From: Phycisphaerae bacterium
GTDB lineage: Bacteria > Planctomycetota > Phycisphaerae > UBA1845 > Fen-1342
DNA: 64,000 bases
Assembly: GCA_028279405.1 (NCBI GenBank)
Contig: JANQNU010000065.1
Coordinates: 1 to 64,000, forward strand
Direction: 5' to 3'
In this document: positions 1 through 64,000 of the stretch, piece after piece
Position numbering within the stretch: position 1 is the stretch's first letter
How the letters are laid out: each line of letters begins with the position of its first letter
Program-made: the position numbers and the translations under genes
Notes under the pieces: model-generated
What the model was told of the DNA's origin: nothing
Databases searched by the model: none
Seen by the model: the letters and a program-made list of their open reading frames with translations, nothing else

Positions 1-2
1 GT

Positions 3-557
3 GGTCTCGATGAGCTTCCGTCCATCGATCCGCCCGTCGAGGACGGCGTTACCTTCCAGGCCAACGCCACCAAGAAGGTGCTCTATTACGCCGAACGCAC
101 CGGACGACCGGCGCTCGCGGACGACTCCGGGCTCGAAGTTGATTGTCTCGATGGAGCGCCCGGCGTGCATTCGGCCTACTACGCCGGCGAGCCGCGGGAC
201 GACGAGGCCAATAATCGCAAGCTGGTCGCTGCACTGCGCTCGATTGCGCCGGCGCAACGGACGGCGCGATTTCGGTGCCATATGGTGTTTGCGAGTGGTG
301 GACGTGTGCTCTTCGAGGCGGTCGGCGCGGTCGAGGGGGTGATCGTCGAAGAGCCGCGGGGGGCCAACGGCTTTGGCTATGATCCGCACTTCTGGTTGCC
401 GTCCCTCGGCAAGACGACGGCGGAACTCGCCGCCGAACAGAAGAATGCGATCAGTCACCGTGGAAAGGCGCTTCGCGAAATGGTCGCGAAGCTGACGCAG
501 TGGTTCGCCGAATCGCCCGGCAGGGATTCCGGGCCCGCAATGGAATCATCCACATGA
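3..557 (+). CDS. rdgB: XTP/dITP pyrophosphatase (RdgB/HAM1), 5' partial
   Basis: The window opens inside this gene, so the N-terminus is missing and 184 residues are visible. It encodes a house-cleaning enzyme that hydrolyses non-canonical purine triphosphates (XTP, dITP, ITP) to monophosphates. Visible family motifs are the EDG-TFQANA substrate segment near the cut edge, LADDSGLEVD in the active site, and GANGFGYDPHF followed by EQKNAISHRGKAL near the end. Its stop overlaps the start of the next gene by 4 bp (ATGA), which points to co-transcription and translational coupling. The identification is firm; only the first few residues are outside the window. Confidence 0.95.
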   Translation, partial: GLDELPSIDPPVEDGVTFQANATKKVLYYAERTGRPALADDSGLEVDCLDGAPGVHSAYYAGEPRDDEANNRKLVAALRSIAPAQRTARFRCHMVFASGGRVLFEAVGAVEGVIVEEPRGANGFGYDPHFWLPSLGKTTAELAAEQKNAISHRGKALREMVAKLTQWFAESPGRDSGPAMESST

Positions 558-1792
558 GCACATATACGTACGTCGTCTTGGGCGCAGGCCGGCAGGGGGT
601 CGCGATCGCGTACGACCTCGCGCGCAATGGTGCCGCGCACCGCGTCACGCTTGCCGACGCCGACGAAGCCGCAGCCGCGACGGCCGTTTCACGCCTGCAA
701 TCGCTGCTGCCCGACACGGACTGCGCGTTTGTTGCGACCGCCGTCAATGTGCAAGCGGCGGCTACCGTTCGAGCGTTGCTGCAGGATTGCGATGTGTGCG
801 TTTCCGCGGTTCCTTACCGGTTCAACCTGGCGCTTACTCGACACGCCATCGAAACCCGGACGCATTTTTGCGATCTCGGCGGAAACACGGAGATCGTTCG
901 AGCACAACTCGCACTCGACGCCGAAGCGCGTCAGGCGCGCATCAGCGTCGTACCGGACTGCGGTCTGGCACCGGGGTTGGGGAACATGCTTGCGGCCCAC
1001 GGAATCGCGCGTCTCGATACCCCAACACACGTGCACGTCCGCTGCGGCGGACTGCCCGAGGTTCCCGTCGGACCACTCGGATACAAGCTGCTGTTCAACA
1101 TCCAGGGACTCATCAACGAGTACTCGGGATTCGGCGAATACCTGCGAAATGGTGAGCCGACCGCGATCCCGGCGCTCACCGAGTTGGAGACCGTCGAGCT
1201 CCACGTGCCGGCCTCGTTTTGCGAGCGACTGAGCGCGAGTGCAAGGCAACAGCTGGATAGCAGCGAAGGGCGCCTGACGCTCGAGGCCGCGGTCACCTCC
1301 GGCGGCACCAGCACCTGCGCCGAGAGCTTCCACGGACGCGTGCAAACGTACGACTACAAGACGCTGCGCTACCCGGGCCATTTCGCGATCATGCAGGGTC
1401 TGTTCGCGCTCGGCTGTTTCGAAGAGCACGTTACACTTGCCAACCGCGACACGCTCCACCCAAAGCCGCTCTTCTCCGCGCTGCTCGAGTCCCGGCTGGA
1501 TTTTCCAGAGATCCGCGACATCGTGATCCTGACCGTCGCAATCGAAGGAACCCACGCAGGTAAGCCCGCGCGACTCGACTATCAACTGCTCGATCGGCAC
1601 GACGAAGCCACCGGCTTCACCGCCATGGAGCGTACCACCGCGTTCCCGACGGCTCTGGTTGCGTATCTCCAGGCGTCGGGAGCTGTTTCTCCCGGCGCGA
1701 CCGCGCTGGAGCGCGCAGTGCCGCTCGAAGACGCGTTTACACGCCTGCCCCAACACGATATCCACGTCAGTTTCGAAGGGTCGCCAGGCTAG
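554..1792 (+). CDS. Saccharopine dehydrogenase family protein, lysine 6-dehydrogenase-like
   Basis: A 412-residue NAD(P)-dependent oxidoreductase. The N-terminus is a Rossmann fold with the dinucleotide motif VVLGAGRQGVA, followed by the substrate domain with CGGLPEVPVGPLGYK and FNIQGLINEYSG, which are typical of the L-lysine dehydrogenase/saccharopine reductase branch. The ATG at 554 overlaps the rdgB stop; an in-frame start at 500 would lie deep inside rdgB and is less likely. Family knowledge suggests oxidation of lysine or reduction of a saccharopine-like imine; which of these cannot be decided from sequence alone. It forms a two-gene unit with rdgB and is followed closely by a convergent gene. 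Confidence 0.8.
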   Translation: MSTYTYVVLGAGRQGVAIAYDLARNGAAHRVTLADADEAAAATAVSRLQSLLPDTDCAFVATAVNVQAAATVRALLQDCDVCVSAVPYRFNLALTRHAIETRTHFCDLGGNTEIVRAQLALDAEARQARISVVPDCGLAPGLGNMLAAHGIARLDTPTHVHVRCGGLPEVPVGPLGYKLLFNIQGLINEYSGFGEYLRNGEPTAIPALTELETVELHVPASFCERLSASARQQLDSSEGRLTLEAAVTSGGTSTCAESFHGRVQTYDYKTLRYPGHFAIMQGLFALGCFEEHVTLANRDTLHPKPLFSALLESRLDFPEIRDIVILTVAIEGTHAGKPARLDYQLLDRHDEATGFTAMERTTAFPTALVAYLQASGAVSPGATALERAVPLEDAFTRLPQHDIHVSFEGSPG

Positions 1793-1797
1793 GGGGT

Positions 1798-3735
1798 TCA
1801 GATCACAGGCGGCGGAGGTGCGCCGTGTGCCAGGTGCTCCTCGAACACCTGCGTGGCGACGTCCATGAAGTCACGCTCCGTGACGACGCCCACGAGTCGG
1901 TCGGCAGAGACGACCGGCAGACAGGAGAGTCGCTGGCTGCGCATCACGCGAATCGCGTCCAGCAGGCTCGTGTTCGGCGATACGGTGACCGGATCGTGCA
2001 CCATGATATCACGGACCGGTACGGAGCTGTCGTCGCCACGCGGTAGGTCGCGCGCCAGATAGCGCAGCAGAGCGCGGTAACTGACGAGCCCGATCAGACG
2101 GTGTTGCGAATCCTCGACCGGAACATGACGGACACGTCGCCAGTCCATCACGTTCGCGACCAGATCGATCACTTCGTCCTCGTGGACGGTAAAGACGTCG
2201 GTGGTCATGATCTGTTCGACGCGCTGGAAGTTCTCCCGCCAACCGCCGGCTTCACCAACGTGTGCCGGTGGCCACGCATGAACCGGGGCGCCTTCCTGCT
2301 GGCGCGCGATCGTCGCCCGCACCAACGCGTGCATCCGTTCGGGCGCGGAGCGATTGCCGTTCATGCTCGTCAGCGACTCGGTCAGCCATGCCGCACCAGT
2401 GCGGCCGGACACCGCCCGGCGTTCGATGATACCGAGGTAATGATTGATGTCAGACTCGTCCAGGTCGGCAGCACGCAATCCGTCGCCGGCGATTGGCAAC
2501 AGTTTGCGGCAGATCAACTCCTGTGCCGGGATCTTCTTGCCATCGACCCAGTGAAAGTGAGCGTCGAGCCCGGAGCGTGCCGCTGCCAGGAAGTTGGCTC
2601 GCGCCGCGTCGAATTCCATACACTCGCGCACGTCACAGACGCGCTGTGCCAGCCCGTGAACGAGCCCGATCCAGAACGCTGCGTTGGCGACTTCGTCCGC
2701 CGTCGTCGGACCGGCCGGAAGCACGCGGTTCTCGATGCGCAGGTGCGGCTTGCCGTCATATATTCCGTAGCACGGTCGGTTCCACCGGTAGATGGTACTG
2801 TTGTGCATATTCAACGCCCGCAACCGCGGTACCTGGTTGCGATCGAGCATCGCAAACGGGTCTTCGTCGAGTTCGGCACCGAGGATCACGCGGTAGCGGG
2901 CAATGTCCTCGCGATAGATCTCGAGAACCGATTCCTCGACCCACTGCGTGCCGAAGTTGACGCGCGCCATGCGCTCCTGCAGCTCGCGACCGTGTTGACG
3001 CGTGTCCACCGCTTGCTGGAACAGCGCGATCCGCGTTTCCTGCCACAGCCGTCGACCCAGTAGCAACGGCGAGTTGACCGCCACGGCCAGCACGGGAGCC
3101 GCGACGACTTGGGCAACATTGTAGTAGTGTGCAAACTCTTCGGCGGAGACCTGAATGTGAACCTGGCAGCTCGTATTGCACGCTTCGAGCATCAGTGAAT
3201 CGTGGGTCAGGTTGAGCTCGTCCAGGCCGTGGAGTCGCAACTCGAAGTCGCCGCCGCGCAGGTTGCGCATCGCGTCGTTCAGCGCGTAGTAACGCGGCAG
3301 GGGGGTCATGTTCACCTGATCGAGGTCCGACTTGCGGAGCGTCGGCAGGATTCCGGAGAGCAGTACCTGCGCGCCACAGTCGTTGGCCGCCTGCTCGGCC
3401 CGCGCCAGGTAGTCATCGAGGTTGCGGTGCAACGTCCGCAGGCAAATGCCGCGCAGATCGAGCGGCTCGAGATTGCACTCGATGTTGAACAGCCCCAGCT
3501 CAGTGGTGAAGTGATCATCATTGAGCCGCTTGAGGACATCGAGTCCGACCGGCGCTGCCAGCCCCTGATCGTCGATCAGGAACATCTCCTGCTCGGCGCC
3601 GATCCGTCGTACATTGGACTCGATACAGCCCGCCGCGATCATCCGCTCCAGCGCGCGCAGATCGTTCAGGACCGCCTTCATGAAGCGGCGAAGTTGATCG
3701 GGGTCAGTCAGCCGTGAAACGTCTTGCGAACCCAT
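1798..3735 (-). CDS. Glutamate-cysteine ligase family 2 (GCS2) protein fused to two CBS domains
   Basis: A 645-residue fusion. Residues about 40-430 resemble the GCS2/YbdK carboxylate-amine ligase fold, with an IGAEQEMFLID glutamate-binding strand and the internal HVQIQV strand. The last 150 residues form a tandem CBS pair (MTTDVFTVHEDE and IMVHDPVTVSPN repeats), which normally binds adenine nucleotides. Family knowledge: ATP-dependent gamma-glutamyl or related amide ligation. Inference: nucleotide-gated ligase activity. The ATG at 3735 has GGAG a few bases upstream; a GTG at 3765 is the alternative. The gene is divergent from the lyase gene, and a TATCATGATA palindrome (3785-3794) in the shared upstream region could serve as -10 in both directions. 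Confidence 0.75.
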   Translation of the reverse strand: MGSQDVSRLTDPDQLRRFMKAVLNDLRALERMIAAGCIESNVRRIGAEQEMFLIDDQGLAAPVGLDVLKRLNDDHFTTELGLFNIECNLEPLDLRGICLRTLHRNLDDYLARAEQAANDCGAQVLLSGILPTLRKSDLDQVNMTPLPRYYALNDAMRNLRGGDFELRLHGLDELNLTHDSLMLEACNTSCQVHIQVSAEEFAHYYNVAQVVAAPVLAVAVNSPLLLGRRLWQETRIALFQQAVDTRQHGRELQERMARVNFGTQWVEESVLEIYREDIARYRVILGAELDEDPFAMLDRNQVPRLRALNMHNSTIYRWNRPCYGIYDGKPHLRIENRVLPAGPTTADEVANAAFWIGLVHGLAQRVCDVRECMEFDAARANFLAAARSGLDAHFHWVDGKKIPAQELICRKLLPIAGDGLRAADLDESDINHYLGIIERRAVSGRTGAAWLTESLTSMNGNRSAPERMHALVRATIARQQEGAPVHAWPPAHVGEAGGWRENFQRVEQIMTTDVFTVHEDEVIDLVANVMDWRRVRHVPVEDSQHRLIGLVSYRALLRYLARDLPRGDDSSVPVRDIMVHDPVTVSPNTSLLDAIRVMRSQRLSCLPVVSADRLVGVVTERDFMDVATQVFEEHLAHGAPPPPVI

Positions 3736-3868
3736 GACTCTCCGGTCGGGCTGCGAATCCGGCACGCGAAGTGCAATCTTTGGGTATCATGATAGCTCGA
3801 AACCCGCGCGGGTTGAATGTTTTTTTCGGTCGTCCCCCGCATGACGGCGAATTCGTCGGAGCCATTCC

Positions 3869-6166
3869 ATGAGTAGTTGTCGCGAGGTCATGGTCCTGCT
3901 GTTGCTGGCGTCGATTGCGCGGGCTGACGCAGTGCCACTGCTGATGGGGCCGACGGATCTGGCACGCGTCCGGCATTTGTGCGGCGTCGCCGCCGACCCC
4001 GAAATGCCACAGAAGCGGTTCGGAGCGTACTCGCGCGACTACCGGCGGGTCCGTGCGTTCCTGGCCGACCGTTTGCCCGGCGAACCACTCAGCGGCGAGC
4101 CGCTAGCCGCCGCTTTTCTGCTCCGGGTGGAGCCCTCCGATCCCGAAGCGGCCAAATGGCGCAGTGTCGTGACCGACGCGATGCAATCGCGCGTTTGGGT
4201 GACCACCGATCCGCTCGAACTCGGTCTGGCGCTCTGCTGGTGTTGGGACCAGCTGCCGCGCGACGTCCGCGTCGGCTTCCTGCGCGCCCGCGCCGAGACG
4301 ATGGAGCCGCTCGAGCCCGGCGACAGCCCGTTGCGACCCCTGGCGTTTCGCCGACGTCTGTTTGCACTCGCCGTCGCGCTCGCGACCGAATCCGTAACGG
4401 ACCGACGATGGGCGACCCAGCGTGAAGCGCTGCTCACTGCGGCGCACGACTATTTCCGCAAGACGTTTCCACGCTTTGTTGCAGCCCGCGGTCTGATTCC
4501 GACCAGCCCGGCATTCGGCGCACAGGAGGAAGCGGACACGGCGATCGCGCTGGAATTGGCCGGCGTGCTCGCACGGCACTCCAAGTGGAAGGCATCCCGC
4601 GCGACAGTCGGCCGCTGGATGGAGCACTATGTCTTCGGCCGCCCGGTACGCGACGCCGGCCTGCCGCTCGGGTTCATCCGCGACCGCGCCGGCGATGCGT
4701 CGTTGCTTCCGCTCGAGAGCTACAGGCAACTCCAGCCGCTGACGGCGCACCTGATCGCCGACCGTACCCGGGATCCGTGTGCGGCGTGGGTGGCCGCGGC
4801 TGTCGATCGCCGACTGCGAAGCCGTGCGCCGGGAGCGGACGTTTGGCGTTGGGTGCCGATCGTGTTCGATCTCGCCGAAGTACCGGTCGTGGACGAACGC
4901 GCGCTGCCGCTCGCGCGGAACCTCGGGCATGCGGTCGTCATCCGCAACGAGAAGCACGCCCCTGCGCGGCTTTGGATCGACGCCGCCCAGCCGTATCTGC
5001 GGCAAGGTCAGCATTTCGATGCCGGCCACTTCCTGATCGACGCCGGCGGATACGTGGCGGGTGCTGCCGGAGAAGACATCGCGCGCGGCGCGTCGGCGCT
5101 CTACAACGGCCGCCAACAACTGGGGCGCAACCGCGAGTCGTTCGTGTTCGAGCAGTTCTTCACCAGCACGATCGCGCACAACACTATTCTGCTCTGGGAC
5201 TCGGCCTTTCTCCAACGCTGGTACGACAAGGCCTTCGAACCGCGCGGCGGACAGCTCGTGCACGAGGGGACGGTTGAAACCTTCCCTCGTACGACCGAAT
5301 CGCTCGAGACCGCAACCGGTCGGATGCTCGCGTACGGCCAACAGGACCACGGCGTCTACGTCGCGCTCGATCTGGCGCCCGCGTACGGTCCGCGGCGGGC
5401 CGGCACGCTGACCCGCGAGTTTCTGCTGCTCGATCGTACCCTGCTGCTCTTGGTGGATCGCGTTCGTCCGGCGCGCGCCCGTGTTCAGCCGACGTGGGTG
5501 CTGAACATTCCGGCCCGTCCCCGTGTCAACGACGACGACCTGCTTTCCGAATGGCGCGTGTCCGGCGACAACAACAAAGCTGGCGTGTGGCAAATCCCGG
5601 ACGATCTGGTTTTGCGATGGGAATTTGGGACAGGCGCGTTGCGGTTCGTGCCGCTGCTGCCGCGCGCCCGCAGCGTACGCGCGATCGGCGGGCCCGCCGA
5701 GCCGTTACGAATCGCTGACGGAGATCATGCCGGCCGCCGATATGTAGGCTCGTCAGCGGATGGGTTCGAGCACCTGGTCGTGCCGTCGTCCCGCTATCGC
5801 CCGGAAAACGCCTGGTATCGACTCGGGGCACCGCCGAAGCTCGGCCGGAGCTTCGGCCAGATCCACCACTGGGGGCGGATCGAAGTGGAGTCGGCCGATC
5901 CGCGCGAGACACAGGTGTTCCTGAACCTGATGGTCATCGAGTCCGGTCGGCAAGCCGAAGCGATCGACGCCCAGGTCCGTCGGGAGGATGAGTCGATCGT
6001 TTGTTCGATCCGTAGCAAGAGCCATGCGCTAGACGTTCGCTTGCCCAGTGACGACTGGCGCGGCGGTACGGTCACCTGGGTCGGCGACGAGGGGGACATC
6101 CGCTGGTCGCTGCCCTCCGAGACAACCGCGGATATGGACCTTCCGACCCGCCGATTGGGTGGGTAA
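3869..6166 (+). CDS. Heparinase II/III family secreted polysaccharide lyase
   Basis: 765 residues beginning with a hydrophobic segment (VMVLLLLASIARA) that reads as a signal peptide. The N-terminal half looks like the alpha/alpha toroid of heparinase II/III lyases. The C-terminal beta-sandwich carries the family signatures HFDAGHFLIDAGG and TIAHNTILL. Such enzymes cleave uronic-acid-containing polysaccharides by beta-elimination; the actual substrate is not predictable here. The gene stands alone, with no sulfatase, SusC/D or sugar transporter beside it. A weak hairpin followed by a T-run (around 6225-6250) may end the transcript. Confidence is good for the family and low for the substrate. 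Confidence 0.75.
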   Translation: MSSCREVMVLLLLASIARADAVPLLMGPTDLARVRHLCGVAADPEMPQKRFGAYSRDYRRVRAFLADRLPGEPLSGEPLAAAFLLRVEPSDPEAAKWRSVVTDAMQSRVWVTTDPLELGLALCWCWDQLPRDVRVGFLRARAETMEPLEPGDSPLRPLAFRRRLFALAVALATESVTDRRWATQREALLTAAHDYFRKTFPRFVAARGLIPTSPAFGAQEEADTAIALELAGVLARHSKWKASRATVGRWMEHYVFGRPVRDAGLPLGFIRDRAGDASLLPLESYRQLQPLTAHLIADRTRDPCAAWVAAAVDRRLRSRAPGADVWRWVPIVFDLAEVPVVDERALPLARNLGHAVVIRNEKHAPARLWIDAAQPYLRQGQHFDAGHFLIDAGGYVAGAAGEDIARGASALYNGRQQLGRNRESFVFEQFFTSTIAHNTILLWDSAFLQRWYDKAFEPRGGQLVHEGTVETFPRTTESLETATGRMLAYGQQDHGVYVALDLAPAYGPRRAGTLTREFLLLDRTLLLLVDRVRPARARVQPTWVLNIPARPRVNDDDLLSEWRVSGDNNKAGVWQIPDDLVLRWEFGTGALRFVPLLPRARSVRAIGGPAEPLRIADGDHAGRRYVGSSADGFEHLVVPSSRYRPENAWYRLGAPPKLGRSFGQIHHWGRIEVESADPRETQVFLNLMVIESGRQAEAIDAQVRREDESIVCSIRSKSHALDVRLPSDDWRGGTVTWVGDEGDIRWSLPSETTADMDLPTRRLGG

Positions 6167-6285
6167 ACCGGAGACAGATGGGGCCTGGGTGGGGAGTGGG
6201 GAGTGAGAAAGTACCCATATTCGATGGTTCGAGAAACCCGGCATTTTTTTTAAACTCTTTTAACATATGGACTTGTGTGAATTTT

Positions 6286-6490
6286 GGACCTGGGTGGTCC
6301 AGTTGGCACGCGTTGTGCTCTATTTACCAGCGTCAACGCGGGTCACGATGTTGGGAGCCCCGTGATTCGCGTCGGACCAGCCCATTGTGTGGATGGGCAA
6401 ACAGGAACAGGCCGCGAACCTCAATCGCGTCGACCCGAATGTCAGGAGCCCGGCAGCGGTCGACAAGTGAGGTTCCGGCCTTTTTTTTAT
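6286..6490 (+). ncRNA. Candidate structured RNA or leader before the UbiA-family gene
   Basis: The 340-bp gap before the prenyltransferase gene is packed with inverted repeats on the plus strand: GGACC/GGTCC (6286-6300), ACGCG-TCACG pairing CGTGA-CGCGT (6336-6372), GCCCAT/ATGGGC (6380-6398), and a long stem at 6409-6481 ending in eight T residues. A T/A-rich stretch at 6246-6270 could hold a promoter. The apical loop contains GTCAGGAGCCCGGC, one base from the B12-box form GTCAGGAGACCGGC, and GGGA, GTGA and CCC blocks lie upstream in riboswitch-like order. The cobalamin P5 helix is not evident, however, so the class is unassigned. It may be an attenuator or a free small RNA. Confidence 0.4.
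6409..6488 (+). terminator. Intrinsic terminator with a long interrupted stem
   Basis: AGGCCG (6409-6414) pairs with CGGCCT (6476-6481), AACCTCA (6417-6423) with TGAGGTT (6468-6474), and GTCGACC (6429-6435) with GGTCGAC (6458-6464); T8 follows at 6481-6488. It lies 66-97 nt before the plausible start codons of the next gene, so it would block or attenuate that gene rather than end a long upstream operon. Confidence 0.7.
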
Positions 6491-6554
6491 TCCCGCCGTC
6501 AAGCGATTGACCCCGCCGCACGCATCGCGAGAATCACCCGCTTGTAAAGATTCC

Positions 6555-7514
6555 GTGAGTCAATGCGCGCCCAAGCCGCGCGAGGTGTGCCGTTTGGCTT
6601 ATCTTCAGTTACTGCGTCCCGCCCAATGGGCCAAGAACATATTTCTGTTCGCTGGTCTCGTCTTCGGCATGAAATTAACGGATTCGGGCAGCATCCTGCT
6701 GGCGGTGCTCGGATTCTGTTGCTTTTGCCTGCTCAGTAGCACGGTTTATGTGGTGAACGATCTCCACGACCGAGAAGAAGATCGGCATCATCCACGCAAG
6801 CGCAATCGTCCGTTGGCCTCCGGGCGGGTGAGCGTCGGCGCCGCAGTGACGATGGCGCTGGCGCTATTCGTGATCGGGCTGGGCGGCAGCTTTTTTCTTG
6901 GACGACCGTTCTTCCTGATCGCGGCCTGCTATCTGCTGCTGCAATCGTTCTACACGTTCCTGCTCAAGCACCAGGTGTTGATGGACGTCATCATCATCGG
7001 TCTTGGCTTCGTGTTGCGGGCGATGGCCGGAGCCGTGGTCGTCGGCGTCGAGATCTCGCCGTGGTTGGTCGTATGCACGTTCACGCTCTGCTTGTTCATG
7101 GGCTTCAGCAAGCGTCGCTGCGAGTTGAATGCGCTCGAGTCGGCTGCCGACGCCGCCCGGCACCGCAAGACACTGGCGCTTTACACACCGGACCTGCTGA
7201 ATCATATGACAACGCTCGCAGCCGGGATCGCCGTGGTCAGTTACATGCTCTACGCGACCGATGAACGAACCATTAGTGTGTTCAATACGAACTACTTGAT
7301 CTACACACTGCCGTTGGTTGTGTATGCGGTGTTCCGCTTCGCGTTCCTGGTGGAACACGGACTGGTCGACGGTCCGACCGACGTGCTGCTGCAGGACCGG
7401 CCGTTTCAGATTTCGCTCGTGTTTTGGGCGGCCGCCGTGCTGGTGATCATTTACCGCGGCGAACAGTTGCGAACGATGCTGGGGGTCGCTACAACATCGG
7501 CGCCGAGCGGTTAG
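6555..7514 (+). CDS. UbiA-family prenyltransferase, decaprenyl-phosphate phosphoribosyltransferase-like
   Basis: About 319 residues with seven to nine hydrophobic helices. The first conserved block is LRPAQWAKN, the aspartate-rich site is NDLHDREEDRHHPRKRNRPL, and a second polar cluster follows helix five (MGFSKRRCEL). This pattern fits the DPPR-synthase branch of UbiA, which moves phosphoribose from PRPP to a polyprenyl phosphate for envelope glycan synthesis (family knowledge). The start is uncertain: TTG 6507, GTG 6555 and GTG 6585 are all in frame and none has a strong ribosome-binding site. The terminator-bearing RNA element just upstream suggests regulation by attenuation. It is convergent with pyrF, with 16 bp between the stops. 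Confidence 0.75.
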   Translation: MSQCAPKPREVCRLAYLQLLRPAQWAKNIFLFAGLVFGMKLTDSGSILLAVLGFCCFCLLSSTVYVVNDLHDREEDRHHPRKRNRPLASGRVSVGAAVTMALALFVIGLGGSFFLGRPFFLIAACYLLLQSFYTFLLKHQVLMDVIIIGLGFVLRAMAGAVVVGVEISPWLVVCTFTLCLFMGFSKRRCELNALESAADAARHRKTLALYTPDLLNHMTTLAAGIAVVSYMLYATDERTISVFNTNYLIYTLPLVVYAVFRFAFLVEHGLVDGPTDVLLQDRPFQISLVFWAAAVLVIIYRGEQLRTMLGVATTSAPSG

Positions 7515-7530
7515 CCCCAGTGTTCGTCGG

Positions 7531-8460
7531 CTAGCCTTCCATGATCCCGGCGATGTCGGCGGCGAACTCGCGAGCAGCGCTCTCGATACACCGTTTCCAG
7601 TCGCCTTCGCAGCGCGCCAGTCGCGTCTCATCCTCGTAGGCGTAGATGACCGATCGTGATGCGTTGACCGCCGCGCCGCGACCATCCTCCCGAAAACAGG
7701 CGCGACAGGCTTCCGCGGTCCCGCCCTGAGCGCCATAGCCCGGGACGAGGAACGGCGTGTTTGGCATCGCCGCACGCAAGGCGCGCGTGGATTCCGCGTC
7801 CTTCGGCGCGACGACCGCACCGACGCAAGAAAGCCCCGTGGCGCCAACACGCTCGGGCAAGCTCCCCCATTCGGCCACGCGCTCCGCGAGAAAGCGATAT
7901 AGCGGGCGCTCACCCCCGAATTCGTGAATCTCGTCAGCGCCGGGGTCCGATGGGCGGACGAGCACGTACAGTCCGCGTCCGGTCGCTGCCGCGGTCTCAG
8001 CGAAGGGCCGTACCGCGTTGACGCCGAGGTAGCCCGCGACCGTAACGGCATCCGGCACCTGCAACTCGTCGGCCACCTCCGGGCTACCGAGATGGCCCCG
8101 TGCGTAGAGCGTCGCGGTCGAGCCGATGTCGCCACGTTTGATGTCCGAGATTACGAGCAGGCCGCGACGGCGCGCTTCAGCGACACTGGCGAAGAACGCG
8201 GCTACTCCAGCGGCACCGAACGCTTCGAAGAACGCCGAGTTGATCTTGACCGCCGGAACGAGTGGCGCGACAACCTCAATCACGTCCCGCGCGAACGCAG
8301 CGAGTGCAGCCGCGGCGGAAGCGTTGTCCGTGACACCAGCGCACAGCGCCGGCGGCAGGCGTTCGAGAACAGGATCGATACCGACGACCGCCGCAGTGGA
8401 CTTGGCGGCGATCGCTGATTGCAATCGGTCAGCGTAGTGGGCCAGGAGAGGTGAGCCCAT
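7531..8460 (-). CDS. pyrF: Orotidine 5'-phosphate decarboxylase
   Basis: 309 residues of a type-2 OMP decarboxylase, the last step of UMP synthesis. The catalytic signature DIKRGDIGSTA is intact, with VVGIDP near the N-terminus and YVLVRPSDPGADE later, as in the longer bacterial subfamily. The ATG at 8460 overlaps the stop of the preceding small gene by one base (TGATG), so translation is probably coupled. It is the last gene of a three-gene minus-strand unit whose first two members are unrecognised small proteins. Confidence 0.93.
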   Translation of the reverse strand: MGSPLLAHYADRLQSAIAAKSTAAVVGIDPVLERLPPALCAGVTDNASAAAALAAFARDVIEVVAPLVPAVKINSAFFEAFGAAGVAAFFASVAEARRRGLLVISDIKRGDIGSTATLYARGHLGSPEVADELQVPDAVTVAGYLGVNAVRPFAETAAATGRGLYVLVRPSDPGADEIHEFGGERPLYRFLAERVAEWGSLPERVGATGLSCVGAVVAPKDAESTRALRAAMPNTPFLVPGYGAQGGTAEACRACFREDGRGAAVNASRSVIYAYEDETRLARCEGDWKRCIESAAREFAADIAGIMEG

Positions 8461-8738
8461 CAAGGCTCGGCATCCTGACGGGCGAAGATCAGCTCCTCCT
8501 CCGCGAAGCCGCGCGGACCCGGGCCCGGGCCCGGTCGCGTCGGCGTCTGCTCGGTCAGAGTCGGCTCGAGTGCGTGCTGCCCGTTGCCGTCCACGACGAC
8601 CGGCTTAGCGGGCTTGCTGGCGCTCTTGGTCTTGGTACTGCGCTCCGTGCGAGACGATGTCTCGCCGGACTTATCGGTGGAAGCGCGGCTCGAGCGGGCT
8701 TTGCCGCGTGCCGACTTGACGGCCTTGGTTCGGGCCAT
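8460..8738 (-). CDS. Small basic low-complexity protein upstream of pyrF
   Basis: 92 residues with a lysine/arginine/serine-rich first half (MARTKAVKSARGKARSS) of histone-tail character and an acidic, proline-glycine-rich C-terminal part (PTRPGPGPGP, then EEELIF). The start at 8738 is chosen because GAGGAGG lies 8 nt upstream; the longer in-frame reading to 8861 has no such site. The stop overlaps the pyrF start (TGATG), which supports real translation. No family recognised. The basic tail could bind nucleic acid, but that is inference. Confidence 0.65.
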   Translation of the reverse strand: MARTKAVKSARGKARSSRASTDKSGETSSRTERSTKTKSASKPAKPVVVDGNGQHALEPTLTEQTPTRPGPGPGPRGFAEEELIFARQDAEP

Positions 8739-8884
8739 GCGTGCGTCCTCCTCGATCTCCGTGGCGCTTTCAGAATCGATGCGGTAGATGGCCTCTGCTT
8801 GTGTCGTCTTGGGGGTGCGATCCCGGTCGCACATCGGTTCGTGTTGCCTTCGAATCTGCAATGGTTACGCGCTGGCACCTGCCC

Positions 8885-9043
8885 CTACATCATGGTGGAC
8901 ATCATCTCCATAGCGTCCATCATCGAGTCTGTTCCATCCAGCATGAAATCGGTGAAGAAGGAGATCGTCTGCTGGATCAGAAACAAAACACCGGGCAGCA
9001 AAACGAGCACCACCACACCAAATAAGAGCGGATCGAAATTCAT
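8885..9043 (-). CDS. 52-residue single-span membrane peptide
   Basis: A short gene easily missed by length cut-offs. ATG 9043 is preceded by GAGGAGAG at 8-9 nt, and the frame encodes MNFDPLLFGV, then about 15 hydrophobic residues (VVLVLLPGVLFLI) forming one membrane helix, then a methionine-rich acidic tail with MMDAMEMMSTMM and a TAG stop. It lies 146 bp upstream of the basic protein gene on the same strand and probably heads the pyrF operon. No family recognised. The strong ribosome-binding site and single clean helix argue for a real small protein. Confidence 0.6.
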   Translation of the reverse strand: MNFDPLLFGVVVLVLLPGVLFLIQQTISFFTDFMLDGTDSMMDAMEMMSTMM

Positions 9044-9236
9044 TTCCTAGTCTCTCCTCTCTCGAAGTGGATCGCCAACAACCTGACTAGCGCAGCTTAG
9101 CCGCGGCGACAAGCGCGAGCAACGCGTTTTTTTTGACACGCTCCGAGGCCGCGCAGATTCGCCGAAAAACGCCACTTTTTTCCATCGGACGGTATGATGA
9201 TAATCGACCCTCATCACCGAGTGCGATTGGAGCCCG

Positions 9237-10064
9237 ATGGAACTTCCCGTTCGCTTGCCGTCAGAGCCTCCCGATGCGCTGTACGAGCAACCGGAGTGGA
9301 TCGCCGGCGTTGAGCGAATCTGCGACGCACTCCAGGCAATCATTGACGATCCCGCAATTCCCGAGTTCAAGCAGTGCGGCGAGTTGCCGCAGTCGTTCTT
9401 CGAGCGCCTCCAGTCGGCGCTCGATGACTATGACGCACTCATCGACTTCGCTCTCGCATTCGACGGTAGTGGCGCGCGGATACAGTGCAAGAAGGGTTGC
9501 GCCAACTGCTGCATCGACCTCGTGCGCGGTGTCACGACACCCGAGGTCGTGAACATCTATCATCACGTTCGAGGCTGGCCCGATGCGCGCGAGATCTTCG
9601 AATACCATCGCGACTCCGCCGTCATGTTCATGGAGATTCTCGAAAGCAAGCTCGAACCCGGGGAGCAGTCGTTCGGGGCCGACGACCCGCGGTTGATCGA
9701 GGCCCATGTCGAGTACAACCGCCGACAGCGACCGTGCGGCTTTCTCGACACCGAATCCGGATGCTGCCGGATCTACCGCGTACGCCCGCTGGCGTGCCGC
9801 TACTTCTTCAGCTTCGACGCACCGGAAAAGTGTACGCCGACACACGAGGACTACCTCTCACGAAACACGCGCACGATACACCTGCCGGAAGCGGTACATC
9901 AGCGGTTGCTCGAGATCGGTCGGCGGTTCGGCTTTCCCACGCTAAGCTATCTCTCCGGCGGATTCTGCGGCTTTGCGGCGGAAATCATGCACACACGCCC
10001 GATCCGAGTCGCTGACGACGAGAACGCGGCGCGTCGCAGCGACGGCACGGGCGCTGCCGACTAA
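9237..10064 (+). CDS. YkgJ-family cysteine cluster protein
   Basis: 275 residues with the CxxxCxxCC cluster in KKGCANCCIDL (about residue 85), then CGFLDTESGCCRIYRVRPLA and CRYFF in the centre. These are the conserved positions of the YkgJ/UPF0153 putative zinc- or iron-binding domain. An N-terminal extension of about 80 residues (many acidic residues) precedes the cluster. ATG 9237 has GGAG four bases upstream. Molecular function in the family is unsettled; metal chelation is the usual suggestion. A TTGACA at 9133 and TATGAT/GATAAT around 9193-9204 lie upstream, but their spacing does not make one clear promoter. Confidence 0.8.
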   Translation: MELPVRLPSEPPDALYEQPEWIAGVERICDALQAIIDDPAIPEFKQCGELPQSFFERLQSALDDYDALIDFALAFDGSGARIQCKKGCANCCIDLVRGVTTPEVVNIYHHVRGWPDAREIFEYHRDSAVMFMEILESKLEPGEQSFGADDPRLIEAHVEYNRRQRPCGFLDTESGCCRIYRVRPLACRYFFSFDAPEKCTPTHEDYLSRNTRTIHLPEAVHQRLLEIGRRFGFPTLSYLSGGFCGFAAEIMHTRPIRVADDENAARRSDGTGAAD

Positions 10065-10233
10065 CGCGAGATACGGAATTCGACAGGGCGGCGGCGGCTG
10101 AACCGTCCACCTTGAACGAACCGTTTCGATGGAAATCAGGGTTGTCAGGAGGATGGTCGGGCCCTACCGTAATGACGAGCCGATTCGATTCGCAAAGCAG
10201 TTTACGCACGACATCTTGAGGAGGAAACACGGC

Positions 10234-10992
10234 ATGAGGCTGTCACACCTTGCCACGCTGGCGGCGGCGGGACTTATGGTCGCGTCCACGCAGGCCCAAT
10301 TGACATCCATGAAGGCGGAACACGATCCGCAAGCCGCCAATTTCTTTACGCTCGATTTCCAGGACGGTACGCCGCGAAATGCGGAAATCTCCGCGACCAA
10401 TTTCGATCTGCGGCTCGATGCGAAAACCGGCGCGGCGCTGTTCGTCAGCTATCAGCAGCAGATCGATTCGATCGATATCCCGATCGGCGGCGGCCTTACC
10501 ATACCGACCGGCGAAATCACCGTCCGCGTCGTCCCGGGCAGCTCGACCGGAACCTTCGACGCCGAAGCCAACACGTTCTCGACACAGGAAGACTATGAAA
10601 TCTCCTTCACCGAGGACCTGTCGGCGATCGGTTTCGTCTCGCCGGTGATCCTCCCGAGCAGCTCGACGGGTACGGTCACCTTCGATCCGACAACGGGAAT
10701 CGCGCAGATCGGCCAGATCTCACAGATCTGGGAAGGCGAGACCCAGGTCGGCGCATTCCCGTTGCTCTACCGTTGTGAGGTTAACACGACCTTCCAGACG
10801 CGGCTGGTCGGCGACATGAGCTGCGATGGCAGCCTGGGCGTCGATGACATCGGCGGATTCGTCGGTGCGCTCACCGATCCGAACTACCCCGGTACCCCGC
10901 TTTGCGACGCTTCCGTCGCAGACGTCAATGGTGACGGGGCCGTTACTGTCGGCGACATCAACGGATTCGTCGAGCTCGTGCTCAACGGGTAG
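10234..10992 (+). CDS. Secreted protein with a dockerin-like EF-hand tail
   Basis: 252 residues starting at ATG 10234, which has GGAGG 9 nt upstream and a signal peptide (LATLAAAGLMVASTQAQ). The middle is a beta-rich domain of unknown type. The last 65 residues contain two EF-hand-like loops, GDMSCDGSLGVDDIGGFV and ADVNGDGAVTVGDINGFV, the dockerin-like tail common on planctomycete extracellular proteins. Family knowledge suggests calcium binding and possible docking or retention at the cell surface. The function of the main domain is not recognised. Confidence 0.7.
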   Translation: MRLSHLATLAAAGLMVASTQAQLTSMKAEHDPQAANFFTLDFQDGTPRNAEISATNFDLRLDAKTGAALFVSYQQQIDSIDIPIGGGLTIPTGEITVRVVPGSSTGTFDAEANTFSTQEDYEISFTEDLSAIGFVSPVILPSSSTGTVTFDPTTGIAQIGQISQIWEGETQVGAFPLLYRCEVNTTFQTRLVGDMSCDGSLGVDDIGGFVGALTDPNYPGTPLCDASVADVNGDGAVTVGDINGFVELVLNG

Positions 10993-11061
10993 AAAGGCGG
11001 CCCGTACTCGGCAAACCCCGGCCGGCTGCTGTCCGGCCGGGCCCGCGCCGACTCAATTCGC

Positions 11062-11841
11062 ATGAGCGCTGACCGTCGCTTCGGGTGGGGACTGCTGTGG
11101 TTTCTCGGGCTCTGGCTCACTACCGTCGGGATTGCCGCAGTGGTGATCACGCTCGAGGTCGCCATCTACCGAAGCGCCCCATGGGACTCGCCACAGGTGT
11201 TGCTTCGGGATGTCCGCCCGGCGCAGCGGAGAGTTTGGTTTACCGGCGATCGGCACACGTATTATCGCAAAGATAGGTACGGATCCCCACCGAACGAGCA
11301 GGTCATGTATTGGCCGCCGGGCACAACCGAGGAAATGTTCGAACAGCGTTCCAGGGAATCGCAGCGCACCGGTGGGCTGATGCAGACCGTGATGTACGAT
11401 GAACTTCTATTCGGCCGGCCGTTCGTTTGGCTGAGCATCGAAGTGACCCTGTTCAACGAGCGATCCAGCACCCAGTTCTATCGGAATACCCGCCCCCTTC
11501 AACCGGAGGGAGAGAGCGTCCCGTTCCAAAAAATCCGTTTTGGACGCTTGTTCTACAACTCGTTCCTGTCGACGACCGGCATCGTCGCTGCAGTACTGTG
11601 GCTTCTCATTGTCTATCCTCGAATCGTCATGGTTCGGCGACGCCGTGCCGTGGGACAATGCGAGCACTGCGGATTCCAGCTCGGGCATGCGCCAGGTGAC
11701 CGCTGCCCCGAGTGCGGAAAAAGAGCGAAAGAACCACTCACCGCCCATCCAACTCTTCGATACGCCGCTGAATCGCTTGGATACGGTGCTTTACTGACTG
11801 CGAGCCCGTCATGGCGAGCAGACGATCGCACCAGTCCGTAA
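11062..11841 (+). CDS. Membrane protein with C-terminal zinc ribbon
   Basis: 259 residues with one membrane helix near the N-terminus (about 10-32) and another near 175-195, flanking a long periplasmic stretch. The cytoplasmic tail carries CEHCGFQLGHAPGDRCPECG, a four-cysteine zinc ribbon. The same design is seen in the smaller protein at 37123-37569, where the ribbon reads CDSCGYDLRG...CPECG. No activity is known. The 3' end overlaps the convergent gene by 104 bp, so the exact C-terminus beyond the ribbon is less certain. Confidence 0.6.
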   Translation: MSADRRFGWGLLWFLGLWLTTVGIAAVVITLEVAIYRSAPWDSPQVLLRDVRPAQRRVWFTGDRHTYYRKDRYGSPPNEQVMYWPPGTTEEMFEQRSRESQRTGGLMQTVMYDELLFGRPFVWLSIEVTLFNERSSTQFYRNTRPLQPEGESVPFQKIRFGRLFYNSFLSTTGIVAAVLWLLIVYPRIVMVRRRRAVGQCEHCGFQLGHAPGDRCPECGKRAKEPLTAHPTLRYAAESLGYGALLTASPSWRADDRTSP

Positions 11842-12220
11842 CGTACGTGATCGCTTGCTGGACCTTCTGCGGCACCATGCCGCTTTGCGGCAGCTTGCCT
11901 TGCCGCCTGCCCGTTCGTACATACATGAGCAGTTCTTCCAGAAACGCGCACTGTTCCCAAGGTTCGCCGCGCGGTTCAGCGGCGAGAATCTGGTCGAGGT
12001 GTCCGAGTCGCTCGTGATGGCGCAGGAACGCGAGCACACGCCAATTGCGGTCAAAGCGGAGGCGCATGAGTTTGTTCGTCACGAGTTCTTCGAGCCATTC
12101 AGCCTCGGTCTCCGGGGGAACCTCGTAGGCCCGATACCTCTCTTCGACGCCGTGCCTCGACATGTCGAACGTGGAGCCGTCGTACTCGAAAAAGAAAAGC
12201 TTGGCGGCGTCTAAGGACAT
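11738..12220 (-). CDS. Conserved-looking hypothetical protein
   Basis: 160 residues, soluble, rich in charged and aromatic residues (MSLDAAKLFFFEYDGSTF at the start; many arginine/glutamate-rich helices after it). No domain recognised. A good -10 box (TATAAT on the minus strand, 12260-12265) lies about 40 bp before the ATG. The last 35 codons run antisense to the 3' end of the zinc-ribbon gene. Confidence 0.5.
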   Translation of the reverse strand: MSLDAAKLFFFEYDGSTFDMSRHGVEERYRAYEVPPETEAEWLEELVTNKLMRLRFDRNWRVLAFLRHHERLGHLDQILAAEPRGEPWEQCAFLEELLMYVRTGRRQGKLPQSGMVPQKVQQAITYVTDWCDRLLAMTGSQSVKHRIQAIQRRIEELDGR

Positions 12221-12259
12221 GCTCGTTTCCCAAGTTCCGTGCGACCTCTCGCACCGATG

Positions 12260-12265
12260 ATTATA
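12260..12265 (-). promoter_or_regulatory. -10 box TATAAT before the 11738-12220 gene
   Basis: Perfect TATAAT on the minus strand, 40 bp before the ATG at 12220. No good -35 is seen at 16-18 bp. Confidence 0.4.
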
Positions 12266-12439
12266 GAGAGACTTGGGAATCAGTACGGCAAGCTGCGCCC
12301 AAAGAATGGGCTCGTACCCATCATGGGCCCTCGCGATCGTTGGTGTACTTCGGGCTCACCGATGATCGTGTGGCTTGACGCGTTTGGTAAGCACCGGGCA
12401 CTGACGGTGAATGATGTAGTTGTCCCAGAGTGTTACGCT

Positions 12440-12496
12440 GGGGGGGGGCACACTGAGTTGCGGCGCGAAACGCGCCCCACCCTGAAAGGGCGGGGC
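12440..12496. repeat. G9 run and nested hairpins after the pseudopilin operon
   Basis: The 289-bp gap between the end of the pilin operon (12510) and the hypothetical gene holds a run of nine G (12440-12448), a GGCGCG/CGCGCC hairpin (12462-12476) and a GCCCCACCCT/AGGGCGGGGC hairpin (12474-12496) that share an arm and so exclude each other. There is no T-run, so termination would not be classically intrinsic. Nothing else is seen in this gap. Confidence 0.5.
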
Positions 12497-12509
12497 ACTT
12501 CGCCAAGGT

Positions 12510-15500
12510 CTATTCGTCGAAGCGCGCGTTGTAATAGCCGATGCGCCGTTCGCTCAACACATCCGGCAACGCGCCGCTCTGCGACACATAGAGTCCGTTA
12601 CCCGTGTTGGGATCGATGCCGACCTGCGGTAGCAGGTTCGTCCGATCGATCGTCAACTGCGAACGGATGCTGCGATCCGGATCCTGTCGATCGGTCACAG
12701 CTGTATACACCGTGAAGACGTTGCTTCGCGTGGTCAGGTAGTGCGTATCGAGATACGCGATCGTCTGCACGGCCTTCATGAAATCACGCCTGCCGGTAGT
12801 CGAGCTGAGCGCGGACGCGAACGTGCCGGTACGCGGTTCGGCGGCGAACCCGCGGACATTCAGCAACTCACCGAGGCTGATGAAGCCGTACTTGCCCGCC
12901 TCGTCGCGCAGCGAACCGTACCCTGCGCCACCGCCCACTCCGAAACGATCCGAGACGCGGCGCAGGTGGGCGTCAGTCATCGAGAACGCGCTGTCGTTGT
13001 TGGAATAGACGATCCGGTCGCGATACTCCGCGATCGAGCGTCCCAGTGCGGTCCCCAATCGCCAACGGCCCGAGAATGGCGTCGCCTGATCCTGGCCCGA
13101 CGAAACACGTCCGAAACCACCCGGTTCGCTGAGCGTCTGCTGGCTCAAGCGGTTCTCGTTGCTGAAGAGGAACCGCTGCTGCCCCGTCGGGCTCGGCCCC
13201 ATCATCACGCCCGAGACTCTGGAGTAGAACGCCGGCGAAGCCGTTCCCAGGAAGGGAATGCCAGCGAACGCGCCCACGCCTTGAGGGCCGATGACCGGTA
13301 AGCCCGCGAGGATGTACCACGGCGCCGTGTTGACGTTGATCCGGCCCGGGATGCGGTCCGGATCGACAAAGTCATCCGGGTCGACGGTCGTGAAGTAGTC
13401 GTACACGAGCAAGCCCCACGGAATCCGGCCATCACCGGTGTCGGCGAACTGCTCGATACCCGTACCGAAGCTCGCGTTGTCGTTGGACGCCGCTACTTGC
13501 AGATTGTCGAAAAGCGGCATGTGACCGAAGTCGATCGGCCAAGCCGCCCCGTACGGCGTCGCACCGTTCCGGCCCTCGATGAATCGTCGACGCAGCCACT
13601 CCGGCATCGAACGCAGCGTCATCTGAGCCGTCGCGATCGGCACCGTATTGCTGTTGGGACTGTCGACCGTAGCCTCAAACGTAAAGAGCTGCGGGGACGG
13701 CACGAAACCGCCCGGCGCTCCCGGCGCCGGCATCGTGTGCGAAAAACGCGGCACGAAGTGCAGGAAACCGACCGTCGGGAACGAAGCCGGTCGCGCGGAA
13801 GTTGTCCGATACTGCGGATCGTAATCAACATCGAGGTTGAAGTCGCGAGCGCCAGCGCTCATCACATACAGCGGCACGGAAGGCTGCACGAAGAGTGCAC
13901 CCCCGGCACCGCCACCGGTCGGGTTACCGCCACTGCCGCCCGTCGGATCGCCACCGCCTCCAATCGGCGGGCCACCACCGACAGGTCCACCGCCAACAGC
14001 GCCGCCAGCTTGTGCCGGCGTGAACGGGCCCGGCCCACCCAGACCGCCAACCAACGCGTTTCCTTGCGAGAAGAAGACACTGGCCGGCGGAGCCCCGTTC
14101 GGATCGTCCGCGTAGGTATAGAACGCCCCAGTGCCCGCAGCCGAGCGATCATCGAACTCGAACGCGGTCACGCAGCCCCAGCGCGCCATCAACTGCGGCG
14201 TGTTGGGATTGGTCCCGAAATAGGATTGCGACGCACTCGGCGGGCCCGTGTCACGGTGCGCGATCGAATAGCCAGTGACCTCATCGTCACTCGGATCATC
14301 CGGGTCATCCGCCAGCGCTTGCGTCATATCCGGCGCCCGCGTCTCGAACTCGTCCACCTGCACCCAGCCCGAACCGTTGCCCCAGCGCCACAACCGAATT
14401 CGGAAGAAGTCCTGGCCGTTCGTCGCGCGCGGCGCAACATTACTCAGCTGACCGACCTCGCTGCGAAACTGACCGGCCACACCCGTGGCAAACGTGCTGC
14501 GCATGTAGGTCAACGAACTACCGATCACCGGGTTACTCGTGTCGAGCGCGACAGTATAGAAGCTCCGACCGCCGAGTTTGCGCTTCGGCGTCGAACCCGG
14601 CGAAACCAGGTTGCTGCGATTGAGATTCGAGCCCGACAAGACCGCGTTCGTCTCGTCACGTCCCAGCACGTGCAGACCGGTCGGCACGACCCCGGACTCC
14701 GTCGGGGCGATGTTCAGATCGGTCGCCTGCGCCGGGAACGAGTCGTTGATGCTGATGGCGTACTGCAATAACGGGATCGCGTGCGAGTCCTCGGTATCGT
14801 TTCCACCATCCCCAAACAGACCGCCTTGGGCCGGAATGTCCGCCCAGGCCGGATCGTTCGGGTTGTAGAGCTCGATCACGAACGAATCACGGTCGATACT
14901 GGCCGGGACGGCGCCAGGATTCGGTCCGTTACCGGGACCGGGACCGGGCGGATTCCCGTCACCGCCAAGCGGACCGCCTCCCGGATCCTCCGGCGATCGG
15001 TCACGCTCGCGATAGTTGAGCACCTGCGTGATGAACAACTGCGGCGAATAGCCAACATAACGGGTGTTGGTCGGCACGCGGTCGACAACGACCCGGTTCG
15101 ATTCGCTGACCGGCAGCGCCCCGCTCAGGAAGTCGTCGATGAACACGTTGTCGATGAAGCCGTCCGTGTCGCGCGGATCGGCGCTGGTCGTGATCCGCGG
15201 CGCCGCGAAGGCAACCGTGTTCACCGCCAACATGAGCGCCTGACGACGACGGGTCAGGCCCTGCGACCCCCAATTGCCGTAGCCGCTGAGCATGTCGTAG
15301 TAGTAGTTCGCAATCTCGCGGACGATCTGCTGGCCGCGGCCCGGCTGGCCCCCGTTCCACGCCAGGAACGACCCATCCGCAGCGAACGCTTCGCGAATCT
15401 TGCCGAGATAGAACTTGCGCTCGCCGGGGAACAGACCGAGGATCCCACTGGACGTGCGAAGGCGCTCGTCCTCCTTGTCGATATCCAACGGGTAGAGCAC

Positions 15501-16775
15501 CCGCGCTCGATCGTCACTCGTGTTGAGCGTCGTCACGTGCCGCCGACGGTTGTACGTATTGAGCACCTGCGTCCCGAACGCATTGAAGGTCTGCGGATCG
15601 AGGAAGCTCGACTGCGTCCACGCCTGCCAACTGGAGAACGGATTAGCACTGTTTGGATCGTACAGCGCGAATCGCTGCCAAGCGGCCCGCGGTGTCGTCC
15701 CCTGGATCCGCAACTGCGGAACCATCACATTGGAATAACCCCGCTCGAAAGCCCGTAACGGCTCGGGGACCCGACCATCGCTGAAGGCCAGCGGCCGATA
15801 CGTGGGCAGCCCGCCACGACGACGCAGGTAAGGCTCGATCGCGTAAGCGCTGTCGCTCAGCTGATCCGAGACCGAATTGAACACACTGTTGCCGGCACGC
15901 GTCACATCACCGAGCGCGAGCCAGTCGAACATCTGCTGCGAGAAGCGGTAGTTCCATGCCTCATTCGCATTCAGACTGCCGGCTCGACGGTTACGGAAAT
16001 CGAACGACACCATGCCGCCGTGCCCAATAACGCGTATCACTGGAACAAAACGTGCTGCCTCGTCCATTCGACGAAAGATGGTCCGGTTGCGGAGCTGCTC
16101 AGCCGTGATCGTGTTGTCCGGGCCATTGCCGAACGCAAGCGACGGCGGCACGCTGACCGTGTTCCCCGTCTCGGCCCCCGCCAATTCGATGATCTCCGCC
16201 TGGCCCGGCAGATACGTGTCCGGAATACCGTCTCCATCCGCATCCAGCATGATCACTCGCTGGTTCTCGGCGATTCGGTAGATCGGGCTGACAAACCCGG
16301 TATCAAGCTCGTCGTACGCCGGCAGCGCGTCCGCCAGCGTCAACTCACGACCCAACGTGTTCGGATTGCTGCCGAAACGTGTCGTGCCCGGATAGCGAAC
16401 CGCACTCAAATACGCCAGCGGGTCCGTCGCGAGGTTCGGCGCGGCCGGATCCGGAACCGGTTCCGTCGCTGACAGCCAGGAAGTCGACCCACTGCCGGCA
16501 CTATCCGCGTAGCCCAGCAACGGAGCGTCTCCGCCGGTCGCAAGAACCTGCGCATCCTGGCCATACCAGGATTGGGCAATCTTCGATAACACGAGACTGT
16601 GCACACCGTCGAAAATATCTTCGAGCTGATCCTGCCGCTGCGCCTGAAGCAGCGTCAAACGGTCGAAGCGCGCGAGCGTGATATAGGCCGAGACGATGAT
16701 GAATAACATCGCCAGCAAACCCACCACCATCAGCAAGACGGTCGCTCGTTTCCGGTTGTTTCGCGTTCGCATCAT
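12510..16775 (-). CDS. Giant GspK/PilX-like pseudopilin
   Basis: 1421 residues (1436 if GTG/ATG 16820 is used). The N-terminus has a basic leader (MMRTRNNRKRA) and a hydrophobic helix (TVLLMVVGLLAMLFIIV). Near the C-terminal quarter is GRINVNTAPWYILAGLP, the helix-hairpin-helix segment diagnostic of GspK. Typical GspK proteins are 300-350 residues; here the periplasmic part is about four times longer and includes a glycine-rich linker (around residue 940-980). The usual glycine before the prepilin cleavage site is absent (KRATVLL). It is the last gene of the operon, 242-290 bp behind the GspJ-like gene. ATG 16775 is preferred for its AGGTG upstream. The role inferred is the pseudopilus tip. 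Confidence 0.75.
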   Translation of the reverse strand: MMRTRNNRKRATVLLMVVGLLAMLFIIVSAYITLARFDRLTLLQAQRQDQLEDIFDGVHSLVLSKIAQSWYGQDAQVLATGGDAPLLGYADSAGSGSTSWLSATEPVPDPAAPNLATDPLAYLSAVRYPGTTRFGSNPNTLGRELTLADALPAYDELDTGFVSPIYRIAENQRVIMLDADGDGIPDTYLPGQAEIIELAGAETGNTVSVPPSLAFGNGPDNTITAEQLRNRTIFRRMDEAARFVPVIRVIGHGGMVSFDFRNRRAGSLNANEAWNYRFSQQMFDWLALGDVTRAGNSVFNSVSDQLSDSAYAIEPYLRRRGGLPTYRPLAFSDGRVPEPLRAFERGYSNVMVPQLRIQGTTPRAAWQRFALYDPNSANPFSSWQAWTQSSFLDPQTFNAFGTQVLNTYNRRRHVTTLNTSDDRARVLYPLDIDKEDERLRTSSGILGLFPGERKFYLGKIREAFAADGSFLAWNGGQPGRGQQIVREIANYYYDMLSGYGNWGSQGLTRRRQALMLAVNTVAFAAPRITTSADPRDTDGFIDNVFIDDFLSGALPVSESNRVVVDRVPTNTRYVGYSPQLFITQVLNYRERDRSPEDPGGGPLGGDGNPPGPGPGNGPNPGAVPASIDRDSFVIELYNPNDPAWADIPAQGGLFGDGGNDTEDSHAIPLLQYAISINDSFPAQATDLNIAPTESGVVPTGLHVLGRDETNAVLSGSNLNRSNLVSPGSTPKRKLGGRSFYTVALDTSNPVIGSSLTYMRSTFATGVAGQFRSEVGQLSNVAPRATNGQDFFRIRLWRWGNGSGWVQVDEFETRAPDMTQALADDPDDPSDDEVTGYSIAHRDTGPPSASQSYFGTNPNTPQLMARWGCVTAFEFDDRSAAGTGAFYTYADDPNGAPPASVFFSQGNALVGGLGGPGPFTPAQAGGAVGGGPVGGGPPIGGGGDPTGGSGGNPTGGGAGGALFVQPSVPLYVMSAGARDFNLDVDYDPQYRTTSARPASFPTVGFLHFVPRFSHTMPAPGAPGGFVPSPQLFTFEATVDSPNSNTVPIATAQMTLRSMPEWLRRRFIEGRNGATPYGAAWPIDFGHMPLFDNLQVAASNDNASFGTGIEQFADTGDGRIPWGLLVYDYFTTVDPDDFVDPDRIPGRINVNTAPWYILAGLPVIGPQGVGAFAGIPFLGTASPAFYSRVSGVMMGPSPTGQQRFLFSNENRLSQQTLSEPGGFGRVSSGQDQATPFSGRWRLGTALGRSIAEYRDRIVYSNNDSAFSMTDAHLRRVSDRFGVGGGAGYGSLRDEAGKYGFISLGELLNVRGFAAEPRTGTFASALSSTTGRRDFMKAVQTIAYLDTHYLTTRSNVFTVYTAVTDRQDPDRSIRSQLTIDRTNLLPQVGIDPNTGNGLYVSQSGALPDVLSERRIGYYNARFDE

Positions 16776-17021
16776 TAGGTCACCTAAGGCCATTAACAGC
16801 CGATACTTACGACTGGACATCCCAGCGTCTCATCCCAATGCCATTGTGCCGCTCACGTCAACCGTCCCAGGTTTCCCGCGGCACGGTAAACCCTTGTCCA
16901 ATAAAATGTTGACGACCGGCCACCAGGATGATGACAGTACTTATCGGAACACCCGACATCCGAATGAGACCGATTTGATAGTGGGTCCGATATGTAGCCT
17001 GCCCGCTCCGTCAGACAGACC

Positions 17022-17052
17022 GGCCCGATCGAGACTCGAGCTCCATCGGGCC
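17022..17052. repeat. Inverted repeat between GspJ- and GspK-like genes
   Basis: GGCCCGAT (17022-17029) and ATCGGGCC (17045-17052) form a perfect 8-bp stem in the 242-bp gap, 11 bp past the GspJ-like stop. There is no T-run; it may stabilise or trim the upstream mRNA. The rest of the gap shows nothing clear. Confidence 0.45.
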
Positions 17053-17062
17053 CCCGCAACGC

Positions 17063-18508
17063 TTAATCAAAACGATGCACCAGCGTCCGGACGATCGGCT
17101 CCTCGAGCCGACCACGCTTGTCGAACACCCGCACCGTCACCCGGACGGCATACGGCCACATTCGGACGCGGACGTTCTGGCCGGTCGCCGGCTGGTTCGG
17201 GTTGATCAAGCCGAAACCGCGGTTGAGATTCGGGTCGCCCCGATCCAGGGCTTCGAGAACGCCCTCGCGATTGACCGTACTATCCGGCACGAAGACATAC
17301 CGTTGGCCATTGGGCACCTGCGTCCAACGCGGCGGATCGAACCGCTCCGATGCCGACAGGCTGCCCGGCCGCGGATCCGGCGAATAATCCGCCCCGTTTC
17401 GCGGATCCTCCGGCATCAGAAACTCAACCTGAAACCAGGCACACGCCGGCAACGCATGCAACCCAAGGTTGCTCCGCAGATTGGCAGGGGGTTGCTCGAG
17501 GATCGTCGCGAAGTGCTTGATCCGTCGGGCACTACCCGAATTGGTGTCATACAGCGTACCGTCCAACGCACGGGCCGCTAACGTACTACCCATCCAGAAC
17601 GTCTGATCGTACGGCGACTCCAGCGCCGTGATCCCCTGGAACTGCCGGAGGTAGTCCTGGAAGTTGCCGACAACGCAGTCGCCGGCGTTCGTCGCGCTCT
17701 GCAGCGCACTCGATAGCCGGTTCCCCGGCGGATTGATCGGCGTGCACTGCAGCAAAGGCGGCCAACCGCCAGAATGACGACCAAAGTAAAGTGGACCGTC
17801 AAACATGTCGGCGCCGATGTCCGCATCCCAGATCAGAATGGCCCGTCGCGCCAAAAACCAGCGCGTCAACGGCAGGGGGCTGATCTGATTGTTGTCATCG
17901 GTTGCAATGTGTCGGGGGAGACCCGAAAACGCGTAGATCGACTCCGAGCCGTCCACCAGGACCCACTGGTCTTTGGCCGCATGACCATATGTGACCAGTA
18001 CCGGCGCCTGCTTCGTCCCAAACAACAGCGGGTTGCGACTGGGGTCCGTGTCCGTCTCCACCGGTGCCTGCGACGCGCTGACCCGATTCGTTACGAACAT
18101 CATGACGTCCGCTCGCGGGTCACTATACTGGCTCAAGTTGTCCGCAAGCCCCGGTGTCTGCTCCGGATCGAAACCGTTCGGTACCAGCAACGGATCGCCG
18201 ACCAGGACACGCCAGTACCGATTCGCGTCCAGCCCATCCTGCGTCCGCGCCGCCGAAACCGTACGGCCATCGACGACCAGCACGCTCTCACCCGGGACGA
18301 TCGCGTCCAGATCCTTCTGCAACTCGAACAGAAACTGACGAACCCAAGTCTGCGCCTCGGAAAGCGCTGCTGCCTGCGTCGTCGTGCGCGTCGTGACGTT
18401 GAACACAACGAAGATCGCGCCCAGCGCCAATGTCAGCACCGCAACAGAGACCAACATCTCCACCAGCGTGAAACCGGAGCGCCGTAATTGTTGATTAAGC
18501 CTGCTCAT
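17063..18508 (-). CDS. GspJ/PilW-like pseudopilin
   Basis: 481 residues with a type III (prepilin) signal: MSRLNQQLRRSG, cleavage before FTLVEMLVSVAVLTLALGA, with glutamate at +5. The large C-terminal domain matches no family I can name but has the length and position of a minor pseudopilin (GspJ/PilW class). ATG 18508 overlaps the preceding gene's stop by 4 bp (ATGA), which fixes the start. In type II systems the GspI-J-K complex forms the pseudopilus tip; the order here (H, I, J, K) matches that of gsp operons. Confidence 0.75.
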   Translation of the reverse strand: MSRLNQQLRRSGFTLVEMLVSVAVLTLALGAIFVVFNVTTRTTTQAAALSEAQTWVRQFLFELQKDLDAIVPGESVLVVDGRTVSAARTQDGLDANRYWRVLVGDPLLVPNGFDPEQTPGLADNLSQYSDPRADVMMFVTNRVSASQAPVETDTDPSRNPLLFGTKQAPVLVTYGHAAKDQWVLVDGSESIYAFSGLPRHIATDDNNQISPLPLTRWFLARRAILIWDADIGADMFDGPLYFGRHSGGWPPLLQCTPINPPGNRLSSALQSATNAGDCVVGNFQDYLRQFQGITALESPYDQTFWMGSTLAARALDGTLYDTNSGSARRIKHFATILEQPPANLRSNLGLHALPACAWFQVEFLMPEDPRNGADYSPDPRPGSLSASERFDPPRWTQVPNGQRYVFVPDSTVNREGVLEALDRGDPNLNRGFGLINPNQPATGQNVRVRMWPYAVRVTVRVFDKRGRLEEPIVRTLVHRFD

Positions 18509-20091
18509 TGCGGCGCCCCCGGAAACGGCGTCTCGACCTCCGGCAACCGAATCGTGCGCCGAGCAACACTCAAGATCGTCGACCGATCCTCGAAGATCGG
18601 AGTACCGTTGCCGGCACGCTCCTTGAACGCCGGCGGAATCACCCAAACCGGCCAGTTCGACCAGTTGATCGATTGGTTCGCGCCAAACACCCAGGGGTAG
18701 ATTCCCTGATTCTCGACGACAATATCGAAATTGGTTCCATTCGGAACCCGATCGACCACCTTGTAAATCGGCAACGACTCCGGCGAATGCGGAACAAGGC
18801 CGGCTCGCCGACCCAGGTTGAACAGCGGCGACGGATGCTGGCCGGCAGTAATGGTCGTGTTGTTCCAGAAGGTCGGAGCCTCATCGTTGACCGCCGGGAT
18901 GAATATGCTGCCCGGCGGAAGGAACTGCGCGACACCACCCGATGCCTGGAACGTGATCGTCGGTCGACTGTCCGCCGCATTCGGAATCTGCACCTCGCGG
19001 TCGAGATTGAACGGAACCGTGAACAGCGTGTCGCTCGGAACAATTGCCGGCGGCGGCCATTGGGCCGGGTCAAAATTGGCGAACTCCACGAGCAACGGCA
19101 TCGGCACCTGCGTGTCAATGCCCATGTACGACTGATCGGTCGGATCGTACGCCGGGAAGGCGTAGTCCGGACCCGGAACCCGAATCGAAACCGTAATGAC
19201 CTCATACAGCGACGCGTCCGTTCGACGCATCGCCTTGCGGCAAAGATCGTCGTTGACGAACAGCTCGGGCCGAATCGTCGCCGGACGATCCGGGTCGAAC
19301 GGCGATGGGCGCGTCCGATTCCGCTCCGGGAAGTCGTACGATACGCGACGATAGAACGAAACCGTCACGACCCCCGTCTCGCGAACCTTACGCATCTCGG
19401 TCGGACCCACCGTACTCGGCGTGTACGCCGGCGCCGATCGAAAATCCTCGATCGTATAGGGCAACGTGCGACTCACCGGCGGATAAACCGTCGAGAGCGC
19501 CGAAAATACCGGAGACGTTCGTGCCAGATCAAACTCGAGCCCGTCCAGCGCCGTGCCCCAGCCCTGAACCGTCCGCGCCCCCCAACCGTTAATCTGTAAA
19601 TCGATCGAGCGCAGCAGCAACCGGCCCGGATCGACCCCCGGCTCGAACGGCCCCGCCGGATTCGCACCGGCGCGAGCATTGAAGAGCTGCGCAGGGAAGG
19701 GCCGCACCTTGATAATCGGTTCGTAATGCCAAATCACCCGCCCCGCATTCAACGGCGGCGACAGCGGATCGATGCGCGCCCAGCGCGGCCGCGCGACATC
19801 CCCATAACGCCGACCCGTATAGTCAGGATTGTCAGGTTCCCGAATCCCCGGCTCAACCCCCACGAGCCGCGTCTGCGTCGCGACGATCGCCTGCATGTGC
19901 TCGGCGGCCGCCTCACCCGCATTGAGGTCGAATGACTCCTGGTTGTAGCGCAACCCGATCGGTAACGATGCACCGATGACCAACAGCCCGAACGCGAGGA
20001 TGGCCAGCGCGATCATCATCTCGGCCAGGCTGAAGGCCGTTCTCCGGAACCAGGCGACGTGGCGCTTGCGGTTTTGCCCATCCCGTTGCAT
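18505..20091 (-). CDS. GspI/PilV-like pseudopilin with Ala at the cleavage position
   Basis: 528 residues. The leader MQRDGQNRKRHVAWFRRTA is followed by FSLAEMMIALAILAFG, so the residue before the cleavage site is alanine instead of the usual glycine, while Glu at +5 is kept. The long periplasmic domain is rich in proline and aromatic residues. GAGGAG lies upstream of ATG 20091. Its place between the GspH- and GspJ-like genes suggests the GspI role. It is far longer than a classical GspI (about 120 residues), as are most pseudopilins in this operon. Confidence 0.7.
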   Translation of the reverse strand: MQRDGQNRKRHVAWFRRTAFSLAEMMIALAILAFGLLVIGASLPIGLRYNQESFDLNAGEAAAEHMQAIVATQTRLVGVEPGIREPDNPDYTGRRYGDVARPRWARIDPLSPPLNAGRVIWHYEPIIKVRPFPAQLFNARAGANPAGPFEPGVDPGRLLLRSIDLQINGWGARTVQGWGTALDGLEFDLARTSPVFSALSTVYPPVSRTLPYTIEDFRSAPAYTPSTVGPTEMRKVRETGVVTVSFYRRVSYDFPERNRTRPSPFDPDRPATIRPELFVNDDLCRKAMRRTDASLYEVITVSIRVPGPDYAFPAYDPTDQSYMGIDTQVPMPLLVEFANFDPAQWPPPAIVPSDTLFTVPFNLDREVQIPNAADSRPTITFQASGGVAQFLPPGSIFIPAVNDEAPTFWNNTTITAGQHPSPLFNLGRRAGLVPHSPESLPIYKVVDRVPNGTNFDIVVENQGIYPWVFGANQSINWSNWPVWVIPPAFKERAGNGTPIFEDRSTILSVARRTIRLPEVETPFPGAPQ

Positions 20092-20148
20092 GCGCGTGTC
20101 TCCTCAGTCAAAGCGTCAAACTAATAAAAAAACTACTAATTGCTCAGC

Positions 20149-20997
20149 CTACGGCTGAAGCGGGTCCAGTACACCCTCCACCAACCCACCGCTCTTGCGG
20201 TGTACGAACGTGGGCCGGCTGAAATTCTTCAACCAGTCCTGTCGCACGCGCCCATCCGCGGCCTGCCCCAGCGCTTCGAAAGCAGCCCGACGGTAAAAAG
20301 TGAGCCCGCTGAAATGCGGGCGGTAAATCCGTGTAAACTGAGCGGTGTTGCCCGGCGTCCGGTCAGCCGCCCATAAGGAGAAATCCTGAATCTCGCGGCT
20401 GATCCGAAGTCCCGTCTGCGGATCGAAGACGATCAGGAAATCATCCGATTCGAGCAGGCCCGTTGATGCGCGCGGGTTCTCGTTGCCACCCAGCACAGTG
20501 AATGCACCAACCGTCCCGTCCAGATACCCTTCGGCCAAAAACCGATCACCCAACGCACCGCCAGCCACGGCTTCCGCCGGCGCTGCCCAAACATCCGAAG
20601 GCAACACCACCGGTGCAACCGATTCGGCCCGACCAAAGTGCTCTTCGTTCAAGCCGCCGCCCGTCAACTGCGGACGCCGATAGGAATACGTCACCAAGTG
20701 CTGCCGGTTCCGCCCCTCGTCCACCGCTCCATCGTCCGCATCGTCCCACGCGCCCGGCATCACCCGTACCGCGACCAGGTTCGAATCGGCCAGCGATTGA
20801 AAGTACGCGCGGGTCAATGCCGAATTCGCCTGCTGTATCCCTGAGTTGAATTTCGCCTCTCGCGTTAACGAACTCAGACCCGGAACAGCGATCAACAGGA
20901 TGATCAGGATGATCGAGATCACAACGATCATTTCAACGAGCGTGAAGCCGAACGACAAACCGGTCACCCGTCGATCAACTCGACCGATCGCCGACAT
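20149..20997 (-). CDS. GspH-like pseudopilin
   Basis: 282 residues from ATG 20997 (AGGA 8 nt upstream). The prepilin motif is SFG|FTLVEMIVVISIILIILL, with a 20-residue charged leader. The mature part begins AVPGLSSLTREAKFNS, a GspH/FimT-like spacing, and the rest is unrecognised. The gene sits between the third GspG-like and the GspI-like gene. Other in-frame starts at 21013 and 21024 are possible. Confidence 0.7.
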   Translation of the reverse strand: MSAIGRVDRRVTGLSFGFTLVEMIVVISIILIILLIAVPGLSSLTREAKFNSGIQQANSALTRAYFQSLADSNLVAVRVMPGAWDDADDGAVDEGRNRQHLVTYSYRRPQLTGGGLNEEHFGRAESVAPVVLPSDVWAAPAEAVAGGALGDRFLAEGYLDGTVGAFTVLGGNENPRASTGLLESDDFLIVFDPQTGLRISREIQDFSLWAADRTPGNTAQFTRIYRPHFSGLTFYRRAAFEALGQAADGRVRQDWLKNFSRPTFVHRKSGGLVEGVLDPLQP

Positions 20998-21113
20998 TCG
21001 GCTTGTCCTGCATACCATCCGCATCGTTCAGTTCCGCCGACTCATCGCGATGTTCGCTCGTAACCCTCTTGCATACATCAGTCTACGACAAACCAAGCTG
21101 TCCGCCTACCGCG

Positions 21114-22100
21114 TTACGGCGAATTTATCGGGACGTAACGGTAATCGTCCCCAGCCGCCCGAACCCGGACCCAGCCCGCTTGCTGCGCATTCGAAAGCGA
21201 ATGGATCCCGCCGCTGTCCGGGTCCACGAGCGCTGTCGGCGAAGGCAGGGGTTCGCTGTAGATCTCAGCCGTCGGGTCCAGCCGACCCGCCTCGAAAAGC
21301 TCCTTGTCGATGCCACGCGACCGCAACACCGCTCGTCGATCCGTGATCTTGAACGGCAGGCCCGTCGCAAACGCGCGCGTCGGATCGTTCGGCTCCAGCT
21401 TGACGTAAACCAGATAATCCAGCGGAATCTCCCACGCGTCGTAAATGCCGAGAACGTCCACCCACGGCGACTCCGGGTTGGTCGGCTCCAGGCCGGTCGG
21501 CGACGGCGACGTGCTGACGAACTCCGCGGTCGGGCCGTCCGGTAGCCGCTGCAACGCGTCCCGCGGCACCTGGGCCAGTCCCGCTTCATCGAATACCCGC
21601 AGATACGCGTACAACGCCCGGTTGTCGTCGTTGCGATTGCCTTCGTTCAACCGCGCCCACGACATGACGTTGCCGACCGTCCCGCCCGAGATGTCGCGTG
21701 CCAGTCGAGCCGACAACGGAGCCGAGGGCGGGAGATTGTTGCCCGTGTACGGCGGTGGCACCATCGCCTGCGCGACCGGTGAAGACTCCAGCCGATAGGG
21801 GGGATAGGGTCCGAAGGTTGCGTAGCGCCGCCGCGTCTCGCGGTTGTAGAAGCCGCGCAGCGGATCGACCGTCGCAAAGCTGTCCAGCGCCATCGTCGTG
21901 TTGCGCATGATCGAACGGGTATACACCCGCTTCTGCGAACCGAGTACCTGAGACGAAACAAGCACCACCAGGCTGAGCAGCAGAACGATGATCGTAATGA
22001 CCACCAGCAACTCGATGAGCGTGAACCCGCGCTGCGCAGCGCGCGGCGACCAGCCGATCCGCTTCGACGAGTTGACGTATGCTCCATCAGCGTATGCCAT
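21114..22100 (-). CDS. GspG-like pseudopilin (third copy)
   Basis: 328 residues with a leader of about 24 residues and the cleavage motif RG|FTLIELLVVITIIVLLLSL. Downstream is a segment predicted to wrap as an alpha/beta pilin head with a long extension. It differs from the other two GspG-like proteins in lacking the GTADD C-terminal motif. The start at 22100 is 9 bp behind the previous stop and has AAGGG upstream. Confidence 0.7.
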   Translation of the reverse strand: MAYADGAYVNSSKRIGWSPRAAQRGFTLIELLVVITIIVLLLSLVVLVSSQVLGSQKRVYTRSIMRNTTMALDSFATVDPLRGFYNRETRRRYATFGPYPPYRLESSPVAQAMVPPPYTGNNLPPSAPLSARLARDISGGTVGNVMSWARLNEGNRNDDNRALYAYLRVFDEAGLAQVPRDALQRLPDGPTAEFVSTSPSPTGLEPTNPESPWVDVLGIYDAWEIPLDYLVYVKLEPNDPTRAFATGLPFKITDRRAVLRSRGIDKELFEAGRLDPTAEIYSEPLPSPTALVDPDSGGIHSLSNAQQAGWVRVRAAGDDYRYVPINSP

Positions 22101-22109
22101 CGTGCGCCC

Positions 22110-23129
22110 TTACTGACCGTTGTGATCGAAGTTGGCGATATCGTCCGCTGTTCCGTAGTTTCCGTCCGGTCCCGGGCTGATCAGCAAGTAGCTGTCCCGT
22201 CGATAAGGCGTCGGACGGGCCTCGATGCTCGTGTCCTGGATGTACTCGAAGAACTGCGCCGCGCTCGAGCCACTGTTCGGGTACGGCTGCGTGTTGCTCA
22301 GCATGTGACGCGTGCTCGGCGTCAGCTTCAACATCTGGGCACCCAGCTCGATCAACTGGCGATTGTCCGCCCAATGATAGGTGCCGATCAGGCTGTTGTT
22401 CGGCGCGCCGGTCATCGCCCGACCCGGGAACTCATCAGCGACGGTCTCGCCGATCGTATCCGCCTTGTAGTACAGAATCGGAAACCCGAACGCATCCAGA
22501 AACATCGGGTACTCGCGTTGCGGCACCCGGGACGGGTCCGCCGCCGCCGCGATCTCGGCGTCGATTTCGAAGCTGCTGGTCCCGCGATTGAACTGCGTCC
22601 GCGGAATGTTGCTCAACTCGACATACGGACCACCACGAGCGTGGATCGGCTTGAGCGTCGTATTCTCCAGCGCATACGCCGACGATTGCGCCCCGCTGAT
22701 CGCAGTTCCCGAATCCTCGGACCAGTACTGCGAGCTGCTTCGAAACGTCTTGAATCCCGGGTTACCGAGCGAGTCCGCCCCGGCCAATGCCCAGTAGAGC
22801 AGCCCGGCTCCGCTGATTTGCATCTGGTTGTTCTCGTTGAACGGGTAGGGACTGGTAACCTGCGGAACGCCGTTGTTGTCCCGCTCGGGATTGGGACTCG
22901 CGGACGGCGGCAACGAACCGCCGAAACGCGTATCCGCGCGCAGCGACTCGATGCCCGTCTCCAGATTGTTGAACGTCGCTCTCGTGGAGGCCTTCCGGGC
23001 CTGCACCTGAATCTGCGATACCGCCGGGATCAGAATCGCGATCAGAATCGCGATGATGGCAATGACCACCAACAGCTCGGTCAGCGTGAAGCCCCGGCCG
23101 ACGACGCGGTCCTTCGAATAAGCGCTCAT
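22110..23129 (-). CDS. GspG-like pseudopilin (second copy)
   Basis: 339 residues from ATG 23129 (GGAG 9 nt upstream). The leader MSAYSKDRVVGRG is cleaved before FTLTELLVVIAIIAILIAI. The C-terminus carries SPGPDGNYGTADDIANF, shared in form with the first copy; the aspartate-rich loop resembles the calcium site near the end of major pseudopilin GspG (inference). Together the three copies suggest more than one pseudopilus composition or a hetero-polymer. Confidence 0.75.
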   Translation of the reverse strand: MSAYSKDRVVGRGFTLTELLVVIAIIAILIAILIPAVSQIQVQARKASTRATFNNLETGIESLRADTRFGGSLPPSASPNPERDNNGVPQVTSPYPFNENNQMQISGAGLLYWALAGADSLGNPGFKTFRSSSQYWSEDSGTAISGAQSSAYALENTTLKPIHARGGPYVELSNIPRTQFNRGTSSFEIDAEIAAAADPSRVPQREYPMFLDAFGFPILYYKADTIGETVADEFPGRAMTGAPNNSLIGTYHWADNRQLIELGAQMLKLTPSTRHMLSNTQPYPNSGSSAAQFFEYIQDTSIEARPTPYRRDSYLLISPGPDGNYGTADDIANFDHNGQ

Positions 23130-23184
23130 ATGGCTCGACTCCGTTTGGCCGGGATGTTCACGCACGAAACGTGCCCCGTCGCCT

Positions 23185-24150
23185 CTAATAGTTGCGGACA
23201 TCGTCCGCTGTTCCATACAGTCCGTCCCGACCCGCAGAGATGATCAAATACGAACGCGGCTTATGCGGTACGATCTTGCCATCATCCCCACGTTGTGTCT
23301 GATCGAAGTTCGCCTCGTCGTAAATGGCGCCCGCGAACGTCAGCCTCTCCGGACGCGTCGTCTGATTTCGGTCGTATCCGACTTCGAGCCCCAACGGATG
23401 CTCGAAACCGCTGCCGAGACTCGTGCCATCATCCTGATTCGGATTGAACCCGTCGCCAGCCGGACTGCCGGTCAGGGCGGCGTTGTCCGATTGGTCGTAC
23501 ACACCTACGAAGCGAATCAATCCGGTACCGGTCGTGAACGGGAACTCGGCGTTTTCCGTCGCAGCGTAATACAGGATCGGATTCCCGAAGTTGTCCACGA
23601 AGAAGGGGACCCGACCGTTACTCCAGTCCGACGATCCCTCCTGGAGGCTCGCCGAGAGCTGGATCGCTCCGGAGGTCTCCTGCTCCCAACGCTCCGGCGA
23701 AACCGCGAAGTTGGCATCAACCTCGATGTATGGCCCATTCCGCTGACTCCTGGAGAGCGGCGAGTTCAACGCGTACCAGGAAAGCCAGTCGTTCTGATCG
23801 ACCGTACCATCGTTGTCCGTATCCACGCCCGATGCGCGCGGGTCGACGTACCCTTGCAGGTCCGGACCGCAGAGCTGAATCACCGCCCACTGCGCCCCAG
23901 TCAGAAAGATGTTGGTATCACCCTCGAAGGGATTCTGACCGTTCGACCGCGGATAGCGTCCGAAGTCGCTTCGGAATCCTTCCGACCCATCCTGCATGCC
24001 CTTGATCTTCGCGGCCGTCGCCGACTTTTTCGCCTGGTTTCGAGCCCCGTTGATCGCCGGCACCGCAATGCCGATCAGCAACGCGATGATCGCGATGACC
24101 ACCAGCAACTCGATCAGCGTGAAGCCCGGACGTTCGATTCGCAACTTCAT
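23185..24150 (-). CDS. GspG-like pseudopilin (first copy)
   Basis: 321 residues with a short leader MKLRIERPG and cleavage before FTLIELLVVIAIIALLIGIA, the most canonical prepilin signal of the operon. It contains an internal EF-hand-like loop (DTDNDGTVDQND) and ends with SAGRDGLYGTADDVRNY, the same tail form as the second copy. GAGGTG precedes ATG 24150. It is the first pseudopilin gene behind the platform gene and the best candidate for the major pseudopilin. Confidence 0.78.
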   Translation of the reverse strand: MKLRIERPGFTLIELLVVIAIIALLIGIAVPAINGARNQAKKSATAAKIKGMQDGSEGFRSDFGRYPRSNGQNPFEGDTNIFLTGAQWAVIQLCGPDLQGYVDPRASGVDTDNDGTVDQNDWLSWYALNSPLSRSQRNGPYIEVDANFAVSPERWEQETSGAIQLSASLQEGSSDWSNGRVPFFVDNFGNPILYYAATENAEFPFTTGTGLIRFVGVYDQSDNAALTGSPAGDGFNPNQDDGTSLGSGFEHPLGLEVGYDRNQTTRPERLTFAGAIYDEANFDQTQRGDDGKIVPHKPRSYLIISAGRDGLYGTADDVRNY

Positions 24151-24186
24151 GAGACACCTCGTCGGGGTACGACCCCGGCTCGTTTC

Positions 24187-25446
24187 CTAGCTCTGCAGCG
24201 ACTGGATCAGGTTCACCAGCGGCATGAACAGCGCCACGACAATGAATCCGACGATCAAGCCCAGCACGACGACCATGATCGGCTCGAGCAGGCTCACCAG
24301 CGACGCCACGAGCGTGTCGACTTCGTCGTCGTAGTTGTCTGCGACCTTGACCAGCATCTTGTCGAGTTCGCCGGTCTCCTCGCCGACATCCACCATGTTG
24401 ACGACGATCGCATCCACCGTTTTTGATGCCCGGAGCGGATTCGCGAACGAGTCGCCTTCGCGAATCGCATCATGAACACGCTGCATCGTGCGGGCAAAGA
24501 CCTCGTTACCGGTCGTGTCGCGGGTAATCGTGATCGCTTCCAGAATCGGAACGCCCGCCGAAATCAGCGTACCCAGCGTTCTCGTAAACCGTGCGACCGA
24601 AGATTTGCCGACGATAGCGCCGACGACCGGCACCTTCAGCATCACTGTATCCAGAACCAGCCGACCGACCTGTGCCTGCCGAATGACCTTCCAGATGATG
24701 AACAGAAACAGCGGGGCCCCCATGACCACCACCCATCCCGGCGGAATTCCGTTGACGAACCAGTTCGAAATGCTGATCAGCATTTCCGTCACCGCCGGCA
24801 GCTTGGTCTCGAAGTCCTCGAAGATCTTTCGGAACTGCGGCACGACCACGACCATGATGAAGGTCACGATCGCCGACGCAATGAAAATGACGACCGCCGG
24901 ATAGATCATGGCGCCAATGATCTTGCGCTTCAGCTTCTGGGCCTTTTCCATGAACTCCGCTAGCCGCTGCAGGATCACGTCGAGCACACCGCCCGCCTCG
25001 CCGGCAGCCACCATGTTCGAGTAAAGGCGATTGAACGCCTTCGGGTGCCGCTGCATGGCTTCCGACAACGTGGCGCCGCCTTCGACGTCTTCTTGAACTT
25101 GCTTCAGCACATTGCGGAGCATGCCAGGCTTGGCTTGCTGCTCGAGGATGCGAATACTGCGAAGGATCGGCAGGCCCGCGTCCTGAAGCGTCGAAAGCTG
25201 CCGCGTGAACGTGGTCAACTGCTTGACCCCCACCCAGCCGAGGCCCGTTCCCGCTGCCTTGCGCTTGCCCGATGCCGCTTGTTTCTTGAGCGCGACCTTC
25301 TTGCGGTCGACCTTCTCGATCACGCGGGTCGGGAAATACCCGATGCCGCGAAGCTTCGAGACGGCTTCCTCCTTGTTCGGAGCCTCGATCTCGTCCTTGA
25401 TCTCCTGCCCCGACGCGTTCAACGCCTCATACACAAAGGTGGCCAT
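24187..25446 (-). CDS. gspF: Type II secretion/type IV pilus inner-membrane platform protein GspF/PilC
   Basis: 419 residues, the usual GspF length. An N-terminal basic cytoplasmic region (FVYEALNASGQEIKDEI) is followed by two T2SSF repeats, each with a cytoplasmic helical bundle and membrane helices; the segments FTRQLSTLQDAGLPILRSI and FTRTLGTLISAGVPILEAI show the internal duplication. It anchors the assembly ATPase and extracts pseudopilins from the membrane. ATG 25446 has GGGAG upstream. It is separated from the ATPase gene by 262 bp containing a strong hairpin. Confidence 0.92.
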   Translation of the reverse strand: MATFVYEALNASGQEIKDEIEAPNKEEAVSKLRGIGYFPTRVIEKVDRKKVALKKQAASGKRKAAGTGLGWVGVKQLTTFTRQLSTLQDAGLPILRSIRILEQQAKPGMLRNVLKQVQEDVEGGATLSEAMQRHPKAFNRLYSNMVAAGEAGGVLDVILQRLAEFMEKAQKLKRKIIGAMIYPAVVIFIASAIVTFIMVVVVPQFRKIFEDFETKLPAVTEMLISISNWFVNGIPPGWVVVMGAPLFLFIIWKVIRQAQVGRLVLDTVMLKVPVVGAIVGKSSVARFTRTLGTLISAGVPILEAITITRDTTGNEVFARTMQRVHDAIREGDSFANPLRASKTVDAIVVNMVDVGEETGELDKMLVKVADNYDDEVDTLVASLVSLLEPIMVVVLGLIVGFIVVALFMPLVNLIQSLQS

Positions 25447-25586
25447 GCCGACGGCTCCCAAAACGCGGACACGAAACGACAGATCCAACAAGTACTCCGG
25501 AACGCGCGTTCCGGACGACAGGCGGGTGGCATCCCAGCGCCAAACCGGCCGTGCCGATAAACACACCCCACCACGTCATTGTTGTC

Positions 25587-25616
25587 GCCCCCAAGTGGCT
25601 CGTAAAGCCAGGGGGC
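25587..25616. repeat. Intercistronic hairpin between gspE and gspF
   Basis: GCCCCC (25587-25592) pairs with GGGGGC (25611-25616) and TGGCT (25596-25600) with AGCCA (25606-25610), leaving a 5-nt loop. There is no T-run on either strand. It sits in the only long gap near the operon's front and may set the ATPase:platform expression ratio. Confidence 0.55.
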
Positions 25617-25708
25617 AGGTCAATCAGCTTAACTATCTTAACAAGAAGGACTTGCGAAAGATTCCCGCAGAGCCCCTGTTGGCACCGAGAGCCGGATCCC
25701 GGCCGAAA

Positions 25709-27457
25709 TCACTCGTCTCCGAGCGTCTCACGCACGACCTCGTCGATGGTCGAAACACCATCGAAAATCAATAGCAGACCAACCTCGCGAAGCGTCCGCA
25801 TGCCCCGTTTGCGGGCTTCCTGCCGGATGATCCCGGTCGATGCATGCTTCATGATTAGCTCACGGATTTCGTCGTCGACCACCATAATTTCGAACAGGGC
25901 CGTCCGGCCTCGATAGCCCGTGTTGTTGCAGTAGTCGCAGCCGCGACCGAAATAGAACGTCCGACCCTGCACGTCCTCCGGCGTCAACGCCAACTCCATC
26001 AATTGTTGCTCGGTCGGCTCATACTCTTCCTTGCAGTTCGTGCAGATTCGCCGAACGAGCCGTTGAGCCACGATGGCCTCCAGGGTCGCCGTGATCAGAA
26101 ACGGCTCGACGCTCAGGTCGAGCATTCGCGCGATCGAACTCGGTGCGTCGTTGGTGTGCAGCGTGGAGAAGACCAGGTGGCCCGTCAGCGACGCCTGGAC
26201 CGCAATCTGGGCCGTTTCGGCGTCACGAATCTCACCAACAAGGATGATATCCGGGTCCTGTCGCAGGAAACTCCGCAGGCAACGGGCGAAAGTCAGCCCG
26301 ATCTCCTGCTTGATCTGACACTGCACCAGCCCGTCGATGTCGTACTCGACCGGATCCTCGCTCGTGAGGATCTTCACGTCGATCGAATTGCGATCACGAA
26401 GTGCCGAATAAAGCGTCGTCGTTTTCCCGGAGCCGGTTGGCCCCGTCACGATCACAATTCCGTGCGGCTTCTGGATCAGCTGCCGAAACGCTGTCAGATC
26501 GTCCTCGCGCAAACCGATCTGACCGAGGTCCAGGTTCACCTGACTACGGTCCAGCACGCGAAGTACGACGCTTTCGCCGAACATGGTCGGCAGGACACTC
26601 ACGCGCAAGTCGACCGGCCGCTTTTCGACCAGCAGCTCGATCCGACCGTCCTGCGGCAATCGGCGTTCCGCAATGTCGAGGTTGGCCATGACCTTGATCC
26701 GTGACGAGATCGCGAGTGCCACGTACTTCGGCGGCGGCACCATATCAAACAGCACGCCGTCGATGCGGTACCGCATCTTGAACTCGTCTTCGAACGGCTC
26801 AAAGTGAATGTCGGATGCCTTGTCCCGGATCGCCTGCAGCAGCACCAGATTGACCAGCTTTTTGACCGCGTTGCTCTCACCCAGCTGCTTGAGTTCGTCG
26901 AGATCGATGCTTTCGCCACGCCCCTCGAACGCGGCCAGGGCCTCATCCTGGCTGATTTCCGAGATGATATCGTTGATCGACGCCGCCGCCTCTTCGGGAT
27001 AGTAGCGGTTCAGCGCGTCGGTCATGTCCGACTCGGAGGTGATCCGCGGCACCACCCGGAAACCCATCAGCGTTTTGAGGTCGTCCGTCGCCTGGAAGTT
27101 GTCGGGACTGGAAAGCGCCACCCCCAGCGTGTTCGAATCACGATCGTAGTCCGTGGGGATGATCCGATATGCGTGGGCCATCTGAGACGGAATCAGGTCG
27201 ATCACACTCTGGTCGACGTCGATATCGCCGAGCGTGATGATTTCCATCCCGACCTGGGCAGCCAGGGCCCGATTGACCTCGTCCTCCTTGACGTAGCCCA
27301 GCTCGATCAGGAGTTGCCCCAACGGGCCGCGCTTCTTCTTCTGTAGCTCGAGCGCCTCTGAGACCTGCGCCCGCGTCACGGCCCCCATCTTGATCAGGAT
27401 TCGGCCGATCGGCCGGCCCTTCAGTTGTTCGATCGGGGGCATCCCGTCGGAGGCCAT
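25709..27457 (-). CDS. gspE: Secretion/pilus assembly ATPase GspE/PilB
   Basis: 582 residues. Residues 1 to about 150 form an MshEN/T2SSE N-terminal domain (IGRILIKMGAVTRAQVSEAL). The ATPase core follows with Walker A GPTGSGKTTT near residue 340, an Asp box (SEDPVEYDIDGL), Walker B DPDIILVGEIRD and a His box (LVFSTLHTNDAPSS). A zinc clamp of two CxxC pairs (CTNC and CDYC) lies toward the C-terminus, as in GspE/PilB but not PilT. It powers pseudopilus assembly from the cytoplasm. ATG 27457 has CGGAG upstream and lies about 90 bp behind a TATAAT promoter, heading the operon. Confidence 0.95.
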   Translation of the reverse strand: MASDGMPPIEQLKGRPIGRILIKMGAVTRAQVSEALELQKKKRGPLGQLLIELGYVKEDEVNRALAAQVGMEIITLGDIDVDQSVIDLIPSQMAHAYRIIPTDYDRDSNTLGVALSSPDNFQATDDLKTLMGFRVVPRITSESDMTDALNRYYPEEAAASINDIISEISQDEALAAFEGRGESIDLDELKQLGESNAVKKLVNLVLLQAIRDKASDIHFEPFEDEFKMRYRIDGVLFDMVPPPKYVALAISSRIKVMANLDIAERRLPQDGRIELLVEKRPVDLRVSVLPTMFGESVVLRVLDRSQVNLDLGQIGLREDDLTAFRQLIQKPHGIVIVTGPTGSGKTTTLYSALRDRNSIDVKILTSEDPVEYDIDGLVQCQIKQEIGLTFARCLRSFLRQDPDIILVGEIRDAETAQIAVQASLTGHLVFSTLHTNDAPSSIARMLDLSVEPFLITATLEAIVAQRLVRRICTNCKEEYEPTEQQLMELALTPEDVQGRTFYFGRGCDYCNNTGYRGRTALFEIMVVDDEIRELIMKHASTGIIRQEARKRGMRTLREVGLLLIFDGVSTIDEVVRETLGDE

Positions 27458-27555
27458 GTGCTGCTCCGTATCTTGCGCGCAACGCCAAATCCATAACATC
27501 ATTGGCGCGCGGACCGTGCGATTCCATTCAAATCGCCCAACCAGGCGATGCCCCC

Positions 27556-27583
27556 ATTATAGGGACTGTGCCGGTCGATTAAA
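27556..27583 (-). promoter_or_regulatory. Promoter of the pseudopilin operon
   Basis: On the minus strand a perfect TATAAT (27561 to 27556) is preceded at 16 bp by TTTAAT (27583-27578), a weak -35. The transcript would start near 27549, giving a leader of about 90 nt before the ATPase gene. Confidence 0.5.
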
Positions 27584-27670
27584 CCCCCGCATTTGCCAAC
27601 CTATTCCCACGCTCGGCAGCCGCAAACGCCGCCTGCCCCGGCGAGAACCAGTCCTGCGACTCAAGGGTGG

Positions 27671-27741
27671 CACTGGCGGCGTGCCCGCCAGTGTTCGGGA
27701 CGTGCACCCTTGCCAAGGGTGGGGCGGGCGTCTCGCCCGCC
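27671..27741. repeat. Cluster of three perfect hairpins
   Basis: In the gap between the dockerin-tailed gene and the operon promoter are CACTGGCGG/CCGCCAGTG (27671-27693), ACCCTT/AAGGGT (27706-27720) and GGCGGGCG/CGCCCGCC (27723-27741 within the cluster). They are packed end to end without T-runs. This looks like a REP-like intergenic element and may end or stabilise the upstream transcript. Confidence 0.6.
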
Positions 27742-27770
27742 GCCAGCCCGCGTACCAGCCTGCCGCTACG

Positions 27771-28532
27771 CTATTCGAGGCCGTCGTTCCAGGCCTGCAC
27801 AAATGCGTCGGCGTCGACAAGATCAATGTCATCGTCGCCGTCGAAGTCCGCGCAGCCGCACGTTTCGGGCACCGCTTGCGTGTCGGCTCCTGTGAAACAC
27901 CGCTGAAACGCCGCAAAGTCCGCGATGGTGACATCGCCATCGTCCGTCAGGTCCCCCGGAGCGGCTTCGGGCAACACCTGCCAGCGCAGCGTGATCGTCG
28001 CCGACTCGAAGCCGTCCGTCGGCGTCCCGTCCGGCAAGTCGCCGACGTATACGCGATACCGCGCCTCGTATTTTCCGCAACGGTCCACGGCGTACCAGTT
28101 GTGGACCATCACGGTGCTCCAGCGCCAAGACGCCGTTCCGCCAGACGTCCCGAACAGGGGGGAGAACGTCAACGCTTCGAATGTCCGCAGGCCCTCCGTC
28201 TGGTCGAGCACTTCGACGAAAATCCCCTTGCCCGTCGGCACGGTCCAGAAGCCCTGCGCCAGCCAGCCGTAGCGGCCGCTATAGTAGGCACCGTTCAGGA
28301 CATCCGCCGGCGGATCGTACGACTCGTCGTAGCGCCGGAGCACCACGCGCTCGTTGGGATCGCCTTGTATGCTGACGAACACCGTATTGCCTGCGAGCGT
28401 CACGAACATGTGTTTCATCTCGCCGCCGAGCTGCGGCGCCGTTGCGAACGTAGCCGGAACCACGACGCTGACAAGCGCCACCGCGAAAGCCCCGGACAGC
28501 CGACCTCGAACGGGTCGATTCAGATCCATCAT
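27771..28532 (-). CDS. Secreted protein with dockerin-type tail (paralogue A)
   Basis: 253 residues with a signal peptide (AFAVALVSVVVPATFA). A central domain of about 150 residues contains RRYDESYDPPADVLNGAYY, YGWL and YRVYVGDL. The end carries two EF-hand loops (GDLTDDGDVTIADFAAF and ADFDGDDDIDLVDADAF) of dockerin type. The central domain is clearly paralogous to that of the neighbour at 28593-29207, which has a PEP-CTERM tail instead. AAGGAAA lies upstream of ATG 28532. The domain is not a family I can name; adhesion or matrix function is a guess. Confidence 0.65.
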   Translation of the reverse strand: MMDLNRPVRGRLSGAFAVALVSVVVPATFATAPQLGGEMKHMFVTLAGNTVFVSIQGDPNERVVLRRYDESYDPPADVLNGAYYSGRYGWLAQGFWTVPTGKGIFVEVLDQTEGLRTFEALTFSPLFGTSGGTASWRWSTVMVHNWYAVDRCGKYEARYRVYVGDLPDGTPTDGFESATITLRWQVLPEAAPGDLTDDGDVTIADFAAFQRCFTGADTQAVPETCGCADFDGDDDIDLVDADAFVQAWNDGLE

Positions 28533-28592
28533 TGCATTTCCTTTCCGTCACGACGGGGTTGGCGCCGGCGCCCGACGCCAACCCGCTCTGCG

Positions 28593-29207
28593 CTACCGGC
28601 GCCGGCCGGCCGACAGTAAGCCGCCGATCAGCAGACCGACCAGCGATGCCGGCTCGGGAACGAATTGCCACGTCAAAGTGATGGTGTCATCGCCGTAGGC
28701 GGGCCGAGGGTTCCCGCTGCTGTCGCCGATGTAGACGCGGTAAGTGGCGGCGTAGTCGCCGGGAGTCTCGGCGGCGAACCAGGGATGGTGCATGAGCCCG
28801 TTCCATTCCCAACGTAGCGGGGCGTCCGCCGTACCGAAGACCGGCGCGTATGTGTGGTTCGCGCGCATCGGCCGCATCCCGCCTTCGTAGGTCAGCAGTC
28901 CCGGCGTCTGCGACAGAACCTCGATCCAAACCGCGGAATCAGTCGGCGGCACGAACGCGGCGCTGACCAGCCAGCCGTACTGACTGCTGTACGCCCGTCC
29001 GTTCAGTATGTCGGCGGGCGGATCGTAACTGTCCTCGTAGCGCGTCATGGCGAGCCCGGTCGCCTTCGGGGGTGTCAGAACGATCGAGGTGCCGTCGAAC
29101 GTAATCCCGACGTGCTCCATCGGACCGGCAACACGCGGCAAGGTCTCAGCGAAACAGAACGAAGCGGTCCCAAAAAGGATCGCGTGCAAGGCAAACAAGC
29201 GTTTCAT
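28593..29207 (-). CDS. PEP-CTERM secreted protein (paralogue B)
   Basis: 204 residues: signal peptide (LFALHAILFGTASFCFA), the same central domain as its downstream neighbour (TRYEDSYDPPADILNGRAY, YGWL, YRVYIGDS), then a PEP-CTERM tail (VPEPASLVGLLIGGLL, ending in three arginines). PEP-CTERM proteins are processed by exosortases, usually in exopolysaccharide-producing Gram-negative bacteria; no exosortase gene lies in this window. TGGAG precedes ATG 29207. The two paralogues are 60 bp apart and probably co-transcribed. Confidence 0.7.
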   Translation of the reverse strand: MKRLFALHAILFGTASFCFAETLPRVAGPMEHVGITFDGTSIVLTPPKATGLAMTRYEDSYDPPADILNGRAYSSQYGWLVSAAFVPPTDSAVWIEVLSQTPGLLTYEGGMRPMRANHTYAPVFGTADAPLRWEWNGLMHHPWFAAETPGDYAATYRVYIGDSSGNPRPAYGDDTITLTWQFVPEPASLVGLLIGGLLSAGRRR

Positions 29208-29257
29208 GGATCACTCCAGATTGTCATGCGACGATCGGGGCAGGGCGGGGAGCGCCA

Positions 29258-30022
29258 CTACCGGGCCGTCGCGGGGTTCCAGTCATCGATTTCCAGATCG
29301 CGGTCAAACGTCATGCCGAACGCGTGGTTCGCAGCGTGACCGTCGACGAAGACGAACGCCGAGTGTGGCTGATGTCGATTCACCGCCACCTCCGGCGCTG
29401 CCGAATACAAGCTCCAGAAATGGGCCATCACGTGGTCCGCGGACGAGCCGTCCATCAACGATGCGTCCTCGTCCAACTCGCCGAACAGGACCGTGGCGGC
29501 CGATCGCGGTATCCAATCCACGCGACCCCAGGCGGGATCGCGGCCGGACGGCGCCGTTGGCAGCTCGGCGTTCGAAAGCTCGAAATAGACGTTTAGCCCA
29601 TAACTCCAAGGTGTTACCGGCGGAAAGCCAGGCTGCGCGTGCGGCCGGGCCGACCGGTCATCGAACGGACAACGGTAGTTCGTGTTGAGCACATCGAGGA
29701 AGCTCGCCGTCGGCGTATGATGCTGCCACGGCTCGCCCGCCACGTACCGGTAGAACGCACGGCCCCACGGCAGTACACCGGCCATAATGGCACTGTGTTC
29801 CGAGCGACTCAAGCGATCTTCATTGTCCGCGCTGTACAACAAACTCGCGGTACCCAACTGCCGCAGCTTCGACAGGCAGACCGCGCGACGTCCCTGGTTG
29901 CGCGCACCGCGCAACGCCGGCAGCATCAGCGCTACCAGCAACGCGATCACTGCGATCACTACCAACAGCTCCACGAGCGTGAAGGCCGACCGCGCGCAAC
30001 TGCTTCGGGAGTACGAAAACAT
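29258..30022 (-). CDS. Stand-alone planctomycete-type pseudopilin (DG motif)
   Basis: 254 residues from ATG 30022 (TGGAGG upstream). Leader [13 protein letters not shown], then [19 protein letters not shown]: again alanine before the cleavage point with Glu at +5. The C-terminal region has [13 protein letters not shown], matching the H-x-DG type tail of the abundant planctomycete pseudopilin-like proteins. It is not in the secretion operon but next to two exported proteins, 50 bp upstream of paralogue B, so they may share a transcript. Confidence 0.7.
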
Positions 30023-30111
30023 CTCATCCTCCAAAAACAGACCGTGCACCGTACTCGCTTGCGCCCACGGCGCGACGCGCACGATGCGTCAAACGAGATG
30101 TCGAGGCGGGA

Positions 30112-30672
30112 TTAGCTGCGTGGAGGTGGTGGGTCGATGGAGAGGACGGTGCTGGTCAGGCGGTGCGTGCGCGGCACGCTCCAGGTTTCCATGTCGTCGC
30201 CCGGCGCGCGCCAGCAATCATCGATCGGGGCGACCGAGATCGTCGCCACGCTCCAGGTCAGCCTGACGCCGCGACAGGTCAACGCGCGGAATGAGAGTCC
30301 GACCGGTCCGTTATCCGTGGATTCCTCGGCGTCGACCGAGCAGCAGGTCCGCTCCTCGGGGACAGGGTCGGGCTCGGCGCTGGCAGTGCAACAAGATACC
30401 TCTTCGTCGTCAGCCGTCGTCGCAACCGTCCCGCAACAACCCTCGTCACCCGCAGGCGTGTCGGTCGCGCATCGTGGTTCGGTTCTCGCGGCGTCGCGCG
30501 GCTTGAAACAGCAGCATGCGGTTCGACACATCTCGGGCGTCAAGCAGCCGCACGCATGGTCGCGGCAGGGGAAGTAGGGACCGGGTTTGCGAACAACGGG
30601 GGCCGGCGCAGGAATGCCCACCGATGCGACCAGCATCACGAGAGCGGTCAACAAAGCGGTCAGGCGCACCAT
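30112..30672 (-). CDS. Cysteine-rich secreted hypothetical protein
   Basis: 186 residues with a signal peptide (LTALLTALVMLVASVG). The mature part is exceptionally cysteine-rich: CRDHACGCLTPEMC, then CCCFKPRD, CCGT, SCCTAS and TCCSV. The first cluster, C-x3-C-x-C-x5-C-x3-CCC, looks like a metal or disulphide knot. The C-terminal third is free of the cluster and ends PPPPRS. No named family or activity. ATG 30672 is chosen because it starts the signal peptide; a start at 30717 would add 15 residues. Confidence 0.55.
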   Translation of the reverse strand: MVRLTALLTALVMLVASVGIPAPAPVVRKPGPYFPCRDHACGCLTPEMCRTACCCFKPRDAARTEPRCATDTPAGDEGCCGTVATTADDEEVSCCTASAEPDPVPEERTCCSVDAEESTDNGPVGLSFRALTCRGVRLTWSVATISVAPIDDCWRAPGDDMETWSVPRTHRLTSTVLSIDPPPPRS

Positions 30673-30739
30673 GAGTGGATTGTCCCGCGCCCACGGTGCG
30701 TCTGCAAGTCGGCTCAATCAACCAATGTTCGCCTGGTAG

Positions 30740-31309
30740 CTATCGCCGACGTAACGCGAGAAGACCGAGGCCCACGAGCAGCAGGCTGGCGGGTTCGGGT
30801 ATCGGCGCCAGGTCGAACTCGACGTAGGAGTTCGTGAACTGGCCGCCGAGTGCCGGGGTGTCGTCATCCAGGTTCACGATCCGCAGAAACCACAGAGCCA
30901 GGCCGTCGGGATCGTCGAAGTGCAGAAAATCCTTGTTCAGCACACTCGACTCGAAATCGGCCGTGAACGCGCCAGTGCCACTCCAGCCGAAGTCGCTTCC
31001 GGAGAACGTCTCGACCGGCAAGTTTACCGTCGGTGGCTGAAGCTGAATCGCGATTGTCGCGGCGTCCGGAAGACTGCGAACCGGTGCTTCTGTGTTGAAC
31101 TCCAGGTGTAGTCGCGTGCTCGTGATCAGATGATCCTGCACCGACGATACCGGCGTGAAGAAATCCGCCGAGAACTGCACGCCGAAGATGCCGAGCTGCG
31201 CGGAGGTGATGTCGAAACGAACGGTTTCGACCCCCGCTTGTGTCGAGGCAGCTAATAGTCCACAACCAACCATCGCCGCAAGTGCGGCTGAACGACTCCG
31301 GAAATACAT
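30740..31309 (-). CDS. PEP-CTERM secreted protein
   Basis: 189 residues. Signal peptide (ALAAMVGCGLLAASTQA), a beta-rich domain without recognised family, and a PEP-CTERM tail (IPEPASLLLVGLGLLALRRR). AGAGG lies upstream of ATG 31309. It should be exported, cut by an exosortase and anchored or released (family knowledge). It lies 67 bp upstream of the cysteine-rich gene on the same strand. Confidence 0.7.
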   Translation of the reverse strand: MYFRSRSAALAAMVGCGLLAASTQAGVETVRFDITSAQLGIFGVQFSADFFTPVSSVQDHLITSTRLHLEFNTEAPVRSLPDAATIAIQLQPPTVNLPVETFSGSDFGWSGTGAFTADFESSVLNKDFLHFDDPDGLALWFLRIVNLDDDTPALGGQFTNSYVEFDLAPIPEPASLLLVGLGLLALRRR

Positions 31310-31466
31310 CACGTACCTCTTTCCGATGGGTCTTTGGTTAGAGGGCTCGCTCGTATGAACGACCGTAACCGATTTGGAGCCGTCCTTTCAAGGGCAATTC
31401 GATTGAGCCAGCTCGGAGCGCCGAGGCGAGCCAGCAGCGCCGGCGCCAACTTACTATGCAACTTGA

Positions 31467-31543
31467 TCCGCTCGCTGCGCTCGGGGCTCGTTGTGCGTGT
31501 TGCCTGGAACCTCGGTACGGTGCCCCAGGGTTCTACCCTGGGG
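31467..31543. repeat. Intergenic hairpins upstream of trpB
   Basis: The 300-bp gap between the PEP-CTERM gene and trpB holds a degenerate copy of the paired-GA hairpin (minus strand, 31486 to 31468) and a perfect 8-bp hairpin CCCCAGGG-TTCTA-CCCTGGGG (31523-31543). A TACAAT at 31568-31573 could be the trpB -10, with no good -35. Confidence 0.45.
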
Positions 31544-31608
31544 GACACGCGTCTGGTACGGATACGCTACAATCGATCGACGTGTGCCCAGTTGCAGAGG
31601 AGTGAACA

Positions 31609-32805
31609 TTGAGCGCATCACCGTCTATCAGCGTCGGCCGCTTCGGCGAGTTCGGCGGACAATACGTCCCGGAGGTGCTCTTCGCGGCACTCGAGCAACT
31701 AGAGGAGGCGTACGGCAATACGCGCGCGGACTCCGCTTTTTGGGCACACCTCGATGAACTGCTCAAGCACTACGTCGGCCGACCGAGTCCGCTCTATTGC
31801 GCTGAGCGGCTCACTGCACACGCGAGTGGGGCGCGGATCTACCTCAAACGCGAAGACCTGAACCACACGGGCGCACATAAGATCAACAATACGCTCGGCC
31901 AGGTGCTGTTGGCAAAGCGAATGGGCAAACGGCGGATCATTGCCGAAACCGGCGCCGGGCAGCACGGCGTTGCGACAGCGACCGCGTGCGCGATGCTCGG
32001 GCTGGAGTGCGTGGTATACATGGGGGCCGAGGATGTCCGTCGACAGGCGCTGAACGCGTATCGCATGCGGCTGCTCGGCGCGCAGCTCGTGCCGGTCGAG
32101 TCAGGGCAAAAGACGCTCAAGGACGCCATCAACGAAGCCCTGCGCGACTGGATGGCGAGCGTCGAGACCACGCACTATGTAATCGGCAGCGTCATGGGGC
32201 CGCACCCGTTCCCCACGATCGTTCGTGATCTGCAAGCGGTCATCGGTCGCGAGACGATGGCGCAGATGCAGGAGCGCGAAGGCCGCTTGCCCGACGCGAT
32301 CGTCGCCTGCGTCGGTGGAGGCAGCAACGCCGCGGGCATCTTTCACCCGTTCATCGAGCATCCGTCGGTTCGGCTGGTCGGCGTCGAGGCTGGTGGTGAC
32401 GGTGTCGAATCCCAACGACACGCCGCCACGCTCGCCAAGGGTCAGCCTGGCGTGCTCCACGGCATGCATACGGTTGTTCTGCAGGACGACGACGGCCAGA
32501 CGCAGGAGGTCCATTCGGTTTCGGCCGGACTCGACTACCCCGGCGTCGGACCCGAGCATGCCTGGTGGCACCAGACCGAACGGGTCGAATACGTGGCAGC
32601 GGATGATCGACAAGCCCTCGAAGCGTTCGCGCTGCTGTCACGGCTCGAGGGGATCATCCCTGCGCTGGAGACCGCCCACGCCGTCGCTCACGCCGTCGAT
32701 TTGGCGCGGACGCTTCCGCAGGAGTCGTTGCTGGTCATCAACCTCAGCGGTCGCGGCGACAAGGACTGTGTCGAGGTCGCGCGGCTCACCGAAGGCGGTA
32801 CCTAG
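31609..32805 (+). CDS. trpB: Tryptophan synthase beta chain
   Basis: 398 residues, the normal TrpB length. The PLP lysine lies in [13 protein letters not shown], with the substrate loop [13 protein letters not shown] and the phosphate-binding glycines [15 protein letters not shown]; the C-terminal [10 protein letters not shown] is also typical. It joins indole and serine to make tryptophan. The TTG start at 31609 is supported by AGAGGAG 7 nt upstream. No trpA or other trp gene is adjacent, so the pathway is scattered in this genome. Confidence 0.97.
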
Positions 32806-32817
32806 CGACAACACGCG

Positions 32818-34578
32818 TCAATCCGCGCTCGCGGGCCGTCCCCATTTTCGCGGATCGCTCGCGCCGAGCAGCGTGCCGTCGGGCAGAATCTGGATCACTT
32901 GCACCACGCCCTTCTTGCGCTTCTTGCTGAGCGTGTGTCCGCGAGAAACGAGCGCATCGCGCAATGCGGCAGGGGGCTCGCGGTCGAAGTAGATCTCGTC
33001 CGGCAGCCATTGGTGATGCAGTCGTACGGCCGCCACGGCCTCGTCAAGCGGCATGTCGCGCTGCAGCACGTTGAGCATGACCTGCAGCGTCGCCGTGATG
33101 ATTCGCGGTCCGCCGGAAGCGCCCAGTGCCATCATCGGCTTGCCGTTGCGCATCACGAGCGTCGGCGACATGCTCGACAGCGGCCGTTTGCCGGGTGCGA
33201 CAGCGTTCCCTTCGCCTTGCATCAGACCGTAGAAGTTCGGCTTGCCGGGATTGGCGGCGAAGTCATCCATCTGGTTGTTGAGGACGATCCCGAACGGTTC
33301 GGCGACGACCTGCGAGCCGAACTCGGTGTTGATCGTCTCCGTCATTGCGACAACATTGCCGAACCGATCCGCGACGCAGAAGTGCGACGTTCCGTGATCT
33401 TCGGTTGGCGTGCCGTAGCCTTGCACGGCGCCGGCCCGATCGAGTTGGATGCGAGCGGCCAGTTGCCGGGCATAGCCCCGGTCCAGCAGCCGGGCCATTG
33501 GCACCTGGGTGAATGCGGGGTCGCCCAGCCAGCGAGCGCGATCGGCGAAGGCGTGCTTGAGCACTTCGGTGAGCGCGTGCGAGTAGACGGCGTCATCGTC
33601 CCAGCGAAACCCCTCCCGCGACTGGAGCGCACTCAGTGTGTTCAGTGCCTGTGCGATGCAGAGCCCGCCGGAGGAAGGTGGCGGCATGGATGCGAGCGCG
33701 TAGTCGCCGAAGGATACGCGGACCGGCTCACGTTCGACGACCTTGTAGCGGCGCAGGTCGTCCAACTCCAGCATCCCGCCGGCGGCGTTGGCCGCAGCGA
33801 CCATTGCACGCGCCACCGGCCCATCACGGAACGCTTGTGCGCCGTCCGTCACGAACAGCCGAATCGCGTTCGCGAGTTGCGGCCGCGTAATCCGGTCGCT
33901 GTCGGATCGGCCGACGCCGGGCATCAGGAATGACCGGTAGACGAAGGGGAAACGGTCGCGAAACGCGGGCCATCGCTCGTAACGCTCGAGTATCTCCGCG
34001 GCCGTCTCGCGGAAGTGGGGATCGATAGTGAAGCCGGCTGCACACAGTTCGAGTGCCGGCTGCGCCACTTGTTTCCGCGTCATGGTGCCAAACCGCGACA
34101 GAATCTCGTCGAGTCCGATCGCCAGCGCCGGTGTCGCCACACCGGCGCCGCCGTAAACGGTCGGCGATGGTTGGCCGCGCTGCGTGTCCTCGTGGAGGGC
34201 CGCGAGCTTTGCGCGCGTCGCGCCGGCCGGCGCGGTTTCGCGGAAGTCGAGGACGATCACGCGTTCCTGCTCGGCTACGAACGCGACGAGGAAGCCGCCG
34301 CCGCCGAGGCCGGTGCTGTATGGGCGCGTGACGCCCAACGCCAGGGACGTCGCGACCGCTGCATCAAAGGCGTTGCCGTTCGCCTTGAGTATCCGGGCGC
34401 CGGCTTCCGATGCCTGTGGCGAATCGCTCGCGACCATGCCGCTGCGACCACGGACCACGACCGTGCTCAGTTCACGGTCGGCTGCGCCGGCCGCGGCGAT
34501 CAGTAGTATCACCGTCGTACTGACCGCAAGCGGCCGTCGAATTCGCGCTTTCAAGAGGCTCCGCCTTGTCGATTCCAT
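32818..34578 (-). CDS. ggt: Gamma-glutamyltranspeptidase
   Basis: 586 residues with an export signal (LAVSTTVILLIAAAGAAD). The autoprocessing nucleophile threonine is in EDHGTSHFCVAD, with TETINTEFGS and the glycine pairs LGGGGFLVAF and LSSMSPTLV, as in GGT. It hydrolyses or transfers gamma-glutamyl groups from glutathione and related peptides in the periplasm. ATG 34578 (AGGA upstream) is preferred over 34626, which would add 16 non-signal residues. It is convergent with trpB, the stops 12 bp apart. Confidence 0.92.
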   Translation of the reverse strand: MESTRRSLLKARIRRPLAVSTTVILLIAAAGAADRELSTVVVRGRSGMVASDSPQASEAGARILKANGNAFDAAVATSLALGVTRPYSTGLGGGGFLVAFVAEQERVIVLDFRETAPAGATRAKLAALHEDTQRGQPSPTVYGGAGVATPALAIGLDEILSRFGTMTRKQVAQPALELCAAGFTIDPHFRETAAEILERYERWPAFRDRFPFVYRSFLMPGVGRSDSDRITRPQLANAIRLFVTDGAQAFRDGPVARAMVAAANAAGGMLELDDLRRYKVVEREPVRVSFGDYALASMPPPSSGGLCIAQALNTLSALQSREGFRWDDDAVYSHALTEVLKHAFADRARWLGDPAFTQVPMARLLDRGYARQLAARIQLDRAGAVQGYGTPTEDHGTSHFCVADRFGNVVAMTETINTEFGSQVVAEPFGIVLNNQMDDFAANPGKPNFYGLMQGEGNAVAPGKRPLSSMSPTLVMRNGKPMMALGASGGPRIITATLQVMLNVLQRDMPLDEAVAAVRLHHQWLPDEIYFDREPPAALRDALVSRGHTLSKKRKKGVVQVIQILPDGTLLGASDPRKWGRPASAD

Positions 34579-34796
34579 GGATTTTCTTATCCTGTTGTCC
34601 AGAGCGGGTTCGACGCGAGTCGCCATGGCGCGTAAACGCTCCCGAGACGTCGGTCTCGCGAAGATCTCGTTCTATCGTACCGCCAAGCGGGTACAGGTGT
34701 CAGCCGGCGCCGGCGTATTGCGGGCGCGGCGACCTGGAACGCTGATGGTACGATCGATGCGCGACCGACGGACACTCACACGGCAGGTAACTGATC

Positions 34797-35150
34797 ATGG
34801 ATGATTTGCTGAAACAGGCGCGCGCCTTAGGCGAGGCGATCGCTGGGCATCCCGTGGCGGATGCGATGAACGCCGCTCGACAGCAGGTTCTGGGTGACAA
34901 GGGGGCCCAGGATTTGATTACCGAGCATACGCGTCTAGTGGAGACCATTGCTCAGAAGCGTCGCGAGCAGAAGCCGATCGAGCCGAGCGAAAAGCAGCGC
35001 CTGGCCGAGGTCGAGGCGAGCATGGCGGGTAATGCCGCGTTCAAAACGCTCATGCGTGCGCAAACCGACTACATCGATCTGATGAACCGAATCCACAAAG
35101 CGATCGAGGAACCGTTGCTACCCGCGGACGGTGGCGAGGGTGGATCGTGA
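34797..35150 (+). CDS. YlbF/YmcA family protein
   Basis: 117 residues, nearly all helix, with the Com_YlbF pattern: ARALGEAIAGHPVADAM at the start, then a long charged helix and AAFKTLMRAQTDY. In Bacillus, YlbF and YmcA act with YaaT on RNase Y and development; the role in planctomycetes is unknown. The stop overlaps the GTG of the glycosyltransferase gene (GTGA), so the two are coupled. Confidence 0.7.
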   Translation: MDDLLKQARALGEAIAGHPVADAMNAARQQVLGDKGAQDLITEHTRLVETIAQKRREQKPIEPSEKQRLAEVEASMAGNAAFKTLMRAQTDYIDLMNRIHKAIEEPLLPADGGEGGS

Positions 35151-37105
35151 GTGACCCGACGCCGACCCTCCCGGCGAGCGCGCGGGTGGGGCTTGCAACG
35201 CTGACCCCGGTGGGCGTTGCCTGGCTGGTCGGCCTGCTCGGCTGGTCACTGTTGGTTGGGTTCTACGATCTTGACGGAGGGGCGGGCTTCGAGCCGACCG
35301 ACTGCTGGGTGGCGCAGACGGCGCGCGAGATGTACGAAGCCAACGAGTGGATCGTTCCGGTTTTCTCGTCGGAAGTGCGGATGCAGAAGTCACCGGGCCC
35401 GTACTGGGCGGTGATGGTGGCCGCCTGGCTCCGCGGCGGTGCCGTCGACGAGGTTTCGGCGCGCATTCCGAGCGTTCTGGCCGGCGTCCTGATCGTCCTG
35501 ACCGTCTTTTGGCTGACACTGCACATCGCCGGCCAGCGCGCCGCGATCTACGCTGGCTTTGCCTGCGCGGCCAGTACGCTGTTTCTCTATTGGACACATC
35601 GGGCCGCAAGCGATCTGGGCCTCGCCGCGTTCACGACGCTTTCGCTGGCGGCGTTGTGGGTCGCAACAGAATCGCCCGAGCGCGGCTGGAAGCGTAACGG
35701 GCTGTTCCTGCTCGGCTATTTCGCCGCCGGGCTGGGAATGCTCTACAAGATGCCGATGCCCCTTGCGGTGGTCGGCCTGCCGGCGTTCGTCTACGTGCTG
35801 GTGCGCAACCGCTGGCGCGTGTTCCTGCACTGGATTCATCTGCTGGGAATTGTCGCGTTCCTGCTCCCGTGGCTGCCATGGGTCGTGGCCGTTTCGTTGC
35901 GCGTGGACAACGCGCTCGACAAGTGGCGGGTCGAGTACTTCGATCGATTCACCGGCGATCTGCCGAACGTCGAAGGGCAGAGCGATTGGCAATTCCTGTT
36001 TTTCTATTTGATTCCGACGGTGGTGTACGCAATCCCGTTCATGCTTTCGTTGCCGGCCGCGATCGGGCGCAGCTTTCGCAGCATGCCCGGCGTACGACGT
36101 GACGGGCAGTGGTTCCTGCTGATCTGGTTCATCGGACTGTTCGTGTTCTTCACGGCGTCGGCCGGCAAGGAGACACGCTATTTCCTGCCAGCGTTGCCGC
36201 CGTTGTTCGTGCTGCTGGGCATGGAGTTGTCGCGCTTCTTCGACCCGCAACGCGCACCGCCGCTCAACATGCGCCGGATCGGCGCCATTGCGACCTGGGT
36301 GCTCGTGCCGACGTCGCTCGCTGTCGGCGCATACCTGCTCTACGACAAGTGGTATGACGTGGTCGGCAAGCTGCAACCCCGTCCGAACGATCCGCTTGAG
36401 ATGCTGCAGGCTGCGGATGTGATGGTGCCGTACGGGATCGCGGCCGGGATTCTGGCAGTCGGGTGTGCGGTCGCGGCGCTGTTCTTTCTGCAGCGCCGTG
36501 GAAACGCATCGTTTGCGACGCTGGTAGGAACGATGTTCGCCGCCTGGTTCTGGGCCTGGCCGACGTTGTTTCCGATCTTCGTGTCGCAATGTGAGTTCAA
36601 GGATTTCTCCCAACAACTCATCGAGCGCGTACCGCGCGCCGACCAGCGGATCATGCGGCAGATTGCGCAGCAGGATCCGCGAATCATGTGGTACAGCGAC
36701 TACCGCTTCCCGCGGATCCTCGATCAGCTTCAACTGCTCGAGGAGCAGGACGGCGTACGCGACCTGACCTACGAGCGGCGCCGCATCGGAGAGGCGATCA
36801 TCGAGGCACTGCGTGGCGAAGAGCGTGCGCTGATGGTGGTCTCGCTGCTCGACTTCATCGAGTTCGACACGGTTGCCCCCGTCGCGGCCGCACAGCAAGG
36901 CGAGTCGATGCCGGAGTATTACGTGTGGTTGCGTTCGAGCGTCGGCCGACCCGATCGACATTACCTGCTGATCAGCAACCAACGGCCGGAATGGGAGCCG
37001 GTCACGGTCGAGATCCCGGACAAATGGCGCCGCCGAGCGCTCGATATGGCCACTCGGCTTGGCCTGATCGAACCGCCGACCAGTACCAACACCGGCGACG
37101 CCTAG
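35147..37105 (+). CDS. GT39-type glycosyltransferase (PMT/ArnT-like)
   Basis: 652 residues with about eleven membrane helices in the first 480 and a soluble C-terminal domain. The first periplasmic loop has EPTDCWVAQTAREM and KSPGPYWAVM, the acidic loop and proline features of the PMT/ArnT (GT39/GT83) fold. These use polyprenyl-phosphate sugars outside the inner membrane to glycosylate proteins or lipid A-like acceptors. The donor could come from the UbiA-family pathway, but that is inference. The GTG start overlaps the YlbF stop by 4 bp. Confidence 0.8.
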   Translation: MSDPTPTLPASARVGLATLTPVGVAWLVGLLGWSLLVGFYDLDGGAGFEPTDCWVAQTAREMYEANEWIVPVFSSEVRMQKSPGPYWAVMVAAWLRGGAVDEVSARIPSVLAGVLIVLTVFWLTLHIAGQRAAIYAGFACAASTLFLYWTHRAASDLGLAAFTTLSLAALWVATESPERGWKRNGLFLLGYFAAGLGMLYKMPMPLAVVGLPAFVYVLVRNRWRVFLHWIHLLGIVAFLLPWLPWVVAVSLRVDNALDKWRVEYFDRFTGDLPNVEGQSDWQFLFFYLIPTVVYAIPFMLSLPAAIGRSFRSMPGVRRDGQWFLLIWFIGLFVFFTASAGKETRYFLPALPPLFVLLGMELSRFFDPQRAPPLNMRRIGAIATWVLVPTSLAVGAYLLYDKWYDVVGKLQPRPNDPLEMLQAADVMVPYGIAAGILAVGCAVAALFFLQRRGNASFATLVGTMFAAWFWAWPTLFPIFVSQCEFKDFSQQLIERVPRADQRIMRQIAQQDPRIMWYSDYRFPRILDQLQLLEEQDGVRDLTYERRRIGEAIIEALRGEERALMVVSLLDFIEFDTVAPVAAAQQGESMPEYYVWLRSSVGRPDRHYLLISNQRPEWEPVTVEIPDKWRRRALDMATRLGLIEPPTSTNTGDA

Positions 37106-37122
37106 ACGCTCCGTCAACGCGC

Positions 37123-37569
37123 CTAGATGATCATCTCGCCGCACTCGGGGCAACGCTCGCCGGTCCGTCCGCGCAGGTCGTAGCCGCATGAGTCGCACAC
37201 CGGATGGCGTCGATCCGGGAAACGGATAAACCGCCAGATGATTCGGGCCGCGACCATCACCACCGGAACCAGCCAAACAGGCCAAAGCAGAATGGTGAAG
37301 GTCGACCCGAAACCCCAGCTATGGGCAAACCGGCAGAGGGCGTCAAAGTCGGCTGAGGAAGGAGCAAACAAGCGCGCACCGAGCGTGAGATCCTTATCCA
37401 GCATAAGCCACATGCCCGGTTGGTCAGGGCGGAAGAAAACCAGCCGCCCATCGAAAACCAGAACGGTTGGTACGTTGCCCCTCTCGATCCAAACGAAATG
37501 CACGAAGTACGAAGCGATCGCCACAGCCGAAAGCAGGACGAACAGGGTCCAGAACAGGAGCTTGCGCAT
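37123..37569 (-). CDS. Small membrane protein with zinc ribbon
   Basis: 148 residues from ATG 37569 (GGAG 9 nt upstream; 37599 is the longer option). Two helices (LLFWTLFVLLSAVAIASYF and the LLWPVWLVPVVMVAA region) flank a periplasmic part, and the tail ends CDSCGYDLRGRTGERCPECG, a zinc ribbon typical of many small planctomycete membrane proteins. It resembles the design of the protein at 11062-11841. No activity known. Confidence 0.65.
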   Translation of the reverse strand: MRKLLFWTLFVLLSAVAIASYFVHFVWIERGNVPTVLVFDGRLVFFRPDQPGMWLMLDKDLTLGARLFAPSSADFDALCRFAHSWGFGSTFTILLWPVWLVPVVMVAARIIWRFIRFPDRRHPVCDSCGYDLRGRTGERCPECGEMII

Positions 37570-37621
37570 TAGTCGCGCTCCAGGCGGCAAGCGCTCCATC
37601 CTCGATCAAAGCTGGTCCGTC

Positions 37622-38326
37622 TCATCGTAGCGGTCCTATTCGTGGGGGTCGCAGCCGGGGCATCCGATCGGGCTTCCGCTTTCGTTTCGGATTCGGGGAG
37701 GACTCCGGCGCCGGCAACACCTCCTGCGAGATGAGTTGTTCGACCATCAGCTCGGCCTCGCAACGGGTTTCCTCCTCAGGATCGTCCAGGAACGCTAACA
37801 CGCGGCGTGCGGCGGTCTCGCGGACGTGTAAGTCCGTAGTGGTCGTCGCAATATCGCGGTATCCGTGCGGCAGGAATCTCCGGCCGATGCCGGACGTCAC
37901 TTGGACCAGCCGATCGATCATCGCGATCCCGTCGGCGTTGGCGATGTACCCGCCGACGTGCTCAGTGATGATAAAGCAGTGCATCCAGTCTGTGATCGCC
38001 GGGTAGTGCCGCTCCAGCGTCGCCCACACGCGCTGCCGCTGCACGGAGTCGAGCGTGCACCATACCCATGCGTTCCCGAACGAACTGACCAGGTGCCAGG
38101 CGCGCGAACTTGTGCGGAGCCAACCGGCGTCATATCCCGCCAGCCACGCCTCGATTACCGCATCCGGGAAATGGCCGTCCTCATCGACGAAATCCTCGAT
38201 TGCATCGCCGACGGCGTTGACCGCCTTGTCAGTGTCCTTCTCGATCGCGGCCGGCAGGGCAGCGACCCATTCGGACACCGTCCATCGCCGCACGCCGAAC
38301 GCGTCGTAGCGCTCCTTCGCAGCCAT
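37622..38326 (-). CDS. Hypothetical protein
   Basis: 234 residues, soluble, acidic with a basic proline-rich tail (SPNPKRKRKPDRMPRLRP). No domain recognised; central helices include DWMHCFIITEHVGGYIAN. ATG 38326 has GGAGGGGG 6 nt upstream, which decides the start over TTG 38341. It lies 29 bp behind the FG-GAP gene and may be the last gene of that operon. Confidence 0.5.
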   Translation of the reverse strand: MAAKERYDAFGVRRWTVSEWVAALPAAIEKDTDKAVNAVGDAIEDFVDEDGHFPDAVIEAWLAGYDAGWLRTSSRAWHLVSSFGNAWVWCTLDSVQRQRVWATLERHYPAITDWMHCFIITEHVGGYIANADGIAMIDRLVQVTSGIGRRFLPHGYRDIATTTTDLHVRETAARRVLAFLDDPEEETRCEAELMVEQLISQEVLPAPESSPNPKRKRKPDRMPRLRPPRIGPLR

Positions 38327-38355
38327 CTTGTCCCCCTCCAAACTGTCATGTGATA

Positions 38356-40695
38356 CTACTGCCCCGGATAGACGATCAGCCGATCGTGGACGATCAGGAC
38401 GACGTCGTCAATTCCGTCGTGCGTCACGTCCCCGATCAGCACCTCGCGCGGTTCGCCGCTGGAGTCGGGCCGATCGGAGAAGCGTTTCCCTTGAAAGACC
38501 TGGAATCGTAGCGCCTTCGCGAACGCTCCGGACGGCATCGTGGTCAGCAGCTCGATCGCGGCCAGGCGCATGTCGATGGCGGCAACGTCGCGGATACCAT
38601 CATGATTGACGTCCCCGATGACCACGTCGCCCAGCCACGCGTCGCGGGTCTTTGATGCATATTCGTGCACCGATACGAAGCGCGGCGCCGGCCGGTCGGG
38701 CGCAAGCAGCAACAGTCCCGACGAATCGATCAGCAGGATCGCTTGCCGTCCGTCGGCGGTCGTGAGCGTGCGCATCTCATTGAGGTCCATATTGATCGTG
38801 GGAATCGCTGCCGTCTGTCGAAAAGTACCTTCCTTCGGTTGCAGCGCGAGCACGGTCGCGTCCTGTCGGTTGTACAGCAACACCGTCGGTTGCCCGTTCG
38901 CAGACCTGTAGGCCGCGAGCCCGGTGAGTTCGACGTTGGGCGAGTCCGGATTGAATTGGTCGACCACGACCCACTTGCCGTCTTCGACGCGGAGGGCACG
39001 CGCGAACGTCTTCTGCGCCAGCAGCATTTCGCGCTTGCCGTCGCCATCGATGTCGAACACGCCGCTTCCCGGCCGGCGCCCGTCCCGCAGCAAGCCGGCG
39101 CGTGCCTCGGCGCCCGTGAGCCGCGTGAAGTCGGAATCCGTGTTGACCAGAACGATCGGGTCGCTGAACCGCTGGAACAAAACGAGATCGTGCCGGCCGT
39201 CCTGGTTGACATCCGTCACGCGCAACCCGTCAGCGTCGTCATCCAATGCGTCGAGATCGAACGCGCGGCCATCGGGTTCTCCATGCCGTCGCATCCGCAG
39301 CCGCGCCTTGCGATCCTCCGTGCCGATGTATGCCATGGAAGTCGCGTTCGCCTCAGCCGGACTCAACTTCCCGACGGCGATTGCCAGCGGCTTGCCCGTT
39401 GTCGGCAACGGTGCCGGATAACTCAGCCGATCGTTCTCGAATCGCGACAAGCCGATACTCTTCTCTTCCGCGCTCGTGCTGAGCAGCTCGTTGCGTCCGT
39501 CGCCGTCGATATCGGCGATCGTGAGATCCGTCGTCTTCTGCATGCCCGGGAACGTCTGGCCGGCGCGCAAGCCGGTCTTTCGCTGAACGAACAGAATCAG
39601 TCGCGCAGCGTCGGGATCCGCGACCACCACGTCGTCGAGTCCGTCGTGCGTCAGGTCACCCACGGCGACCGGGAATCGCTTGCTGCGGATCTGCGACGGA
39701 AACGCGTAATAATGCTGCGGCCATTCCGCAGCCGCCGCAGAGGCTGGCGCATCCTGCCAGCGGGACTGAGTGAGCCGTCCGGTGACGGCCTGGATCGTGA
39801 ACAGGTCGTCTGCTTGTGCGTTCTTTGCGAACGTCATACTCCGCAGTTTGGGGATGCGAACGCGCTGCGTTGCGGACAGCGTCCCGTCGGTCGACTGCAA
39901 CATGACATAGGCGCCATAGCGGTCGTCGTCGACGGCGATCACCAGGTCCAGACGCTGATCGTTGTTGATGTCGGCGGGCAGCATCATGATCGCGGCGGGA
40001 ATCTTGTGCGCGAGACGTTGAGGTTGCTCGAGGCCGCCAGCGGGGCGCTGGTGAAACAGAAGAAGCGCGTCGGCGCCAAGCAGCGCGACGTCGGTGCGAC
40101 CGTCGGTGTTGAAGTCGCCGATACAGAGCGTGCCACTGCGCGCATCGCCTTCGCTCGCTCGAATCGTCATCGGTGCGCCGAACCCGCCCTCAGGTTTTCC
40201 GGGCAGGACCACCAGCTCGCGTGGTTCGCCGAAGAACACGATATCTGGCCGGTCATCGCCGGTGAGTTCCGCGACCTGCAAGTCGGCGATTCGATAGGAG
40301 ACCGGGACGTGCTCATTGTACAGGTCCCCACGATCCGGAATCTCGTTCCGCTCCAGCGCCGCGCCATTGGTCGGCGTCTCGCCGGTGCGCGGTTTGCGGA
40401 AGATCTCGATTCGATTCTCGTACGAGTTCCAGAGCAGGATGTCGGTTCGGCCGTCGGCGTCGACATCCGCGAGCCGCAGGTTGTCGATTCCCGGCTTGAT
40501 CTTGTAGATCTGCATTGGCGCGAAGCCGAAATGCCGTGACAGCGTTGCCTGTTGCGACGCGCTCAGTTCCTCCGCGACACCCGGCGCCGCTAGTGCCAAT
40601 AGCAGCGCCGCGGCGCGGATTGCAGCCCGGCGCACCCATCGGGAGTGTCTCGTTGAACTCCGAACAACTGTCAGTTTGAACATCGTTCTCGCCAT
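38356..40695 (-). CDS. Secreted FG-GAP/VCBS repeat protein
   Basis: 779 residues from ATG 40695 (GGGGA upstream). After a signal peptide (IRAAALLLALAAPGVA) come at least eight FG-GAP-like repeats with calcium loops such as DVDADGRTDILLW, DFNTDGRTDVALL, DLTHDGLDDVVVA and DIDGDGRNELL. These fold as a beta-propeller on the cell surface or in the periplasm. It ends with two more repeats (DVNHDGIRDVAAID and DVTHDGIDDVVL). No catalytic domain. An in-frame extension to 41373 runs through the preceding gene and is not credible. Confidence 0.72.
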   Translation of the reverse strand: MARTMFKLTVVRSSTRHSRWVRRAAIRAAALLLALAAPGVAEELSASQQATLSRHFGFAPMQIYKIKPGIDNLRLADVDADGRTDILLWNSYENRIEIFRKPRTGETPTNGAALERNEIPDRGDLYNEHVPVSYRIADLQVAELTGDDRPDIVFFGEPRELVVLPGKPEGGFGAPMTIRASEGDARSGTLCIGDFNTDGRTDVALLGADALLLFHQRPAGGLEQPQRLAHKIPAAIMMLPADINNDQRLDLVIAVDDDRYGAYVMLQSTDGTLSATQRVRIPKLRSMTFAKNAQADDLFTIQAVTGRLTQSRWQDAPASAAAAEWPQHYYAFPSQIRSKRFPVAVGDLTHDGLDDVVVADPDAARLILFVQRKTGLRAGQTFPGMQKTTDLTIADIDGDGRNELLSTSAEEKSIGLSRFENDRLSYPAPLPTTGKPLAIAVGKLSPAEANATSMAYIGTEDRKARLRMRRHGEPDGRAFDLDALDDDADGLRVTDVNQDGRHDLVLFQRFSDPIVLVNTDSDFTRLTGAEARAGLLRDGRRPGSGVFDIDGDGKREMLLAQKTFARALRVEDGKWVVVDQFNPDSPNVELTGLAAYRSANGQPTVLLYNRQDATVLALQPKEGTFRQTAAIPTINMDLNEMRTLTTADGRQAILLIDSSGLLLLAPDRPAPRFVSVHEYASKTRDAWLGDVVIGDVNHDGIRDVAAIDMRLAAIELLTTMPSGAFAKALRFQVFQGKRFSDRPDSSGEPREVLIGDVTHDGIDDVVLIVHDRLIVYPGQ

Positions 40696-40900
40696 TTTTT
40701 CCCCAGGTCGTCGCGTCTGCGCGCCCGAAACGGACTCTTCGAATAGCGCGCCGTCGGCGCGAATCGGCACCAATCGTAGCCGAGCACTGCAGGAGGAGCC
40801 AATCGGCACCGATCGCATGGCCCAGTCACCATCAGCGAGCGCGGGTGCCGGCGCGCTGTCCAGTCCGGGTCGGTCGTCGATCCCTCGGCCGCGTGCTGAG

Positions 40901-43900
40901 TTACCGCTGATGCCAGCGGGTATTGTAGCGTAGCTGCCAGTCGTTCCCGGTAGCCGTGGCGTCCGATTGCACCGGCAACGGCGCGACCTGGTCACCATCG
41001 CGCACGTGGTGGTGCGCATGCTTGGTCCATCCGAACGTGTACAGAAAGAACGATCGGCGGTGTCCGTCAGCGGTCGGCGGTAGATCGGCCGTGAAACGCA
41101 GCGTGAGCCCGTCGCCGCCGCGCATGACGAGCAGCCGTTCGTCACGGTTGCGGACGAGTTCATCCACGTTGCCGTAGCGCGTGTACCAGCCGCCGACCTG
41201 TCGCTGAAATCGTTCGTTCGAGCCCGTCGAATAGAACATCGGCGTGCCTTCATGAGTGGACGAGTAGCCCCGGTGCTCCAGTTTCGCGTTCTCGAGCTTT
41301 GCGGCGCGGATTCGCGTACTCGGCGGGACGCGTTCAGCCAGCGCGATGCGGTCCCAATGAACCTCGTTGGCACAGGTCAGACGCAGTTTCGTGGCGCCGA
41401 CGGCCAGCTTGCCCGCGAGGTCGACGATGACTGTCTTGTCACGTCCGGCTGGCAGGCCGATCGACGCGTCGACGGGCCGCCAACGGTCATACGCGTCGAG
41501 CGATTCCAGACGTATCGGAGTGCTCCGCGCGAGGGCGCCCGGCGTGTTTCGGTCGCGGCGTTGTCGAAACGACGCGGTATCGTCTGCGGTCGGCGGGAAG
41601 TAGGAACCGGTCAACGCGAGCACCAGCGAGCGTGAACGATCGATTACGCCAAAATCCAACTCGATCGCTAGCGGTTGTGTAACGCCGGATGCCGGAAGTG
41701 GCAGCGCCGCGCCGGGCGGTGCGTAGACCTTGTCCATCTCGCGCAGCGCAGCGGTGCGGTCGCGACCATCGCTGCTGCGCGATGCCTGCAACCGAGTCGG
41801 CTGCCCGATCGTCTCCAGCTTGGAGCGCGGGTAGGGGGGCGGTTGCAGCTGATCGTTGGTGTGGACCTCGACGTTTGCCGGGTGATCGACGACCAGCAAC
41901 CGAGCCTGATCGAGGTAACTTACGCCGGCGAACTCAGCCGAGATCAGCAGTTCGAATCCGCCTTCCCGGGTTTGCAAGTCGCCCAGGGCTACGAGTTCCT
42001 CCGAATCTGGCGTGCGAGGCGCGCCGGCAGCGTCCAACTCGCCAAGTCGCGCACCGACCAGGATGTCCGTTGCGAAACTCTCCGTCGAACGCGCGTGCGC
42101 ATCAAACACGTAGAGCCCGGTCGGTCGCGGATGAAGCCTCGCCAGGAACGCGGTCATGATGACTGATCCTGACCAGTCCGTCTGGTTGTCGAGCCGTCCA
42201 TCCGGCCAGATCACCGCCAGGTCGAGCAGCCGGTGGGAGGCGGCACCGAGCTTGACTCGCGGTCCATTGACAAAGCGGCTCACGCGGTGATCGCCCCGCG
42301 TTCCGGTCACGATTGCGCCGATTGCGTTGCGATTCCAGCTTGGCCCAGGTAACGCCGGAAAGGCCACGCGATTGGTTGAGGCGGGCCAGAGCAGATGAGT
42401 ACCACCCGTAGCATCGAGCACCAGGAGGTTGTCCATCGGCGATAGTGCGACGTCGCACAATACGGCTGCGCGCGGCGGTCGCTGGAAGGTGGCCACCTCG
42501 CGCGTCCCGTTCACGTCCAAATCGACGTGCCAACGCACCGGCCCGGAGCTTCGCCAGGCGCATAGCCGAAATGGGCCGCCTTTGGTAAACCAACCAACGA
42601 GGTCCAGCCAGCCATCGCCATCGAGATCCAGCGGCGTCACGAGCGCAGGCACAATCCCGCGACAGGTGATCTGAGCGCGAACCCCGCCGTGCGGATCGAT
42701 GTGCACGATCCCATCCTCGGTGACCAGCACGACGTCTGCACGACCGTCATTCGTGAAGTCATTCGCCAGGATGCGTCTTGCGGCGGGCCACGCTCCGGCG
42801 GGCACAGTCGGTGCGGAGTACTGACCATTCCCGTTGCGCTCGAGTACCCGCGTGCCGGCATCCGTTGCAACGATGATGTCGCGCGTGCCGTTCCCGTCGA
42901 GGTCGATCACCACAACATCATTCGCGGCGCCGTCAATCGCCAGGTCATACGACGCAGTTACGTCCGCGAAGCTGCCATCTGCGTTGTTCTGCCAGATCGC
43001 AATCCCGTCCGCGTTCGCCAATACCAGGTCGACGTCACCATCATGATCGACGTCGGCGAGCGTCCCGCGCCCGGTCGCCGGCCCGAATCCGGCCCGCTCC
43101 GAAGCGTCAACGAACCTACCGTCGGCGGTCCGTATGAGGAGGGCGGTGCCCCGTTCACACAGCACGATGCAGTCCCCATCGGTGATCGCCGCCGCACGCA
43201 GTGCCTTGATCTCATCCTCGGTACTCTGCTGAGTCTGAGGATTCGGCGCGATCGGCGCGGCATCGGCGCTGACAGGTGTCGGCATGATGTCGGCGACGAG
43301 CAGCTGTTGTACGGGACCGAGGCGTTCGTCGAGTTGGTGCAGCACCGTGAACGGAGGCGCCTTCGAAGCAAGTTTCAGGCGCAGGATCTGCCCATGACCG
43401 TCCGCGACAAGGCACTGAGACGTGCCACGCCGGTCAACGTCGGCCGCGGCGGCACGCATTCCGTGCACCGCATCCAGTCGATTGATCGCGGTCGAGTCCC
43501 GCAATAGGACCGGCGATCGTGCATTTGGCGCCTGGATCTCGTCCTCTGCTCGGGCAGGCGCCGAGAATCGGCATTGCTCCCAATTCGCATCGTCTACCGG
43601 CGTTTCGACGACAGTCCGCACGCGATTCAACGCCTGCTGGTACCGCGCCACATCAGAATCCGGGGCCCCAACTGTTACCAATCGCTCCAACGCCGCCCGG
43701 TGTAATCCGTTCCGGCGCCAGGCTTCGCGGAACTGGAGCTGTGCGTCGCGCGCCCGCCAGGCCGCTTGATACGCCAGCCCCAACTGGTAGCGCAAGGTTG
43801 GTTCATACGGCGCCAAACGGACCGCATCCTCGAAAGCCGCCAACGCCTCTGCTGCGTTGCCGACGCGCTTGTGCTCGAGGGCAGCTTGGTACGCCTCCGC

Positions 43901-44050
43901 GGCGCTCTCGCGCCGAATCTGACCAGCCGTGAGAAAGCCAGGGACGACAACGAAGAGCGCGATTGCCGTGGCCGCGCGACGCACCCGACTTGGGTATCGC
44001 TCGACTCGACGAGCCGATTCGGTGGCGTTGACGGTACTCAGGTCGCGCAC
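40901..44050 (-). CDS. Large TPR plus FG-GAP/VCBS repeat protein
   Basis: 1049 residues (GTG 44050). A membrane/signal segment near residue 30 (TAIALFVVVPGFLTAG) is followed by TPR units (AYQAALEHKRVGNAAEALAAF, LRYQLGLAYQAAWRARDAQL), then FG-GAP repeats (DVDHDGDVDLVLA, DLDGNGTRDIIVA, DFTNDGRADVVLV, DLDGDGWLDLV) and a beta-rich C-terminal half of about 400 residues seen in planctomycete and acidobacterial ASPIC/UnbV-like proteins. The start overlaps the cupin stop by 13 bp. It is paired with the downstream FG-GAP protein. Confidence 0.65.
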   Translation of the reverse strand: MRDLSTVNATESARRVERYPSRVRRAATAIALFVVVPGFLTAGQIRRESAAEAYQAALEHKRVGNAAEALAAFEDAVRLAPYEPTLRYQLGLAYQAAWRARDAQLQFREAWRRNGLHRAALERLVTVGAPDSDVARYQQALNRVRTVVETPVDDANWEQCRFSAPARAEDEIQAPNARSPVLLRDSTAINRLDAVHGMRAAAADVDRRGTSQCLVADGHGQILRLKLASKAPPFTVLHQLDERLGPVQQLLVADIMPTPVSADAAPIAPNPQTQQSTEDEIKALRAAAITDGDCIVLCERGTALLIRTADGRFVDASERAGFGPATGRGTLADVDHDGDVDLVLANADGIAIWQNNADGSFADVTASYDLAIDGAANDVVVIDLDGNGTRDIIVATDAGTRVLERNGNGQYSAPTVPAGAWPAARRILANDFTNDGRADVVLVTEDGIVHIDPHGGVRAQITCRGIVPALVTPLDLDGDGWLDLVGWFTKGGPFRLCAWRSSGPVRWHVDLDVNGTREVATFQRPPRAAVLCDVALSPMDNLLVLDATGGTHLLWPASTNRVAFPALPGPSWNRNAIGAIVTGTRGDHRVSRFVNGPRVKLGAASHRLLDLAVIWPDGRLDNQTDWSGSVIMTAFLARLHPRPTGLYVFDAHARSTESFATDILVGARLGELDAAGAPRTPDSEELVALGDLQTREGGFELLISAEFAGVSYLDQARLLVVDHPANVEVHTNDQLQPPPYPRSKLETIGQPTRLQASRSSDGRDRTAALREMDKVYAPPGAALPLPASGVTQPLAIELDFGVIDRSRSLVLALTGSYFPPTADDTASFRQRRDRNTPGALARSTPIRLESLDAYDRWRPVDASIGLPAGRDKTVIVDLAGKLAVGATKLRLTCANEVHWDRIALAERVPPSTRIRAAKLENAKLEHRGYSSTHEGTPMFYSTGSNERFQRQVGGWYTRYGNVDELVRNRDERLLVMRGGDGLTLRFTADLPPTADGHRRSFFLYTFGWTKHAHHHVRDGDQVAPLPVQSDATATGNDWQLRYNTRWHQR

Positions 44051-44391
44051 TGCTCGGGCGCTGGGATCAGGCAGATGAATTGCAACGGCTCCGTTCCCGT
44101 ATTGCGAAACTGATGCATCTCGTTCGGCGGGACCCAGATGACGTCGCCGGCGCGGAACGCCTGCTCACCTTGCGGACTCTGGGCCGTGCCTTCGCCGTTG
44201 AGAATAATGATCTCGTGTTCGTAATCGTGTTGATGATGGGGGGTGTGTCCGCCGGGCGCCACTTCGAAATGTCGCATGTGGAAGTTGCCGGCGCCCTCAG
44301 CTGGGCCGACGAGCATCCGCATACGGGCCCCTGTCGCACCATCCATCGTGACCGGCTGCTGTTCGTGCTGATCGATCGGCTTGACCTTCAT
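44038..44391 (-). CDS. Small cupin-domain protein
   Basis: 117 residues of a single cupin barrel. Motif 1 is GGHTPHHQHDYEHEIIIL with the metal-binding histidines and glutamate, and motif 2 is AGDVIWVPPNEMHQF. The N-terminal strand is MKVKPIDQHEQ. Small one-domain cupins bind metal and range from isomerases to sensors; no substrate is predictable. GAGG lies 8 nt before ATG 44391. It is 10 bp behind the nuclease gene and overlaps the next gene, so it is inside an operon. Confidence 0.85.
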   Translation of the reverse strand: MKVKPIDQHEQQPVTMDGATGARMRMLVGPAEGAGNFHMRHFEVAPGGHTPHHQHDYEHEIIILNGEGTAQSPQGEQAFRAGDVIWVPPNEMHQFRNTGTEPLQFICLIPAPEQCAT

Positions 44392-44401
44392 GACACGATC
44401 C

Positions 44402-45409
44402 TCATTTGACAGTGGTCGCGGCCCCGCGCTGCCCGGAGGAGCGTGCGAGATCGCCGTCAAGCTCATTGTAACGCGTGAAGTCGCTGATTTGCTGTTCCGT
44501 CGGCACGGACGACGTCCAAGCGCCGTTGTAAAGCGCCGCCAGCATTGCAGCGCCATCGGCGAGCCGATCCGTGACCAGCGCACGGCCCGGCGATTTGCGC
44601 AGCGTGCCATCCTTGTCCATCTCGTAAACGGTTTCGAACTTGGCGTGCGATCGCAGAACGTACGCCCGCAAGTCCGTCCAGATGTCCTTGCCGTCGCCGT
44701 CGAGTTTGATTGCGGGGGCCTTCGCTGCACGAACGGTGGCGTAGTCGATCTTGTGCAGATCGAGGGCACCAGTGTCCATGAACGCGTGGATCGTCTGATC
44801 GCGACCGGCTGCCGCGAAGCCGCGCGGGTTCTCGCCTTGCCAGCCGTTGTAATGCTTCGTCGTGTGCAACGGCTGCGCGAGGTCACCAACGATATGAGAC
44901 AAAATCCCCATATGATAGACCGCATTCTCGCGCGCCTGCGCGAGCTGGTGGGCCCGTCGGGAATCGTTGAGCTGCTCCAGGATTCGCAGGGTGTTGAACG
45001 ACGACTGGAGTTTTGCGTACGCCTCGTCGACGGCCTGCAATGCAAAGCCCGGTTCCTTCTTCTTGCCATCCGGGTCCGCTTTGGCCATCGCGCGGATGAA
45101 GTCGCCGCGAAGCCGAGGCATCGTATGGATGGTGAGGCCGAAGTCTTCCAGGAGCTCGACGTCCAGAAAGTGGTTCGCGTAGTTGGTGTGGTTGAGCGTG
45201 CCGTGCTTCCAGCCCTTCCAACGGTCGATCTCGTTGGATTGGTAAGCGATTCGGTCGCGCACCTTCGATTCCGAGAACCAGTTCGGGAAATCGCCGGGCA
45301 GGGAGTCGATTGCGACATAGGTGATCAAGCGGTGGCCGTGAGCGCCCCAGGCGAATGTTGCCGGCAGAGCGCACTGCAGCGCGAGCAGGGCGGCCAGGGT
45401 TCGTTTCAT
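44402..45409 (-). CDS. S1/P1-type zinc nuclease (exported)
   Basis: 335 residues with a signal peptide (LAALLALQCALPATFA) followed immediately by WGAHGHRLI, where the mature N-terminal Trp and His ligate zinc in S1/P1 nucleases. Other ligand segments are HTNYANHFLD, HIVGDLAQPLH and NGWQGENPRG. It would degrade single-stranded DNA and RNA outside the cytoplasm, and may be a phosphate or nucleotide scavenger. ATG 45409 is the first codon of the signal peptide; a reading to 45727 has no signal and crosses the tRNA region. Confidence 0.85.
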   Translation of the reverse strand: MKRTLAALLALQCALPATFAWGAHGHRLITYVAIDSLPGDFPNWFSESKVRDRIAYQSNEIDRWKGWKHGTLNHTNYANHFLDVELLEDFGLTIHTMPRLRGDFIRAMAKADPDGKKKEPGFALQAVDEAYAKLQSSFNTLRILEQLNDSRRAHQLAQARENAVYHMGILSHIVGDLAQPLHTTKHYNGWQGENPRGFAAAGRDQTIHAFMDTGALDLHKIDYATVRAAKAPAIKLDGDGKDIWTDLRAYVLRSHAKFETVYEMDKDGTLRKSPGRALVTDRLADGAAMLAALYNGAWTSSVPTEQQISDFTRYNELDGDLARSSGQRGAATTVK

Positions 45410-45560
45410 GGCAGGGTCCTCAGTTCGTTGGCAACGGCCCGCCGAACTGGTCGGCGGCGCTGAAAAACGGCAATTCAAATGGTATGTGCCGGTTGCAATC
45501 CGTTCAAGAACGGGGCCGGTTGTGGCGAGCTCGGTCGGAGGGTGGCGTCCTGAATCGGGG

Positions 45561-45589
45561 TTGACGGCCCTGGTTCGCGGGTCTAGGCT
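45561..45589 (+). promoter_or_regulatory. tRNA-Pro promoter
   Basis: TTGACG (45561-45566), a 17-bp spacer and TAGGCT (45584-45589) lie 12 bp before the mature tRNA 5' end, an ideal position. Confidence 0.65.
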
Positions 45590-45601
45590 GGGATTTGAGC
45601 A

Positions 45602-45676
45602 CGGGGCGTGGCGCAGCTTGGCTAGCGCGTCTGCATGGGGTGCAGAAGGTCGCAGGTTCGAATCCTGTCGCCCCGA
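45602..45676 (+). tRNA. tRNA-Pro(GGG)
   Basis: Full cloverleaf: acceptor CGGGGCG (45602-45608) with CGCCCCG (45669-45675), anticodon stem TCTGC/GCAGA around loop ATGGGGT (anticodon GGG), and T-arm with GGTTCGAATCC. The CCA end is not encoded. It reads proline CCC codons (and CCU by wobble). Confidence 0.95.
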
Positions 45677-45781
45677 TTGGTTCCGGTCGCCGTGGACTCC
45701 CGCGGCGTTTTCGTGCGGAGCGCTCAAACGCGCGGTGCGTCGGGTTGTCGGGCCGTCGCGCCGGCCGGGACATTGTTATTT

Positions 45782-45872
45782 GGAGAGGTGGCCGAGTGGC
45801 TGAAGGCAACGGTTTGCTAAACCGTCGTAGTGCGTCATAGTGCTACCGCGGGTTCGAATCCCGCCCTCTCCG
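45782..45872 (+). tRNA. tRNA-Ser(GCT)
   Basis: 91 nt with the long variable arm of a class II tRNA. Acceptor GGAGAGG (45782-45788) pairs with CCTCTCC (45865-45871); anticodon stem ACGGT/ACCGT encloses TTGCTAA (anticodon GCT, reading AGC/AGU). The T-arm GGGTTCGAATCCC is intact. CCA is not encoded. It lies 105 bp behind tRNA-Pro and directly before a tandem array built from its own 3' end. Confidence 0.95.
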
Positions 45873-45933
45873 TTAAGCGCTCCTCGCAGAGTGCTGTCTT
45901 GCAGAAAGTCATCTCCGCTATTCACTGAGTGGA

Positions 45934-46018
45934 GGGGTTCGAACACGCTCACGAGCGTCAGCGAGTGCGCGGGATCGACACCCGGCAGGGGGCCGCGCAG
46001 CGAATCCCGCCCTCTCCA
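45934..46018 (+). repeat. tRNA-Ser 3' fragment with T-loop insert, copy A
   Basis: The T-arm start GGGGTTCGAA (45934-45943) is followed by a 57-nt insert, then CGAATCCCGCCCTCTCC (46002-46018), which is identical to the tRNA-Ser 3' end. CGAA is present on both sides of the insert, like a 4-bp target duplication. The insert holds CAC-GA-GC-GTCA-GC-GA-GTG (45950-45967), a stem with paired GA steps. Upstream, CTCC...GGAG (about 45913-45935) could be a variable-arm remnant. No 5' half of a tRNA is present. Confidence 0.7.
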
Positions 46019-46033
46019 TTCACGTTATCTTGA

Positions 46034-46166
46034 TAGGGGGACCGTCGAATTCGTCGTGCGCCTCGTCTTTTTGAGGTGCAAGGGGTTCGAACCCGCCCAC
46101 GAGCGTCAGCGAGTGCGCGGAGGTCGACGCCCCTGGGCGCCGCGCAGCGAATCCCGCCCTCTCCGT
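46034..46166 (+). repeat. tRNA-Ser 3' fragment with T-loop insert, copy B
   Basis: Begins with a remnant of the anticodon-variable-arm region (ACCGTCG at about 46041, then GTGCGCCTC...GAGGTGCA as a hairpin), continues to AGGGGTTCGAA (46081), a 56-nt insert close to that of copy A, and ends with CGAATCCCGCCCTCTCCG (46149-46166). The paired-GA hairpin is at 46098-46115. The period from copy A is 148 bp. Confidence 0.7.
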
Positions 46167-46181
46167 TCACGTTATCTTGAT

Positions 46182-46302
46182 AGGGGGACCGTCGAATTCG
46201 TCATGCGCCTCGCGTCTTTTTGAGGTGCAAGGGATTCGAACGCGCTCACGAGCGTCAGCGCGTGCCGGGATCGACACCGGTAGGGGCCGCGCGACGCGTG
46301 AG
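46182..46302 (+). repeat. tRNA-Ser 3' fragment with T-loop insert, copy C (truncated)
   Basis: The same spacer as copy B (TTATCTTGATAGGGGGACCG appears in both) leads to GGGATTCGAA (46231) and an insert with hairpin at 46247-46264, but the copy stops after CCGCGCGACG and lacks the tRNA 3' tail. The truncation coincides with the 3' end of the DUF4386 gene. The period from copy B is 149 bp. Confidence 0.65.
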
Positions 46303-46306
46303 AAGG

Positions 46307-47029
46307 TCAAGCGATGCTGCCGGCATTTCGCTGTGATTCCGTCGCCGATCGAACTGCCTGAATCGGTCCGAACAGCAGCCATAACAATAAGAGCCCTTCG
46401 CCGGCCAATGCGGGAACGAACATCGCCAGCATGACGACCGATTCGTTCGCCAAGAAGAACTCGGGAGCCAACAGCGTACCCAGTCCGTGACCGACGTAGG
46501 CCAACCCGGCCAGTGCGACCAGCGCGCCGATCGCGGTCGGTAGCGGGCGGGTCCGCGCAATCAGCAGGCCTAGCAACAGGAGGTGCACGCCGAAGAAGAC
46601 CAGCGTCAGCGTGAACCCCAGGTGGTAGCGGGCAACCTCTTGCGCGACAAGCACGGACTGGAGCGCCGGGTCGTCGGCTGGGGCGGTGGCAAGCTGGACC
46701 GCGGCCGGCAGATGCAAGATCACCACGAATTGCGCGACGGTGTACGTGAGCCGAAACAACGTGCTGAGCGCGTTGAGCGCGGACGCTGCCGGTGCGATCA
46801 GGCGATAGAGCGCCCACGCCACGTACACGTCAGCGCCCGTCACGACGAGTAGCTCGGCCGTCGCGAGCCGTACCGTTCCGGCCTGCTCCCGAACGAAGCG
46901 TAGCAGTCCCTCAGGGTCGTCGGTGGCCGGCGCGGGACCCAGCAGGCCAAGGTTGGCATGCAGCGCCAGCGCGAAGATCACGGCATAACCGACCCCCGCC
47001 AGTCGCGCGAATTTCGTTTCCTCGGTCAT
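46307..47029 (-). CDS. DUF4386 family membrane protein
   Basis: 240 residues, about seven hydrophobic helices. Family features are the N-terminal KFARLAGVGYAVIFA, FRLTYTVAQF in the third helix, and LVFFGVHLLLLGLLIARTRPLPTAIG toward the end. Function of DUF4386 is unknown. ATG 47029 gives the usual family length; the reading to 47080 adds a charged non-conserved start. The gene lies between the truncated repeat copy C and the diverged copy D, which suggests insertion by recombination at the tRNA-Ser repeats. Confidence 0.75.
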   Translation of the reverse strand: MTEETKFARLAGVGYAVIFALALHANLGLLGPAPATDDPEGLLRFVREQAGTVRLATAELLVVTGADVYVAWALYRLIAPAASALNALSTLFRLTYTVAQFVVILHLPAAVQLATAPADDPALQSVLVAQEVARYHLGFTLTLVFFGVHLLLLGLLIARTRPLPTAIGALVALAGLAYVGHGLGTLLAPEFFLANESVVMLAMFVPALAGEGLLLLWLLFGPIQAVRSATESQRNAGSIA

Positions 47030-47193
47030 GACGATCGAACTCCGTTCCTTCGCACGCGATCGACCTGACCCTGCCGCCAAACATGGAGATCAAGCGGTTC
47101 GCCACCAACGATTCAGCAGCGGGATCATATCGGTGAACGCCTGAACGGGCAGGGCGCTTCGTGTCGGAACATGTCTGGCCAGATGCAGGCGGT

Positions 47194-47243
47194 GATCGTC
47201 GCAGCACCCGGTAGGGGGCCGCGCAACGATTCCTACCTTTCCG
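47194..47243 (+). repeat. Diverged repeat copy D next to another tRNA-like tail
   Basis: GATCGTCGCAGCACCCGG and TAGGGGGCCGCGCAACG match the 3' half of the copy A insert, and the following ATTCCTACCTTTCC has the form of a tRNA T-arm/acceptor 3' strand but from a different tRNA than tRNA-Ser. It has no upstream half. The rest of the 47030-47357 gap shows no gene. Confidence 0.5.
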
Positions 47244-47357
47244 GTCGAGTAGATCGCTTTGGGCGACTAGTGCCTGCCGAAGAACTCGGCGGTTCTCCGC
47301 GGGTCGTCGCCGAGATCAAAGATCACGGAGCAGACGGACCACCACCAGTGATCACTG

Positions 47358-48188
47358 TCAGCTTGTTTCTCTGCGTGAGTCTCCAAGGTGCTTGGAGCAC
47401 AGATCACTATGCTCTTGAATCCATGAACTGGAATCGAATCCGTATCGTTCTTGGAACGCAACCGTCTCCGTTTCCATCATGTAGCCATAGTTCTGATTGA
47501 GAAGAAGTCCCAGTACCGGCGTTTCCGATGAAAGATACTCTCCAATACAGGATTTCAAGATGTAGTAATCCGTATTTTCCTTTGCCCCTCCCCACTTCAT
47601 TCGGAGCTCTGAGCTCCGGGCAACGAGAGGATCATTGGCCAAGCGGTTACTCTTCTTCGCGTTGTGCAACATTCTCAACGTACCATGTGGAGGCATACCG
47701 AAGGCCCAGTTGGACGCGAATGTGCGGATTGCCGCCTCAGCGCTACCCTCGTGGTCGCCAATCCGTCGAAGTTGTCTTGCGAGAAAAAACCAATACTCCG
47801 AGCATTCCGGGAAATCCGTGCAGATCGCTTGTAAGTTCGGAATGACCTCTGCGGGATCGTCTTGCACCAGCGCCTTCATCTTCCGAAATCTCGTGGTTAC
47901 CAGAAGGGGATCCTCGACTGGGACATCTCCTCGCGTCCAATCGTTGGAATCCAGCCACCGCAGAAAGACAGAAAGACGGGAGAAGGCGACCTCGATGGCC
48001 CACTCGTCATGCAACATGTCACAGACAATCGGCTCCTGACCTTCGCGACCGTATGGCCAATACAGACCGAAGTAGTCTCCGTTGCCCCCCTCAGCTTCCA
48101 AGACCGGCTTGAATCCAAGAGGAGGGTATGCGCCTCCGATCTCATCTTCGGCGAGCGAGAGCTTTTCAATCCCCTCTGCCAATTTCAT
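47358..48188 (-). CDS. SMI1/KNR4-like protein with helical repeat region, low GC
   Basis: 276 residues. The N-terminal 90 residues, with GDYFGLYWPYGREGQEPIVC and FSRLSVFLRWLD, resemble the C-terminal part of SMI1/KNR4 (SUKH) domains, which often act as immunity proteins; the remainder is helical with a TPR-like unit (YWFFLARQLRRIGDHEGSAE). Base composition is visibly poorer in GC than all neighbours, and there is no clear ribosome-binding site, both signs of recent transfer. No partner toxin is present. SUKH assignment is tentative. Confidence 0.5.
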   Translation of the reverse strand: MKLAEGIEKLSLAEDEIGGAYPPLGFKPVLEAEGGNGDYFGLYWPYGREGQEPIVCDMLHDEWAIEVAFSRLSVFLRWLDSNDWTRGDVPVEDPLLVTTRFRKMKALVQDDPAEVIPNLQAICTDFPECSEYWFFLARQLRRIGDHEGSAEAAIRTFASNWAFGMPPHGTLRMLHNAKKSNRLANDPLVARSSELRMKWGGAKENTDYYILKSCIGEYLSSETPVLGLLLNQNYGYMMETETVAFQERYGFDSSSWIQEHSDLCSKHLGDSRRETS

Positions 48189-48263
48189 TGGTGCTGACTA
48201 TAACTCTAATTCGACAGGTCCGTGCAAAACCAGTGGCCTACGTGCCCGAACCCGAAGAGTCAA

Positions 48264-49004
48264 CTATCGTTGATAGAAGGGGGCCGTACCTTCGAAATAC
48301 TCGTCCAGCGGACCATGGCCGGTCATCTGGACGAAACTCACCGGCGGGTCGGGGACGTCGACTTCGCTCGCGACCAAGCCCACTTCACCAACCAGGCGGT
48401 CCCAATCTCCGGTCGCCTGCAGCGCGATCAGTGTATGCGGCCGTTCGTCCTGTGCGGGGTTGTAGAAATGCGCCAGGAAGGCACGCTGCACCTGCTCCGA
48501 CTGCCGGAACAGCCGCGCCAAGGCGTCGACCAATTCCTGAGGATAGTTGGCCGGCTCGCCGATCATCACCTCCGTCGGCTCCTCCACGGTGTGCGGTTGC
48601 GCCGGCTGGAGAATCGAACCATCCAGAATGGCCGCGATTTCGTTGGGTGCGAAGTCCTTTCCGTAGTCGGACCGCGGGTTCAACACCAGCGCAGCGCCTT
48701 GCGTGATCCGCATCAACTCGAGCGCGTTCAACCGCAGATATGACGCTTCCGCACGAATGAACGCTTCGAGCCGTGGCAACGACGAGAACATCGGGACAAC
48801 AGTCGTGCCTTCGCGGTCCCAGGTCTGGAGCCGCAGGGTCTCGCCGGCATGCAGTCGGTGTTCGCCGGTGGCTGTCGACACCCGGTCCTGAAGGACGAAG
48901 ACGTCCGCCGCAGTCAGGTTCCGGTAAAACTCTGGCCGCTGTGCGGGATCGTGCGCAGCCGCCACCAGTGCCCGTTCCAGCTCGTTGGTAGGTTCGAATC
49001 CCAT
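48264..49004 (-). CDS. SseB family protein
   Basis: 246 residues with both SseB domains: an N-terminal half with AADVFVLQDR and TTVVPMFSSLPRLEAFI, then NPRSDYGKDFAPNEIAAIL, and a C-terminal half with AFLAHFYNPAQDERPHTLIAL. SseB proteins are linked to enhanced serine sensitivity and, in some bacteria, to secretion chaperoning; the function is not settled. GGAGG lies upstream of ATG 49004. Confidence 0.75.
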   Translation of the reverse strand: MGFEPTNELERALVAAAHDPAQRPEFYRNLTAADVFVLQDRVSTATGEHRLHAGETLRLQTWDREGTTVVPMFSSLPRLEAFIRAEASYLRLNALELMRITQGAALVLNPRSDYGKDFAPNEIAAILDGSILQPAQPHTVEEPTEVMIGEPANYPQELVDALARLFRQSEQVQRAFLAHFYNPAQDERPHTLIALQATGDWDRLVGEVGLVASEVDVPDPPVSFVQMTGHGPLDEYFEGTAPFYQR

Positions 49005-49107
49005 AACCGCAAATCCTCCGATCGGCAGTAGAACTCGAACGGTGTATCGGCCCGATCGGTGTCAACCTTCAATTGGTGAGAGCCTGAGGCGCCTCCACGG
49101 CGGTGAG

Positions 49108-50151
49108 TCAGCGTACCGCCCTGATCTGCTCCCGTAGCATGGCCTCGGTTTGTACGCCTTGGCCCATCCCGCGATACGCGATCGTTCCGTCCGAGCCGAT
49201 CACGACGATCGTAGGCGTCGGTCGTACGGCGTAGTCCGACCAAGCTGCGTTAGAGATGACGTGCTCGAATCCAGGGCAGATCTGCTCGCGCGTTCGGCGT
49301 GCAAGATCGTGTGTCTGGCTCACGGCGATGAAGCGGACAGACGGATCGTCTGCGTAGTCCGCCTGAACACGCTGCATGCCGGCCGCGATGAGTTGGCAGC
49401 CGGCGCATTCGGCGTGACAGAAGACAAGCACGTTGGTCGCACCGTCGACGACCAGATCGACGGCCTCATCGGTGCCGAGCGAGCGGCCCGCTGTGCGCGG
49501 CGCGGGAAAGCCGGTCGTGACTGGCGCGCGGTCGGTGGCCTGCAAGCGCGCCTGTCGTTCGTCATAGTCGATCATCAGATCCCAGGACGATCCGCCCAAT
49601 GCGATCGGACTGTCACTAGCGAGAAATGACTCAAAGACGCCGTCGAGATCGGTATCCACGAACAAGATGCTATTGGCGCCGAACCGAAGCGCGCCGAGGG
49701 CCAGATCCTCGCCGCCGTGCTCGAGGCGCGCCGTCCAAAGTTCCCGGACAAGGTATTCGCTTTCGGGGCCCGCGTTGCAGATCTCCACGAGCACGCGCTC
49801 GCTTCCGAACTGCAGGCGGTGCTCCGTTGTCGCGCCGCGTTTCAATTCAGCCGCCTCGAAGCGACCGTTCCGATCGCGATCCACGCCCGTGCGGGCAGTG
49901 TCGTCCGTGTCGTCACGGCGCACTTCGAATTCTTCGCCCCGGGCCTGCACGACACCAACCCGCGTACCGGCGGAGTCGGCGGGCTCGAAGGAGATCGAGG
50001 ATCGGATTCCGTATAGAGCCACCTGTTCCTGACCGAACTCGATCGGAATCAAGTCGCTCTCCAGCGCCCGGACTTCGGCACTCTGTCGTGTCGCGTCCGT
50101 GGTACGGCAACCCGTGACGCAAGCAAGAACAATGATGACCACAGATCTCAT
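49108..50151 (-). CDS. Lipoprotein with C-terminal thioredoxin-like domain
   Basis: 347 residues. A lipobox VLACVTGC is followed by a domain of about 190 residues without recognised family that includes an EF-hand-like loop (DRDRNGRFEAAEL). The last 120 residues are thioredoxin-like, with the redox CxxC in HAECAGC and the cis-proline VRPTPTIVVIGSDG. Likely a membrane-tethered thiol-disulphide protein of the TlpA/ResA kind. CGGAG precedes the ATG. Confidence 0.7.
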   Translation of the reverse strand: MRSVVIIVLACVTGCRTTDATRQSAEVRALESDLIPIEFGQEQVALYGIRSSISFEPADSAGTRVGVVQARGEEFEVRRDDTDDTARTGVDRDRNGRFEAAELKRGATTEHRLQFGSERVLVEICNAGPESEYLVRELWTARLEHGGEDLALGALRFGANSILFVDTDLDGVFESFLASDSPIALGGSSWDLMIDYDERQARLQATDRAPVTTGFPAPRTAGRSLGTDEAVDLVVDGATNVLVFCHAECAGCQLIAAGMQRVQADYADDPSVRFIAVSQTHDLARRTREQICPGFEHVISNAAWSDYAVRPTPTIVVIGSDGTIAYRGMGQGVQTEAMLREQIRAVR

Positions 50152-50245
50152 ACCGCGGACTCCGTTTCGATGGCGTTGATGTCGCGTGTCCGGATGAAGG
50201 AAACGTCTCAGTATACGCGCAGGTAACGATCGGCGTCGCGCATCG

Positions 50246-50272
50246 TTGACTTTTGCGCGCCGCGGCTATCAT
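50246..50272 (+). promoter_or_regulatory. Candidate promoter of the baeRF gene
   Basis: TTGACT (50246-50251), 15 bp, TATCAT (50267-50272). Short spacing, good boxes. It would give a leader of about 170 nt. Confidence 0.35.
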
Positions 50273-50449
50273 CCGGATAGGACGTTCAGCAAGGGCGTCA
50301 CACTGCACGAAACCGGTGCGCCGCCCGACGAGGGGGCGGCACTCGACGCTGATCCTTGGGCACGCCGGCGTCGAGTCTATCGAGAATCAACAGCACGGCA
50401 CGCAAGGGCGCGTCACCCGACGGCGACGTGCACAGGGAGGTACCGCGCG

Positions 50450-51589
50450 ATGGAACTCAAGAACCTTCAGAAACATGTCCAGACGCTGGCAACGCTCTCG
50501 GAAACGGAATCGCCGGTCATCAGTTGCTACCTGCGCCTCGACGAAGGACGCATTGCGGATCGTAACTTCCTCGACGGCACGTTCGGCTCGCTCCGACAGG
50601 GGCTGACGGGCGACGCGCGACGTTCGTTTGATGAGGCCGTCGCGCGAATCGAGTCTTACCTCGCACGGGAGCTGATGGTCGAGGCGGAGGGGATTGCACT
50701 CTTCTCCCGCGCCGGTAGCGATCCGTTCTTTCTGCCGTTGCAGTTCCGCGTCCCGCTACCGAACTGGGTTGCTTCCGATACGACCCCGAACATCTATCAC
50801 CTTGTCGAGCTCAAGGACAACTATCACCGCTACGTCGTGATGATCGCCGCCCACGATAGCGTCCGGATTCTGGAGGTGAACCTCGGCGAAGTCACGGAAG
50901 GGCTATGGCAACAACGACCGGAGCTTCGGCGCCGTGTCGGGCGCGAATGGTCGAAGGCACACTATCAGGATCATCGGCGGGAGCGCGAGCAGCGTTTCAT
51001 CAAGGAGCAGATCCGGGTTCTGGATCACCTGATGTCCGCCGGCGGTTATACGCATCTGGTGCTGGCCGGGCACTCGACGGTGACAGCTCCGGTTCGCGAG
51101 CTGCTCCCGAAGCATCTGGCGAGCAAACTCGTAGACGTCGTGCCGGCGTCATCCCGGATGCCAGTCGCGGATGTCGTTCGCGCAACGATAGCGGCGTTCG
51201 TCGAGGCCGAGGAGCGCGAGTCTCGTAGTGTGGCCGAGCGGCTCGACCGACAGCTGCGCACCGGCGGTCTCGCCGTCTCCGGGACCGGCCCGACGCTGGA
51301 CGCGCTACGCTCGGAACGCGCCGATACGCTGGTGTTGGCCAGTGACTATTCGCCAGGCCGCGGATGGGCGTGTACGGAATGTGGCCGGATGGCCGAGGGA
51401 GCGGTACCGACGGCCTGTCCGGACTGCGCCGCAACCGCGATTCAGGAGATCGACATTCGGGAGGCAGTTGTCCGGCTGGCCGAGCAGCAGGGGCGTCCAG
51501 TCGAAGTCGTCAACGAGAGTGCGGCACTCCAGCGTCGCGGCGGCGTCGGGTGCCTGCTCCGCTATCGCAGCGCTGAGGATTACGCTTAG
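50450..51589 (+). CDS. Bacterial archaeo-eukaryotic release factor (baeRF) family protein
   Basis: 379 residues related to eRF1/Pelota/Vms1 domains 2 and 3, probably baeRF family 10. The N-terminal part starts SPVISCYLRLDEGR; the central part has HRREREQRFIKEQ and THLVLAGHSTVTAPV; the C-terminal part has LVLASDYSPGRGWACTECG with a second CPDC pair forming a small zinc site, and LQRRGGVGCLLRY. No GGQ motif is present, so peptide release in the classical way is unlikely. AGGGAGG precedes ATG 50450. Related bacterial proteins are suspected ribosome-rescue or tRNA-cleaving factors (inference). Confidence 0.65.
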   Translation: MELKNLQKHVQTLATLSETESPVISCYLRLDEGRIADRNFLDGTFGSLRQGLTGDARRSFDEAVARIESYLARELMVEAEGIALFSRAGSDPFFLPLQFRVPLPNWVASDTTPNIYHLVELKDNYHRYVVMIAAHDSVRILEVNLGEVTEGLWQQRPELRRRVGREWSKAHYQDHRREREQRFIKEQIRVLDHLMSAGGYTHLVLAGHSTVTAPVRELLPKHLASKLVDVVPASSRMPVADVVRATIAAFVEAEERESRSVAERLDRQLRTGGLAVSGTGPTLDALRSERADTLVLASDYSPGRGWACTECGRMAEGAVPTACPDCAATAIQEIDIREAVVRLAEQQGRPVEVVNESAALQRRGGVGCLLRYRSAEDYA

Positions 51590-51626
51590 GACCGCCCAGC
51601 GACCTTGCCCGGGGTGCGGATTTTCC

Positions 51627-51655
51627 TTGCCTGACAGGCGCGTTGCGACTACGAT
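51627..51655 (+). promoter_or_regulatory. Promoter of the small envelope-protein cluster
   Basis: TTGCCT (51627-51632), an exact 17-bp spacer and TACGAT (51650-51655), 45 bp before ATG 51701. Confidence 0.55.
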
Positions 51656-51700
51656 TTCTCGGTGAATGTCCTTCCGAATGAAGCAATGGAGCAGAATCGG

Positions 51701-51931
51701 ATGTCGCTTCGACGCATGCCTTGGATTTCGGCACTAACACTGACGTTTGCCCTGCTGGTCGCGTGTGTCGAGCCGGCACTCGCACAAGAGGATCTCGGTC
51801 CGTACTACGGGAAGGGGATCCAGACGGTGCAGGAAAGCAAACCGTGGCTGCAATGGCTCGTCGGAACCCTGCTGATTGCGGCCTGTGTACTGGCTGCGAT
51901 CAAGAACCCCCACCGAACCCATTTGGACTAG
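51701..51931 (+). CDS. Small exported membrane protein
   Basis: 76 residues: signal peptide (ALTLTFALLVACVEPALA), a short polar stretch (QEDLGPYYGKGIQTVQ) and one membrane helix (WLVGTLLIAACVLAAI) with a basic end. ATG 51701 has GGAG 9 nt upstream; longer in-frame starts (51662 GTG, 51686) lack this. First gene of a four-gene plus-strand cluster of small envelope proteins. No family recognised. Confidence 0.6.
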   Translation: MSLRRMPWISALTLTFALLVACVEPALAQEDLGPYYGKGIQTVQESKPWLQWLVGTLLIAACVLAAIKNPHRTHLD

Positions 51932-51969
51932 TCCGCTCCCAAAAAAGTTGTACCGTTAGGGGAGTGCCC

Positions 51970-52251
51970 ATGCGAAAGACGACGCTGCTTGCGACGCTCG
52001 TTGCCCTGAACCTCGGCCTCTTCGCCGGGATCGTCATGATCGCCTACCAGCCCACGCCGGCCTATGCGCAGGCGGCGGCGCTGTCCGGCAACTACATGAT
52101 GGTGACCGGCGAGATCCAGAACGAGTACGACGCGATTTATATGATTGACCTGCGCGAGCGAATCCTGCATTCGTTCATCTATGAGAGAGGTCGGCGGCGG
52201 CTGATGTACACCGATTCGCGCGACCTCGAACGGGATTTTCGTAACAACTGA
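51970..52251 (+). CDS. Small exported protein, paralogue 1
   Basis: 93 residues from ATG 51970 (AGGGGAG upstream). A signal or anchor helix (LVALNLGLFAGIVMIA) precedes a mature domain of about 55 residues: SGNYMMVTGEIQNEYDAIYM, then IDLRERILHSFIYERGRRRL. This matches the next gene in pattern (GxYxM...Q...IDxxxERxxxxxY). The pattern could be a tiny beta-domain. No family recognised. Confidence 0.6.
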   Translation: MRKTTLLATLVALNLGLFAGIVMIAYQPTPAYAQAAALSGNYMMVTGEIQNEYDAIYMIDLRERILHSFIYERGRRRLMYTDSRDLERDFRNN

Positions 52252-52278
52252 CCGACACCGGTCGGTGGGAGTGATTCC

Positions 52279-52632
52279 ATGCAGGCTTCTTCCGAATCCT
52301 CGCAGACGGTCGATACCCGGACGTTCACCATCGGCGTCCTGAGTGTCACGGCGACGGTTCTGTTCGTCGGCCTGATGATGCTGATGATGCAGCCACCGAC
52401 GGCGAATGCGATCGGCATGAACGATCGCGGCGGCGACTACATCATGTGCACGCAGCAGTTGACCACGTCTCAGGAAGGTTTGCTGGTCATCGATGCCGCC
52501 GCCGAGCGAATGATCCTGTACGCCTACGATTTCAACCAGCGCCGGATGCAGATGTTCGACGGGTTCGAGTTGAATCGTCTGCTGAAGCGCCCGCCGCCGG
52601 CCGTCAAGGATCAGGGGACGCGCCGCCGATAG
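52279..52632 (+). CDS. Small exported protein, paralogue 2
   Basis: 117 residues. A longer cytoplasmic start, a helix (LSVTATVLFVGLMMLMM), then GGDYIMCTQQLTTSQEGLLV and IDAAAERMILYAYDFNQRR, the same small domain as paralogue 1, and a basic tail (RLLKRPPPAVKDQGTRRR). It follows paralogue 1 by 27 bp. Tandem duplication is the simplest origin. Confidence 0.6.
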   Translation: MQASSESSQTVDTRTFTIGVLSVTATVLFVGLMMLMMQPPTANAIGMNDRGGDYIMCTQQLTTSQEGLLVIDAAAERMILYAYDFNQRRMQMFDGFELNRLLKRPPPAVKDQGTRRR

Positions 52633-52673
52633 GGGCCGTCGCGCTGATCCCGGCTTTCAAGGAGGGAATGGCC

Positions 52674-53303
52674 ATGGCACGATCGGGAGGCCCGATACGT
52701 CGCTCGTTCTTCCTCCTCTCGGTGCTGACCATTCCCGTATTGCTTGGCGGCTGTCCCTTTCCTGTAGAAAACGCGCTCACCGGTACCTGGATATTGAGCC
52801 GCGGCGCGCTGCGCGCAACCTTTACCTTTACTGCCGCTGACGGGGACGACGTCCTGCAACGAAGTGATGGCAACACGCTCGAACCGGTCGATCCGGAAGC
52901 GTTCCCGGAGGCGTTGCGACCACTGGCGGAGTCCTGGAACCAGCGTCTGTCCGACGTCAACGCCGCTATTGAGGCAGCCTTGCCCGACCAGGTGACGGTT
53001 TCGTTCCCGCAACCGAGGGTCATCCGAGTCGCCGACGCGGCGAATGCCAGTAGCGCCGGCAGCGGCTTGATCAACGAAGCGAACGAGTTCGTCTTCATCG
53101 GCGACCTCTCCGGCGACGCCACCGGCGACGATACAGGCGGCGGCGTGGCCCTCGAGCTTGCCACGATTACCGGCAGCTTCGAAGACACCGATCGTCTCTC
53201 CGGCCGCGTGACGCGGATTCAAACGCTCGCGTCGGGCCAAGGCGATTCGGCCGTGATCCTGACCATCGATATCACTGTGGAGTTCACAGGCGAGCGCTCA
53301 TAG
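52674..53303 (+). CDS. Small lipoprotein
   Basis: 209 residues with a lipoprotein signal ending LLGGCPF. The mature domain begins with LTGTWILSRGALRATFTF, a lipocalin-like or beta-barrel-like opening strand, and ends with ILTIDITVEFTG. AAGGAGGG lies upstream of ATG 52674 at good spacing (an ATG at 52668 is too close). Last of the small envelope-protein cluster, 42 bp behind paralogue 2. Confidence 0.6.
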   Translation: MARSGGPIRRSFFLLSVLTIPVLLGGCPFPVENALTGTWILSRGALRATFTFTAADGDDVLQRSDGNTLEPVDPEAFPEALRPLAESWNQRLSDVNAAIEAALPDQVTVSFPQPRVIRVADAANASSAGSGLINEANEFVFIGDLSGDATGDDTGGGVALELATITGSFEDTDRLSGRVTRIQTLASGQGDSAVILTIDITVEFTGERS

Positions 53304-53326
53304 CAGCGACGAGCCGGGGGGCAAAC

Positions 53327-53776
53327 GTGACGGCCACGCAATGTCCGATCTGTTTCGGCACACTCGAAGTCCGTGACGTCGCACCGTGTGCAGACTGCGG
53401 TCATATGTGCGAAGAAATCGAGCATCTTCGTCAGCGTGTGCACACCTACACCGAGTTGGAAGTCATCAGTGAGCAGCGACTCATCCTGTGTGATTTCTGC
53501 CGGGTCGACTTTTATTCATACGACCCAGCTTACTTCGGTCTTGGGTCCCGCCGCGAATTGGGACGATTTGCCGACGAGATGCGGCTGATCCGTCAATTGC
53601 ACGAGCCTTCACTCGGCAAAGACGGCTACTGTCCATCTTGCGATAGACGCCTTGTATTCCTGAAGTTGCCGCTGTTCGCGCTCATATGGGCGGCGGGGGC
53701 GATTGATCACGGGCTGCCAAACCCCCGCAGGGACTGGCACATCCACAAATGTGGCGGCGGCATCACGGAAGGCTGA
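53327..53776 (+). CDS. Hypothetical protein with several zinc-knuckle motifs
   Basis: 149 residues (GTG start, GGGGGG upstream). Three cysteine pairs are visible: CPICFGTL with CADCGHMC, CDFC, and CPSCDRR, plus a histidine/cysteine tail (HIHKCGGG). These look like zinc ribbons of a small adaptor. A hydrophobic stretch (LPLFALIWAAGAI) is present near the end. No family recognised. GC is slightly below neighbours. Confidence 0.5.
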   Translation: MTATQCPICFGTLEVRDVAPCADCGHMCEEIEHLRQRVHTYTELEVISEQRLILCDFCRVDFYSYDPAYFGLGSRRELGRFADEMRLIRQLHEPSLGKDGYCPSCDRRLVFLKLPLFALIWAAGAIDHGLPNPRRDWHIHKCGGGITEG

Positions 53777-53815
53777 CAGCGGGGCCCTTTCCGCCTCTGA
53801 CCCTCAAAGTCCTAT

Positions 53816-53964
53816 AACATATATTATGTTGCGTTTAAGGTCTGGTTCAAAGTTGGCTCCGTCACAGGCCGGGTTTGACGCCCAAGCCTAGCGAACCGGA
53901 TTTCCCAGTAGCGGAGTTGTCCAACTCGCGACCCTCTTCTAGGTAGCCCTGCGGTGAGGGTCGC
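53816..53964. repeat. Inverted repeats between convergent genes
   Basis: AACATA-TAT-TATGTT (53816-53830), GAGTT/AACTC (53914-53927 region) and GCGACCCTC/GAGGGTCGC (53928-53936 and 53956-53964) fill the 220-bp gap between the zinc-knuckle gene and the 3' end of the GGDEF-EAL gene. The last is a plausible bidirectional stop without T-run. Confidence 0.45.
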
Positions 53965-53996
53965 GGGTGCGGTGGCGGGTGCCGTCGCGTCCGATT

Positions 53997-56387
53997 TCAG
54001 GATGGACGGGGGTAGTTCCGCGGATACGGGCCCAGCACCGGCGGATGTGGGCCCATGATGGGTGGTTGAAAGATGGGCGGCGCGGGCAGCGGCGCCTGGA
54101 GGCTCGCTGGCCTTGATACTTCTGGCCGCGGGCCGACGAGGAAAGCGCTAAGATCGTCGGCGGTCATTGGGTGTGCGAACAGGTAGCCTTGGCCGTACTC
54201 GCAGTCGAGCATCTGCAAGCCGACGACCTGATCCTGGTGTTCGATACCCTCGGCGACCGTCGACATCCCGAGGTTTCGCGCGAGCGTAATGACGGCGTGT
54301 GCGACGGCGAAGAGCGAGCGTCCGCGGGACATATCGGATACGAAGGCCCGGTCGATTTTAACAACGTCGAATGGCAAATTGTGCAGGCCGGACAGGGACG
54401 ACAGTCCGGTGCCGAAATCGTCCATGGCCAGGCGGATCCCGCGGGCTTTCAGCCGCCGGAGCACGTTCGTGAGCTCGTGTTGGTTCTCGAGCACCTGACT
54501 TTCGGGCACCTCGAGTTGCAGTGCGGCGGGCGCGAGGCCGGTTTCCGCGAGGATTGCATCGAGTCGGCGGATGAAGTCTTCACTAGCGAGCTGGGTTCGG
54601 GAAAGATTCACGCTGACGGTCGGGGGGGCGTGTTCGGGATCGCTCCGCTGCCAGCGGACGTGTTGTTCGCACGCCTGTCGCACGACCCAATCGCCGATTT
54701 CGCCGATGACGCCGGTCTCCTCTGCTACGGGGATGAATTCCCCCGGCGGAATGAGCCCGAAACGCGGATGATTCCACCGCAAGAGGGCTTCGGCCCCCAC
54801 CACCCGGCCGGTCTCGAGCGACAGGATGGGCTGGTAGAGCACCTGAAACTCGTTAGCGCGCAAAGCGCGGCGCAAGTCAACCTCGATCTCCAGGCGGCGC
54901 AGAACGCGCTCGCGCATGGCCGCATCGAACAGGACGTAGCGCCCCTTCCCGGCCAGTTTGGCCTCGTACATTGCGGTGTCAGCGTCGCGCAGCAATTCGT
55001 CCGCTTGTCGATAGCCGTCGTGGTAGGTAACGACGCCGATGCTGACGGTCGAGAAAACCTCGTGCTCGCCGAGGCTGTATGGACTCGCGAACTCGTGCAG
55101 CAGCCCCTCTGCCACTGCGGTCGCATCGTCCGGCGATTGGATGTTGCCGCGAATGACGACGAACTCGTCGCCGCCGAGGCGCGCCGCGGTGCAGCCGCCG
55201 TCGTCGAGATCGAGCGTGTCTGAGATGTCGAGATGCCTGCGGAGCCGGGCGGCGATCTCGCGCAGCATTGCATCGCCTATGTCGTGCCCGAGACTGTCGT
55301 TGATGAGCTTGAAGCGGTCGAAGTCGAGGAAGAAAACGGCAAAGCCGGCGGCCGCCGGTTCGGTCGCCCGGTGTACGTAATGCGTCAGACGATCGAGCAA
55401 CAACGAACGGTTCGGGAGCCCGGTTAGCGGGTCGAGCATGGCCATCTTGCGCAGCTCGGCCTCCGCAGCTTTTCGAGCGGTAACATCAACGCGCAGCGAG
55501 ACGTACTTCTCAATAACACCGGCCGGATTTCGGTACGGCGTGATCGTGGTATCGACCCAGAAGAGAGACCCGTCGCGCGCCCGGTTGCAAATCTCGCCGC
55601 GCCACCAGTCGCCGCCGGCAATCGTCCGCCACATGTCGGCCCAGAACGAGGTCGGGTGGCACCCCGAGTTGATGACTTTGTGCGACTTGCCGACAAGCTC
55701 GGCGCGACTGTACTGAGAGATCCGACAGAATGGCTCGTTGGCCTCGATGATGATCCCGCGGTGGTCGGTCACCGAGCAGATGACGTTCTGATCCAGTGCC
55801 TGCTGCAGGGCCTGGAACTCGAAGTGGCTCCGTGCAAGCAGCTCGCTATGATGCGCGACGGTTTCACGCAGGTCGGAGATGCGCGACTGAACGTGGCGCT
55901 CGAGCGTCCACTTCTCGGTCAATGCCAAGCCAAGCTGGCGCACCTCCGCAGGATCGAACGGCTTCTTGAGAATCAGCAGTCGCGCCGAACCGCCGATCGG
56001 CGCCAGGGATTCGGCCCAGACGAGGTCGGAGTGCGCGGTGCAGATGACGACCTGCAACGTGTCATCCACCGCCCACAACCGGCGAATGGTCTCCACGCCG
56101 TCCCAGCCCGGCGGCATGTTCATATCGACGAACGCCAACGCGTACGGCCGGCCGGCATCCAGTGCCCGTTCGACCAGTGCAAGCGACTCCGCTCCCTGAA
56201 TCGCGGCATCGACCGCAAACGGGACAACGTCGGTGGTCGGTCCCGATATCCCGCCAGGCTGCGAACGTTCCGATGGCGTGATCGATGAAAGGATCTTCCG
56301 GAAGTACCCGTGAATCACCGGGTCATCGTCGACAACCAGCACACGACGATTCGGCTCAGACGAGCGGCTACCCACGAAGTCCCCCAT
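53997..56387 (-). CDS. Response regulator with PAS, GGDEF and EAL domains
   Basis: 796 residues. Receiver domain (about 1-140) with VLVVDDDPVIHGYF, phospho-acceptor aspartate in AFVDMNMPPGWDG and the KKPF lysine; PAS with PAC (about 195-310); GGDEF (about 320-490) with an intact RLGGDEFVVI near residue 405; EAL (about 505-760) with VGAEALLRW near 530 and the DDFGTGLSSLSGL metal-site segment. Both cyclic-di-GMP synthase and phosphodiesterase motifs are intact. A proline-rich tail follows. AAGGGAAG precedes ATG 56387. It would convert phosphorylation and PAS input into c-di-GMP level. Confidence 0.93.
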   Translation of the reverse strand: MGDFVGSRSSEPNRRVLVVDDDPVIHGYFRKILSSITPSERSQPGGISGPTTDVVPFAVDAAIQGAESLALVERALDAGRPYALAFVDMNMPPGWDGVETIRRLWAVDDTLQVVICTAHSDLVWAESLAPIGGSARLLILKKPFDPAEVRQLGLALTEKWTLERHVQSRISDLRETVAHHSELLARSHFEFQALQQALDQNVICSVTDHRGIIIEANEPFCRISQYSRAELVGKSHKVINSGCHPTSFWADMWRTIAGGDWWRGEICNRARDGSLFWVDTTITPYRNPAGVIEKYVSLRVDVTARKAAEAELRKMAMLDPLTGLPNRSLLLDRLTHYVHRATEPAAAGFAVFFLDFDRFKLINDSLGHDIGDAMLREIAARLRRHLDISDTLDLDDGGCTAARLGGDEFVVIRGNIQSPDDATAVAEGLLHEFASPYSLGEHEVFSTVSIGVVTYHDGYRQADELLRDADTAMYEAKLAGKGRYVLFDAAMRERVLRRLEIEVDLRRALRANEFQVLYQPILSLETGRVVGAEALLRWNHPRFGLIPPGEFIPVAEETGVIGEIGDWVVRQACEQHVRWQRSDPEHAPPTVSVNLSRTQLASEDFIRRLDAILAETGLAPAALQLEVPESQVLENQHELTNVLRRLKARGIRLAMDDFGTGLSSLSGLHNLPFDVVKIDRAFVSDMSRGRSLFAVAHAVITLARNLGMSTVAEGIEHQDQVVGLQMLDCEYGQGYLFAHPMTADDLSAFLVGPRPEVSRPASLQAPLPAPPIFQPPIMGPHPPVLGPYPRNYPRPS

Positions 56388-56534
56388 CTTACTTCCCTTG
56401 TCTTCCGGCAAACTCACCCTCGTGCGCAAAAGACCGCGGCAGCGCTGCCGCCTCCGATCCGCCGCGCCGGTACCGCGTCAATCGCAATAATATAAGAAAG
56501 AATAATAACCCGGTCCCACGCCGAGCGCTCTCGA

Positions 56535-56557
56535 TGATAATCGTACGAGAATTATCA
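56535..56557. promoter_or_regulatory. Operator-like inverted repeat in an AT-rich gap
   Basis: TGATAAT (56535-56541) and ATTATCA (56551-56557) flank TCGTACGA; a second TCGTACGA lies about 80 bp away (56624). The region 56480-56580 is far more AT-rich than its surroundings and lies upstream of the GGDEF-EAL gene, so it is a candidate promoter/operator. Confidence 0.35.
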
Positions 56558-56698
56558 AAGACAACACGCGCTTTATAAACAACTCGACAAGGCCGGCATC
56601 AACGTGAGCGCCGCGTCACTTGTCGTACGAATTTCGCCGTGGGCGAGTCCCCCCGCCCTTCCGTGGAGCATCAGCAGAACGGCAACGCGGCCCGTATC

Positions 56699-56878
56699 AT
56701 GAAACAAAGGATAGGAAGACCGTGCCGTCTCGGCGTAGTCCGTTCCCTGTTCGCTGGGGGTTCGCTTGCGATCTGCTCCGAAGCGTCAATTGTGCAGGCG
56801 ATCCAAAAAGGCCCCCCACCTGCCAACCACACCTCGGCTCACACTGATGCTCATCGGACGGATCGTTCGCAACCTTGA
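56699..56878 (+). pseudogene. Possible remnant of a secreted-protein gene
   Basis: A 59-residue frame beginning MKQRIGRPCRLGVV with a hydrophobic stretch (LFAGGSLAICSEASIVQA) that looks like a planctomycete signal peptide, then only low-quality sequence. The rest of the 56388-56999 gap has no convincing gene. Could be a decayed exported protein or chance. Confidence 0.25.
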
Positions 56879-56999
56879 CGAGGTTCGTCGTTCTCACCGC
56901 CTCTTTGGAGATCATAATCGGCCCGTCCAGGCCCTGCGCAATGATCTCCGGGGAGAAACGACTTTCCTCCGGGGGAAATGACTGTCTGCTTCAGCTACG

Positions 57000-57482
57000 T
57001 TAGTCGCCGTACGACGAGACGGAGGCATACTCGCGCTTGCGACCGGCGAACCCATCGAAGATCCGACGGTGGCACGCTAACCCATACTCGTCGTCACGGT
57101 CGGCGTACGTCCGGACCCACGCGATCAGTCCATCGAGCATTGCGTCCTGCGCCTCCGCATTCGCGAACTTGTCAGGCTCCCACGGTCGAGAACGACAATG
57201 CTCGACGCACGTCTCCACACCCGGGTTCAGGAATCGCAGCTCCGTACAATGCGGCAGCGCCGGCTCGACGAGGTCGCCGTAACAGCCTTCGATGATCCAC
57301 TCCGCGTTCGTTTCGATGAAATGGCTCAAGGCCGCCACGCTTTCGTCCAGCGGTTTCCGCACTGGGCCGGGGTTCCAAGCGATCTCGTCAAGGGACAAGT
57401 GAGCGATCGCGCTACCCTTGGCCAGCGCGCGGGCCATTGTGCTCTTTCCGGAGCCGGCATTTCCCAGCAGAATCACACGCAC
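57000..57482 (-). CDS. Small P-loop kinase-like protein
   Basis: 160 residues with Walker A GNAGSGKST at the very start, a conserved LSLDEIAWNPG loop, and EWIIEGCYGD and LRFLNPGVETC, as in the adenylate-kinase/FlaR-like group of small P-loop kinases. Substrate unknown. GTG 57482 is the start (AGGGG upstream). It follows the AraC gene by 19 bp, so they likely form an operon. Confidence 0.65.
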   Translation of the reverse strand: MRVILLGNAGSGKSTMARALAKGSAIAHLSLDEIAWNPGPVRKPLDESVAALSHFIETNAEWIIEGCYGDLVEPALPHCTELRFLNPGVETCVEHCRSRPWEPDKFANAEAQDAMLDGLIAWVRTYADRDDEYGLACHRRIFDGFAGRKREYASVSSYGD

Positions 57483-57501
57483 GGGCGCACCCCTACTGAA
57501 C

Positions 57502-58326
57502 CTACTCCGACATCATTCGCCGATAGGCGGCCGGCGTGATGCCGAGCTGGAGACGAAACACGCGGGTCAGATGCGCCTGGTCGCAGAATCCGGACCGGTC
57601 AGCAACGTGGCTGATCGGCCAATCGGTCCGTGCGAGCAGCGTCCGAGCATGCGCCAGACGTCGGTGGCGGACGTAGTCGCCGACCGAACTGCCGGTCAGG
57701 CGCTTGAAGCTGCGCGCCAGATGAACCGGGTGAATTCCGACTTCGGAAGCAACGTCGTCCAGACGAACGCCGACCAGCGCAAGGTCATCGATCATCGCCC
57801 GCGCCCGAAGAAGCCAAGCCGGCGCTCCTTTCTCCTTGCCAGCGGTCCCCGACCGGGAACGCTCGACGTCGGCGATCAGCTCGAGTGCCAGACCCTCGAG
57901 GACCAGTGGGCGCAACGGGTCGGCGGTGTAGGCGAATGCGTTCGTCAGTCGGCGAAAGGCCTCGCCGTGGCCGGCTTGCGGGAGTACCGCAGTGTGATCC
58001 AGGGCAGCGGCGGCGACCTCCCGCAGCGCCGCCAGCCTTTGTGGCAGCACTTCGATCATGAGCGAGCGGGCACCGGTCGGCCCGAAGTCGTTTCCGTGGA
58101 TCTGCCCCGCACGCTTGAGGACGAGGCTGCCGGGCCGACAATCCGTGTCGTCACCGTTCATGGTCTCCCGGAACGCACCGGCCGTAACGAGGCAAAGCGT
58201 GGCCCGTTCGTGCTCGTGCGGAGCCAGTCGCATTCCGGCGGGATGTCGGCTCTCGGTAAACACGAACCCCCCGGTCTCAACGCTGCCCAGCACTTTCCCA
58301 GCGGTAATTCTTTGTCCGCGCTCCAT
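57502..58326 (-). CDS. AraC family transcriptional regulator
   Basis: 274 residues. An N-terminal cupin-like sensing domain (RLAPHEHERATLCLVTAGAF) is followed from about residue 180 by two helix-turn-helix motifs of the AraC/XylS type: VRLDDVASEVGIHPVHLARS and PISHVADRSGFCDQAHLTRV, ending with LGITPAAYRR. GGAGA lies 10 nt before ATG 58326. Its target could be its own operon with the kinase. Confidence 0.9.
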   Translation of the reverse strand: MERGQRITAGKVLGSVETGGFVFTESRHPAGMRLAPHEHERATLCLVTAGAFRETMNGDDTDCRPGSLVLKRAGQIHGNDFGPTGARSLMIEVLPQRLAALREVAAAALDHTAVLPQAGHGEAFRRLTNAFAYTADPLRPLVLEGLALELIADVERSRSGTAGKEKGAPAWLLRARAMIDDLALVGVRLDDVASEVGIHPVHLARSFKRLTGSSVGDYVRHRRLAHARTLLARTDWPISHVADRSGFCDQAHLTRVFRLQLGITPAAYRRMMSE

Positions 58327-58506
58327 CCCGACAGCTTCTCCCTCTCGATCCGCCCCTGCCCGAGGAGCGTCCGAAGCCTATGCGATACCTCCCCCATTTT
58401 ACTACAATCATAGGAGTGAGCGGGGAATTGTGTCCACAGCGGACCGCTGGGCCCGTGTCGAATGGACGACGCCCGTGGTCGGCGGGTCAAGAAGCATTAA
58501 TACGAG

Positions 58507-58557
58507 CCCGGAGCGCGAGCGACGGGTTTAAGCGGCTGGCGAAAGCTTGTTTTTTTT
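58507..58557 (+). repeat. Paired-GA hairpin copy and T-run
   Basis: CCCG-GA-GC-GCGA-GC-GA-CGGG (58507-58526) has the same layout as the hairpins in the tRNA-Ser repeat inserts. Just after it, AAGC...GCTT precedes eight T residues (near 58550), a weak terminator. The remaining 58327-58672 gap has no gene. Confidence 0.5.
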
Positions 58558-58672
58558 GGAGATCTGGCCTGTTTTTTCCGAGGCGCAATTTCTTCCCGAC
58601 GATAGATATGGAAGAAACCCAGTAGGTCGTCAGCAGCTTGCGGCCTCGCCAGGTCTGGTAATCTTTCGGAGC

Positions 58673-59059
58673 ATGACAGCCATGCAGATGCACGCACAGT
58701 CGCGCGGCGAGACGCCGATCAGTCCCGTCGCGATCGCCACGCCGGTCCGAGACAAGCAACGCCGAAACGAAGCGCGCCTGGCCCATCGGGAGCCGTGCAA
58801 GGTCCGCGTCCTCGACGCCGACAATCCCGACCCCTGTGTCGGCGTCACAGTGAATGTGTCCCAGTACGGCCTGGCAGTGCAGATCGCACGCAGCATCCCG
58901 ACCGGAACGGCCGTCGAAGCCCTGGTTCCCCATCTATTTGGCGAACCGCGACTCGTATGTGGTCGCGTGACGCACACGCGCCGCGTGCTCGCCGACCTCT
59001 ACGAGATCGGAATCACCCTTGAGCCGGAGCGTCCGTCGAACCCGCGTAGCATTCAATAG
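58673..59059 (+). CDS. PilZ domain protein
   Basis: About 128 residues (ATG 58673; ATG 58682 is better spaced from GGAG). The c-di-GMP site RxxxR lies in [10 protein letters not shown] and the second motif [11 protein letters not shown] matches (D/N)xSxxG. A single PilZ domain makes it a c-di-GMP receptor, which fits the GGDEF-EAL gene 2 kb away and the pilus-like operon. Confidence 0.75.
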
Positions 59060-59114
59060 CCTCCCCCCGTCCGTCCGTCGCCTCAGCAGTCGCGCACGTG
59101 GCGGGCCCAAACCC

Positions 59115-59120
59115 TATAAT
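59115..59120 (+). promoter_or_regulatory. -10 box TATAAT before the YjbQ gene
   Basis: Perfect TATAAT 31 bp before ATG 59151, no good -35. The start has CAGGAGG 6 nt upstream. Confidence 0.45.
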
Positions 59121-59150
59121 CGCGCTTACCGTAACGCACAGGAGGCGGTA

Positions 59151-59570
59151 ATGCGCTCGTTTCGCAAAGAACTGTGGTTCGAAGTTCCCGATCGACGAGG
59201 CCTCGTGAACATCACGGCCGACGTCGAAGCGGCGGTTCGCGCAAGCGGCGTTCAGGAAGGGCTCGTACTCGTCAACGCAATGCACATTACCGCCAGCGTC
59301 TTCATCAACGATGATGAAGCCGGCCTGCATCACGACTACGACAAATGGCTCGAGGGCCTTGCACCGCATGCACCGACGTCTCAATACCGGCACAACGAAA
59401 CCGGCGAGGATAACGCGGACGCACATCTGAAGCGGCAGATCATGGGACGCGAGGTCGTCGTGGCGATCACGGCCGGAAAGCTCGATTTCGGCCCGTGGGA
59501 ACAGATCTTCTACGGCGAGTTCGACGGCCGTCGGCGAAAACAGGCACTCATCAAGATCATTGGGGATTGA
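59151..59570 (+). CDS. YjbQ/UPF0047 family protein
   Basis: 139 residues, the full family length. Conserved elements are [33 protein letters not shown] (metal-site histidine), [19 protein letters not shown] and [11 protein letters not shown]. Members have weak thiamine-phosphate synthase-like activity in vitro; the true role is unknown. The ATG at 59151 is set by the ribosome-binding site; an in-frame extension to 59019 overlaps the PilZ gene. Confidence 0.9.
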
Positions 59571-59603
59571 AACCAGGACGCGTGTGGCCGCCGGGCGGCC
59601 GTC

Positions 59604-60365
59604 CTAGTCCGTCCATTCGCTGAGACGATCACGGAGTCGGGCCGCGAGTTCGTAATCCTCGGCCTCGATCGCGGCCTGCAACTCCCACTGGAGGCGTGCT
59701 CGCGAATCGACCGGCATCTTCGCGAGAATCTCCTCACGGAGATCATCCAGCACACTCAGTTCGGTCTCGCAACTCGCCGACTCGTACTCGCTCTCGTCGC
59801 CGTCGCCCGTCTCGAGTGCGTTGAGCTTCCCGATTCCCCGGTCGACCTCGCGCAATGCCTCGTCGAACTGCTTGCGCTCGAGCGCAAGGTACGCTTTCGC
59901 CCGGATGTTCATCATCAGAAGGTAGCCGAGCTGGGTCTTCAAGGCTTCGCGATCTACCGGCGTCGAGCCATACTCCGCGCAAAACCGCGTCAGCCGCAGG
60001 TTTCGGTCCGTATCGTGAATCACAGCCTTGAACTCTTCGAGCACGAAGTTGGACAGGTAACGCTGATAGTAGATGTAGGCTTCATGACGCAACTCTCGGC
60101 AATCTTCCGGCGAAAGAACGAAACGCTCGTCGTCGCCGTGCTGAGAGACATGGTCGCTAAGACGCTTTTCGTGGAAAGCCAGCAACGACTCGAAGCCGTT
60201 CGGGCGCTTACCGTCAGGGCGGCCCTCGACTTCGAGCTGCAGGACCCCGAGATCGATCCGGGTCTGGATCTTCTCACGCCCGTCACGGCCAATGATCTTG
60301 CGAACCGAGATCTTGCCCGGCTCGTAGTCCCAGCCTTCCAGAATCGTGCGCAGGTCGCGTATCAT
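59604..60365 (-). CDS. UvrB/UvrC-motif protein
   Basis: 253 residues, helical and acidic. The C-terminal 40 residues have the UvrB/UvrC motif (RLQWELQAAIEAEDYELAAR), the segment by which UvrB and UvrC or protein-arginine kinase activators interact. The N-terminal domain (RDLRTILEGWDYEPGKISVR) is not a family I recognise. No clear ribosome-binding site. It is divergent from rsmD with 90 bp between starts. Confidence 0.6.
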   Translation of the reverse strand: MIRDLRTILEGWDYEPGKISVRKIIGRDGREKIQTRIDLGVLQLEVEGRPDGKRPNGFESLLAFHEKRLSDHVSQHGDDERFVLSPEDCRELRHEAYIYYQRYLSNFVLEEFKAVIHDTDRNLRLTRFCAEYGSTPVDREALKTQLGYLLMMNIRAKAYLALERKQFDEALREVDRGIGKLNALETGDGDESEYESASCETELSVLDDLREEILAKMPVDSRARLQWELQAAIEAEDYELAARLRDRLSEWTD

Positions 60366-60455
60366 GGTAGGAGAGGTATCGGTCCGATCCGGGGGGTCAA
60401 TGACTGACCCGGACGGCCGTTTTTCAGCGCGCCCGATAACGCGAACGGAGTACTG

Positions 60456-61130
60456 ATGCGGGTCATTGCAGGAAGGTTCCGCGGACGCGCCTTGAGTGCA
60501 CCCGGCGGGCGTACGACTCGTCCAATAACCGACCGCATCAAGGAAACGCTCTTCAATGTTCTGGGAGCACGTTTCGGACTGCCCGGGGCCCTGCCCGCCT
60601 TCGACGTGCTCGATCTCTTCGCCGGCACCGGCGGACTCGGAATCGAAGCGGTGTCGCGCGGCGCCGCCGCCTGCATCTTCGTCGAACGCGACCGGCGCGC
60701 GTTGCGGACGCTGCGGGCAAATCTGGACCAGCTGCAACAGCCGGACCTGTTTCGGGTTGTCGTGCAGAATAGCTGGACGGTCCCGCCTCCAGCGACCGCC
60801 GTGGGTTACGGGCTCGTCTTTCTCGACCCCCCCTATCGTGACGTCGAGAATCCGACCAAGACGCTCAACATCCTGAACCAACTGGCTCCCCTGCTTCGAC
60901 CGGAAGGCCTGATCGTCTTGCGCTTTGAATCGCAGATCGAGTTTCCCGTCGAGGCCGTCCAGACGCTGGTATGCGTGGACCAGAGAACCTATGGACGAAT
61001 GCGTTTCCTGTTCTTCGGTCGCCAGTCGGCCATCGTTAACGGGGCCGAGACTGACCCCGGAGGCGAGCTGCCAGAAGATCGGTCGTCGAACGGGGAATCC
61101 GTCGAGACCGACGATTCAGTCACTAATTGA
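60456..61130 (+). CDS. rsmD: 16S rRNA (guanine966-N2)-methyltransferase RsmD
   Basis: 224 residues. MRVIAGRFRGRAL at the start, the ITDRIKETLFNVL helix, the SAM motif DLFAGTGGLGIEA and the catalytic FLDPPY are all in place. It methylates G966 in helix 31 of 16S rRNA during 30S assembly. The C-terminal 35 residues (after FGRQSAI) are an acidic extension not needed for the fold. Confidence 0.93.
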   Translation: MRVIAGRFRGRALSAPGGRTTRPITDRIKETLFNVLGARFGLPGALPAFDVLDLFAGTGGLGIEAVSRGAAACIFVERDRRALRTLRANLDQLQQPDLFRVVVQNSWTVPPPATAVGYGLVFLDPPYRDVENPTKTLNILNQLAPLLRPEGLIVLRFESQIEFPVEAVQTLVCVDQRTYGRMRFLFFGRQSAIVNGAETDPGGELPEDRSSNGESVETDDSVTN

Positions 61131-61562
61131 TAATAAAAAACTCGGCGCGTCCATCCAAGTGCACAAATCATCTTCACTCGGATGACCGCGCTCGAGTTAC
61201 TCGTGCGGGGCGCCGTGTGGCGCTGTCTTGCTTGTCGCGATTCGATCGCTTTGGCGAGTGCTGTGCTTCTACCCGTCCGCTCCCACCACCTATCTAATCG
61301 ACGAAAAGGATCGGAAACAATGCAGTTTTTTCAGAACAAATCACGCAGCCCGCACGCATGGCCCAGAAACGCGGATCTCCAGGGAAACCGGGTACGAAAA
61401 ACGTCGCTCCGTCATACGCGCGGTCTTCGGTCAGCAAACTCGCATACCAGAAATTCGATGATAACGACAATAGTTTTTCTTTGTAGTAGAAAGCAGTGGC
61501 CGCTCAAACCGCACACGCGCTAATGCCGCAGTCGCGCTCTTCGCGGTTTGACGCGTGCTGCA

Positions 61563-61584
61563 CCCCACCCCATGCGGGGTGGGG
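61563..61584. repeat. Perfect 9-bp hairpin in a 488-bp gap
   Basis: CCCCACCCC (61563-61571) and GGGGTGGGG (61576-61584) lie 35 bp past the stop of the surface-protein gene on the minus strand, a likely transcript end without T-run. The rest of 61131-61618 has lower GC, but I see no convincing gene in it. Confidence 0.5.
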
Positions 61585-61618
61585 CAAGTACCCTGGTGAC
61601 CCGGCGGCGTCGGCTTCC

Positions 61619-64000
61619 CTACCGACGTTTCCTGCGGGCCGAGGCGCGACAGCCGATCAACCCGGCGATCATCAGCGGCATGGCCTGGACTACGCCGAAT
61701 CCGCATAGCGGCGCCGGAAGACCCGGTGCCTGCCGGACGGGGTCAAGCGGCTCGGGGATACCGTCGTTGTCGGCGTCGGCGTCGCAGGCGTCACCGAGCC
61801 CGTCGCCGTCGAAGTCCTCCTGCATCTCATTCGCTTCGTTCGGGCAGTTGTCCGACGGAATGAGCTGCAGGAACGGATCATCGGAGGTTTCGAGGATGCC
61901 GTTACCGCGGTCACCACGCGCTCCGGGGGCAATAACGCGGTAAGTTCCGAACTTGCGTTCGCCGGTGGGGTCCGTGTCCCCTTCGGCGATGCCGCCGACG
62001 TCGAAGCCGTCCTTCAGATCGCCGTTATTGCTGAAGTCGATACCGAACGATTGTTCGACCGTCGCTTCATTGAAGCGTGTAAAGTCCGGGAAGCCGTCGC
62101 CGTTGGCATCGGGGGCTTCGAGGAATCCGTCGCGGTCCTGATCGAAGTTGAGCAGCAGCTGCTGGAATTGCTGGACATTCGTCGGGAACGCCGCCGCCAG
62201 CTCATCCCGTTCCCGCGCACTTCCGGCGTTGGCCAGAACCTGCTCGCGGAGGAGATCGACGTCACGCTGGTTGAACGTGTCGTCGTTGCCCGTCGGGTTG
62301 AAGCCCCAGCGCGCCGGGTGCACCTGCGGACTCGGGTCGCGCAGATCGTCGATGCCATCGCCGTCCGTGTCCGCCCGCGTCGGGTCCGTCCGGATGCCGA
62401 ATTGCGGCTTGACGACAGCGAAGTTGGCCCGCGCCTGAATCGCGGTCAGACCGATCGACGGCACGCTACCATCTGCGTCCGCGCGCCGGGCAAACGTGTT
62501 CAACTCGTTCCAGTCGGAGATGCCGTCGCGATCGGTGTCAGGGTTGAGCGGATCGAGACCGACGATGCGACGCCGAAGCTGCTCGCGGAACCGACCGGAC
62601 GTCGAGCCGGCCGGGTACTCGGTGACGAAGAACGCACCGCGAAGCTCCTCGAAGTCGCTCAGCCCGTCGTCATCGCTATCCCAATCGGTCGGCGAGGTTC
62701 CCGCCTCCAATTCTTCTCCGTCGTCCAGACCGTCCTCATCCGTATCGCGCTCCGCCGGATTGGTCGGCGGATCGAGCTCACGCTCCTCGCGGTCGGTGAG
62801 ACCGTCGCCGTCGGTGTCTGCATTGCTGTCGAGCGTGATCGTCTGATCGGCCGGGATCACGCGCGTCGGCGTATCCGGATCGAGCGACGCGGCTGCGACG
62901 ATCACGCGCGAGTTCGGGTTGGTGATATCGTTCGGATCGGCGCGATCACCGATGTCCTCCTGGCCGCGCGTCAATCCGTCGCCGTCGCAATCGCTATCCG
63001 GTGCCGCGCAGGACGCCGGTACCGCAGCGACGTTGTTGCCCTCGATGGCTTCAAGAACCTGATCGCGGTCGTCGATCCGCGCCTTCAGCACGAACTCCCC
63101 GGCGGCCAGGCTGATGTTGTTCGGTACGCTCAATTCGATGTTCTCGAGCGTGTGCGTTCCGACCCCGAGCTGCGCCAGTCGTTGCGCTTCGCTCGCCGGC
63201 AGGATGACCCCGCCGACGCGCAGATCGTCAGCACCGATCGCCCGGAGTTCGTCGCCCGAAATGTAGAAGCCGATCTCGACATCCTCGGCCGGAACATTGG
63301 TGCGGACCTCGTATTTGAGTTCCAACACTGAAATCGTATTGCTCGTCAGATCGAAGGTGAACGTCACATCGCTCGCCAGCAGATCCACCGCGTAGACCTC
63401 GGTCGAATCGGTCAGATTGTTGTTGGCGTCGGCATCGATGCTGTTGTCGATTACCAACTCCGCCACGACCATCGCTTCGGCTCCGGACGGGAATCCGGCA
63501 GCCAGCAGTTCGTCGGCCAAATCGAACGTGAGCCGATGACTGCCCGGTGCGAGCTGGTCCGCATCGTCGCGGGCGTCGCCGTCCTCGTCAGCAACCGGCA
63601 GCGTGACCTCGAGCAGCGGAAGCGTGATGGCCACCACGCCGTCCGTCACCTGATCGAGCCCGAACCGCACGCGGAACGGCGGCAGCTCGGCAACGCTCAG
63701 CACCGTGTAGTCGAAGTCAACGAGGTAAGAACCGAGGCGAATGTCGAGTGCGTCCGCCCGGACGTCGATCGCGAGTTCGCGACGCGAAACATTGTTGGTC
63801 AACTCGACGCGTTCGCGGACCGTATCCGCGAAGTCGACGCGGGCGACGATTCGGCTCTTGTCGAGCGCATTGCCGTCCAGCACCGCCTTGACGTCGATCG
63901 GGACGCTCCGCAAACCCGGGCGCGGGTCGACGTTCGCCGCGACGATCGTAATCAGGCCCGGTTCGAGCGCCGCATCCGGCGTACCGGGCGCCTGTAAGCC
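61619..64000 (-). CDS. Large surface protein with thrombospondin type 3 repeats, 5' partial
   Basis: 793 residues are visible; the frame stays open to the window edge, so the N-terminus is missing. Several beta-sandwich domains (CARDB-like spacing) come first, then a run of calcium loops of thrombospondin type 3 form (DTDGDGLTDREERELDP, DTDEDGLDDGEELEAGT, DSDDDGLSDFEEL, DADNDGIPEPLDP). The C-terminus is CGFGVVQAMPLMIAGLIG then RASARRKRR: a cysteine-glycine motif, one helix and an arginine cluster, a tail like MYXO-CTERM and related sorting signals. Likely a long surface-anchored, calcium-stiffened protein. Confidence 0.8.
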   Translation of the reverse strand, partial: GLQAPGTPDAALEPGLITIVAANVDPRPGLRSVPIDVKAVLDGNALDKSRIVARVDFADTVRERVELTNNVSRRELAIDVRADALDIRLGSYLVDFDYTVLSVAELPPFRVRFGLDQVTDGVVAITLPLLEVTLPVADEDGDARDDADQLAPGSHRLTFDLADELLAAGFPSGAEAMVVAELVIDNSIDADANNNLTDSTEVYAVDLLASDVTFTFDLTSNTISVLELKYEVRTNVPAEDVEIGFYISGDELRAIGADDLRVGGVILPASEAQRLAQLGVGTHTLENIELSVPNNISLAAGEFVLKARIDDRDQVLEAIEGNNVAAVPASCAAPDSDCDGDGLTRGQEDIGDRADPNDITNPNSRVIVAAASLDPDTPTRVIPADQTITLDSNADTDGDGLTDREERELDPPTNPAERDTDEDGLDDGEELEAGTSPTDWDSDDDGLSDFEELRGAFFVTEYPAGSTSGRFREQLRRRIVGLDPLNPDTDRDGISDWNELNTFARRADADGSVPSIGLTAIQARANFAVVKPQFGIRTDPTRADTDGDGIDDLRDPSPQVHPARWGFNPTGNDDTFNQRDVDLLREQVLANAGSARERDELAAAFPTNVQQFQQLLLNFDQDRDGFLEAPDANGDGFPDFTRFNEATVEQSFGIDFSNNGDLKDGFDVGGIAEGDTDPTGERKFGTYRVIAPGARGDRGNGILETSDDPFLQLIPSDNCPNEANEMQEDFDGDGLGDACDADADNDGIPEPLDPVRQAPGLPAPLCGFGVVQAMPLMIAGLIGCRASARRKRR

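Follow-up and report, generated by a model that had tools for sequence, protein, structure and literature searches.

The tRNA-Ser(GCT) gene in the window, by which we mean the whole 64,000-nucleotide stretch of Phycisphaerae DNA that was analysed, is directly followed on the same strand by three repeats, and these raise the question of what they are and how they came to stand behind a tRNA gene. The initial annotation saw in them tRNA 3' parts split by an insert, left either by a mobile element that targets the T-loop and was then duplicated in tandem, or by a processed RNA array. The spacing of 148-149 bp that it gave is confirmed from the sequence and by Tandem Repeats Finder (score 574). 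Its identical tail is also found, as CGAATCCCGCCCTCTCC occurs at 45855, 46001 and 46148, that is, at the 3' end of tRNA-Ser(GCT) and as the tails of units 1 and 2. The units are about 147 bp long, two of them complete and one without a tail, with one further remnant, and derived covariance models score the window units at 60-108 bits. The array exceeds chance by far. Its features are as follows.

45781-45873, + strand: tRNA-Ser(GCT), intact host gene (ARAGORN; Rfam RF00005, 61.2 bits)
45874-45931, + strand: linker of unit 1, with a 7-bp hairpin CTCCGCT/AGTGGAG near 45913-45934 (sequence, fold)
45932-45948, + strand: unit 1, reverse complement of the host T-arm, GAGGGGTTCGAACACGC (comparison with the reverse-complemented T-arm; start of the R3 model)
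45949-45967, + strand: unit 1, apical hairpin Pa, CAC-GA-GC[GTCA]GC-GA-GTG, with tandem G.A (covariation over 31 units)
45968-46000, + strand: unit 1, T-arm 5' half in degenerate form, GCGGGATCGAC, with the small hairpins P3/P4, CGC-GCA-GCG (alignment A6; RNAalifold for P4)
46001-46017, + strand: unit 1 tail, equal to the host T-loop/T-stem 3' half and acceptor 3' strand at 17/17 positions (sequence)
46018-46164, + strand: unit 2, with linker, core at 46080-46147 and tail at 46148-46164 (R2 model, 97 bits; R3 model, 60 bits)
Within the unit 2 linker, + strand: 8-bp hairpin TGCGCCTC/GAGGTGCA (sequence, fold)
46165-46302, + strand: unit 3, linker and core from 46229, truncated and without a tRNA tail (R2 model, 60.5 bits)
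47205-47245, + strand: degenerate remnant of the 3' end of a unit (29 nt at 90% identity with unit 1; E 0.002 over the whole genome)

The description of three units that repeat the tRNA 3' part fits units 1 and 2 but not unit 3, which ends abruptly near 46292-46302, before any tail. No intact tRNA is detected within the units by ARAGORN, in agreement with the earlier statement that they are not functional tRNAs. The span of 45782-46302 marks a real array but leaves out its relatives, namely the remnant at 47205-47245 and a single unit that follows tRNA-Ser(CGA) on a different contig of this genome. With the covariance model only 4 copies are found in this genome, all at two tRNA-Ser loci, and no further copies rise above noise there. 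A DUF4386 gene (46307-47080, minus strand) lies between the truncated unit 3 and the remnant, and may have been captured between units.

What does a unit consist of? From 5' to 3' it begins with the reverse complement of the T-arm and the hairpin Pa; next come the 5' half of the T-arm, the small hairpins P3/P4 (one or two of them), the 3' half of the T-arm and the acceptor 3' strand with the discriminator, followed by a linker. This order departs from the earlier reading in several ways. There is no variable arm in the units. The first arm, GGGGTTCGAAC, which was taken for the T-arm 5' half, is the T-arm reverse complement (that of GCGGGTTCGAATCCCGC is GCGGGATTCGAACCCGC), and the degenerate 5' half GCGGGATCGAC of unit 1 is found at about 45969-45979. 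The CGAA on both sides of the insert, read as a 4-bp target duplication, forms the inner part of an inverted repeat of 8 bp, GGGRTTCG/CGAATCCC. After the T-arm 5' half of the unit stands a C, at the position where the tRNA has an A. The two T-arm copies pair with each other in the stems P1 (GGGRUUCG/CGAAUCCC) and P2 (AACNCGC/GCGGGUU). In the relatives described below, UGAG/CGAA often replaces UUCG/CGAA in P1, which gives a tandem G.A motif.

The fold is borne out by covariation. In a MAFFT alignment of 31 cores, the covariation score of P1, P2, Pa and P4 is.228, against.088 after shuffling (reached in 0/500 shuffles), and sliding the pairing partner gives at most.048. Both sides change in 11 of the 23 pairs, and RNAalifold recovered P1, part of P2, Pa and P4 when no structure was supplied. 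As both strands of P1 and P2 derive from one T-arm, the covariation of these two stems could be due to copying and not to selection alone; Pa and P4, which are not derived from the T-arm, covary too. A lowest-energy first fold was superseded by this covariation-supported one. A conserved peptide in the core was considered and rejected, because the reading frame shifts with hairpin length.

Relatives were sought with successive covariance models. A first model, made from the four copies of this genome, led to a single divergent relative (L089), which comes from a different genus of the family, and with that copy added relatives were found in 33 of the 397 genomes of the class. The R3 model, built from 31 aligned cores (alignment A6), gave more than 100 matches in 50 of the 397 genomes, with up to nine per genome among the matches listed; 119 matches lie within 93 loci. 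Almost all relatives with an assignable host sit just 3' of a tRNA and on its strand. The nearest upstream tRNA on the same strand is most often a tRNA-Ser (CGA 22, GGA 21, GCT 14, TGA 12), followed by Arg (9), Cys (4), His (3), Pro (3), Glu (2, both doubtful because the unit tails differ from that tRNA), Thr (2), Gly (2), Gln (2) and Asp, Tyr, Ala and Met (1 each). Another 15 matches have no assignable host, and several of them lie at contig ends. The insert is thus not unique to this locus, since related units are found behind many tRNAs, and these relatives involve the T-arm as well; on both points the initial annotation is upheld.

Other searches were less productive. In a phylum sample, R3 pointed to seven genomes, all of the same class, and as only about a dozen candidates were scored per genome, the lack of matches elsewhere in the phylum is weak evidence of absence. 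A plain DNA search of 27 family genomes gave one chance match, inside a gene, and an exact pattern scan of 84,980 genomes gave four matches, none near a tRNA. There was no match in viral contigs, and a plasmid search with a class member as query returned nothing usable. The candidate loci L090-L094, L096, L099, L100, L137 and L138 were rejected as chance matches, REP-like or antisense to a tRNA.

The tRNA 3' part that a unit carries, from the T-loop to the discriminator, is that of the tRNA in front of it, and the unit also holds the antisense of that tRNA's T-arm. Over 77 units the twelve tail bases agree with the host tRNA at 92% and with other tRNAs at 60%, and for hosts other than tRNA-Ser the values are 92% and 47%. 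The antisense arm matches the complement of the host T-arm at 81%, compared with 70% for other tRNAs, and none of 2000 permutations reaches either the tail or the antisense-arm value. Odd T-loops are mirrored exactly or nearly by the antisense arm, as in GTGGGATTCGGACCCAC for Thr(CGT) and GCAGGGCTCGAACCTGC for Arg(TCT).

The earlier statement that no described bacterial element has such a layout is wrong, as the E. coli tyrT repeats and the Salmonella tRNA-Pro repeats follow the same plan, which also shows that the design extends beyond the class. Knowledge of the tyrT repeats goes back to the 1970s and that of their RNA product to 1991, while their function is unsettled. In E. coli K-12, the 178-bp tyrT/tyrV repeats carry RtT RNA (Rfam RF00391, rttR b4425) and tpr. 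Like the window units, they stand in tandem directly 3' of the tRNA and each ends in its 3' sequence. The K-12 unit starts with GAAGGATGAGAAGCTTC, where the complement of the tRNA-Tyr T-arm is GAAGGATTCGAACCTTC, and ends in TAATCCTTCCCCCACCACCA, the tRNA-Tyr 3' end. A change from GGATTCGAA to GGATGAGAA in the T-arm complement is present in E. coli and Salmonella RtT and common in class members, which show it as GGGATGAGAACNCGC and GGGATGAGAAC; the window's own units retain TTCG, without the GAG change. E. coli RtT furthermore shares with the class units the GAC after the T-arm 5' half, several GNA-capped hairpins, a repeated linker and a variable copy number. There are also differences. The insert between the T-arm halves is about 20 nt in the window and class units but about 65 nt in E. 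coli RtT, and the class units have the extra apical hairpin Pa, follow other host tRNAs, mostly Ser, and belong to a distant group. In Salmonella, two annotated RtT copies lie behind tRNA-Pro. They start with GAGGATGAGAACCTCC, which apart from the same change is complementary to the T-arm of this tRNA, end with the tRNA-Pro 3' end and repeat a terminator linker, as class units do, but differ from these in an encoded CCA, a longer insert and their place in the Gammaproteobacteria.

The Rfam RtT model, with which all three K-12 repeats match at 134-138 bits, gives no match in the window at the gathering score, none up to E 5 around the array and none in 15 related loci up to E 1. In the reverse direction, R3 was run on 15 kb of enterobacterial loci, and RtT units in the right orientation make up nearly all of its top matches, at low scores of 10-20 bits; an E. 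coli REP beside the tyrT repeats scores 18 bits with the same model, in keeping with a likeness between RtT and BIME noted in PMC2965389. The window repeats are RtT-type elements, a known kind of which the Rfam RtT model misses these members, and for annotation this means that the model overlooks them. In the portions of the RtT literature that we consulted, we found no description of the T-arm-complement design or of the tracking of the host tRNA.

Units come and go between closely related species. Within one genus, the interval between tRNA-Ser(CGA) and hisH holds 1.6 units in genome G144 and none in G150, G156 and G188, and the pattern of occupied and empty sites is reversed at the Ser(GGA)-esterase site; unfiltered R3 finds no match in the empty sites of the sister species. 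In E. coli, an RtT match is absent from 771 of 5426 genomes and the copy number varies, with an empty site in the comparison locus L252, and in Salmonella a varying RtT copy number is reported as a 175-bp VNTR (PMC2658671). The repeated segment starts within the T-loop in most loci, and its far end varies between the tail, the linker, the next core or the whole unit. In a tRNA-Cys array, two terminator linkers stand in opposite order between two species. Peculiar inserts are common to different tRNAs of one genome, namely His and Ser(TGA) in G337 and Ser(CGA) and Ser(TGA) in G349, which indicates that units spread. Mean unit similarity within a genome is.63, and units at the same tRNA in different genera reach.55 (p 7e-4, from pairs that are non-independent).

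How might such units move? As each holds a sense and an antisense T-arm, a folded single strand of the unit would rebuild a double-stranded T-arm, with the small hairpins bulging out at its T-loop. We tentatively propose, with a little less than even confidence, that the units are non-autonomous elements which recombine in the T-loop by means of such folded single strands and bring along spare tRNA 3' ends. The folded DNA strand would mimic the host T-arm and recombine in the T-loop, in a logic comparable to that of integron attC sites or REP hairpins, and a putative host or foreign recombinase might act on it in trans. In this way units could be gained, lost, multiplied and reordered. The host tRNA would remain intact after each exchange, because every complete unit comes with a spare 3' end for it, and often with a terminator as well. 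T-loop recombination also predicts products such as one found in Salmonella NZ_CP018654.1 (L253:1380-1530), where the 5' part of a tRNA-Tyr pseudogene, adjoining two intact tRNA-Tyr genes and several RtT units, is fused inside the T-loop to an RtT core. Of the earlier mobile-element idea the outline survives, given the many tRNAs, the presence and absence in sister species and the starts in the T-loop, and the target duplication does not. That no recombinase or transposase was identified in our analysis weighs against the proposal. Terminator-like linkers number 17 of 66, compared with 2 of 66 after shuffling, and being only about a quarter they count against this proposal, as does the possibility that ordinary homologous recombination between repeats of 17-70 bp gave the tandem copies and identical tails.

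An alternative, which we consider unlikely, is that the units are a structured non-coding RNA, co-transcribed with the tRNA, excised during tRNA processing and active as a small RNA, with the fold and the tRNA-like tail serving processing or stability. Besides the RtT layout and the covarying conserved fold, this is favoured by what two papers report. In PMC4986893, E. coli RtT is a stable RNA derived from tRNA processing (citing Bosl & Kersten 1991), much as in the second idea of the initial annotation, with a proposed role in the stringent response, and RtT-family RNAs near tRNA-Asn and tRNA-Lys genes give northern signals in Actinobacillus; in PMC7657543, the tandem GA motif of RtT RNA is an independent covariation finding. 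These RNA data also speak against a purely mobile role, and yet transcription and stability of the units, if they resemble E. coli RtT in this, would be compatible with recombination in the T-loop. The stems look less like RNA. They contain 15 G.U, 13 A.C and 46 G.A cells, whereas the acceptor stems of the host tRNAs contain 22 G.U and neither A.C nor G.A (Fisher 1.6e-4 for G.U against A.C), so that G.U is not preferred over A.C. GNA triloops cap 20 of 31 Pa and 23 of 31 P4 hairpins. Loops of the types C(GNA)G and C(GNNA)G are stable in DNA; the loops preferred in RNA are GNRA and UUCG, which are not the main loops here. Together, the mismatch spectrum and the loops suggest that folding of the DNA strand matters for the units, although the weak G.U preference could also stem from relaxed constraint, that is, decay of unconstrained copies. 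A terminator ahead of the unit in several linkers and the patchy occurrence among sister species count further against an RNA role.

Somewhat less probable still is a passive origin, in which template switching at the palindromic T-arm made an inverted duplication that replication slippage and homologous recombination then amplified and homogenised, with no dedicated mobility or function. The T-arm is indeed palindromic in itself, the tails are homogenised with the host, and the tandem repeats often have a truncated end. The Pa tip, P3, P4, the GAC after the T-arm half and the replacement of TCG by GAG are, however, conserved across hosts and phyla, which independent duplications would not produce, and the inserts common to different tRNAs of one genome indicate spread.

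tRNA-Ser(GCT) seems to be used by integrative elements too, as integrase-like ORFs adjoin it in the relatives L013, L018 and L106, and the tail equals the segment that such integration duplicates, but it is very improbable that phages or islands using the tRNA 3' end left the tails behind as duplicated attachment sites, and we reject this, because such scars would contain neither a host-matched antisense T-arm nor a conserved folded core nor a repeated linker, the core is conserved behind many tRNA types, and no integrase is found in the array or its flanks. Among the ORFs listed around the array none is an integrase, and a Pfam search of four neighbouring ORFs matched only DUF4386 and S1/P1 nuclease.

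Three other known kinds of element were compared with the array. REP/BIME palindromes, which go with RAYT transposases, have small hairpins of single-stranded DNA type like those of the units, but REPs are dispersed in hundreds of copies and are not tied to tRNA 3' ends; with 4 copies only, at two tRNA-Ser loci of its genome, the window unit is not a high-copy dispersed palindrome of this type. The integron attC site is an imperfect palindrome of which a single strand folds into a mimic of a recombination site with an asymmetric bulge, and integron arrays, like the window array, consist of units that share one junction. We use this as an analogy only: the boxes RYYYAAC (R'') and GTTRRRY (R') are absent, with alignment A6 reading TTCGAAC/TGAGAAC and GTTTGAC/GTTCGAC, and neither gene cassettes nor an integron integrase were found near the array. 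An intron in a tRNA was also considered and rejected, as no match to an intron family was found in the window array.

The window array belongs to a widespread and overlooked group of elements that adjoin tRNA genes. It leads to many relatives in a bacterial group far from E. coli, where they follow a dozen types of tRNA, and their fixed design, copying of the host and gain and loss between sister species are all open to experiment. They turn the puzzle of the tyrT repeats into a concrete question of mobility at the DNA level at tRNA genes against an RNA role, for which E. coli K-12 is at hand as a test system. More speculatively, and in our view improbably, the units might be tRNA 3'-end cassettes common to different phyla, each made of a spare 3' half, a linker and a folded T-arm as recombination site and shuffled by an enzyme in trans, in analogy to integrons. 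The E. coli tyrT repeats, read hitherto as an RNA gene, would then be the first described example.

Some smaller observations may be of use to others. Repeats of the REP-like sequence GAGCGTGAGCGA in L092 and L096 (G081, from another family of the order) carry the tandem-GA hairpin of the window units. In L109:656-775 (G162), a group II intron D1D4 match (72 bits) lies about 0.7 kb from a unit. In L105:9480-9670 (G002), a unit lies behind an orphan 3' end of a tRNA-Ser, around which no tRNA gene was detected; the unit has perhaps been parted from its tRNA by rearrangement. Finally, an open frame of 127 aa without a Pfam match spans the array in the window (45840-46223, + strand), and may be compared with the protamine-like tpr frame within the E. 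coli tyrT repeats.

Follow-up and report, generated by a model that had tools for sequence, protein, structure and literature searches.

Which of the four small envelope-protein genes that lie side by side on a contig of a Phycisphaerae bacterium belong together, and what might their products form? The genes are found in a 64,000-nucleotide stretch of DNA (here called the window; assembly GCA_028279405.1, contig JANQNU010000065.1). ORF analysis of the window places g1, A, B, and a lipoprotein gene in the same direction, separated by gaps of 38, 27, and 41 nt. The first gene, g1 (51686..51931, plus strand), encodes a signal peptide, a short linker, one membrane helix, and a basic tail, IKNPHRTHLD. 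The g1 ORF ends at 51931, and starts at 51662, 51686, and 51701 would give 89, 81, and 76 aa; the true start is uncertain between ATG 51686 (81 aa) and ATG 51701 (76 aa). Gene A (51970..52251, plus strand; 93 aa) encodes a membrane helix with a near-invariant Asn14, an AxAQ site, and one predicted four-strand blade-like domain. Its paralogue B (52279..52632, plus strand; 117 aa) combines a membrane helix bearing IGxLxxTAxxL with one such predicted domain. The lipoprotein gene (52674..53303, plus strand; 209 aa), whose lipobox LLGGC was recognized by eye, falls outside the conserved unit described below. Preceding g1 in the window, a gene at 50459-51589 resembles baeRF family 10 and ribosome-hibernation factors and has a rubredoxin-like zinc-ribbon stretch at about residues 303-326; no counterpart of it was found in the other fetched loci. 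On the minus strand, an 810-aa ORF at 53997-56429 appears, by eye, to encode receiver, PAS, GGDEF, and EAL domains.

The conserved unit, with high confidence, is three genes (g1, A, and B) rather than four. A was detected in 54 of the 61 genomes examined from the family and order, own genome counted. Among 40 fetched loci, B adjoins A in every one and g1 is present in 38 (one locus, L065, meets a contig edge). The pattern extends to 140 A-containing genomes of the class: B adjoins A in all 137 loci with room for it and lies downstream in 134, the other three (L108, L246, and L260, all of family f18) having the order g1-B-A. In this set g1 lies upstream of A in 133 of the 137 assessable loci. 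The 140 loci were selected on a match to A (80 of them from the A matches listed in family and order relatives and class genomes), so that the counts for B and g1 presuppose A. After one round of retraining on its own matches, the g1 model matches 137 ORFs across these loci, three of them weakly (E 0.002-0.008; L036, L048, and L217). Even so, the presence of B and g1 next to A in nearly all 140 genomes is far beyond chance. Four loci (L168, L170, L171, and L173) have overlapping A and B frames. One further locus (L113) has a single g1 with two A-B pairs around it.

The fourth gene behaves differently. The preliminary description had treated all four genes as one cluster, and this part of it did not survive: a homologue of the lipoprotein occurs in 7 of 60 relatives (8 of 61 genomes with its own; E<=0.01), and the five strong homologues are separated from the triad by 19 kb or more or lie on different contigs. 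Co-occurrence in relatives, the check which that description itself proposed, thus holds for g1, A, and B, which stay together in 133 to 137 of 137 loci, and fails for the lipoprotein. Genes downstream of the triad differ among relatives. The lipoprotein is a local neighbor outside the conserved unit, and a search of Pfam and NCBIfam with it returned no family. Once it is removed, nothing points to an outer-membrane component.

A “clear promoter” had also been described before g1. The best site in the window, TTGCCT-17 nt-TACGAT (51627..51655, plus strand), is weak: it matches at 8 of 12 positions, is equalled or beaten in 172 of 1000 shuffles, and lies below the scanner threshold, and a sigma-70 scan at the reported promoter coordinates gave nothing at threshold. 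In relatives, 24 of 59 regions upstream of g1 have a site of at least 9/12, against 2.2 expected, often of the form TTTAC[GC]..TATAAT. Some genomes occur in both of the locus sets used (L036-L075 and L144-L175), and the promoter counts, like the residue-conservation counts below, merged identical sequences only. Gene neighbors were considered as a clue to function and set aside. An HYExAFE-family gene (NF038001) lies within 1.2 kb upstream in 79 of 132 loci from relatives of the order and class, and bioB within 1.5 kb downstream in 38 of 126; these genes and hisS are frequent companions but far from universal, and they name no pathway.

The trio is widespread in the class, and its domain extends further. 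Among 298 sampled class genomes, a profile of closely related A sequences matches 219 and a broader A profile matches 233. Detectable A is absent from the other 65, and some of the misses listed are near-complete genomes from families f19, f21, f23, and f25; because several of these genomes are of high completeness, the trio is not essential to the class. In a sample of the phylum the A profile matches 71 of 294 genomes, 57 of these outside the class. The domain is mostly single-copy in the 19 loci fetched from outside the class (L124-L142), although tandem domain genes occur in L124 and L130 and chains with two domains occur in L134, L141, and L142 (two in the last). No g1 match was found in these 19 loci. 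In six of them (L125, L128, and L131, and L135-L137) the genes after an A-like gene encode two products, a helix-turn-helix-like protein that also has a membrane segment and an OmpA-like lipoprotein; the helix-turn-helix call is a reading of the sequence, with an excisionase match at E 0.04 only. A B-seeded scan of 84,980 species confirmed 32 loci, all titled planctomycetes, and the distribution beyond the phylum is drawn from this pattern scan alone, an earlier scan seeded with A alone having given no match. Separate A and B genes are present in 31 of these 32 loci and g1 in 30; in L175 one ORF encodes both A and B. The three genes constitute a single small-protein module, ancient in the planctomycete class Phycisphaerae.

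A and B were correctly recognized in the preliminary description as tandem paralogues with a small shared domain. A search of the window's genome with either protein returns the other as the second-best match (E 1.1e-4 and 2.2e-5), and profiles of the shared domain align with a probability of 99.1 (E 6.7e-19). The shared motif is conserved; conserved domain residues are Y42, Y57, D60, and R84-D85-L86 in A and Y54, D72, and Y81 in B. The helices in front of the domains are also conserved. In the A helix, Leu10 and Asn14 occur in 77 of 77 sequences and Leu17 in 75. By a crude count of any Asn in residues 9-24, the helix has an Asn in 139 of 140 genomes, and the lone exception (L251) belongs to family f18, in which A and B are swapped, and has an A that looks B-like. 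Following the A helix is a signal-peptidase-type AxAQ site (Ala31 in 74, Ala33 in 76, and Gln34 in 73 of 77). The B helix has Leu21 in 77 of 77 sequences, and Ile18, Thr24, Ala25, and Leu28 in 60-72. The signal-peptidase-type site of B is weaker, with AxA in most B sequences. No conserved cysteine is found in the alignments of A or B.

In AlphaFold2 models built from 32 and 33 sequences, A and B are both predicted to start with a membrane helix and continue into a four-strand meander (pLDDT 85.8 and 87.8), with one further short strand in B beyond the four-strand domain. The modeled domain looks like a single beta-propeller blade. Structural matches to A are mostly single propeller blades and the Bacillus subtilis protein YmzC; the list for B is more mixed. 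Foldseek and VIA comparisons identified no significant family for either protein, with no Foldseek match below E 0.1, and the best Z scores, 6.6 and 6.1, are within the range of unrelated folds. Sequence searches were equally silent: no Pfam or NCBIfam family matched g1, A, or B; 46 A members matched no Pfam propeller family at E<=0.1; 33 B members gave a single match to such a family (SGL, E 0.07); and a PDB profile search with A and B returned nothing convincing. Within the searches made of Pfam, NCBIfam, and PDB sequences, the earlier statement that nothing matches a known system therefore stands for the three proteins of the trio. The inner strands of the predicted sheet are hydrophobic on both faces (residues 42-45 and 55-59 of A are each at least 90% hydrophobic), as in a blade held between neighbors, and an isolated A or B sheet is therefore unlikely to be stable.

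Comparison with known propellers brings out both the likeness and the oddity of these proteins. Blades of the DPP4 family and of the WD40 proteins Hsv2, Prp19, Nup133, and Sec12 have the same four-strand antiparallel meander as is predicted for A and B, and their inner strands are likewise hydrophobic on both faces; A aligns with such blades over 45-52 residues at Z 5-6. However, A and B have one blade per chain, rather than 4-12 blades closing a ring within a single chain, and a membrane helix in front, and they lack sequence similarity to propellers, the structural matches being not significant. YmzC (PDB 3kvp) is also a small precursor protein, so named in its entry, with one blade-like sheet. 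All 45 of its resolved residues superpose on A (rmsd 1.4, Z 6.6, 7% identity, where a Z below 8 can reflect a common arrangement), and it superposes on B with an rmsd of 1.6 and Z 5.5. Yet YmzC has 7-9% identity to A and B and comes from another phylum. According to an eLife 2019 study (PMC6805158), propellers are thought to be descended from single blades, and isolated single WD40 blades from PkwA and WRAP were unfolded monomers, with only constructs of two or more blades assembling. Those blades resemble A and B in being isolated blades treated as protein units; in contrast to the PkwA and WRAP blades of that study, A and B would be pairs that occur in nature, are apparently anchored in the membrane, and have been retained by evolution. 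The two-domain proteins from other classes of the phylum (L134, L141, and L142) belong to the same domain family by profile and have one N-terminal hydrophobic segment, and differ from A and B in carrying two blades in one chain with no g1 match beside them.

In an alignment of 70-73 g1 sequences, the tail and the end of the helix are conserved and the signal core is not: Phe72 and Lys73 each occur in 57, Arg77 in 72 (72/73), His79 in 48, and Asp81 in 44. The C-terminal tail was tried as a genome-wide sorting motif and rejected; the window's genome has two matches to the pattern, one of them g1 itself, and the backwards control gives the same number. Of the three family f2 genomes, G027 and G038 have a fusion in which an exported thioredoxin domain at the N-terminus precedes the usual g1 helix and tail (L073:9759-10391, minus strand, and L264:3523-4146), and the third, G034, has a plain g1 in L074. 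The fusions have the thioredoxin motifs WCGYC and WCGPC, and the G027 protein matches Pfam Thioredoxin at E 2.9e-16. An exported thioredoxin on the N-terminal side of g1 fits the membrane side proposed for g1 below, and it hints at thiol/redox chemistry or cofactor handling at the outer face of the inner membrane.

These features can be assembled into a small inner-membrane complex of g1, A, and B, with the A and B blades paired outside and the g1 tail in the cytosol, a reading with about an even chance of being right. A and B are each predicted to have one N-in membrane helix, followed by the four-strand antiparallel sheet outside the cytoplasm. The two helices would run parallel, with the invariant Asn of A and the IGxLxxTA face of B forming the packing contact. 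The A blade would pair with the B blade, since a sheet of this kind is not expected to be stable by itself, and several pairs might form a ring; the two-blade chains found outside the class, read as gene fusions, hint that blades act in pairs. With the opposite topology (N out, C in), g1 would place its conserved short tail, KNxxRxHLD, in the cytoplasm. The proposal is supported by the finding that A and B are never seen apart in 137 assessable loci, by the overlapping frames in four loci, and by the promoter-like sites before g1 in relatives. Physical contact is reasoned from genetics and structural prediction, and any role is a guess held with low confidence; the most likely is a scaffold or sensor that connects something on the outside of the inner membrane with a partner in the cytosol.

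Covariation offers no more than a hint, and none of its signals was used as support. Between the A and B helices, six of six settings ranked a parallel, same-depth register (offset 12) first; the permutation P was 0.03 in this run but 0.12 in the other. Shuffled pairings strip out phylogeny, and a score above theirs is therefore little proof. The pair ranked second overall links the two helices. Between the blades, a signal at antiparallel sum 115 (P 0.002, in one of six region pairs) falls on the strand 1-2 hairpin of each paralogue and may be a paralogue echo. No covariation signal involved g1.

Several other accounts of the trio must be weighed against an inner-membrane complex. A and B could be ordinary secreted proteins, released after signal-peptide cleavage as free periplasmic blades of about 60 residues, with g1 a separate protein that is merely co-transcribed. 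The near-invariant AxAQ of A and the AxA of most B sequences, with a proline preceding the cleavage-type site as in signal peptides, favor this reading, and these sites mean that the helices may indeed be cleaved and the blades free. The invariant Asn of A would then be unexplained. Leu10, Asn14, and Leu17 of A and the IGxLxxTAxxL of B are conserved as much as the domain, which would not be expected of a disposable signal, whereas the signal core of g1, in the same operon, is unconserved; on balance, secreted blades are possible but rather unlikely. It is also unlikely that the trio supplies accessory subunits to a larger known membrane machine encoded elsewhere, such as a respiratory complex, a translocase, or a secretion system. 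Its wide occurrence in the class, its small single-helix proteins, its varying gene neighbors, and its lack of a catalytic motif would suit such a part, but no consistent machine adjoins it (HYExAFE is at 79/132 and BioB at 38/126), and A and B keep to each other and to no other constant partner.

In a stronger form of the inner-membrane complex, A and B would contribute naturally occurring single blades to a hetero-oligomeric propeller that closes on the membrane's outer face; every blade would be tethered by its own helix and held by the invariant Asn of A, and g1 would connect the assembly to the cytoplasm. We regard this form as rather doubtful. The complex across the whole envelope originally envisaged, in which all four exported proteins including the lipoprotein take part, is highly improbable. 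It draws on the four co-directional window genes with gaps of 27-41 nt and is contradicted by synteny, the lipoprotein being absent from most relatives and unlinked where its homologue is strong.

No paper on the g1, A, or B genes was found, an absence only as good as the searches made. No family for the trio exists in the libraries searched, and its genes are defined targets for knock-out and tagging. A and B offer a natural case for testing whether single blades function when paired and membrane-tethered, a question that arises from the blade study (PMC6805158). If the hetero-oligomeric reading were true, they would be a propeller made from separate one-blade chains, which has been proposed for the origin of propellers and was not achieved with the single blades tested in that study (PMC6805158). 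The trio, kept in about four fifths of the sampled class genomes and with relatives of A in other classes, probably matters to how these bacteria live.
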